From: Spirochaetales bacterium
Lineage (GTDB): Bacteria; Spirochaetota; Spirochaetia; DSM-27196; SLST01
Assembly: GCA_007127335.1 (NCBI GenBank)
Contig: SKZO01000398.1
Span: 1 to 32,240 of the forward strand
Reading direction: 5' to 3'
Length of the DNA: 32,240 nt
Made by a program: the position numbers and the translations under genes. This document shows, piece by piece, positions 1 through 32,240 of this stretch (positions are counted from its first letter, which is position 1; the number at the start of each line of letters is the position of its first letter). A model generated the notes under the pieces. The model ran no database searches. It worked only from the letters and a program-made list of their open reading frames with translations, and had not been told where the DNA came from.

Positions 1-218
1 CTCTCACGCACGCCGGGAGGGCCGCCGTCCAGACGACGACGATCATCTGTCTCGCGGTTCTGCCTCTGATGCTTTCGCGCTATCAGACCTTTTTCGCTCA
101 CGTGCTCCTGTTCGTGCCGGCACTCGCGACCGCAACCTTCTGTACCCTGACCGTTGTTCCGTGGCTCATCACGCGATATAGTGAGGCGAATGCAGGGGAT
201 CAGAACCACCATCGTTAG
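1..218 (+). CDS. C-terminal fragment of an RND/MMPL-type membrane exporter (5' end outside window)
   Basis: An open frame enters from the left edge (first full codon at position 3) and stops at TAG 216-218, giving about 71 residues. It contains two hydrophobic stretches (TIICLAVLPLMLS and HVLLFVPALATATFCTLTVVP) separated by a short polar turn, then a hydrophilic tail, as at the C-terminus of a polytopic transporter. The assignment to the RND/MMPL exporters rests mainly on the next gene: LolA-like proteins of that family are habitually encoded directly after MMPL/RND exporters, and the two genes overlap by 29 bp here. The fragment alone has no diagnostic motif, so another polytopic membrane protein is possible. 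Confidence 0.6.
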   Translation, partial: LTHAGRAAVQTTTIICLAVLPLMLSRYQTFFAHVLLFVPALATATFCTLTVVPWLITRYSEANAGDQNHHR

Positions 219-954
219 CACACGCGGCCTCTTCGCATTCTGTTCTGCCGCGTTGTTCTGCGCAGGCTCTGTCGGGGCGGCCGATGTTGCAACGGTTCTG
301 GAGAACGCACACCTCCTTGGACCATCCGAGTCAATCGTTCTGCGGGCCGTGATGGACATCCACTCTCGAGGTGGTGCCTCGACGCGGACGGTCGAGGTCT
401 CCATCGAGCGCGAGGCGGACGGAGCGGCGCGTATTCTCGCGCAGGTCATAGAGCCGGCCTTTCTGCGGAACCTGAAGTTTCTGATGCATCGCGACCACCG
501 CGGCCGATCCGACTTCTGGATGCGAACCTCGAGCGGCACGCGACGCCTGACCGGTCGCGACAATACGGAGAGTATCTTCAACTCGGACTTCACCGTCGAG
601 GACTTCTCCTACATAGATATCGCCGCGTATGAGCTCGCGCTTCTGCCCGACCAACCCGCGGGCCGTACGGTCATCGACGGACGTCTGACGCAGGCCTCGC
701 CCACCCACGCCCGGAAGGTTTTCACCGTGGAAGACGAGACGGGCCTCATCGAGCGTGTCCGGTACCTCGACGCGAACGGAAGGATGGTCAAGGAGTACGA
801 GCTGCTCACGAGGCAGGAGATCTCGGGACAGACGCTTCCGCATGAGGCAGTGATGACGAACCATACCGAAGGAACCTTCACGAAGCTGACCATCGTGTCC
901 GTGGATCCGGACGCCCGCATCCCGGCGCGCGTGTTCAACCCGGCCGGGCTGTAG
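190..954 (+). CDS. Outer membrane lipoprotein-sorting protein (LolA-like, exporter-associated)
   Basis: The product is a periplasmic protein of the LolA-like 'outer membrane lipoprotein-sorting' family, thought to work with RND/MMPL exporters in carrying lipids or lipoproteins. Starting at ATG 190 (GAGG three bases upstream), residues 1-31 form a signal peptide with a hydrophobic core FAFCSAALFCAGSV and a likely cleavage near GAA. The mature part has the family core: a repeat of beta strands followed by the motif FLRNLKFLMHR, then DFWMRTSSGTRRL, then SDFTVEDFSY. The frame could also open at TTG 154 or GTG 181, but these lack an SD and would lengthen the signal n-region. The start overlaps the exporter stop by 29 bp, indicating translational coupling. 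It is not classical LolA, which is shorter and lacks the DFTxEDFS signature. Confidence 0.8.
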   Translation: MQGIRTTIVSTRGLFAFCSAALFCAGSVGAADVATVLENAHLLGPSESIVLRAVMDIHSRGGASTRTVEVSIEREADGAARILAQVIEPAFLRNLKFLMHRDHRGRSDFWMRTSSGTRRLTGRDNTESIFNSDFTVEDFSYIDIAAYELALLPDQPAGRTVIDGRLTQASPTHARKVFTVEDETGLIERVRYLDANGRMVKEYELLTRQEISGQTLPHEAVMTNHTEGTFTKLTIVSVDPDARIPARVFNPAGL

Positions 955-962
955 AGTCGCCC

Positions 963-978
963 TTCACCTGATCTTCAC
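963..978 (+). promoter_or_regulatory. TTCAC-N6-TTCAC direct repeat, candidate response-regulator site
   Basis: TTCAC at 963-967 and 974-978 form a tandem repeat with an 11-bp period, in the 69-bp gap before the first gene of the two-component island. A degenerate third copy, CTCAC, lies at 996-1000, exactly two further periods on. OmpR-family regulators usually bind such head-to-tail half-sites. The same element recurs at 4677. Function is inferred. Confidence 0.45.
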
Positions 979-1023
979 AGACGCTCCTCGCCGGACTCAC
1001 ATCCGTACCCGAGACTGAAGAGC

Positions 1024-1494
1024 ATGTCGAACGAAGGCCTCATGCCCAAACCCGTACTGCGGCGGGTCGGCTGCACCCTGGCGTTGTTTCTCGCGTCGGC
1101 GCTCGCCGCGCACGCCTGCATCTTCACCTATACGCTCGTGGGTCCGGAAGGCGAAACGGAGCTCGCGGGGTCGGGCGCCGCGCCGGTCGTCCGCATCGGC
1201 GAGACGTACCGCATAGAGATCACGATGAGGGAAGACCACGCGAACTGCAGAATCGACCCCGAGGACACGATCTTCCTGCTCGAAGAGGGCCGCTGGCGGG
1301 TACTGCGCGAGACCCAGCCGCTGGTGCTGCTCGCAGACATCGAGTGGGAGCAGATCGCGACCCGGCGCTACACGACCGCGATCGAGTTCCGGCCCGCGAC
1401 AGCCGGTCGCTACAGGATCGACGTAATCCGTGAGTGCGACCGTGGCGGATACCATGAGATTCTGCTGATCGAGGTGGAGGAGGCGGCGCCGTGA
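1024..1494 (+). CDS. Small exported protein of unknown function, first gene of the polyferredoxin/two-component operon
   Basis: I do not recognise a named family. The 156-residue product has a signal peptide (basic start, core CTLALFLASALAAHA, probable cleavage before or at Cys-Ile-Phe). The remaining 120 residues are beta-rich with strand-like alternation, and end in a segment (AGRYRIDVIREC) typical of immunoglobulin-like or PPC-like periplasmic domains. Three cysteines remain after the signal region. Two starts compete: ATG 1024 with a weak GAAG, and ATG 1042 with GAAGG four bases upstream; both keep the signal peptide. The stop overlaps the next start in GTGA, so it is translationally coupled to the polyferredoxin gene. 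It could be a periplasmic partner or ligand-sensing accessory of that protein or of the kinase downstream. Confidence 0.7.
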   Translation: MSNEGLMPKPVLRRVGCTLALFLASALAAHACIFTYTLVGPEGETELAGSGAAPVVRIGETYRIEITMREDHANCRIDPEDTIFLLEEGRWRVLRETQPLVLLADIEWEQIATRRYTTAIEFRPATAGRYRIDVIRECDRGGYHEILLIEVEEAAP

Positions 1495-2678
1495 AACTGA
1501 CCCGATCGAGAACACGTCTGATCGTGCAGGTGGCGATCGCGGCATTCATCTTCTCGATGGTCGTCGCCCGCTATGCCGGAGAGTCCGGAATCTCGATGCC
1601 GTCAGGGTGGCCGGACTTGCACGGTCTGTGCCCCATCGGCATGGTCGAATCGATAGGCGCCGTCGCAGCAGGCAACGGCTTTATCGAGACGGAGCGGACG
1701 AACACCTGGATCCTCCTCGGAGCGCTCCTCAGCGCGGCGCTCCTCGGCGCAGTCTTCTGCGGATGGATCTGTCCGCTCGGCGCGGTGCAGGACTGGATGG
1801 GTCGGCTCGGACGGCGGCTCTTCGGAAGGCGGTTCAACCGCCTGGTTCCTCAGAAGTGGGACCGACGCCTTACCTGGCTGCGCTACCTCGCGCTGACCTT
1901 CGTACTCATCCAGTCGGTACGCTTCATCGGACTGACGGCCTCGTCGTTCAACCCGTCACGGGCGCTCCTGCACGTCTGGTTTGCAGGGGCCTTTCCGGGC
2001 GGCATCGTCGTACTCGCGCTCACGCTCGCCGGATCGCTTCTCGTGTCTCGCCCCTGGTGCCGATGGCTCTGTCCCTTCGGCGCGATCCAGGGCGCGTTGG
2101 GCAAATTCAGTCCGTTTACGGTCCGGCGTTCCGCCGAACACTGCCCGTCGTGCGCACGGTGCAGCCGCGCCTGTCCCATGGGCGTGAGCGTCCACGAGCC
2201 CACGGCGGTCCGCGACAGCCGGTGCAACCGATGCACGGAGTGCCTCGCCGCGTGCCCTATCTCGGACGTCCTGGCACTCTCCACGCGGGCTCCGCGGCAG
2301 GACACCGGCGTTCCCGTTCTCCCGGCTCGATCGCGACGCCTTGCCCCGCGTCTCACGTCAGTGCGCAGCGCAGCGACGCTGGCAGCGGCGGCCCTCGTCC
2401 TGCTCCTCCTGCCGGTCGCCATCGCCCGGGCGACCGGAGCCTATCGCCCCGCCGGGACACCAGTGGTGGCGGCTCTCGCGCCGGAGGAGATAAGCCCGAC
2501 GATGACGCTCAGGGAGGTCGCGACCGGACTCGGCGTGCCGGATGAACAACTGCTCGACCGTCTCGGGATCGATCCGGACTTCGATCTCGACACGCGAGTC
2601 TTCGACATTGAGGAGGACGAGCGATATGAGCACATCACCGTCGCGTACGTACGAACTGTGATGTCCGAAGCCCCGTGA
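1491..2678 (+). CDS. NapH/CcoG-like membrane polyferredoxin (4Fe-4S binding protein)
   Basis: This integral membrane iron-sulfur protein probably moves electrons between the quinone pool or cytoplasm and an extracytoplasmic partner. The 395 residues hold a first helix at about 11-27, helices near 73-90, 130-148 and 165-186, and a C-terminal helix at 293-313. Paired membrane cysteine motifs CGWICP (C90, C94) and CRWLCPFG (C190, C194) are typical of the NapH/NosR/MauN group. Two classical 4Fe-4S clusters follow: C218-x2-C-x2-C-x3-C228 and C245-x2-C-x2-C-x3-C255. After the last helix about 75 residues form an acidic domain ending in ITVAYVRTVM, which is not part of ordinary NapH. Start is GTG 1491, overlapping the previous stop. 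It lies 20 bp before a response regulator gene, suggesting that the TCS controls or senses this redox protein. Confidence 0.85.
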   Translation: MKLTRSRTRLIVQVAIAAFIFSMVVARYAGESGISMPSGWPDLHGLCPIGMVESIGAVAAGNGFIETERTNTWILLGALLSAALLGAVFCGWICPLGAVQDWMGRLGRRLFGRRFNRLVPQKWDRRLTWLRYLALTFVLIQSVRFIGLTASSFNPSRALLHVWFAGAFPGGIVVLALTLAGSLLVSRPWCRWLCPFGAIQGALGKFSPFTVRRSAEHCPSCARCSRACPMGVSVHEPTAVRDSRCNRCTECLAACPISDVLALSTRAPRQDTGVPVLPARSRRLAPRLTSVRSAATLAAAALVLLLLPVAIARATGAYRPAGTPVVAALAPEEISPTMTLREVATGLGVPDEQLLDRLGIDPDFDLDTRVFDIEEDERYEHITVAYVRTVMSEAP

Positions 2679-2698
2679 TGGTATAGTGTGAGAACGTC

Positions 2699-3400
2699 AT
2701 GGCCAGAATATTCGTGGTAGAGGACAATGACGGGCTGCGTGAGACCATTGCCTCCTATCTGGAGCTCGACGACCACACCGTCTCGTGCTTCTCGAAGCTT
2801 TCGGGAGTCGACGAAGCGGTGCGGTTGCAGCACCCGGATCTGATCATCCTCGACGTCATGCTTCCGGACGGGGACGGATTTCTCTTCGCTCGCCGCCTGC
2901 GCAGCCACGAACGGACGCCCATTGTGTTCCTGACCGCCCGTACGAGCGAGTCCGACCGCATCACCGGATTCGAGGTGGGTGGTGACGACTACGTCGTGAA
3001 ACCCTTCTCGAACAAGGAGCTGATGCTCCGGGTGCGCGCCCTGCTGCGCCGGGTGCAGGATGAGGCTCCTCGCCGCACGGCTCTCTGGACGACCGGAGAT
3101 TCGGGCGAACGCCATGAGCTTGAGCTTGACGATGAAGGTCATCTCTGCCGTCATGACGGCGAGGACGTCACGTTGACCGCGGCGGAGTGGAAGATACTCC
3201 GCTATCTCGCGGAGCGACCACGCATGGTTGTCTCCCGTGAGCGACTGCTCGGGGAATGCCTGGACTACCTTGCCGAAGGATCCGAGCGCACGATCGACAC
3301 CCACATCAAGAACATCCGACTGAAGCTCGAGAAGGCGCCCTGGATCGACACGGTTCGCGGATTCGGATATCGCTTCATCGGAGCCCCGCAGGATGCATAG
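2699..3400 (+). CDS. OmpR/PhoB-family response regulator
   Basis: This cytoplasmic DNA-binding regulator is presumably phosphorylated by the kinase encoded next. The receiver domain occupies residues 1-120, with the acidic pocket E8/D9, phospho-acceptor D52 (LIILDVMLPDGDG), switch T78 and invariant K100 (VKPFSNKEL). Residues about 130-230 are a winged-helix domain with LTAAEWKILRYLAE and the recognition region SERTIDTHIKNIRLKLE, ending RGFGYRF as in PhoB/OmpR proteins. Length (233 aa) is normal for the family. The kinase gene overlaps its last 8 bp. TATAGT at 2681-2686 resembles a -10 box, so an internal promoter is possible, but no good -35 is seen. Candidate targets are the TTCAC repeats at 963 and 4677. 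Confidence 0.95.
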   Translation: MARIFVVEDNDGLRETIASYLELDDHTVSCFSKLSGVDEAVRLQHPDLIILDVMLPDGDGFLFARRLRSHERTPIVFLTARTSESDRITGFEVGGDDYVVKPFSNKELMLRVRALLRRVQDEAPRRTALWTTGDSGERHELELDDEGHLCRHDGEDVTLTAAEWKILRYLAERPRMVVSRERLLGECLDYLAEGSERTIDTHIKNIRLKLEKAPWIDTVRGFGYRFIGAPQDA

Positions 3401-4676
3401 CCTCTTCAGACGCACGTTCGCCGCCTTCGTCTTCAGCTTCGCCGTTCTGCTGATCGTACTCGCAGGAGCGCTCGTATCCGGGTACCACCATTCGTTGGCG
3501 AGGTGGAGCGAACGGCGCGAGCTGATGGTCGAGGAGGCGGTTCGCCGGGTACTCGCCGGTGAGAGCCCTGCGGATGCGGGGTTGCCGCAGGACATACCCG
3601 TCTTCATCTACGACCGTGAAGGGACGCTCGTCGCGTCGAACCGGGGCGGGGGATGGAGGCGGGAGACCGATCAGTGGGAACGGCACGTACTGCACCGCGG
3701 GGGCAGCGTCGCGGGACACTACGAGATAGGCCCCACGGCGTTTCGAAACGACGCCGCGAACCGCGCGCTGACGGGCTCGTTGACGCGCACTGCGGCCGCC
3801 GGCGCGGTCGCCGCGCTCGCGGTCGCGCTGTTCGCGGCATGGCGATTCGCGAGGTCGCTCTCGCGCCCCGCCGCGCGCGTCGCTGCCGGCATCGACTCGA
3901 TGGCGCACGAACGGGAGATGATCCCCATCCCCGAGCAGGGCGCTGAGGAGATCAGCCGGATTGCACGTTCTGCGAACACCCTGGCCGCGCGACTGCAGGA
4001 CGAACGACGGCTGCGGGCCCAGTGGGCTCAGGATGTGACGCACGATCTTCGCACGCCAGTCGCGTCGATTCGGGCACAGCTCGAGGCTGTCGCCGACGGC
4101 GTGTACTCGCCCGATCCGAAGCGAATCCTGGCGACCCTTGCGGAGCTGAGCCGCGTTGAAACGTTGATTGCTGATCTCGATGAGCTGATGCGGCTCGAGG
4201 CGCCGGAACTGCGCGTCCGGATCGCTGAGCTCTCGACACATGAGTTCGCAGACACCCTCCGACAGCGGTTCGAGCACGAGCTCACCCGGAAACGCCTGTC
4301 GCTGACGGTGGATCTTCGACTCGACGCGATCGCCGCGGACGAGGTTCTGCTTCACCGCGCGGTTTCGAATCTTCTGAGTAACGCTATCCGCCACGCACCG
4401 GAGGCCGGCAGAGTCTCGTTGTCCGTTGGTCCGTCGGGCGTGGATCGCGCAGAGATATGCGTCCACAACGAGGGACCACCTGTCCCTGAAGCGGAGTTGC
4501 CACACCTGTTCGACCGACTCTTCCGCGGTGAGTACGCGCGAAGCAGTCCCGGCAGCGGGCTCGGACTGACGATCGCGCGTCGGATCACGCTGATCCATGG
4601 CGGCACTATCGAGATCACGAGCTCCGAGTCCGGCGGCACCACGGCCCGGATCCTGCTGCCTCGCCGTCCGGTCTGA
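3393..4676 (+). CDS. Membrane sensor histidine kinase
   Basis: This is the sensor partner of the preceding regulator. In its 427 residues, helix 1 (about 8-30) and helix 2 (about 131-150) bracket a periplasmic loop of roughly 100 residues with no recognised sensor fold. A HAMP linker follows (about 150-205), then HisKA with the H-box VTHDLRTPVAS (H217). The ATPase domain has the N-box NLLSNAIRHAPEAG, a G1-like HNEGPP, the F-box HLFDRLFRGE and the G2 box GSGLGLTIAR. All catalytic motifs are intact. The first G-box reads NEGPPVPE rather than the usual DxGxGI, a tolerated variant in many EnvZ/PhoR-type kinases. Translation starts inside the regulator gene (8-bp overlap). The stop TGA is followed immediately by the TTCAC repeat. 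Confidence 0.93.
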   Translation: MHSLFRRTFAAFVFSFAVLLIVLAGALVSGYHHSLARWSERRELMVEEAVRRVLAGESPADAGLPQDIPVFIYDREGTLVASNRGGGWRRETDQWERHVLHRGGSVAGHYEIGPTAFRNDAANRALTGSLTRTAAAGAVAALAVALFAAWRFARSLSRPAARVAAGIDSMAHEREMIPIPEQGAEEISRIARSANTLAARLQDERRLRAQWAQDVTHDLRTPVASIRAQLEAVADGVYSPDPKRILATLAELSRVETLIADLDELMRLEAPELRVRIAELSTHEFADTLRQRFEHELTRKRLSLTVDLRLDAIAADEVLLHRAVSNLLSNAIRHAPEAGRVSLSVGPSGVDRAEICVHNEGPPVPEAELPHLFDRLFRGEYARSSPGSGLGLTIARRITLIHGGTIEITSSESGGTTARILLPRRPV

Positions 4677-4698
4677 TTCACACACTCTTCACGTTCAC
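4677..4698 (+). promoter_or_regulatory. Second TTCAC-N6-TTCAC repeat, with a third TTCAC adjacent
   Basis: TTCAC occurs at 4677-4681, 4688-4692 and 4694-4698. The first two have exactly the same 6-base spacer and 11-bp period as the repeat at 963-978. The element lies 30-50 bp upstream of the -10-like pair TATCAC/TATCAA (4730-4741) ahead of the exported-protein gene at 4757, a normal position for an OmpR-type activator. Binding is inferred. Confidence 0.45.
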
Positions 4699-4708
4699 TC
4701 CACTGCGA

Positions 4709-4725
4709 CGCCACAGGAAGTGGCG
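4709..4725 (+). other. Small inverted repeat between the activator-like repeats and the -10 region
   Basis: CGCCAC (4709-4714) and GTGGCG (4720-4725) can form a 6-bp stem with a 5-base AGGAA loop. It sits where the -35 region of the gene at 4757 would fall. With no T-tract it is not a terminator. It may be an operator or chance. Confidence 0.25.
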
Positions 4726-4756
4726 ACACTATCACTATCAACGATGGAGGTACGAC

Positions 4757-5323
4757 ATGCGTACACGAACGATGGTATTGGTTCTTGGGCTCTCCGGTCT
4801 CATCGCCGGGGGGGTTCTTGCCGGCGACGACGTACTCGGACGGGACGTCGCGCGCGACGGAGCCTACGCCTCGCTCTCGGGCAGCCTGTTCTACGAGAAC
4901 GACGAGTGGATGCTGGAGGCCGGAGATGCAAGCCTCGAGCTGCATATGGGCCCCTACGGGCACGACGAGTCTCTGCCCTTCGTAGCCGGGACGGAGGCCA
5001 TGGTCAGAGGGTTCGTCATCCCCGGCCACATGTCTCCAATCTCCGTGGAGACGGGCGGTGAGCAGTACGATTTCTGGCACGAGGAACGCTATCCGCTCTG
5101 GGCGGGAAGCGGCGAGCGACGCAATGCGGTCGAGACCGCGGCGCGCGGAGAGGCTCCCGGACGTCGAATCGCTGCGATCGGTCAGTCGGCGGGAACACCC
5201 GCAGCCGAGCCCGACGCAACCGATGACGCCAATGACGCCGCGATCCCTCCGGGGTGGGCGTGGCGGGACGACTTCGAGCCGGCTCGTCGGAACCAGGATC
5301 AGCGTCCGGGCCGCGGCCGCTAG
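4757..5323 (+). CDS. Exported protein of unknown function linked to the two-component system
   Basis: ATG 4757 has a strong GGAGG six bases upstream. Residues 1-22 form a clear signal peptide (MRTRTMVLVLGLSGLIAGGVLAG). The next 95 residues resemble a small beta-barrel, OB-fold-like domain: GSLFYENDEWMLEAGDASLELHMGP, then a GTEAMVRGFV strand, ending PLWAGSG. I recall this pattern (EWxL..LHxGP..VxGF..PLWAG) from exported proteins of anaerobes but cannot attach a named family. The last 65 residues are Arg/Ala/Asp-rich and probably disordered. The gene follows the kinase by 80 bp, has its own -10-like sequences and the TTCAC repeat, and is closed by the terminator at 5348. It may be the output of the TCS, but the role is unknown. 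Confidence 0.7.
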   Translation: MRTRTMVLVLGLSGLIAGGVLAGDDVLGRDVARDGAYASLSGSLFYENDEWMLEAGDASLELHMGPYGHDESLPFVAGTEAMVRGFVIPGHMSPISVETGGEQYDFWHEERYPLWAGSGERRNAVETAARGEAPGRRIAAIGQSAGTPAAEPDATDDANDAAIPPGWAWRDDFEPARRNQDQRPGRGR

Positions 5324-5347
5324 CGAGCAAAGCTGCGTCCCGACCGG

Positions 5348-5376
5348 AAAGGCCACCGCGCGGTGGCCTTTCTTTC
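5348..5376 (+). terminator. Strong Rho-independent terminator
   Basis: AAAGGCCACCGC is followed directly by its exact reverse complement GCGGTGGCCTTT (5348-5371), then CTTTCG. The stem folds as about 10 bp around a GCGC tetraloop, with A's before and T's after, so it could act in both directions. It separates the two-component island from the SDR gene. Confidence 0.85.
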
Positions 5377-5405
5377 GTGTCCCACGTTGCGGTAGGATGT
5401 CCGCG

Positions 5406-6137
5406 ATGAAGAACCAGGTAGTGATCGTCACGGGGGCGGGCAGGGGCATAGGCGCGTGCGTGGCGGACTTTTTCGCACGCGATGGAGCACGGGTCGTGAT
5501 CGCGGAACGCGACGAGGCAGCAGGCCACCGGACGGAGGCCGGGATCCGCGACGGGGGTGGACAGGCGCTGTTCGTCCGGACCGACGTCGGCCTGCCGGAG
5601 GAGATCGAACGGCTCTACCTTCGGGTGCGGGAGGTCTACGGCGGCGTGGACGTCCTGGTCAACAATGCCGGGTTCGGACGAACCGGGTCGCTCCACGAGC
5701 TGACGGTCGATGATTGGGACGCGGTGATGAACACGAACCTGCGCGGCGCCTTTCTCTGCGCACGTGAGGCCGCGCTATCGATGCGCGAGCGCGGGGGCGG
5801 GGCGATCATCAATGTCGCCTCCATTCGGGCGCGGACGCCGGACCCCCTTTCGATTCCCTACGCCGCGAGCAAGGCGGGTGTCATCGGCCTCACCCGGGCC
5901 CTCGCTACAGCACTCGCGCCGGACGGGATCCGCGTGAACAGCGTCAGCCCCGGATGGATCGAGACCGGCGAGGGTACGGCGACGGCAGGACGCGTACGCC
6001 ACGAGGCGGGGGTCGCCGGGGCACCGCAGGACATCGCAAAGGCGTGCCGGTATCTCGCGGACCCGGAGAACCGGTTCATCACCGGCGCCGATCTCGTGGT
6101 CGACGGCGGAATCACTCGCCGGCTCGTCTTTGATTGA
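5406..6137 (+). CDS. Short-chain dehydrogenase/reductase (SDR), NAD(P)-dependent
   Basis: This cytoplasmic oxidoreductase has the classical SDR fold, 243 residues. The cofactor motif TGAGRGIG is near residues 9-16, the structural NNAG follows, and the catalytic Ser (NVAS) lies 13 residues before Tyr in YAASK. The C-terminus TGADLVVDGG is typical of FabG-like SDRs, so an acyl/sugar/polyol ketoreductase is plausible; the substrate cannot be read. An acidic residue after the second strand (AERDE) suggests NAD preference. The start is placed at ATG 5406 with TAGGA about seven bases upstream. ATG 5397 is in frame but would put the SD against the start codon. A much longer frame runs back to 5058 through the terminator and is not real. 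The gene overlaps or abuts the next one. Confidence 0.88.
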   Translation: MKNQVVIVTGAGRGIGACVADFFARDGARVVIAERDEAAGHRTEAGIRDGGGQALFVRTDVGLPEEIERLYLRVREVYGGVDVLVNNAGFGRTGSLHELTVDDWDAVMNTNLRGAFLCAREAALSMRERGGGAIINVASIRARTPDPLSIPYAASKAGVIGLTRALATALAPDGIRVNSVSPGWIETGEGTATAGRVRHEAGVAGAPQDIAKACRYLADPENRFITGADLVVDGGITRRLVFD

Positions 6138-6150
6138 GGATGCGCTCCCG

Positions 6151-6807
6151 TTGACCGACTCGCCCCGCTCGAACCCGACCGCCACGATGCCCGAGCCACC
6201 GTACTGGGCTCGCGCCTGCGATGAGCTCGCCTCCCGCGATGAGATCCTGCGTCGTCTGATCGCCGTCCATCGCGACGACGTTCTGCGCGGGAGCGGGGAC
6301 GCGTTCCGCACGCTGGTAAACGCAATTGTTGGGCAACAGATCTCGGTTGCCGCCGCGGCGGGAATCTGGCGTCGGCTCACCGGCGCGCACCCCCGGCTCA
6401 CGCCCCGGGCGCTCGCGGAGGCAGACGCGGCGGATCTGCGCGCAGCCGGACTCTCGACCCGGAAGACCGAGTACATCCAGTCGATCGCGAGCGCCTTCGT
6501 TGACGGCCGGATCAACCCGTCGGCCTGGAGCTCGATGAAAGATGACGAGCTTCGTGACGAGCTCGTCGCCTATCGAGGGATCGGCCCGTGGACCGCGGAC
6601 ATGGTACTCATCTTCCACGCCAGGCGGCCGGACGTCCTGCCGCTGGGAGACCTGGGGCTGGTAAACGCTGCGGCACGTCTCTACGGCTGGGACGGCGCGT
6701 CCCGAACCGAGCGTCTGCGTCAACACGCCGAGCGGTGGCGACCGTGGCGCACGGTCGCAACGTGGTTCATCTGGCGCGATCTCGACGCGGACCCGGTGAT
6801 CTACTGA
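6151..6807 (+). CDS. DNA-3-methyladenine glycosylase, AlkA-like HhH-GPD family
   Basis: This base-excision repair enzyme removes alkylated purines from DNA. The motif VGQQISVAAAAGIWRRL is the family helix preceding the base pocket. The helix-hairpin-helix reads YRGIGPWTADMV, followed by LPLGDLGLVNAA, whose Asp matches the catalytic Asp of HhH-GPD glycosylases. There is no C-terminal 4Fe-4S cysteine loop, so it is not a Nth/MutY type, and the N-terminal beta domain of E. coli AlkA is absent, as in short Mag-type enzymes. The start is uncertain: TTG 6151 has GAGGA ten bases upstream, ATG 6187 has no SD, and TTG 6130 would overlap the SDR stop. The 3' end overlaps the convergent membrane gene by 41 bp. 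Confidence 0.85.
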   Translation: MTDSPRSNPTATMPEPPYWARACDELASRDEILRRLIAVHRDDVLRGSGDAFRTLVNAIVGQQISVAAAAGIWRRLTGAHPRLTPRALAEADAADLRAAGLSTRKTEYIQSIASAFVDGRINPSAWSSMKDDELRDELVAYRGIGPWTADMVLIFHARRPDVLPLGDLGLVNAAARLYGWDGASRTERLRQHAERWRPWRTVATWFIWRDLDADPVIY

Positions 6808-7417
6808 TACGCGCCACCCGGTACACAACGATCAGGCAGTACCCGCCGAAGAGCACGACGAGCAACCACCACACGGGCCGGTACGCCGTGACCGTCGCTC
6901 CAAGCGTGATCGCGTGTACGAAGACGAGCGGGAAGACCAGATACGCGAGGAGGTGGATCGATCGCCAGGTCTTCAGACTGAGCTTCAGCGGTCTGAAGAA
7001 CCATGCGGCGACCACCGCGACGGTCAGCAGGATCAGCGCGATCAGACCGAGCGTCTTCTCCGTGTAGAGAGAGGGATCCATCGCGAGCAGGATGATCCCG
7101 TGCGCGAGCATCAGAAGGAAGCCAATCCTGCCGACCAGCCGGTGCGACCTGATCATCCGGGGCCGTTTGAGGACGGCCTCCAGGAAGGGGAGCCTCGCCG
7201 TGAGCACGAACTGGTAGAACATGAGGACGAAGCCGGTCAGCGCGAAGAGCCTCGCGAGCATGTAGAGGCCGAGCTCCGGCGCCTGTAACGGCGCAGGCAT
7301 CATGGGCACCACCTCGCCGAGCCAGAAACCGGCCGGCACGAGCGGCACGGCTATCGCTGCTATGATCACGACCGCCCGGATCGTTGACGCGCGGCGAGGG
7401 GAAGGGCTGGTGGTCAT
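6767..7417 (-). CDS. Ferric-reductase-like heme-binding membrane protein
   Basis: The 216-residue polytopic protein resembles the ferric reductase-like transmembrane domain (cytochrome b561/NOX type), which carries two b-hemes across the membrane. Six hydrophobic segments are seen. Four histidines lie in helix positions with family spacing: H92 and H106 (SHRLVGRIGFLLMLAHG), and H155 and H168 (SIHLLAYLVFPLVFVHA). No flavin or NAD domain is attached, so a separate electron donor is needed, as for MsrQ-like proteins; no MsrP gene is nearby. ATG 7417 has AGGAGG six bases upstream; an in-frame extension to 7558 lacks any SD. The gene overlaps the glycosylase gene tail-to-tail by 41 bp. Confidence 0.82.
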   Translation of the reverse strand: MTTSPSPRRASTIRAVVIIAAIAVPLVPAGFWLGEVVPMMPAPLQAPELGLYMLARLFALTGFVLMFYQFVLTARLPFLEAVLKRPRMIRSHRLVGRIGFLLMLAHGIILLAMDPSLYTEKTLGLIALILLTVAVVAAWFFRPLKLSLKTWRSIHLLAYLVFPLVFVHAITLGATVTAYRPVWWLLVVLFGGYCLIVVYRVARISRSPGPRRDRAR

Positions 7418-7491
7418 GTTCGTCCTCCTGTGGAGACGACCCAGGTCCGCGGCACCGGGCCGGGACCGATCGTGGATGGTTCCTGACCCGC

Positions 7492-7520
7492 AACGTAGCA
7501 TTTTCGCGCGCCTGCACCAA
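7492..7520 (-). promoter_or_regulatory. Weak candidate promoter for the ferric-reductase-like gene
   Basis: On the minus strand TTGGTG (7515-7520) is followed after 17 bases by TACGTT (7492-7497), with TG one base upstream of the -10 (extended -10). Both hexamers match consensus poorly. It lies about 75 bp before ATG 7417. The 185-bp divergent gap 7418-7602 holds nothing else I can support apart from a distant 7-bp inverted repeat, CGTGGAT...ATCCACG. Confidence 0.25.
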
Positions 7521-7602
7521 GGCCCCGCTCGAGCGCCGGTCAACCGTGCACGATCCACGGACCGCGATTGACAACGTCCGACCGCCCTGCGACCATGGCC
7601 GG

Positions 7603-8565
7603 GTGAACGTGCAGGAACAGCTCCTCCAGGAGAGGATCGACCCCTTTCTCAGCAATGGCACCCTCACCGAGTTATGTCGCCGTGGCCTGGCCGGCGAGCG
7701 GTGTGCCGTATCCGGGTACGAGACGCTCACCGGTGGCTGCTGGAACCGGGTCATCGGGGTGCGCTGCGGCGAGCGCGACCTGGTCCTCAAGATCAGTCCC
7801 CATGCACGGGACGAGCGGATCATCCGCGAGTATCGGGTGCTCGGGGAGTTTGCTTCGCGTACCGATCTTCTGGTCCCCACGCCGCTGTACCTCGACGACC
7901 AGAGCGAGCTGCTTCAGGGAACGACCCTCGTCATGACCCGGCTGCCGGGGGCCGTGATGCACGAGTGTTTCGGGCTACTCAACTATGGAGCACGCCGACG
8001 CATTACCGACGAGATCGCCGAGGATCTCGCGCACCTGCACCGGATTCGTGCGCCGGGATTCGGGGGCGTGGAGCTCCCGGAGGCGGAACGGCACGACGAA
8101 TGGCCCGACTTCTGGCTGCCGAGGTTCGATCAGGCGATCGACGAGGCGGCGGCAAGCGGCAGCGTACCGGCATCCCTGGTTGCGGGAGCGTATGAGGTTC
8201 GCCCGCACCTGCGGCCTCTGCTGCGGATAGGAGAGACGGCAACGATGACTCATTACGATATCTGGAGCGGGAACGTGATGGTCGACGTGGAGGCGGACCC
8301 GCCGCGGGTGAGCGGCTACATAGACATTCCCGGCTTCTACGCAGACGCCGCGCGCGAGCTCTCCTTCGCCATGCTCTTTGGCGTCGCAAACCGACGGTTC
8401 TTCGAGACCTACCTGCGGCACCACGATCTCGACCACGGCTTCGAGCTGCGCGCGAATGTCTACAACCTGAAGATGAACATCAAGCACGTGCAGATGTACC
8501 CCGGTCAGCGAGTCTACCAGCAGGGTGCCGCGGAGAATCTGGACTTCATCCGCTCACACGGGTAG
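7603..8565 (+). CDS. APH-superfamily small-molecule kinase (fructosamine/choline kinase-like)
   Basis: This cytoplasmic phosphotransferase has the protein-kinase-like APH fold. Residues about 35-75 carry a nucleotide-binding N-lobe (LTGGCWNRV and the ATP lysine in LVLKISP). The C-lobe has the catalytic HYDIWSGNVMV, a match to the H-x-D-x4-N brotherly loop, and IDIPGFYADAAREL in place of the metal-binding DxD region. The acceptor is unknown; fructosamine 3-kinase and homoserine/choline kinase-like enzymes share these features. There is no reason to call it an antibiotic-resistance enzyme. The start is taken as GTG 7603, or GTG 7609; neither has a clear SD, and the frame is open back to 7384. 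The acetyltransferase starts 9 bp after the stop, so the next three genes read as one operon. Confidence 0.8.
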   Translation: MNVQEQLLQERIDPFLSNGTLTELCRRGLAGERCAVSGYETLTGGCWNRVIGVRCGERDLVLKISPHARDERIIREYRVLGEFASRTDLLVPTPLYLDDQSELLQGTTLVMTRLPGAVMHECFGLLNYGARRRITDEIAEDLAHLHRIRAPGFGGVELPEAERHDEWPDFWLPRFDQAIDEAAASGSVPASLVAGAYEVRPHLRPLLRIGETATMTHYDIWSGNVMVDVEADPPRVSGYIDIPGFYADAARELSFAMLFGVANRRFFETYLRHHDLDHGFELRANVYNLKMNIKHVQMYPGQRVYQQGAAENLDFIRSHG

Positions 8566-8574
8566 TCTACGCAG

Positions 8575-9066
8575 ATGAGCCTGACAATCCGAACCTTCAC
8601 CGAAAGCGACCGGAACGCAGTGGTACGACTGTGGACCGAGTGCGGGCTCGTATATCCGCAGAATGATCCGCACCGCGATATCGATCGCAAGACCGCCCAC
8701 GGCCTCGAGTTCTTCCTCGTCGCTATCCTCGACCGGTCGATCGTCGGGAGCGTCATGGGAGGCTACGAGGGACACCGCGGTTGGGTCAACTACCTCGCCG
8801 TCGCGCCTGAACACCGTCGCAGCGGGATCGCACGGGAACTCATGAGCGAGCTCGAACGCAGACTCCGGCGCATCGGGTGCGCGAAAATCAACCTCCAGAT
8901 CAGGTCGAACAACCCGAGTGTGATGGAGTTCTACCGGCGGATCGGATTCGCGCAGGACGAGGTGATTTGCATGGGCCGACGGCTGATCGACGATCGCCGT
9001 GACGGTCGTCCTGATGACCGCCTCGAGTCATCCGGCGACGCGTCCGCGCAGGCGCTGCGCCAATGA
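8575..9066 (+). CDS. ypeA: GNAT acetyltransferase, YpeA family
   Basis: This acetyl-CoA-dependent N-acetyltransferase has 163 residues. The order of motifs follows E. coli YpeA closely: RLWTECGLVYPQNDPHRDI near residues 18-37, then FLVAILDRSIVGSVMGGYEGHRG, the acetyl-CoA pyrophosphate loop EHRRSGIARELM, and EFYRRIGFAQDEV with a GRRL ending. The substrate of YpeA proteins is not firmly known. The C-terminus has about 20 additional polar residues beyond the usual end. No SD precedes ATG 8575. Instead TAGTCT lies six bases upstream, overlapping the stop of the kinase gene, so either coupled or leaderless expression is possible. The next gene overlaps it in ATGA. Confidence 0.88.
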   Translation: MSLTIRTFTESDRNAVVRLWTECGLVYPQNDPHRDIDRKTAHGLEFFLVAILDRSIVGSVMGGYEGHRGWVNYLAVAPEHRRSGIARELMSELERRLRRIGCAKINLQIRSNNPSVMEFYRRIGFAQDEVICMGRRLIDDRRDGRPDDRLESSGDASAQALRQ

Positions 9067-10451
9067 ACGAGCAGACCTCGCGAATGACCCGCCTTCTGCT
9101 CGCGACGATGATCCCGTCGTTCGCGGTCATCTCCACGATGGCGATGTTTGCCGTAGCGGTCCCGCAGATCCGCGCGGACTTCGGCCTTACCGAGGATGTC
9201 GCGGCATGGCTCGTCGTCGCCTACACGCTTCCGTTCATGGCGCTGATGCCGCTCTACGGACGCTTCGGCGATCTGATCGGACGACGCGGCGTCCTTGCCG
9301 CGGGACTGCTGCTCTTTGCGGCTGGAAGCGCGATGCTCCTCGTACCATCTGATCTCTCGTTCGTCCTGCTCGCTCGAGCGGTCCAGGGGGCCGGGGCGGC
9401 CGGCGTGAACCCCCTTGCTATGTCGTTGATCATTGAACACACGCCGGGCGTCAGGCGGGGTACGGCGCTCGGGACATGGAACTCCGCAGGGCCAATCTCG
9501 GGGATGGTCGGGCCGATCATTGCCGGGCCCATTATTGACGCAGTGGGATGGCGCGCGATCATGGTGCCGAGTGTCGTGGCGACGGTGGTTGCGGCGTTCC
9601 TTGTTGCCCGCCTGATACCGTCCGACAGGCCCCGTCCCCCGGGCGCGCGACGAGCCGCGGTCATGACCTTCGACTGGGCAGGGGTGATCCTGTTCAACGT
9701 GGCGGTTGGCCTGCTCGTCTTCTACACGTCAAGCCGACCTGTGACCGGGGTTGACCCGTTGACCGATTGGCGCCTCGCGCTTGGCGCGGGTGCGGTCGGG
9801 GCGGGCTTCCTCTGGTGGCAGTCCCGCGCCCGCAGACCGTTCTTCGACCTCACTGTCTTCCGAAACCGGAACTTCTCCTTCGCATCGATCTGCGTGAGCA
9901 TCCGCATGATGCTGCTCGGCGGGGTGAACCTGCTCGTACCGCTCTTCCTGACGGACCTCTTCGACTTCCCGGCGGCGGCGACCGGTGCGGTCATATCGCT
10001 CCACGCGGTGGGGCTGCTGGTCACGATGAGGATAGGCGGTCACGTGATAGACCGGTACCGCAGCCGGCTGCAGATCATCGCAGGGCTCCTGATCGAGTCG
10101 CTCGCGATGCTCCTGCTCGTCCTCATGCCGCTGGAGCCGTCACTCGGTCTCACCCTCGCGGCGGTCGCGCTCCACGGGATGGGCGCAGGGCTCTGTCTTG
10201 CGGCGCTCCATCTCTTCGCGCTCGGGACGGTCTCCAAGGAACGCTCGGCGACCGCGGCAGGGCTCTACAGCATGGTTCGGTTCGCCGGCAGCCTCTTCGG
10301 CGCGGCGATCGGCGGGGTCGTCCTCTACGTGGGTATCGCGGAGCACGGCGCGACGGTCCCCGGCTATACGCCGGCGTTCCTGCTCTACCTCGCCATCAGC
10401 ATTGCCGGTGCGGCCGCTGCGCTGGGTCTCACGCGTCGGCTTCCCGGCTAG
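9063..10451 (+). CDS. MFS drug/proton antiporter, DHA2 (EmrB/QacA)-like
   Basis: This inner-membrane exporter has 462 residues with at least 12, probably 14, hydrophobic segments. Motif A, YGRFGDLIGRRG, lies between helices 2 and 3. Motif C-like GPISGMVGPIIAGPIID in helix 5 marks it as an antiporter. WLVVAYTLPFMALMPL before motif A is typical of DHA2 members. The acidic residues that set drug specificity cannot be judged. It starts in the last codons of the acetyltransferase gene (ATGA overlap), so the two are translationally coupled, a common pairing for detoxification. It ends overlapping the convergent URO-D gene by 4 bp with no terminator between. Confidence 0.9.
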   Translation: MNEQTSRMTRLLLATMIPSFAVISTMAMFAVAVPQIRADFGLTEDVAAWLVVAYTLPFMALMPLYGRFGDLIGRRGVLAAGLLLFAAGSAMLLVPSDLSFVLLARAVQGAGAAGVNPLAMSLIIEHTPGVRRGTALGTWNSAGPISGMVGPIIAGPIIDAVGWRAIMVPSVVATVVAAFLVARLIPSDRPRPPGARRAAVMTFDWAGVILFNVAVGLLVFYTSSRPVTGVDPLTDWRLALGAGAVGAGFLWWQSRARRPFFDLTVFRNRNFSFASICVSIRMMLLGGVNLLVPLFLTDLFDFPAAATGAVISLHAVGLLVTMRIGGHVIDRYRSRLQIIAGLLIESLAMLLLVLMPLEPSLGLTLAAVALHGMGAGLCLAALHLFALGTVSKERSATAAGLYSMVRFAGSLFGAAIGGVVLYVGIAEHGATVPGYTPAFLLYLAISIAGAAAALGLTRRLPG

Positions 10452-11563
10452 AAGGCCATGCGCTCCCAGCCAGGCTGGGGCTCTTGCTCGAGCCCGAGCT
10501 TCTCCCGGGCGCGCGCGACGTAGTAGCGATAGAGATCTATGGGCGTTCCGTTCGGAATCCGGTGGTCGAGCCCGAAGATGACCCCACCCTCACGCATGAT
10601 CGGCTGTGTCTTGTAGTCCAGTTCCGCGTCAATCGCCTCGCGGGAGATCCGCGGCGCGAACTTGTCGATGCCGCCCACGAGCTTGAGTCTGTCGCCGTAC
10701 TGCTTGCGCATGGCAACGACGTCCATGCCCGCGGCCGGCTCGTTGGGCAGAAGGGAGTTGATCCCGGCATTCAGCAGCGAGTCCACGATGGGGTTGATGT
10801 TCCCGTCCGAGTCGAGCTGGTAGATCTCCGCGGTGCGTTCGACCTCGTTCCATGCCGCACGGTAGTACGGCCCAATGAACTCGTCGATGATATTCGGTCC
10901 CACCAGCGGCCCGCTCTTGCCTGCATAGTCCTCGTGGACGCTCAGCTGATCGACGGCAACCTCCGCAATGATGCGGGCGAGCACGCGATGGTTGAGCTCG
11001 GTGAACGTCTCGAGCATATCACGCACCAGATCAGGCTGGGTGTAGAACGAGACGCAGGCCTCTTCGTCGCCCATGAGCTCCCTGATCTCATCGTACCCGC
11101 CCACGATGTGTGCGACGATGAGCGAGTCGGCGCCTCTCGCCTCTCGTGCACGCTCAGCCCAACCGCTCGTGAAACGCGCCTCGTCGAATGCGTAGCGGGG
11201 CTTGACCCGCGCCCAGTCGGCTTCGCTCTTCACCGGGAAGTCGAGCGGAAGCGGTATGGTCGCACGTCCCTTCGGCAGCTTGACCCGGCGCCCCATCCGG
11301 TCGCGGACGATCCGGCTGTCCTCGGTGTCCTCGAGTACGACCTCATCGTCGGCGGGCCAGTAGCCGGAAGCCACCTCGACACCCGAACGGCGCACGTAGT
11401 CGAAGCCGAAGGCGGTCATCGCGATCTCGTCTTCGCTCGCGCCCTGGGCGCGCCACTCCTCTTCGAGCCCGACGAGAGGTCCAAAGAGTTCGACGAAGAG
11501 CATCCGGTCCACCTTCCGGCCGCTCATGTAGTCAAGATAGGCGTCGCGCAGCCATTCCATCAT
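10448..11563 (-). CDS. Uroporphyrinogen decarboxylase (URO-D)-superfamily protein, not HemE
   Basis: The 371-residue protein has the URO-D/methyltransferase TIM-barrel pattern: an N-terminal LRDAYLDYMSGRKVDR, the mid-region HEDYAGKSGPLVGP, DSDGNI in a barrel strand, LVGGIDKFA, and the C-terminal GLDHRIPNGTPIDLYRYYV. This arrangement is typical of catabolic or corrinoid-methyltransferase-like members found in planctomycetes, lentisphaeres and spirochaetes. No zinc HxC...C motif of MtbA is visible, so methyl transfer is uncertain, and no heme genes lie nearby. ATG 11563 and ATG 11560 are adjacent; AAAGGAG is three and six bases upstream, which favours the second. It is 50 bp downstream of the PhyH gene on the same strand and probably in its operon. 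Confidence 0.82.
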   Translation of the reverse strand: MMEWLRDAYLDYMSGRKVDRMLFVELFGPLVGLEEEWRAQGASEDEIAMTAFGFDYVRRSGVEVASGYWPADDEVVLEDTEDSRIVRDRMGRRVKLPKGRATIPLPLDFPVKSEADWARVKPRYAFDEARFTSGWAERAREARGADSLIVAHIVGGYDEIRELMGDEEACVSFYTQPDLVRDMLETFTELNHRVLARIIAEVAVDQLSVHEDYAGKSGPLVGPNIIDEFIGPYYRAAWNEVERTAEIYQLDSDGNINPIVDSLLNAGINSLLPNEPAAGMDVVAMRKQYGDRLKLVGGIDKFAPRISREAIDAELDYKTQPIMREGGVIFGLDHRIPNGTPIDLYRYYVARAREKLGLEQEPQPGWERMAF

Positions 11564-11578
11564 ATGCTCCTTTCCCCG

Positions 11579-11597
11579 CGACCGGTCACCCCGGTCG
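11579..11597 (-). other. Intergenic stem-loop in the PhyH-URO-D transcript
   Basis: CGACCGG (11579-11585) and CCGGTCG (11591-11597) are perfect 7-bp arms around a 5-base loop, between the PhyH stop and the URO-D start. There is no T-run, so termination is unlikely. An mRNA-processing or stability stem is possible. Confidence 0.35.
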
Positions 11598-11613
11598 GCT
11601 CGAGGTCATCGTA

Positions 11614-12534
11614 TCAGCAGGAGACATCTTTGCCTTCTTCGCCGAAAATCGCAAGCCGGTACTCCTGGCTGACGCGCTCGACGGACTTCCCGACGTAGTG
11701 AAACTGGAGCGCCCATCGGTGCTGACCGGTGCGGTTGGTGGGAGTTCCGTGCGGGATCTTTGCGTCGAAGATCACCAGGTCTCCGGCCTGCATGGGAAGC
11801 GAGACTGGCCGAGAGCCGGCCATCTCCGTGTCACAGATCTGCCAGTCGCGCCGCTGAAAGTGCACGATCGGGCCTCCGGCGTGGCCACCGCGCAGCATGA
11901 ACATCGCCCCGTTCTCTTCGGTCACCTCACCGAGCGCGATCCATACGCCGCAGACGCGAGCCTCAATGGGCAGATCGAAATAGGCGTGATCCTGATGCCA
12001 CGGCTTCTCCCGTCCGTGCGGTGGCTTCACGAGCGCCATACTCTGCACGAGCCTGGTGGGCTCTCCCGCGAGGGTCTCGACCGCAGCGCGCAGCGGTTGG
12101 TAGCTCGCCACTGCCTTGAGGGTCGGGTGCGTCCTGGTGAACCCCATGAACTTGCGCACATGCGCCGCCCGTGTCTCCGGCTCAATGCGCGCCATCGCGC
12201 GTGCCATCGCAGCCGTTCGTGACTCCTCGTCACCCGCGTCCACGCCAGCGCCCAGCGCCCGCTCGAGAACCTGCTGGAATGCGCCCTCGTAGGTCACGTT
12301 CGAACAGTCGGCATCCTCGGATCGCGCCATCAACTGGAGCTCTTCGAGCGCAGCGCTCCAGAGCTCACGCGGGATCGCCTCTCTGACCACGACGAAGCCG
12401 TCGCGATCGTACCGTGCCTGGACATCCGGCGCCCACCGATCCCACCCGGACACCGCATCCGGCGTGCCGTAGCTGCGATAGAGCTCAGGTGCATGGTCCG
12501 GAACGGGCTTCTCAAAGCCAACATGAGATACCAT
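11614..12534 (-). CDS. Phytanoyl-CoA dioxygenase (PhyH)-family Fe(II)/2-oxoglutarate oxygenase
   Basis: This is a non-heme iron oxygenase expected to hydroxylate a small molecule with 2-oxoglutarate and O2. The 306 residues include the iron ligands H180 and D182 (WHQDHAYF) and the distal H262 (KIPHGTPTNRTG), with R273 placed to bind the 2-oxoglutarate carboxylate. DGFVVVREAIP near residue 45 is the standard family opening. ATG 12534 has GGAGG seven bases upstream. It is divergent from an AraC regulator, and the URO-D gene follows on the same strand, so this looks like a regulator-controlled catabolic pair. Substrate is unknown. An O2-dependent enzyme is notable beside the oxygen-sensitive kor operon 2 kb away and suggests at least occasional oxygen exposure. 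Confidence 0.87.
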   Translation of the reverse strand: MVSHVGFEKPVPDHAPELYRSYGTPDAVSGWDRWAPDVQARYDRDGFVVVREAIPRELWSAALEELQLMARSEDADCSNVTYEGAFQQVLERALGAGVDAGDEESRTAAMARAMARIEPETRAAHVRKFMGFTRTHPTLKAVASYQPLRAAVETLAGEPTRLVQSMALVKPPHGREKPWHQDHAYFDLPIEARVCGVWIALGEVTEENGAMFMLRGGHAGGPIVHFQRRDWQICDTEMAGSRPVSLPMQAGDLVIFDAKIPHGTPTNRTGQHRWALQFHYVGKSVERVSQEYRLAIFGEEGKDVSC

Positions 12535-12597
12535 CGAGTAACCTCCGGCTCCAAGATGCCTCCGGACGGGTGGCTGCTCCCATGGACGCGGTGAATC

Positions 12598-12617
12598 GTT
12601 CCATGGAAAAATGGAAC
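12598..12617. promoter_or_regulatory. Inverted repeat GTTCCAT-N6-ATGGAAC, candidate operator at the AraC gene start
   Basis: Perfect 7-bp arms at 12598-12604 and 12611-12617 flank the spacer GGAAAA. The left half also contains the 10-bp palindrome TTCCATGGAA (12599-12608), so three ATGGAA half-sites occur in 20 bp, two as a direct repeat eight bases apart. It lies in the 70-80 bp divergent region of the PhyH and AraC genes and covers the likely AraC start codons. It could be an autoregulatory operator or an mRNA hairpin hiding the start. Confidence 0.4.
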
Positions 12618-13412
12618 ATGGAGCTGAGGATCAACAGCGCAGCGAGATTCCACTGCGCGAGCGACTGGAGCTGGGACACGGTGCGAACGCCCATGACGGA
12701 CCGTGACCTCTGGGCAGTCCTCGCCGGACGCGGCACTCTACGGAGCCTGCCGGCCGATGCCTCATCACACGACCGGGATGAGGGGCGTACGTACCCGCTC
12801 GATCGCGGCGATGTGTTCGTTCTCGACGGTACGTCACGCATCCTCGCTGAGCACGATCCGAACGAACCGCTGACGGTCGTCGCCGTTCACTTCGAAGGGG
12901 AAGGCGCGCTGCCGTTCCACGTGCGGATCGCGCCAATGGAGTTCCTCGCCGGAATTCTCGATCGTGTGCTTCGTTGCCGCCTGCAGGCCGACGATGCGGC
13001 GGCGCTGCGGTGGCTGCACGCGGCGCTCGACGAGATAGGGGCCAACGCCCGACAGGCAGCGGCCTCGAGACCGGACTCGACGCGCGAGGCGGTCAGCCGG
13101 CTCGCGGACCAGATCCGCGAGCGTCCCGGCGATGACTGGCGCGTCGGTCTGCTCGCCGACCGGGCACATCGATCCCCTCAGCACTTCACGCGCGTGTTCC
13201 GCAGCCTGACCGGGAAGTCGCCCAAGGAGTACGTGCTGGAGGCCCGAGTCGAGGCGGCTCGCGCATACCTGCGCGGCTCGTCGCTGCCGGTCAAGCGCAT
13301 CGCCGCCGAGCTCGGCTTCCATGATGAATTTCACTTCTCACGGCAGTTCAGCCGGCGGATCGGCATGAGCCCGTCCAGGTACCGAATGGAGAACCGCCTG
13401 GTCACTCCATGA
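12603..13412 (+). CDS. AraC-family transcriptional regulator
   Basis: This is a DNA-binding regulator of about 269 residues. The N-terminal half (about 1-120) looks like a cupin sensor (SWDTVRTPMTDRDLWAVLAG, then PLDRGDVFVLDG). The C-terminal 100 residues hold two helix-turn-helix motifs: VGLLADRAHRSPQHFTRVFR, and VKRIAAELGFHDEFHFSRQF followed by GMSPSRYR, the standard AraC signature. Start options are ATG 12582 (GGGTGG upstream), ATG 12603 (GGTGA eight bases upstream, chosen) and ATG 12618 (directly after the inverted repeat). It is transcribed away from the PhyH/URO-D operon and probably senses a carbon source for it. GH5 at its other side is also a possible target. The 3' end overlaps the GH5 gene by 11 bp. 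Confidence 0.85.
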   Translation: MEKWNMELRINSAARFHCASDWSWDTVRTPMTDRDLWAVLAGRGTLRSLPADASSHDRDEGRTYPLDRGDVFVLDGTSRILAEHDPNEPLTVVAVHFEGEGALPFHVRIAPMEFLAGILDRVLRCRLQADDAAALRWLHAALDEIGANARQAAASRPDSTREAVSRLADQIRERPGDDWRVGLLADRAHRSPQHFTRVFRSLTGKSPKEYVLEARVEAARAYLRGSSLPVKRIAAELGFHDEFHFSRQFSRRIGMSPSRYRMENRLVTP

Positions 13413-14412
13413 GCCAGCTACGAACACCGGTCTCGTTGCCGGCGGAGTCGACGAGACCGAAGTGTCCCTTGTAATCCCAGTTCGCCCAGTCGATGCCGAG
13501 CTCGCGAAACGTCGTCGCCACGTCACGATACCAGGCCTCGCGGATGTCGGGCGGAGTGTGCTCGTAGCAGCCGAACTCGCCGCAGTAGAGCGGGTGTCCG
13601 GCGGTGCGGGCGATCTCAAGCGGGATCGACATATCGGCGATCATCACATCGCGGTTGAACTCCCGGTTCTCCACTTCCATCCCCGCATCCCGCAGACGCT
13701 CGATCGCGATGTGCTGCGAATCCGGGATGGGACGGCCGGGATACCGGATCGGCCCGGAGTACGAGCCGCCGGCACGCCACCACTTCGCGGTGTAGTGAGT
13801 GATGAACATCGGGTTGTAGTAGTGGAATGTGAGTATCAGATGTTCATCCTCCGGAATCTCCAGGTCAGGAAAGGTCTGGTACTGGTTGAAGCGGTTGGAG
13901 CCGAGTACTATCGTCCGCTGCGGTTCGCGTTTTCGCAGCATGTCGAACGGCGCCCGCAGGGTCCGGTTCCACCCTGCCGCATCGGGCGCGACCGGTTCGT
14001 TGAGCAGTTCGTAAGCGACGAGATCCGTCGAGTACTCGCCGAGCATCGCAGACAGGTCGGCCCAAAGTCCAGCAAAACGCTCGCGCTCGGCCGGATCGGC
14101 AAAAAGGGCCGGGACGCCTTCATCATTGAAGTAATGGCTCCGGATGATATGCAGGTCAACGACGACTCGAAGCCCGGATCGTTCACACCACTCCACGGCC
14201 GCAGCGAGCAGCTCGCACGCCTCCGGCTGCATGTGACCATCCTGGCTCCATAGCTGTTCCTCGTCGACCGGCAGGCGTATATGATCAAGCCCCCAGTGGG
14301 CGATGCGCTCGACGTCACGGAAGGTGAACCATTGCCGCCGCGGCTCTCCGCGTGCGGTACTCTGGCTCAGCCAATGAGAAATGTTCGTGCCACGGTGAAT
14401 TTCGAACGACAT
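13402..14412 (-). CDS. Glycoside hydrolase family 5-like enzyme, apparently cytoplasmic
   Basis: This retaining beta-glycanase/glycosidase of the GH5 TIM-barrel type has 336 residues. Catalytic acid/base E139 lies in YELLNEP and nucleophile E279 in YCGEFG, each at the end of its barrel strand. HIRLPVD near 44-50, VVVDLH at 83-88 and LTFHYYNP at 194-201 match the conserved Arg, His and His-Tyr positions. No signal peptide precedes MSFEIHRGTNISHW, so it likely acts on imported oligosaccharides. ATG 14412 is chosen because GAGAGG lies five bases upstream; the frame is open further to 14535 without an SD. Substrate (cello-, manno- or gluco-oligosaccharide) cannot be told. Confidence 0.85.
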   Translation of the reverse strand: MSFEIHRGTNISHWLSQSTARGEPRRQWFTFRDVERIAHWGLDHIRLPVDEEQLWSQDGHMQPEACELLAAAVEWCERSGLRVVVDLHIIRSHYFNDEGVPALFADPAERERFAGLWADLSAMLGEYSTDLVAYELLNEPVAPDAAGWNRTLRAPFDMLRKREPQRTIVLGSNRFNQYQTFPDLEIPEDEHLILTFHYYNPMFITHYTAKWWRAGGSYSGPIRYPGRPIPDSQHIAIERLRDAGMEVENREFNRDVMIADMSIPLEIARTAGHPLYCGEFGCYEHTPPDIREAWYRDVATTFRELGIDWANWDYKGHFGLVDSAGNETGVRSWLME

Positions 14413-14450
14413 GGATGCCTCTCCCGGGGAAAGGCTCAGTCTACCACAGG

Positions 14451-14473
14451 GGACCTCCCATGGGGAGTGGTCC
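14451..14473. promoter_or_regulatory. Imperfect inverted repeat in the GH5/kor divergent promoter region
   Basis: GGACCTCCC (14451-14459) can pair with GGGAG-TG-GTCC (14463-14473), leaving a 2-base bulge. It sits in the 122-bp gap between the divergent GH5 and korD genes. TACTCT at 14505-14510 is a possible korD -10, with GGGGG four bases before its ATG. TAGACT on the minus strand (14438-14443) is a possible GH5 -10. All are weak. Confidence 0.3.
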
Positions 14474-14534
14474 GGAAATGGTGTTCGGCCGCGGAAAGTC
14501 GTGATACTCTGGGGGCAGGAGTCATGGGGGTTCA

Positions 14535-14741
14535 ATGAGTGTGGAACGCCGGCTCGACGTGAACAGGCACTGGTGCAAGGGCTGCCGCATCTGCGTCGCC
14601 TTCTGCCCCAGGAACGTCCTGGCGCTCGATCGTGAGGGGAAGGTGGTAGTGATGCGTCCGGACGACTGCATCTGGTGTGGCGACTGCGAGATACGCTGCC
14701 CGGACCTCGCCATCACGATCGTCAAAGAGGCTGCATCGTGA
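14535..14741 (+). CDS. korD: 2-oxoacid:ferredoxin oxidoreductase, delta (ferredoxin) subunit
   Basis: This 68-residue 2[4Fe-4S] ferredoxin-like subunit passes electrons out of the oxidoreductase. Both cluster motifs are intact: C14-x2-C17-x2-C20-x3-C24-Pro and C45-x2-C48-x2-C51-x3-C55-Pro. ATG 14535 has GGGGG four bases upstream. It is the first gene of the order delta-alpha-beta-gamma, which is the arrangement of 2-oxoglutarate:ferredoxin oxidoreductases (KorDABC); branched-chain VOR enzymes are the main alternative. Its stop overlaps the alpha start in GTGA. Confidence 0.85.
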   Translation: MSVERRLDVNRHWCKGCRICVAFCPRNVLALDREGKVVVMRPDDCIWCGDCEIRCPDLAITIVKEAAS

Positions 14742-15898
14742 CGCAGACGCGCTCCGGGACGGTTGAGTTTCTGCAGGGGAACGAGGTCTGCGCCGAAGCG
14801 GCAATCTATGCCGGCATGCGGTTCTACGCCGGATACCCAATCACGCCGTCAACGGAGATCGCCGAACGACTCGCGCTTCGTCTGCCCCAGGTAGGCGGAA
14901 CCTGCATCCAGATGGAGGACGAGATCGGGTCGTTGTGCTCGGTCATTGGCGCGTCGCTCACCGGAATGAAGGGCATGACGGCCACGAGCGGTCCGGGCTA
15001 TTCGCTGATGCAGGAAGCGGTGGGGTACGCGATCATGGCGGAAGTTCCCCTGGTGATAGTGGACGTCCAGCGAGGCGGTCCGTCTACCGGTCTGCCAACC
15101 CACGCGAGCCAGGGCGACGTGATGCAGGTGCGGTGGGGTACTCACGGTGACCATGCCATCGTCTGCCTCAGCGCAAGTACCCATCAGGACCTCTTCGAAA
15201 CCATGATCCGTGCGTTCAACGTGTCCGAGACGTTCCGGACCCCGGTGATTGTGCTGATAGACGAGATCGTCGGACACATGCGCGAGCCGGTCCGAATCCC
15301 GGATGCAGGAGAGTACGAACTGACCGAACGCCTGCTGACAAACGTTCCCCGGGATGTCGACTATCACCCGTACCTCCCTCGCGAGGACGGGCGCCTGCCC
15401 ATGTCGCACTTTGGGGGCGAGCATCGCTACAACGTCACGGGACTCTACCACGATATGTGGGGCTTCCCGAGCGACAACCCGCAGGTCACGAACGACCTCA
15501 TCCATCATCTCATGAACAAGCTCGAGAACCGGAAGCGCGACCTCACCTTTACGAAGGAGTGGAACACGACCGACGCGGATATCATGCTCATCTCCTACGG
15601 AGCGAGCGCGAGAAGCGCCCGGCACATCATGGAAGACCGACGCGCAGTGGGTATGCGCATGGGCCTGATCGAGTTGCAGACGCTCTGGCCCTTCCCCGGT
15701 GAGCTGATACGCGAACGGTGCCGCGGGGCGAGTTACGTGGTCGTAGTAGAGATGAACATGGGGCAGATCGTCCACGAGGTAAAGGCCGCGGTGGAGCGCC
15801 CTGAACGCGTGTTCCTGGCGAACCGGGTCGACGGGGAGATGATCACGCCGGCAGACATCAAGCACCTCGTACGGGTGATCCAGGGGAAGGGTATCTAG
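14738..15898 (+). CDS. korA: 2-oxoacid:ferredoxin oxidoreductase, alpha subunit
   Basis: This subunit of the cytoplasmic CoA-dependent enzyme oxidatively decarboxylates a 2-oxoacid (probably 2-oxoglutarate) and reduces ferredoxin; it can run reductively in anaerobes. In its 386 residues the pyrimidine-binding domain begins with GNEVCAEAAIYAGMRFYAGYPITPSTEI and contains QMEDEIGS with the conserved Glu. GPSTGLPTHASQGD is the alpha-subunit loop, and the transketolase C-terminal-like domain (IMLISYGASAR, then LQTLWPFP) closes the protein. Start is GTG 14738 with AAGAGG upstream, overlapping korD. Substrate is assigned from subunit order and overall resemblance only. Confidence 0.85.
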   Translation: MTQTRSGTVEFLQGNEVCAEAAIYAGMRFYAGYPITPSTEIAERLALRLPQVGGTCIQMEDEIGSLCSVIGASLTGMKGMTATSGPGYSLMQEAVGYAIMAEVPLVIVDVQRGGPSTGLPTHASQGDVMQVRWGTHGDHAIVCLSASTHQDLFETMIRAFNVSETFRTPVIVLIDEIVGHMREPVRIPDAGEYELTERLLTNVPRDVDYHPYLPREDGRLPMSHFGGEHRYNVTGLYHDMWGFPSDNPQVTNDLIHHLMNKLENRKRDLTFTKEWNTTDADIMLISYGASARSARHIMEDRRAVGMRMGLIELQTLWPFPGELIRERCRGASYVVVVEMNMGQIVHEVKAAVERPERVFLANRVDGEMITPADIKHLVRVIQGKGI

Positions 15899-16759
15899 AT
15901 GGCTACTACAGACTACCTGAGAAGGCGGTTCATGCCGCACATCTGGTGCCCCGGGTGCGGACACGGCATCGTCCTGAACAGCCTCCTTCGCGCGGTTGAG
16001 AAGCTTCAGCTCGAGAGGAACGACATCGTCATGATCTCGGGGATCGGGTGTTCGGCCAGGATTCAGGGGTACGTCGACTTCCACACGATGCACACGCTCC
16101 ATGGACGTGCGCTTGCCTTCGCGACGGGTATCAAGATGGCGTGGCCGTTGTTGAAGGTGATAGTCCCCATGGGCGACGGCGACGCGCTCGCGATAGGAGG
16201 CAACCATTTCATCCATGCGGCCCGCCGCAATATCGATGTGACGGCGATCATCATGAACAACTCGATCTACGGGATGACCGGAGGCCAACACTCGCCGCTC
16301 ACCCAGTGCGGCGATCACGCGACGACGGCGCCCTATGGTACCGTCGACTCGCCCTTCGACGTCGTTCAGCTCGCGAGCGCCGCCGGAGCGTCCTTCATCG
16401 CGAGAACCACCACCTACCATGCCCGGGACATGACCCGCCTGCTCGCGGCGGCCATCGAGCACAAAGGCTTCTCGGTCGTGGAGGTACTCTCGCAGTGCCC
16501 CACGTACTACGGGCGGAAGAACGACGCGGGAGATGCCGTGGCAATGATGGAGCGTTTTCGTGACGAGACGGTGAAGGTCACCGCTGACGGGGCCGTCCCT
16601 GGCGACCGATCCGGGCGGATGGACGGCGCGCATGAGCCCGTACCAGTCGGGCTCTTCCGCAGGGAGGAACGACCCGAGTACTGTGAGGCGTACCGAACCA
16701 GGGTGATGGAACCGGCACTGGAGCAGGCACAGAGCGCTGCACGGGACGTATCGCCGTGA
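15899..16759 (+). CDS. korB: 2-oxoacid:ferredoxin oxidoreductase, beta (TPP-binding) subunit
   Basis: The subunit binds thiamine diphosphate and the proximal 4Fe-4S cluster. The TPP/Mg motif is GDGDALAIGGNHFIHA (from G92) with downstream N121-N-S-I-Y-G. Four cysteines at the family positions, C17 and C20 (CPGCGHG), C51 (GIGCSAR) and C200 (SQCPTYYG), would hold the cluster. The 286 residues are normal length. It begins on the base after the alpha stop with no gap, so it depends on coupling; GGGGAAGG is about ten bases upstream. TPP dependence links it loosely to the thiamine-uptake operon at 25-29 kb. Confidence 0.88.
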   Translation: MATTDYLRRRFMPHIWCPGCGHGIVLNSLLRAVEKLQLERNDIVMISGIGCSARIQGYVDFHTMHTLHGRALAFATGIKMAWPLLKVIVPMGDGDALAIGGNHFIHAARRNIDVTAIIMNNSIYGMTGGQHSPLTQCGDHATTAPYGTVDSPFDVVQLASAAGASFIARTTTYHARDMTRLLAAAIEHKGFSVVEVLSQCPTYYGRKNDAGDAVAMMERFRDETVKVTADGAVPGDRSGRMDGAHEPVPVGLFRREERPEYCEAYRTRVMEPALEQAQSAARDVSP

Positions 16760-17316
16760 TACAGCGATTCCTCTTCTCCGGCACCGGAGGCCAGGGCGTC
16801 ATCACGGCAGCCCAGGTATTCGCTGAGGCGGCAATCTTTGGTGAGGGTCTGAATGCGGTGCAGACCCAGGTGTACGGACCCGAAGCCAGGGGAGGCTCCG
16901 CACGGAGCGACGTCATCATCGCCGACTCGGAAATATGGTTTCCCAAGGTGCTCGAGCCGAATGTACTGATCTGCCTCAGCCAGTTCGCCTACGACCGGTA
17001 CTCGCCGCTGGTCCGCCCGGGAGGGGTGGCCATCACGGATCCGTTCTACGTCAAGCGCTGGCAACACGCAACGTCCCGGGCAGTGGAGATACCGTTGCAC
17101 GACACGATCGTGTCACTTCAGGGCGGTGACGGCGGGTCGGTCCACGGCATCAACATCTGCCTGCTCGGGGCGCTGTGTCGTCTCATACCGGTCGTGTCGC
17201 TCGAATCGCTGCAGAGTGCGGTACGCCGCCGTTTTCCAGAGCGGTACCTGGAGAGGAATCTTCTCGCGCTGGAGGCTGGAACGTCACTGGCACATGAGAG
17301 GATCACGACGTTCTGA
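16756..17316 (+). CDS. korC: 2-oxoacid:ferredoxin oxidoreductase, gamma subunit
   Basis: The 186-residue gamma subunit contributes the CoA-binding domain. It opens with the Rossmann-like FSGTGGQGVITAAQVFAEAA, followed by TQVYGPEARGGSARSDVIIAD, both hallmark motifs of the POR/KOR gamma family, and NICLLGALCRLIPVVS in the C-terminal half. Start GTG 16756 overlaps the beta stop (GTGA). It completes the four-subunit set. The next gene is convergent and ends six bases away; I see no terminator between them. Confidence 0.86.
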   Translation: MIQRFLFSGTGGQGVITAAQVFAEAAIFGEGLNAVQTQVYGPEARGGSARSDVIIADSEIWFPKVLEPNVLICLSQFAYDRYSPLVRPGGVAITDPFYVKRWQHATSRAVEIPLHDTIVSLQGGDGGSVHGINICLLGALCRLIPVVSLESLQSAVRRRFPERYLERNLLALEAGTSLAHERITTF

Positions 17317-17322
17317 GCGACG

Positions 17323-20154
17323 TCACTCGTGGCTGCCGCTCTTCGGCCAGGATCGGAGCGCGGAGAGGAGGTCGCCCGGCTTTCCTATGAGGAACCCCTG
17401 AGCATAGTCACAGCCGATCTCCCGGACGAAATCGAGCTGCCCTTGCGTCTCAACTCCCTCAATGATCGCGGTCAACTGCATCCCGTGCGCGAGCTGTGTG
17501 AACCCGCCGACGAGTGAACGTGCCGACTCGGACCGCACGACATTCGTGAGGTACGTTCGATCAAGCTTCACGGAGTCGACGCCGAACTCCCGCAGATAGC
17601 GAATCGACGAATGACCCGCCCCAAAGTCATCGAGGAAGAGCGAGAACCCCACGTCACTCAGCTCGCTGAGCGCCCGACGCGCGCGATCGAAGTTGCGGAT
17701 CGCCGCGCCTTCGGTCACCTCGATCGCCAGACGTGACGCGGCAACGTCATGTCGTGAGACCACCTCGGTCACGCGATGGACGTAGTCATCCTGTATCAGA
17801 CTGTATGCCCCGGCGTTCACCGAAACGTAATAGGCCCCGGGATGCCCGGAGGCGATCGCGGTCATGTCACGGCACACCTGGTCGAGAACCCACAGGTCAA
17901 GCCGCGCGAGCATGCTGGAGTTCTCCAGATACGGCATGAACTCTCCGGGCAGAACGAGATATCCGTCGCGGTTCCAGCGAACAAGCGCCTCTACCCCCGC
18001 GATCGTGTTGCTCTTCAGCGAGAGAATCGGCTGGTAGGCGACGACGAACTCGCCGCGGTCAAGCGCGCCCGCCACCGATCCCTGCATCGCGAGGCGACGG
18101 TGCGCATTCTCGTTCATCTTCGGGTCGTGGAAGCGGTAGGTGTTGCGCCCGTGCCGTTTTGCATCGTACATCGCGGCGTCCGCGTCGCGCAGGAGATCAC
18201 CAGCGTCGCGACCGGCTTCCGGGTAGATCGCAATCCCGATGCTTACCGACGGGCGGAACTTCTGACTCGCGATCATGTACGGCTCACGGACCGCGGCGAG
18301 TATTCTGCGGGCTACTACTGAGGCGTACTCGGCATCGTCGACGTGCGGCAGCAGAATGACGAACTCGTCGCCGCCGAAACGAACAACAGTATCCTCGCTC
18401 CGCAGCTGGAACTCCAGCCTGCGTGCGATCCACGAGAGCAGCTGGTCTCCGGCATCGTGTCCGAAGCTGTCGTTGACGTCCTTGAAGTCGTCTACGTCAA
18501 GAAAGAGCACGGCGATCCGGGAGTTGCGACGGCGGGCCTGGCGGACCGTGTACTGCAGAACGCCATTCAGGTGGGCACGATTCGGCAGACCAGTCAGCGC
18601 ATCATGAGTCGCAAGATGATGCAGGCGCTCCTCAGCCGCCTTGCGATCACTGATGTCATGGCAGACCGCGACGTAGGATGTGACGGCCGTTCCGTTGGCT
18701 CGTACGGCACGAATGGAGAGCAGCTGCGGATACTCTTCGCCGTCCTTGCGTCGGTTCCAGATCTCACCGATCCAGGCGCCCGCTCTCGCGAGATCCGCCC
18801 GCATCCGGCGGTAGAACCTCGCGTCGTGCCGCCCTGATTTCAACACGCGGGGATTCCGGCCAATCAGCTCGCTCGCCGAATAGCCGGTCATCGTCTCGAA
18901 GGCCGGGTTCACCCGGATCACGGTACCATCGACGTTCGTGACGATGATCCCCTCCGACGTATGGGTGAAGACCGATTCGGCGAGTTTCGCCTCCTGCTCA
19001 GCGGCTCGTCTGCCCTTCGCCTCGTAGTCGAGACGAACGAGCGTTCGCAGCTGCTGGAGGAGAAGAGCCCGCAGGTCGTCGCTTCCGCGCGAGGCTACCG
19101 GAACGCCGGTCCGTCGACTGAGCCGTCGGTTCAGCCGATCGCCGAGCCGGCGCACGGGGCGCGCGATGAGGCGTCCGGCCGCACGACTCGTGCTGTAGAT
19201 CGCGATAACGGCAAGGATCAGTGAGATCGTCGCGGTGCGGGTGTACGCCGTGCTCAGATCCCGAAGCCTGGCTCCGCTGAACAGGATTCCCACCTCCGCA
19301 TCGAAGCCGGCCATCGGCGCGAGCGCGAGGATTCGGAATTGACCAATCGGCTCAGCGCGGGCAACCGATCCGCTGCCGTCCTTCCAGATGCCGGCCGACT
19401 GAACGTCCTCAGCCGCGCCGGCCCAGTCGCTGGAAGCGCTCATCAGGTCGCCGGAGGATGATCGGACCACCGTGGCGAGCACGCTCTTCTGCTGGTACCC
19501 GTCAAGCAGGCTCTGAAGCGTGGTCGCGGGCATACGGTCCAGAAAACCGGCGGCGTAGTCGGTTGCCACGACGAACCAGTCCCACGGCTCGAAGTAGGTG
19601 ATGTAGCCGAACTTGTCTTTTGGAGCCGGATCTGAAGGGTTCTGCCAATCGTAGCGGATGAACCCGTGTCGCCGCTCCATGATCCGTCGAACGATCGGCG
19701 TGTCTGCCTGATTCTCCGACCGAATCTCCTCGTAGGGATGGTACGCGACATCGCCGTGGGAGTCGAACACGAAGAAGTACCCGTCGCGCCCAATCTGCTG
19801 CGCAGCCAGGAAGTCGACAACGGATTGGTGGACCGCCTCTATCGCCTGGTCGTGCCTATTGAGCATCTGATCGTGCATCAGCTCAATCACTGCGGCGGAT
19901 GCCTCTGCGCGTGCCCGCAACGCTCCCTGGTTTTCGAGCAGGACCGCATCCGCGAGAGTGACGCCAAGCGTGTCCGCGGAATCCTGGGCCTCAGCAATCG
20001 TATACGAGCGAACCCACGAGGCTGCAAACCACCCGTAGGCGAGGCCCGCTCCCACGACGAACACGGTGACGACGAGCGTATAAACCAGGGCGAGCTTCGC
20101 GTGCAGCGGCGCTCGTGCAATCCGACGCAGATACCGGCGAACCAGAACGATCAC
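17323..20154 (-). CDS. Membrane Cache-PAS-GGDEF-EAL cyclic-di-GMP turnover protein
   Basis: This 943-residue inner-membrane signalling protein could make and/or degrade c-di-GMP. Order: helix at about 20-42; extracytoplasmic sCache_2-like sensor (core GRDGYFFVFDSHGDVAYHP near 130); helix at about 308-326; HAMP-like linker; PAS at about 395-505 (SEGIIVTNVDGTVIRVNPAF); GGDEF; EAL. The cyclase site is intact (G594-F598 GGDEF) with an I-site RSED five residues before it. The phosphodiesterase site also appears intact: E722 in EALVRW, VSVN, EVTE, LFLDDFGAG, KLDR and IEGVE with the QGF ending. Start GTG 20154 has AGGAG abutting it; an earlier GGGGGGAG lies about 15 bases upstream, so the start is not certain. 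Bias toward synthesis or breakdown cannot be read. Confidence 0.9.
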   Translation of the reverse strand: MIVLVRRYLRRIARAPLHAKLALVYTLVVTVFVVGAGLAYGWFAASWVRSYTIAEAQDSADTLGVTLADAVLLENQGALRARAEASAAVIELMHDQMLNRHDQAIEAVHQSVVDFLAAQQIGRDGYFFVFDSHGDVAYHPYEEIRSENQADTPIVRRIMERRHGFIRYDWQNPSDPAPKDKFGYITYFEPWDWFVVATDYAAGFLDRMPATTLQSLLDGYQQKSVLATVVRSSSGDLMSASSDWAGAAEDVQSAGIWKDGSGSVARAEPIGQFRILALAPMAGFDAEVGILFSGARLRDLSTAYTRTATISLILAVIAIYSTSRAAGRLIARPVRRLGDRLNRRLSRRTGVPVASRGSDDLRALLLQQLRTLVRLDYEAKGRRAAEQEAKLAESVFTHTSEGIIVTNVDGTVIRVNPAFETMTGYSASELIGRNPRVLKSGRHDARFYRRMRADLARAGAWIGEIWNRRKDGEEYPQLLSIRAVRANGTAVTSYVAVCHDISDRKAAEERLHHLATHDALTGLPNRAHLNGVLQYTVRQARRRNSRIAVLFLDVDDFKDVNDSFGHDAGDQLLSWIARRLEFQLRSEDTVVRFGGDEFVILLPHVDDAEYASVVARRILAAVREPYMIASQKFRPSVSIGIAIYPEAGRDAGDLLRDADAAMYDAKRHGRNTYRFHDPKMNENAHRRLAMQGSVAGALDRGEFVVAYQPILSLKSNTIAGVEALVRWNRDGYLVLPGEFMPYLENSSMLARLDLWVLDQVCRDMTAIASGHPGAYYVSVNAGAYSLIQDDYVHRVTEVVSRHDVAASRLAIEVTEGAAIRNFDRARRALSELSDVGFSLFLDDFGAGHSSIRYLREFGVDSVKLDRTYLTNVVRSESARSLVGGFTQLAHGMQLTAIIEGVETQGQLDFVREIGCDYAQGFLIGKPGDLLSALRSWPKSGSHE

Positions 20155-20175
20155 TCCTGTAACCAGTCTCCCCCC

Positions 20176-20204
20176 ACTGTATAAGGCGAGTCGGCGCCGG
20201 TCAA
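20176..20204 (-). promoter_or_regulatory. Sigma-70-type promoter for the GGDEF-EAL gene
   Basis: On the minus strand TTGACC (20199-20204), a 17-base spacer and TACAGT (20176-20181) precede the GTG start by about 20 bases. The hexamers match consensus at five and four of six positions. It lies in the 62-bp gap after the ATPase gene. Confidence 0.55.
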
Positions 20205-20216
20205 GAAGGAAGCTGC

Positions 20217-20924
20217 CTACGGATTCTGGGCGATGAGCAGGCTCCGAGGATCAAGCATCAGGTGCAGATCTTCGGTCACGTACTGATCGTGATCCTTGCA
20301 GAGGTTCAGCTTGACGCAATCGGCCTCCGCGTGCAGCGTGATCAGTACGGAGATTGAGTCGATATAGGAACTCAGCAGGATCGGAACACCGTTTTCGTCG
20401 GTCCGTGGATCATCGCGATGGACGCTCGCACTGAACCAGAACGCGAGCCCGTGCTCCTCCGCGAAGCGCCGGATAGCGGCGATGGTCTCCGGTTGGCCAT
20501 GTTCGAAATCGTATCCGTCCACGACGATGAGATCAGCGGCGAACTTGCCGTCGGTCATCATCGTCTGAAGGCTCTTGATGAACTGGGCGACATCCACCTC
20601 GCTCTGCACGAAGTTCATGATTACCCGATGCTTGACCAGCTCGTCGTGAACGTCCATGGCATCATCGAGCTCACGTCGCGCGGCGATCTCGGCAAATATG
20701 TCCTCGTACCAGCTGATGATGTGATCGGTCCGTTCAGCGAAACTCGCGTGGATCACGTGCTTGTTCTGCAGCAGCTGATCGGTGGCTATATGGACGAGGC
20801 AAGCCGTCTTCCCCGTGCCTTTGCGACCAGCGATCACACCGATATGTCCTCTGCTAATCTCCCCGTGAATGCTCTTCTCGAGTATTCGCAGAGGACTCCT
20901 CTTGATCAGTTCGTTCTTAACCAT
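20217..20924 (-). CDS. RecA/KaiC-like P-loop ATPase of unknown role, co-transcribed with EF-G
   Basis: I do not recognise a named function. The 235-residue soluble protein has a Walker A GRKGTGKT (33-40) preceded by a beta strand, and a Walker B LIVVDG (D136), within a RecA/DnaB/KaiC-like single-domain core. The layout (short N-terminal helix, P-loop, a strand carrying VIHASFAER, Walker B, then a strand FWFSASVHRDD) resembles DnaB/RadA-type ATPases without DNA-binding additions. AGGAGA lies about nine bases before ATG 20924. It starts 13 bp after the EF-G stop on the same strand, with no terminator or promoter between, so it is the second gene of the EF-G operon. A role in ribosome or GTPase-related stress is only a guess from position. 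Confidence 0.72.
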   Translation of the reverse strand: MVKNELIKRSPLRILEKSIHGEISRGHIGVIAGRKGTGKTACLVHIATDQLLQNKHVIHASFAERTDHIISWYEDIFAEIAARRELDDAMDVHDELVKHRVIMNFVQSEVDVAQFIKSLQTMMTDGKFAADLIVVDGYDFEHGQPETIAAIRRFAEEHGLAFWFSASVHRDDPRTDENGVPILLSSYIDSISVLITLHAEADCVKLNLCKDHDQYVTEDLHLMLDPRSLLIAQNP

Positions 20925-20937
20925 CTGGATCTCTCTC

Positions 20938-23031
20938 CTACGCCCGGATCGCTTCGCCTTTGCGCTCTTCGCGGTACCGTTCCACCAGCTCTTCGGCGAT
21001 GCTCCTGGGCACGCGGCCGTACTTCAGGAACTCCATGCTGTACTCGGCTTTGCCCTGCGTCAAGCTGCGAAGCACGGTCGAGTAGCCGAACATCTCCGAA
21101 AGCGGTACCTCAGCTTCAACAACACTGAACGCTCCTGTTTCCGTCGAGCTCAGGATGATCCCCCGCCGCTGGTTGATGCTTGCGAACACGTTCCCCTGGA
21201 ACTCGGTTGGACCCTCCACTGTCACCTTCATGATCGGTTCGAGGATCTGGGGCTTCGCCCGGTTGTACGCCTCCCGAAAGGCGCCAAGGCCCGCAGCCTG
21301 GAACGCCATATCCGAGGAATCGACCGGGTGTGTGCTCCCGTCGTTGATTACCGCGCGCACGCCGACGATAGGGAACCCGATCAGCCGCCCCTTCTCCATC
21401 GCGAGCCGGAATCCTTTGTCCACGCTCGTGATGAACTCATTCGGAATCGCACCGCCACGAATCTCATCGACAAACTCGTAGTCCTCCTCCACGAGCGGCT
21501 CGAGGTACCCGGCAACACGACCGAACTGCCCCGACCCGCCGGTCTGCTTCTTGTGGGTGTAGTTGAAGTCAGACCGCTGGGTGATCGTCTCGCGGTATGC
21601 GACCTGGGGAGCGCCGGTCTCAACCTCCGCCTTGTACTCGCGGCGCATGCGCTCGACGTAGACATCGAGATGGAGCTCACCCATCCCCTGGATGATGGTC
21701 TCCTGGCTCTCAGGGTCGACGTACGTTCGAAAGGTAGGGTCCTCCTTGCTGAACCGGTTGAGCGCCTTGGCCAGATTGTCGGACGACGCCTTGTCCTTCG
21801 TGCGAATGGCCAGGCTGATGACCGGGTTCGGGACGAACATGCTCGTCATGGAGTAGTCGAGCGAGGGATCGCAGAACGTATCGCCGGACGCACAGTCGAT
21901 TCCGAACAGTGCAACGATGTCCCCGGCGGGCGCCTCGGAGATGTCCTCCATGTGATTGGCGTGCATTCGTATCAACCGCCCGATCTTGAACTTCCGGCGA
22001 CTGCGGGTGTTGAACAGCTCATCACCCTTCCTGACGGTACCCTGGTAGATCCGGATATAGGTCAACTGGCCGTAGCTCGTGTCTTCGAGCTTGAATGCGA
22101 GGGCAACGGTCTTCGCGTCAGGACCGGACGACAGCTCTACCGGTTCTTCGGCCGCCTCGAGATCAAGCGCGGTATTCGTGACCTGCGCCGGAGCCGGAAG
22201 ATACCGGGTCACGGCGTCGAGCAGCGTCTGCACACCCTTGTTCTTGTACGCACTCCCGACGAATACCGGCGTGAGCTCGCGCCGCAGCACCCCGGCGCGC
22301 ACCGCCTCGTGAATCTGATCGTGCGTCACCTCGCCTTCGAGGAAGGCCTCGGCGAGCTCGTCGCTGAACATGCTCGCTGCGTCAATGAGTTGCTCACGTG
22401 CCTGTTCGGCCTCATCAATCATGTGCGCCGGCACTTCCTCGTACCGCAACTGCTCGCCGGCCGCGCCGTCGAAGTAGATCGCCTGCATCGTCACGAGATC
22501 AACAAGGCCCTCGAACTTCTCCTCCAGACCGATCGGCAGCTGCATCATCACGGCATTGTGCCCGAGCTTGGCGCGCAGCTGCTCACACACCTTGCGCGGG
22601 CCGGCGCCGGTGCGATCGGCTTTGTTGACGAAGGCGAGGAACGGCACATTGTACCGGCTCAGCTGGCGATCCACCGTGATGCTCTGGCTCTGAACGCCAC
22701 CTACGGCGCACAGCACGAGCACCGCCCCGTCGAGCACACGAAGGCTGCGCTCCACCTCGATCGTGAAGTCGACGTGGCCGGGCGTGTCAATGATGTTGAT
22801 AGGATGATGCTTCCAGGTCACATTGGTGGAGGCGCTGGCGATGGTGATTCCGCGCTCGCGTTCGAGCTCCATGGAGTCCATGGTCGCGCCGACTCCGTCG
22901 CGTCCACGCACCTCGTGGATCGCATGGATCTTCTCGCAGTAGAAGAGAATCCGTTCGGTCAGCGTCGTCTTGCCCGAATCTATGTGAGCGCTGATCCCGA
23001 TGTTCCGCATTTTCTCGACGTCTATAGCCAT
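20938..23031 (-). CDS. fusA: Elongation factor G, spirochaete/mitochondrial-EFG1-like type
   Basis: This translational GTPase catalyses ribosomal translocation. Its 697 residues carry G1 AHIDSGKT (15-22), G2 RGITI (60-64), G3 DTPGH (82-86), G4 NKAD (136-139), domain II, and domain IV with GGSGQFGRV and the tip NQRRGIIL, then domain V. Canonical eubacterial EF-G reads HIDAGKTTTTER. Here [12 protein letters not shown] and [24 protein letters not shown] match the mtEFG1/spdEFG1 branch instead. ATG 23031 is chosen (AAGGA five bases upstream; typical [12 protein letters not shown] start); the frame runs six codons further without support. Organisms with this type often have a second EF-G for ribosome recycling, so duty may be split. 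It is transcribed from a promoter inside the upstream gene's end with a roughly 105-base leader. Confidence 0.95.
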
Positions 23032-23137
23032 ACTGTTCCTTCCGTTCACCAGTTCGTCATGAGTCGCTGCACTGATCTATAGGGATGTGACTCGATGAGT
23101 CTTCGGGTGACCATCCAGGTCGTCATTCGCGACCGGG
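23032..23137 (-). promoter_or_regulatory. Structured 5' leader of the EF-G operon
   Basis: From the predicted start near 23137 to ATG 23031 the transcript has about 105 untranslated bases. They can form GGTCG-N7-CGACC, or alternatively GACC-N5-GGTC using the same strand, then GACTC-ATC-GAGTC. GACTCAT occurs twice as a direct repeat. Mutually exclusive stems suggest possible translational or attenuation control, but no known motif is recognised. Confidence 0.3.
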
Positions 23138-23143
23138 AGCCAC

Positions 23144-23172
23144 AATATAGTGTATAGCGAGACCTACGGCAA
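23144..23172 (-). promoter_or_regulatory. Sigma-70-type promoter of the EF-G operon
   Basis: On the minus strand TTGCCG (23167-23172), a 17-base spacer and TATATT (23144-23149) give a four-of-six and five-of-six match. The -35 lies within the last codons of the alcohol dehydrogenase gene on the same strand. Confidence 0.6.
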
Positions 23173-24153
23173 TACCAGTACCTTCCGGACATCCGCGCTG
23201 CCGGCGGCAAGAACTCCGAGCATACCCTCCACCTCATCAAGGCCAATGCGATGAGTCACCAGATCCGCTACCGGGACCGCACCGGAGGACAGCAGCTCGA
23301 TCGCCTCCATGGAGTTGCGCACCGAGGTGAACGAGCCGTGAACCGACAGCCCCTTGCGAAAGACGGCAAAGGGACGAAAGCCAATCTCCGCGTCCGTGTC
23401 CGGAACGCCGAACCAGAGCACCTCTGCGCCCGGGCTCGCCGCCTCCAGGGTATGCGCCATCGCGGCAGGCACGCCCGTCGCGTCGACCACGATGTCGTAC
23501 GCGTCCTGCTCGAGCTCGCTCGCGTCAGACAGGACCGGAACACCGAGCGACTGCCGGGCGAAATCGCGGCGCGCGCGGTTTCGCTCTGCCACGGTCATAC
23601 GGGTCACGCCGCAGGCGCGAAGCGTTCGCACCAGGAGCATCCCCACGGGCCCCGCCCCAACGACCGCCGCGCGTGACCCCGGGCGGACCGAGAGCTTGCG
23701 GATCCCGTGGATCACGCAGGACAGTGGCTCTACGAAGGCGGCCTCGTCGAAGGTCAGGTTGCCTATGCCAAAGGCCGCGCTCTCCGGTACCACGACATAC
23801 TCCGCCATCGCACCCGCTCGGGTGACGCCCACCGCCTGCCAGTTTTCGCAGAAGTTCTGCCGGTTGCCGAGACAGGCCGTGCAGTTGTTGCAGGGAAGGT
23901 TCGGCTCAACGGCGACGCGATCGCCCGCGGCGAACCTCGTGACATCCGCCCCGATCGCCTCAACCGTGCCGGCGAACTCGTGGCCCGGGACAACGGGATA
24001 CGAGCCCAGGTACGATCCCTCGTAGATGTGCAGATCCGTCCCACAGATGCCGCAGGCGGCGACACGGATGAGCAGATCACTCGAAGCCGGCTGTGGCGGT
24101 ACGGAAGTCTCAATGGTGATGGACCGGGGCTCGCGGATGGTCAAGGTGCGCAT
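23164..24153 (-). CDS. Zinc-dependent alcohol/polyol dehydrogenase (MDR family)
   Basis: This cytoplasmic NAD(P)-linked dehydrogenase has 329 residues. Catalytic zinc ligands are C37 (CGICGTD), H58-E59 (PGHEFAG) and probably E142 (FVEPLSC). Structural zinc is bound by C88, C91, C94 and C102. The Rossmann motif VGAGPVG is at 165-171. The sorbitol/threonine/galactitol dehydrogenase subgroup (LHIYEG... and EPLSCVIHG) fits best, so the substrate is likely a polyol or secondary alcohol. No SD precedes ATG 24153; a TATCAT box lies exactly six bases upstream, so it may be leaderless. A divergent membrane gene begins 45 bp away. Confidence 0.88.
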   Translation of the reverse strand: MRTLTIREPRSITIETSVPPQPASSDLLIRVAACGICGTDLHIYEGSYLGSYPVVPGHEFAGTVEAIGADVTRFAAGDRVAVEPNLPCNNCTACLGNRQNFCENWQAVGVTRAGAMAEYVVVPESAAFGIGNLTFDEAAFVEPLSCVIHGIRKLSVRPGSRAAVVGAGPVGMLLVRTLRACGVTRMTVAERNRARRDFARQSLGVPVLSDASELEQDAYDIVVDATGVPAAMAHTLEAASPGAEVLWFGVPDTDAEIGFRPFAVFRKGLSVHGSFTSVRNSMEAIELLSSGAVPVADLVTHRIGLDEVEGMLGVLAAGSADVRKVLVLP

Positions 24154-24159
24154 GCGGGG

Positions 24160-24192
24160 ATGATAGCCTGATTCCGTCAGCCCGGCTACAAT
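24160..24192. promoter_or_regulatory. Back-to-back -10 boxes placed for leaderless transcripts
   Basis: On the minus strand TATCAT (24160-24165) ends six bases before ATG 24153. On the plus strand TACAAT (24187-24192) ends six bases before ATG 24199. Each matches TATAAT at five of six positions, and neither gene has an SD. With a usual 6-7-base gap, both transcripts would begin at or next to the start codon. The -35 elements are weak. Confidence 0.45.
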
Positions 24193-24198
24193 GCCCGG

Positions 24199-25167
24199 AT
24201 GATGCGACTCGTGCGAGCGGTACGAACCGGAGTCGCCGCCGGGCTTCGAACCGCGGTGTGGCTGCTGCTCATCATGTTGCCGGTATCCTTCGTCGTCCTG
24301 CTCCTGCGGTGGACAGGAGTACTCGAAGCAGTCAGCGATCTCCTCTCGCCGGTATTCCGGTCGATCGGTCTGCCGGGCGCATCAGCTCTCGTCTTCCTCT
24401 CGTCGCTCTTCGTGAATCTGTACTCGGGTATCGCGGTGATGGGCGAGCTCGCACTCTCGATGCGCGAAGTGACGATAATCGCGGTGATGTGCCTGATCGC
24501 ACACAACTTCCTGGTCGAGATCGCCGTGCTCGGATCTACCGGAAGCAGTCCGCTACGCATGGTGGTTCTGCGCCTGGCGGCGGCGCTCGTGGCGGGGTTC
24601 GGCTTGAGCCTGATGCTGCCGGCCGATCTCGCCGCGCTCGACACCGGGATCGGCGCACATATGCGGGAGGTGGAGCCGGACCGCTTCGCTGGAGCGCTCG
24701 TCGCCTGGGGACGGGAGAGTCTGATGCTGATCGGCCGGATCTCGCTCATACTCCTCGCCCTGATGACGGGTGAAGCGCTGCTGCAGGAGATGGGCGTGAT
24801 TCGCTGGATAGGACGGCGACTCGGGCCGGTCATGCGGCTGTTCGGACTTCCGGAGGAGACCGCATTCCTGTGGGTGGTCTCGAACACGCTCGGTCTGGCG
24901 TACGGGGCCGGTGTACTGCGTCGAGAGGTCTCGCAGGGCCGCCTCTCGACGGTCCACAGTGATCTGCTGAACCACCACATCGCCGTGTCCCACTCGCTCC
25001 TCGAAGACACGCTTCTCTTCGTCGTTCTGGGAGTCCCGGCGCTGTGGATTACGGTCCCGCGTCTTCTCCTGGCCCTCTTCGCCGTCTGGGCCCGGCGAGC
25101 GGAACTCGCCATACGCGCGCGGCGCACGAGCCACGAGCGCGCCTACCGTTCGCGAAGTCTCCCGTAA
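24199..25167 (+). CDS. Gate-domain (nucleoside-recognition-like) membrane protein
   Basis: This polytopic inner-membrane protein has 322 residues with about eight hydrophobic segments arranged as two similar halves. Each half has a Gate-like pattern: a pair of helices, then a helix carrying FLSSLFVNLYSGIAVMGEL in the first half and LWVVSNTLGLAYGAGVLRREV in the second. Such proteins (relatives of SpmA/SpmB and the FeoB/CNT Gate domain) are annotated as nucleoside-recognition proteins, but the transported substrate is generally unknown. An MMRLVRAVRTG amphipathic start and an Arg-rich tail are cytoplasmic. The start is one of two adjacent ATGs, without SD. Its 3' end overlaps the convergent unknown gene by 25 bp. 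Confidence 0.8.
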   Translation: MMRLVRAVRTGVAAGLRTAVWLLLIMLPVSFVVLLLRWTGVLEAVSDLLSPVFRSIGLPGASALVFLSSLFVNLYSGIAVMGELALSMREVTIIAVMCLIAHNFLVEIAVLGSTGSSPLRMVVLRLAAALVAGFGLSLMLPADLAALDTGIGAHMREVEPDRFAGALVAWGRESLMLIGRISLILLALMTGEALLQEMGVIRWIGRRLGPVMRLFGLPEETAFLWVVSNTLGLAYGAGVLRREVSQGRLSTVHSDLLNHHIAVSHSLLEDTLLFVVLGVPALWITVPRLLLALFAVWARRAELAIRARRTSHERAYRSRSLP

Positions 25168-25682
25168 CTGCCCACCGTCAGAATCCCCGGATCGCCGTGG
25201 AACTGCTCGTGACGCCCGTCGCGTACCCGGACATGCCCCACAACGGAGGCATCCACCTCCATGTCCACTCCCTCGCAGGTCCATCTGCTGCCCCAGACGG
25301 CGAAGTCGCCGCCGCCGTAGGGCGCTGGCCGTGGTATCGAGTCGGCGGACGACAGAAAGGTCATCCGCGCGAGAGCCACCGGCCCGGTCGCGGCGATGAG
25401 ACGGCCTCGCACGATGCGATCGCCGCTCCCGGCGTCGGAGCCTATGGTTTCGATCCGCAGCTGCGATGGAGAGGCGCGGATCGCCGTGCTCTCAGGAAAC
25501 CGGTCCGCCATGAATCGGGCGGCACGGGATGAACAGTGGTAGACGGTCACCGGGCGGTGGGTCCCATCACGGATGACGATGAAGCAGGCGAAGCTCCCGT
25601 GCGTGACGGAATGGATAACGCACCACTCGTAGCGTCCGGGAAGGTGCGCGAACGGCGCGTAGAACTCGATTGACTCACTCAT
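25143..25682 (-). CDS. Unknown protein, last gene of the TPP-riboswitch thiamine operon
   Basis: I do not recognise this 179-residue protein. It lacks a signal peptide and membrane helices and looks like a soluble, beta-rich domain: strands around CVIHSVTHGSFACFIVIRDG, VTVYHCSS, IVRGRLIAATGPVALARMTF and GGDFAVWGSRWTCEG, ending GHVRVRDGRHEQF. Cysteines at about 21, 33, 50 and 137, and His at 24 and 28, are possible ligands but form no standard motif. It begins 8 bp inside the thiQ 3' end, so it is translationally coupled to the transporter and under the same riboswitch. That makes a thiamine-related role (intracellular binding, hydrolysis or salvage) a reasonable inference without direct support. 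It overlaps the convergent Gate gene by 25 bp. Confidence 0.7.
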   Translation of the reverse strand: MSESIEFYAPFAHLPGRYEWCVIHSVTHGSFACFIVIRDGTHRPVTVYHCSSRAARFMADRFPESTAIRASPSQLRIETIGSDAGSGDRIVRGRLIAATGPVALARMTFLSSADSIPRPAPYGGGDFAVWGSRWTCEGVDMEVDASVVGHVRVRDGRHEQFHGDPGILTVGSYGRLRER

Positions 25683-26637
25683 TCGGCAGCTCCGAGCCCG
25701 CAGACCAAACTGCGATCAGCTCCGCTCCGGGTTCGTAGCGGCGGGAGTCGTAGGCAAGCAGGCTCCCCAACGCGGAATCGAGCTCGTACAGCCATGCGAA
25801 CCCCAGAAACTGCCGGCTCTGCACCGTCGCCTCCACGGAGCTCTCAGCGAGCACCTCGCCCGCACCCGGACCCACCGGGCTCAGACTGACCTGCTCCGGG
25901 CGGAGAATGAGCGTCCGTCCCTCATGAGGCACTACGCTCATCTCACCCACGAACCCGGCCACGAACTCGTCGGCTGGACGACGGTAGAGCTCGACCGGGC
26001 TCGCATATTGCACGAGGCGTCCCTGGCGCAGGACGGCTACACGGTCCGAGATCGACAGCGCCTCCTGCCGGCTGTGGGTCACGAAGAGCACCGTGATTCC
26101 GAGCTCCCGTTGCAGTCGCACGATTTCGCGTCGGAGATCCCGGCGCAGTACCTCGTCAATGGAGCTGAATGGCTCATCGAGCAGCAGGAGCACCGGATCG
26201 ACGGCAAGGGCGCGGGCGATCGCGACGCGCTGCCGCTCGCCTCCGGAAAGGGTATCCACTCGTCTCCTCCCGTACCCGGGCAGGTCCATCAGCTCGAGCA
26301 ACTCATCGACCCGTCTGCGCATGCGTGCGGGCTCAACGCGGCGGATTCGAAGTCCGTACCCGACGTTCTGCGCAACCGACATGTGCGGAAAGAGCGTATA
26401 GTCCTGAAAGACATAGCCGATGTGCCGACCGGCCGGCGGAAGCCTCGTCACGTCCTCACCGTTGATCACGATCCGCCCGGCATCAATCGACTCGAATCCG
26501 GCGATGAGCCGCAGCGTCGTCGTCTTGCCGCTGCCGCTCGGCCCAAGGACGGAGACGAGCTCGCCGGCCTCAACGGCGAGGTCGAGCTCCATGTCGAACT
26601 CCGGGTATGCCTTTCGCAGCCGTTCAAGCCGAATCAC
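25675..26637 (-). CDS. thiQ: Thiamine ABC transporter ATPase
   Basis: This ATP-binding subunit energises thiamine/TPP import. Its 320 residues carry Walker A GPSGSGKT (32-39), Q-loop Q78, signature LSGGERQ (from 130), Walker B LLLLDE (E155) and switch H188. A C-terminal extension of about 90 residues (RTLILRPEQVSLSP, then QSRQFLGFAWLYEL) is a TOBE-like domain. E. coli ThiQ (about 232 aa) lacks it, so this one resembles FbpC/PotA-type ATPases in length. GTG 26637 is chosen: AGGAG seven bases upstream, overlapping the thiP stop by 14 bp; an upstream extension to 26691 lies in the thiP frame region and adds only a Ser-rich stretch. Assignment rests on the operon. Confidence 0.88.
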   Translation of the reverse strand: MIRLERLRKAYPEFDMELDLAVEAGELVSVLGPSGSGKTTTLRLIAGFESIDAGRIVINGEDVTRLPPAGRHIGYVFQDYTLFPHMSVAQNVGYGLRIRRVEPARMRRRVDELLELMDLPGYGRRRVDTLSGGERQRVAIARALAVDPVLLLLDEPFSSIDEVLRRDLRREIVRLQRELGITVLFVTHSRQEALSISDRVAVLRQGRLVQYASPVELYRRPADEFVAGFVGEMSVVPHEGRTLILRPEQVSLSPVGPGAGEVLAESSVEATVQSRQFLGFAWLYELDSALGSLLAYDSRRYEPGAELIAVWSAGSELPNE

Positions 26638-28261
26638 GCCGCGGCTCCTGTGCGTGCATTGAGGTGGCGTCGATGACGAGGAAGAGGCCAAGGCAGATCA
26701 GTACATAGATGACGGCGAGCGCAAGCGCGAGGTCAAAGCTGCGGAAGCCGATGAGCCGGTAGATTGCGACGGGGAAGGTCGCGATGCGGCCGCGGCCGGC
26801 GGCAAGCACGACGGTGAGGTCTGCGAATGGAAGCGCAAGCGCATAGGCATACCCGTTCAGGAGGGTCCGGCGCAGGAGCGGCACCTCCACGTCCCGAAGC
26901 ACGGCCCATCGGCTCGCGCCAAGGATCTCCGCCGACCGAACCAGGCCGTCGCCAAGCTCGTCAACACCGGTCCGGAGTATCCGGAACACGAGGGGGAAGC
27001 CGATGAAGAACTGCCCAAGCACGACGAGCACGGCCGGCGGGACCGTAGCCCCCCACACGAAGCGCAGCCCCAGGCTCACGGTGACGAAGGACATTGCAAT
27101 CGGCATCTGCAGGAAACTCTCGAATCCGGGCCGACTTCTTCCCCGCAGCGAGAGCGCGAGCGCGGCGGCGAGCAGGAATATGAGCGTTCCCGAACTGACG
27201 GCGATCGCGACACTCCGCCAGATGACGCCGGGAATCGAGCTCCGGAGTATTCCCTCGACGTTCCGGTCCGCCGCACCGGGAATCAGCAGTTGCCGGAACC
27301 CTTCGAGCGAGAAGGCACCGTTGGCGTTCGTGAGAGCCCGGGCGAACATCGTGAGGACGGGGCCCAGGACAAACGCGATCGCGACGACCGCATAGGCCGT
27401 CATGAAGATGCGTCCGGCGGTCGAGGCGGTGGCCAGCGGCGGAAGTCCACGCTCGCCTCCGGAGCGCGACACGCGGGCCGCGACAATCGCTCGCGAGGCG
27501 AGCGCGAGGAAGCCGACCGAGAGCACAAGCTGCAGAGTCGAGTAGACGGCCGCGGCGATGAGGTCCAGGTTCACATACGTTTCCTGGTAGATCGCGACCT
27601 CGAGCGTGGAGAATCGTACCCCGCCAAACACGAGGATGATCCCGAAGCTGAGAAAACAGTAGATGAAGATAAGCACGAAGGCGCTTACGATCGCAGGCGC
27701 GAGAAGCGGAAGCGTGACACGGAGGAACAACCCGAGCGGGCGCTCGCCCAGGCTCTCAGCCGCCTCCGCGAACCGGCGATCGATGGAGCGCCAGGCCGTG
27801 GAGATGATCCTGATCGCCAGCGAAAAGTTATAGAAGACATGCGCGAGCACTATGCCGCGGAAGTTGTAGACGAGATTGAAGTCGGTACCCAGGATCGAAT
27901 TGAGCAGGCCGCTCTTCCCATAGAAGCTGATCATGCAGACGACCACGATGATGCTCGGCAGCACGAAGGGGACCAGCGACAACGAATAGGCAAGCCGCTT
28001 ACCCGGAAAGGAGTAGTGCGATACCATGTAGGCAAGAGGCATCGCGGCGGCCACCGCAATCGCCGCGGAGAGCGCGGCCTGGCCGGTGGTAAAACCGACG
28101 ACGCGCATCGTGCGGGGCGCGGTGAGCACGCCTCGGGCCCGATCGAGCACTGCGGCCGCGGGGACGCCGCGCATCGCCTCTACGTACACGCCTCCAATGG
28201 GAACGAGGAAGAAGAGCGCGAAATACGCGACGACCCCCGCGTACAGGAGCGATCGGCTCAC
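26624..28261 (-). CDS. thiP: Thiamine ABC transporter permease (fused two-domain)
   Basis: This inner-membrane permease has 545 residues with about 12 helices in two homologous halves. Each half has the EAA loop that contacts ThiQ: EAAESLGERPLGLFLRVTLPLL in shortened form (AESLGERPLG) in the first half, and SAEILGASRWAVLRDVEVPLL (EILGASRWAV) in the second. This fused design is that of ThiP/FbpB-type permeases. Start is GTG 28261 in the GTGA overlap with the thiB stop, with GGAAG about eight bases upstream; the frame is open 10 codons further (GTG 28291) inside thiB. Substrate assigned from the riboswitch and ThiB. Confidence 0.9.
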   Translation of the reverse strand: MSRSLLYAGVVAYFALFFLVPIGGVYVEAMRGVPAAAVLDRARGVLTAPRTMRVVGFTTGQAALSAAIAVAAAMPLAYMVSHYSFPGKRLAYSLSLVPFVLPSIIVVVCMISFYGKSGLLNSILGTDFNLVYNFRGIVLAHVFYNFSLAIRIISTAWRSIDRRFAEAAESLGERPLGLFLRVTLPLLAPAIVSAFVLIFIYCFLSFGIILVFGGVRFSTLEVAIYQETYVNLDLIAAAVYSTLQLVLSVGFLALASRAIVAARVSRSGGERGLPPLATASTAGRIFMTAYAVVAIAFVLGPVLTMFARALTNANGAFSLEGFRQLLIPGAADRNVEGILRSSIPGVIWRSVAIAVSSGTLIFLLAAALALSLRGRSRPGFESFLQMPIAMSFVTVSLGLRFVWGATVPPAVLVVLGQFFIGFPLVFRILRTGVDELGDGLVRSAEILGASRWAVLRDVEVPLLRRTLLNGYAYALALPFADLTVVLAAGRGRIATFPVAIYRLIGFRSFDLALALAVIYVLICLGLFLVIDATSMHAQEPRRDSA

Positions 28262-29343
28262 TGCATCACTTCCCGCCAGTCGGAGAGCCACCGGTCAAAG
28301 TTCTCGTCCACCTCGTCGACCGGCAGGAAGATCGAGGTGCCGGCGGTCTCCACGAGGTTGAACGCCTCCGGGAGTTCGACGTCGGCCCGCACCGGGTACA
28401 TGAACTGGTTCAGCGGAATCTCACGCTGGAAGTCGACGCTCAGCAGAAAGTCGATGAGCCGACGCGCATTCTCGACGTTCGCGGCTCCGGAAAGCACGCC
28501 CGCGACCTCAATCTGTGCGTAGCCGTGGTCTTCGAGGATCAGATTCCGGTAGCGGTCGGTATCCTCGAAGGCGATGTGGTAAGGGGGGCTGCTTTCGTAG
28601 CTCAGCACGATGGGCGCCTCACCCTGCGTATAGAGTCCGTACCCCTCGGACCAGCCGGAGGTGATGGTGAGGATATTCGGAGAGAGCCGACGCCAGTAGT
28701 CCAGGTAGCCGTCCTCGCCGTGCACGGCCACCGTCAGCAGGAGGAAGTTCCTCCCCGGCGACGACGTTGCGGGATTCATCAGGATGATCGATTCCGACAG
28801 CCGCGGGTCGAGCAGCTCTTCCCACGTCGTCGGCGGGTCGGGCAGCCGTTCGCTGTCGTAGTTGAGCAGCACATGCCCCCAGTCGAAGGGCGTGAGCCGG
28901 AACTCCGGGTCGATGACCAGGTGGTCACGGATCGCGTCGGCCTCTCCCGGGCGATACGCCTGGAAGAGACCGGCCTCCAGCGCCCGGCCTATGTAGGTGT
29001 TATCGAGACCGATCGCCGCATCCGCCCGCGGCGCGGCACGCTCGAGCCAGAGCTGATTGTACAGCCCGCCGGTATCCTGGTGACGTTCGAGCGTCGGTGT
29101 CACCCCGTACGCTTCCTCGAAGTGGGTGGTGATCAGTACTTCCAGCGACTGCGGAAACGCGTCGTAGGTGTAGATCGTGAGCGCTCCCGGGTCGTCGGCC
29201 GCCTCCCCGGCCGCCTCATCACGGCCGCAGGCGACGAGCGCCGCAAGCAGGACAAACGCGGCAAGCAGCGCAGACATGGTCCGCAGCAACGATCGCAGGC
29301 GGCGAAACGGCTCGGGTCCGGCAGATGGCAAAGGTTGAAACAT
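28258..29343 (-). CDS. thiB: Thiamine-binding lipoprotein of the ABC transporter
   Basis: This solute-binding protein for thiamine/TPP has 361 residues. The N-terminus is a lipoprotein signal with core LLAAFVLLAA and lipobox LVAC (C39), so it would be lipid-anchored rather than free periplasmic as in E. coli. The mature part follows E. coli ThiB closely: LTIYTYDAF, ADAAIGLDNTYIG, PFDWGHVLLNYD, NPATSSPGRNFLLL, TSGWSEGYGLYTQGE and LSYESSPPYHI, the last two containing the aromatic residues that hold the ligand. ATG 29343 has GGGGGAGG six bases upstream; an apparent extension to 29478 is riboswitch sequence, not coding. Confidence 0.94.
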   Translation of the reverse strand: MFQPLPSAGPEPFRRLRSLLRTMSALLAAFVLLAALVACGRDEAAGEAADDPGALTIYTYDAFPQSLEVLITTHFEEAYGVTPTLERHQDTGGLYNQLWLERAAPRADAAIGLDNTYIGRALEAGLFQAYRPGEADAIRDHLVIDPEFRLTPFDWGHVLLNYDSERLPDPPTTWEELLDPRLSESIILMNPATSSPGRNFLLLTVAVHGEDGYLDYWRRLSPNILTITSGWSEGYGLYTQGEAPIVLSYESSPPYHIAFEDTDRYRNLILEDHGYAQIEVAGVLSGAANVENARRLIDFLLSVDFQREIPLNQFMYPVRADVELPEAFNLVETAGTSIFLPVDEVDENFDRWLSDWREVMQ

Positions 29344-29404
29344 GGGAAACCTCCCCCTGAAGATTTCGGGGCGGCGTCGAAGAAAGGCTTTGCGGAATGA
29401 AGAA

Positions 29405-29484
29405 GGCACGGTTCCCTCCGCCGGCATTACCCGGATCAGGTCAGCGGGTGTGATCTCAGCCTTTCCTGCGAAAAGCACCCCGTA
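29405..29484 (-). promoter_or_regulatory. TPP riboswitch (THI element)
   Basis: The 80-base minus-strand leader matches the TPP aptamer. P1 pairs GTACGG with CCGTGC (outer ends 29484 and 29405). Conserved blocks appear in order: GGGGTGC (29474-29480), GCTGAGA with CTGAGA at 29453-29458, ACCTGAT with CCTGAT at 29434-29439, GGTAATGCCGGCG, and GGGAA (29411-29415). It precedes thiB by 61 bases. The region after it has no good T-run terminator. CCCC of GCCCCG can pair with GGGG of the SD GGGGGAGG, suggesting translational control. Confidence 0.95.
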
Positions 29485-29488
29485 CGCT

Positions 29489-29517
29489 AAAACTATCCAC
29501 GGCGCCCGCGGGCGTCA
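29489..29517 (-). promoter_or_regulatory. Promoter of the thiamine operon
   Basis: On the minus strand TTGACG (29512-29517), 17 bases and TAGTTT (29489-29494) would start transcription near 29483, the first bases of riboswitch P1. The -35 is good and the -10 weak. It lies inside the 3' end of the CMD-family gene. Confidence 0.5.
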
Positions 29518-30056
29518 AGTCGGCAGAAGCCGTGCTCTTCGGCTCCGAGCGCTGCGTTGAACTTCGCACTCATGTTCTGAAACGCGATCCACGCCGTGAG
29601 CGCGGTAACCTGGTCGCCGTTCAGATACGAACCGAGCGCGGCGATCTGAGCGTCGGTCACCTCCGCGCACCGTTCGGTCATCGTCTCCGCGTAGTCGAGC
29701 GCCGCCCGTTCGAGCGGGCTGTACAGGTCACTCTCACGCCACCGCTCCACATCGACCGCCTTGCGCTCTGCTCCCGCGGCGCGCAGATAGTTGTACGAGT
29801 TCAGGTCGACGCAGAAGGTGCATCCGTTGATCTGGGCGATCCGGATGGAAACGAGGCTGCGGAGATTCGCGTCCACCGGGTACCGCCGGCTCTGGAAGAA
29901 CCCGAGCGCGGCCAGCACGGAGAGGAAAGGTCCGGGAAGCCGCCCCCAGAGGAACGACGGCGCGAGGACGCGTCCGTACTTGCGCTCCTGCCGGCGGAGG
30001 AACCACCGCACGGTCCAGGGATACGCGGAGACAGGTTTGGGCGCGATTCGTGACAT
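29493..30056 (-). CDS. Carboxymuconolactone decarboxylase (CMD/AhpD-like) family protein
   Basis: This small all-helical protein of the CMD fold has 187 residues. The central motif is INGCTFCVDLNSYNY, with a CxxC pair at C79 and C82. AhpD peroxidases have Glu before and His four residues after the second Cys; here the matching places hold Ser/Ile and Asn86, so the classical proton relay is missing. The NGCxFCxDLNS version is common among uncharacterised CMD proteins and may act as a disulfide reductase or have another role. No SD is seen before ATG 30056; it starts 18 bp after the phosphatase stop, so it is probably the second gene of that transcript. Confidence 0.82.
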   Translation of the reverse strand: MSRIAPKPVSAYPWTVRWFLRRQERKYGRVLAPSFLWGRLPGPFLSVLAALGFFQSRRYPVDANLRSLVSIRIAQINGCTFCVDLNSYNYLRAAGAERKAVDVERWRESDLYSPLERAALDYAETMTERCAEVTDAQIAALGSYLNGDQVTALTAWIAFQNMSAKFNAALGAEEHGFCRLDARGRRG

Positions 30057-30074
30057 AGGGCAACCGCGCTGAAT

Positions 30075-31046
30075 CTACTCAGAGCGGCCCGGCGCATCAA
30101 GCAGTATCGCGCGGATCCGGTCGATCGATTCCTGCTCCATGCCGACGCGTGAGACGAGATATTGCTCACTCGACCCATAGGTCTCGTCGATGTGCTCGAG
30201 CGCGGAGACGATCCACCCGGGCTCAACCCCCATCAGGTGGTTGAGATGCTCGCGCGGTACGCCCAGGGTGAGAAGCAGCCGTCCCTCCTCGTGCTCGACG
30301 AACGCATCGACGACCTCGTCGAGGTAGGCATTGGAGAGCAGGAAGTCGGCCACGATCGTCTCCCTTGGCACGCCGAGCAGATCCAGAAGAAGCGCCGTGA
30401 CCACGCCCACCCGGTCCTTCCCGTTCGTGCAGTGCACGAGCACCGGGTAGGCGGTCTCGTCCGCAAGCAGCCGGAAGACCGGCGCGAACCGCGGCGCCCA
30501 TTCCTCGAGGTACTCGATGTAGAACTCGCGGAAGCGGTCGGAGATCGCCTGGCGGTTGAGCAGGATGGTGAAGTGCAACGGCTTCATCTCGTCGTAGATG
30601 GGCAGGTGCACGGTCCTGGAGCCCGGTATCTGCCGGTTCGGATAGCGGTCAATGCGGGACGCCTCGCGCAGGTCGATGATGGTGGCGATCCCGGTGTCCT
30701 GGAGCTTCGCGACATCAGCGTCGGTGAGGCGGCTGAGATGGCCGCTGCGGTAGAAGAGTCCGCTTCGCACCACCGGGTCGGCCTGCCCTCCGGCCGGGCC
30801 GTCCGCGACCGGGTACCCGCCAATGTCGCGCGTGTTGGAGGTTCCCCGTAACGGCACGAATCGCTCGGTAATCTGCGCATCCCGGGTGTGCGCCTCGATC
30901 GCGCTCCGGTCGAGCCCCGCGCGACCGAGCTCTCCGTACGTCACGGCAAACGGCGCGACACCCCTTCCCCCGACGATACGGACCACACCGAACAGCGCGA
31001 CTACGAGCGCGAGGATGAAGGACGTGCCGGTCAGGATCGTTCGCAA
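30075..31046 (-). CDS. Membrane-anchored tyrosine phosphatase family protein
   Basis: This dual-specificity-like phosphatase (Y_phosphatase3 family) has 323 residues. One N-terminal membrane helix (about 8-24, LTGTSFILALVVALFG) is followed by LRGTSNTRDIGGY (67-79), the family's first signature, IIDLREASR, and the catalytic loop HCTNGKDRVG with nucleophile C206 and R212. HCxxGKDR is usual for bacterial MptpB/LipA-like enzymes acting on phosphotyrosine or phosphoinositides. Start TTG 31046 is preferred: GGAGG lies seven bases upstream, and the only upstream ATG (31079) falls inside the predicted -10 box. A hairpin covers the SD. The CMD gene follows in the same transcript. Confidence 0.83.
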   Translation of the reverse strand: MRTILTGTSFILALVVALFGVVRIVGGRGVAPFAVTYGELGRAGLDRSAIEAHTRDAQITERFVPLRGTSNTRDIGGYPVADGPAGGQADPVVRSGLFYRSGHLSRLTDADVAKLQDTGIATIIDLREASRIDRYPNRQIPGSRTVHLPIYDEMKPLHFTILLNRQAISDRFREFYIEYLEEWAPRFAPVFRLLADETAYPVLVHCTNGKDRVGVVTALLLDLLGVPRETIVADFLLSNAYLDEVVDAFVEHEEGRLLLTLGVPREHLNHLMGVEPGWIVSALEHIDETYGSSEQYLVSRVGMEQESIDRIRAILLDAPGRSE

Positions 31047-31054
31047 GGCTTCAC

Positions 31055-31074
31055 CTCCGGACTCCGGTCCGGAG
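31055..31074 (-). promoter_or_regulatory. Hairpin that would hide the SD of the phosphatase gene
   Basis: CTCCGGAC and GTCCGGAG are perfect 8-bp arms around a CGGA loop. The 3' arm contains GGAG of the SD GGAGGTG (31053-31058 region). It spans almost the whole predicted leader between the -10 box and TTG 31046. An RNA-level switch or temperature response is possible. Confidence 0.4.
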
Positions 31075-31104
31075 AGCATACCGCAGGGGTGGAGAAAGGA
31101 TCAA
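31075..31104 (-). promoter_or_regulatory. Promoter of the phosphatase/CMD operon
   Basis: On the minus strand TTGATC (31099-31104), an 18-base spacer and TATGCT (31075-31080) precede the SD hairpin. Each hexamer matches consensus at four of six positions. It implies a start near 31068 and a short leader. Confidence 0.45.
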
Positions 31105-31131
31105 CCGGACCACAGCGACGCTGCGATCCGG
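31105..31131 (-). terminator. Probable terminator of the solute-binding protein transcript
   Basis: On the minus strand CCGGA-TCG-CAGC-GTC-GCTG-TGG-TCCGG forms a 9-bp stem with one internal loop, followed by the T-rich TTGATCCTTTCT. It sits 12 bp after the stop at 31144. Its T-rich side is also the -35 region of the next promoter. Confidence 0.45.
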
Positions 31132-31143
31132 CTGAAGGCGAGC

Positions 31144-32240
31144 CTACTGCATCTGGGCGTAGACCTGCCGTGCTTCCTCGAGGACCTGCCGCCCGCCGGC
31201 GTTCATCCATTCCTCGACGAACTGATCCCACTGTGAGAGCGGGCGCGCTCCGGTGATGAAACGGATGAAGTTCTGCTCCTCGATCGTGTCGAGTGCGACC
31301 TTGTACTCGCCCCAAGCCCTGAGCGGATACCCGCTGATGGCGTCCATGGGACCTATGGCCTTCGCCCGCTCCTGAGCGATCCAGTCACCGTCTTTCGTGG
31401 CCGTATCGTAGATGTCGTAGTTGGGAACCCACGGAAAGTAGTTCATCCCGTATTCCGCTCGCTTCTCGAACGTGTCGTACGGCGGAATCCATTCGAGGAA
31501 GCCGTCGTCTCGGCGTTCGTAGGTGATCCCTTCGTCGCCGTGGTAGATGAAGACCGACCACTCCTCGGTGTTCAGGAGCTCATCCCAGATGTTGAACCAC
31601 TTGCGGATCTTCGCGTCGTCGTTCTCAAGATGGCTGCCGAACACGATCATGGGAATGACCTCCATCACCGTCCGCTGCCGCATACCCTGATCGCCACGGG
31701 GACCGACCGGCGGCGGAATGGTGAGCGGCCGTGCGTCGGGATTCGCCTGGACGAGCGGATCGTAGAACTGTCCGGAGAAGTACATCTCCGAAGGCCCTGC
31801 CGTCCACCACCATGTGTCCGGAATGAGACCGAAGTTCCCGGCATACCACTTCTCGCGGAAGACGTTGATGTTGTCCACGAAGAACGACGGGTCGATGATG
31901 CCGTCGGTGTACCACTTGTTCAGCAGAGTGAGCGCCTCCTTCGTCTCAGGAAGGATCGACCCCCAGACCAACTCGCCGTCCTTGACCTGGAATATCTGCG
32001 GGTGAGCCCCAAATGCTCCGTAGATGGGAGCGAACATCTGGATGTTTCCAGGCGTCTGGTAGAAACTCATTCCGTACGTGTCCCGAGTTCCGCTCTGGTT
32101 GGGGTCGTCGTTGCGGAAGGCATAGAGAACCGCCTCGAGCTCATCCAGGGTCGTGGGAATGTCCATACCCAGATTATCCAGCCAGTCGGAGCGGATACTC
32201 ATCACACGCGACGCGTCACCGAGCGGCCATGCCGTGGGAA
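31144..32240 (-). CDS. Extracellular solute-binding protein, sugar/oligosaccharide type (5' end outside window)
   Basis: This is the C-terminal 365 or so residues of an ABC-transporter binding protein of the large LplA/LipO-like group. The frame stays open through the right edge (upstream residues PTAWPLGDASR), so the codons near 32200 are internal, not the start. IRSDWLDNLGMDIPTTLDELEAVL (shown to IPTTLDE) is the standard hinge-region motif, followed by NKWYTDGIIDPSFF, WWWTAGPS with its stacked aromatics, and a C-terminal FIRFITGARPLSQWDQFVEEW. Such proteins bind oligosaccharides and partner with two permease genes, probably further upstream. GH5 in this window could act on imported sugars, but no direct link is visible. 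Confidence 0.9.
   Translation of the reverse strand, partial: PTAWPLGDASRVMSIRSDWLDNLGMDIPTTLDELEAVLYAFRNDDPNQSGTRDTYGMSFYQTPGNIQMFAPIYGAFGAHPQIFQVKDGELVWGSILPETKEALTLLNKWYTDGIIDPSFFVDNINVFREKWYAGNFGLIPDTWWWTAGPSEMYFSGQFYDPLVQANPDARPLTIPPPVGPRGDQGMRQRTVMEVIPMIVFGSHLENDDAKIRKWFNIWDELLNTEEWSVFIYHGDEGITYERRDDGFLEWIPPYDTFEKRAEYGMNYFPWVPNYDIYDTATKDGDWIAQERAKAIGPMDAISGYPLRAWGEYKVALDTIEEQNFIRFITGARPLSQWDQFVEEWMNAGGRQVLEEARQVYAQMQ

Follow-up and report, generated by a model that had tools for sequence, protein, structure and literature searches.

TPP-riboswitch operons have pointed reliably to thiamine genes, and those of their members that have no assigned function are candidates for missing steps. 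The window (i.e., the whole stretch of 32,240 nucleotides analyzed here) carries one such operon, and its last gene, which we call X, raises the question of whether its product acts on a thiamine-related compound or whether the gene is a passenger of unrelated function. Both options had been raised in a preliminary description of this DNA, which considered a salvage, binding or phosphatase-like role or, alternatively, a passenger.

Organization of the operon

The riboswitch, the three transporter genes and X (Table 1) are all read in one direction and the genes overlap, an arrangement from which X would be expected to be co-transcribed with thiB, thiP and thiQ and repressed by TPP. The aptamer is the sole TPP site found in this genome, and no promoter-like site was found in the region. 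The start of the mechanically called thiB reading frame, at 29478, falls inside the riboswitch, and the longest thiQ frame extends to 26691. ThiB matches TIGR01254 above its cut-off; ThiP has the thiP models as its best matches, yet falls under their equivalog cut-offs; and ThiQ matches ABC_tran and TOBE along with generic ABC ATPases, thiQ among them.

Table 1. Features of the thiamine-import operon and its convergent neighbor, in window coordinates.
Feature	Position	Strand	Remarks
TPP riboswitch aptamer (RF00059)	29396..29492	-	63.4 bits, E 2e-10, full-length
thiB, thiamine substrate-binding lipoprotein	28258..29343	-	start at 29343 inferred
thiP, thiamine ABC transporter permease	26624..28291	-	model matches
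thiQ, ABC transporter ATPase with TOBE domain	25675..26637	-	GTG start inferred
Gene X, uncharacterized 179-aa predicted beta-barrel protein	25143..25682	-	last gene of operon
Gate (nucleoside-recognition) membrane protein gene	24199..25167	+	convergent neighbor, outside operon

Gene X opens with an ATG and encodes 179 residues followed by a stop. Its earlier placement, fourth after thiB, thiP and thiQ in an operon headed by a TPP riboswitch, is confirmed by the exact position of the frame, the score of the riboswitch and the existence of homologs. It had also been described as starting inside thiQ: The overlap is real, but only the last 8 nt of thiQ are shared, where the start of X meets the thiQ stop (junction sequence ATGAGTGA). 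At its other end, X is overlapped by 25 nt of the Gate gene. This gene is also convergent with the end of the operon in G000 (the window genome), G001, G002 and G003, whether X is present or absent.

The EF-G gene of the window (20938-23049, minus strand) is accompanied by an antisense shadow reading frame of 737 codons (20869-23082, plus strand), which is an effect of GC-rich coding sequence and cautions the calling of reading frames in this region.

Conservation and classification of gene X

Because the GC-rich DNA of the window contains many long shadow reading frames, X might be spurious, a by-product of base composition and no gene at all. We give this explanation next to no credence, since it is refuted by conservation: There are 41 invariant columns in the alignment of nine X sequences (window copy included), the structure models are confident, and dN/dS between the window copy and that of G002, its nearest relative, is 0.20. 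The same comparison yields 0.17 for thiQ, 0.07 for thiP and 0.16 for the Gate gene, and the value for X points to purifying selection. Mean column identity across the nine sequences is 58%, and the proteins are 175-181 aa long. Gene X is thus genuine and conserved.

It is also unclassified. No match was obtained in Pfam, NCBIfam, PHROGs, PADLOC or PDB sequences, which upholds the original impression that X resembles no known thiamine enzyme and extends it to the other families searched. Among the thiamine enzyme and carrier models of Pfam and NCBIfam, the only match was a chance-level one to TPP_enzyme_N, by a single member (E 0.18), and no thiamine-binding motif was found in X. A search of the literature found no paper on such a gene. 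Cargo of phages or plasmids was considered as a source and rejected, since searches of plasmids, phages and viral contigs gave nothing that matched X.

Distribution and genomic context of homologs

Besides the window copy, X was detected in G002, G030 and G044 (76%, 50% and 52% identical to it, respectively), and wider searches added homologs first in G419 and G425 and then in G444, G501 and G508, bringing the total to nine within the class. Three weak profile matches were taken as chance: One (G122) reads by eye as a dienelactone-hydrolase-like protein, another (G219) has its frame broken by a stop, and the third (G380) spans 28 residues at E 0.005. Beyond the phylum, the search consisted of one contig scan from a single query sequence, an approach that picks up only close relatives.

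In four of the nine members (window, G002, G030 and G044), drawn from two families, X directly follows thiQ. The window, G002 and G030 all show the arrangement TPP riboswitch-thiB-thiP-thiQ-X, and the last of these represents another family within the order of the window organism; in G044, the contig ends soon after and the riboswitch is out of view, such that it is visible in three of the four operon-borne cases. Overlaps of thiQ and X measure 8 nt in the window and in G002 (where X has a GTG start) and 4 nt, as ATGA, in G030 and G044. ATGA overlaps are typical of translational coupling, and the junctions as a group look as coupling would lead one to expect. The preliminary description had suggested looking for homologs beside thiBPQ or TPP riboswitches elsewhere, and these four loci, spread over two families, provide them. 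It had further named two findings that would speak against its proposal, namely that homologs never occur near thiamine genes or that they belong to a well-known unrelated family: Four of nine follow thiQ and no family was matched, although the other five are solitary.

These five copies (G419, G425, G444, G501 and G508) stand away from thiamine genes, among neighbors that, by eye, are unrelated and not common to the loci (genes for an SNF2-type helicase, an exonuclease and a DEAD helicase, a J-domain protein and an RNA methyltransferase). No TPP riboswitch reached the curated threshold at any of the five, nor did the four loci scanned for a hidden one at E values up to 1 give a match. G419 has a separate TPP-riboswitch thiBPQ operon elsewhere, from which X is missing. 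Within the order, ThiP is matched at a strict threshold in 26 of 46 genomes; X occurs in only four, and most thiBPQ operons, and most thiP-bearing genomes, are without it.

Two of the loci merit separate mention. In G508, the solitary copy (L072, 8198-8728, plus strand) has a 3'-5' exonuclease-like gene on one side and a DEAD helicase gene on the other and is encoded on the strand opposite to theirs, which gives the appearance of an insertion into a yprB-yprA-like pair; this identification was made by eye only. In G044, contig C64 has a TPP riboswitch (L068, 3368-4195, minus strand) before genes for an apparent YkoF-type protein and an ECF transporter; as judged by eye only, this X carrier seems to have there a second system for taking up thiamine or HMP.

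Such a distribution would suit a passenger, i.e., a sporadic accessory gene that settled behind thiQ, uses the promoter of the operon and has a role unrelated to thiamine. The spread of X is patchy (nine of 395 genomes in the class, and two of 26 in the order of G501), its solitary copies keep unrelated company with no riboswitch nearby, and it is missing from most thiBPQ operons. The solitary copies by themselves are, however, compatible with a thiamine role.

Probable capture, co-inheritance and loss

In a tree of ThiP, the X-bearing operons of the window genome, G002 and G030 form one clade together with G003 (support 97/94), and G014 and G020, which belong to the genus of G030, carry a distant ThiP outside it. 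Because the G030 protein lies in this clade, apart from its congeners, the whole operon seems to have passed from one family to another in one piece, presumably by horizontal transfer. The tree of X groups the operon copies against the solitary ones with moderate support (83/88). Both trees would fit a single capture of X by the operon, followed by co-inheritance and at least one loss; and since the association traces to one capture, the four operon cases are not independent.

A loss appears to have occurred in G003, which is of the same genus as the window organism and has a ThiP 88% identical to that of the window: X has apparently gone while thiQ and thiP were kept. Beside thiQ, the initial 13 codons of X survive (L042, about 5600-5700), reading MSESVEFAAPFAH, after which the frame continues directly into antisense sequence of the Gate gene. 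This junction is either a clean scar left by deletion or an artifact of assembly. The remnant supports X having been ancestral in that operon and dispensable there.

Deletion of X from an operon that retains thiQ and thiP again favors the passenger explanation. Against it, the overlapping starts have been kept across two families whose X proteins have only about 50% of residues in common, the genes of the operon seem to have traveled together, and for a neutral passenger in terminal position one would expect more frequent loss.

Predicted structure and candidate folds

The profile search and structure prediction advocated at the outset returned no family and a confident predicted barrel. With four sequences and the window X as query, AlphaFold gave a pLDDT of 88.6, only two of five models being confident; when the G425 protein was the query and nine sequences were used, none of the five models fell below 89.9 (best, 92.5). 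The predicted protein is a single-domain closed beta-barrel, with one main helix in an otherwise almost entirely beta structure. The window protein has no signal peptide apparent by eye, and its highest 19-residue Kyte-Doolittle mean, 1.32, is under the usual level for a membrane helix; X is therefore probably cytoplasmic.

In a long strand at residues 132-151 (L047 numbering), Cys134, Gly136, Asp138 and Glu140 alternate and are invariant, and the residues between them vary. This alternation places the four on one face of the strand, which may line a pocket; more broadly, the conserved polar residues of X (His, Glu, Asp, Arg and Cys) suggest a pocket for a small molecule.

Nearest folds by Foldseek are weak overall (TM 0.36-0.50), with no close relative. 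For both models the top PDB match is a structure of the acetoacetate decarboxylase (ADC) superfamily (E about 1e-3, probability 0.98-1.0), which would make X a divergent member of that superfamily with Schiff-base chemistry. We consider this very unlikely. The superpositions have an rmsd of 8-11 A; three of the four operon copies (window, G002 and G030) are devoid of lysine and hence cannot have a catalytic one; and no lysine is invariant across the nine members. None of the nine matches the Pfam ADC family, and HHalign assigns a probability below 1% against ADC alignments, whereas, as a positive control, two ADC subsets with one sequence common to both find each other at 99.6%. Membership is rejected on the basis of profile comparison and the missing lysine.

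Next among the fold matches are 25-phosphosteroid lyase, AttH and kievitone hydratase, represented for the G425 model by 9fzn, 2ich and 7a0t, respectively (probability 0.97-1.0, TM about 0.4). These proteins are ligand-binding lyase or hydratase barrels. A search of viral folds gave one weak match, a Tupanvirus ORFan (TM 0.41).

Thiamine physiology of the host

Neither ThiC nor TMP-TENI (ThiE) had a match in the window genome, a draft assembly that is 93% complete, from which both are probably absent. Thiamine pyrophosphokinase is encoded there, as it is in 11 of the 12 genomes examined, and with both observations taken together the organism probably depends on imported thiamine. ThiC was absent from all 12 genomes tested, X carriers and non-carriers alike, and auxotrophy therefore cannot discriminate among the hypotheses.

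A gene that ends a thiamine-import operon, in an organism without recognizable de novo thiamine synthesis, might be thought to fill a missing activation step, as a thiamine kinase or a thiamine-phosphate kinase or phosphatase. We regard this as improbable: The main step from thiamine to TPP is filled by thiamine pyrophosphokinase, so that X need not be a kinase, and the best fold matches include no kinase or phosphatase that the predicted barrel resembles. For the same reasons, the phosphatase-like role initially entertained is unlikely. Of the other options then named, a passenger is almost as probable as a salvage or binding function.

Discussion

Our tentative first choice is that X encodes an accessory cytoplasmic barrel protein under TPP repression, either an enzyme or a binding protein, whose targets are possibly thiamine-related compounds. 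Under this model, an accessory gene of Spirochaetia would have been captured once downstream of thiQ, there to become the final cistron, coupled in translation, of a thiamine-import operon that TPP represses. Its product, a cytoplasmic single-domain closed beta-barrel with a putative small-molecule pocket, would act on or hold thiamine, or a thiamine-related compound, imported by ThiBPQ when TPP is low.

A thiamine role is supported by the recurrent riboswitch-thiBPQ-X order, by purifying selection and the co-travel of the genes, by the probable dependence on import, and by nearest folds that are ligand-binding or lyase barrels. It is also favored a priori, because in a published survey TPP regulons consist of thiamine biosynthesis and transport genes (PMC3766115). 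Counting against it are the five solitary copies without a riboswitch, the thiBPQ operon of G419 that lacks X, and the deletion in G003. An unrelated passenger, which the solitary copies, the patchy distribution and the same deletion favor, is nearly as plausible, and we regard the two as close. The more specific proposal that X founds a new family whose barrel binds or processes thiamine or a derivative, as an unrecognized salvage step in auxotrophic spirochetes, is appreciably more doubtful than either.

On any of these readings, X is a real gene that fits none of the families in the libraries searched; its fold is predicted with confidence, and its candidate pocket residues are strictly conserved. 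If it proves to be related to thiamine, salvage in auxotrophs would be extended; if not, X would exemplify the placement of an unrelated gene under TPP control.

In its RF00059 element, followed by ThiB, ThiP and ThiQ in that order, the operon is like other TPP-riboswitch thiBPQ operons; it is unlike most of those in the same order of bacteria in that a fourth gene, overlapping and assignable to no known family, is added. The ADC superfamily (PF06314; for example, 3c8w and MppR, 4jm3) provides the best, though weak, fold matches and has a large antiparallel beta barrel, as is predicted for X; but X is smaller, lacks lysine in most operon copies and shows no profile similarity. To AttH, kievitone hydratase and 25-phosphosteroid lyase, the G425 model bears a weak likeness in barrel fold; those proteins differ from X in their length of 320-360 aa and have no sequence similarity to it in PDB sequence searches.
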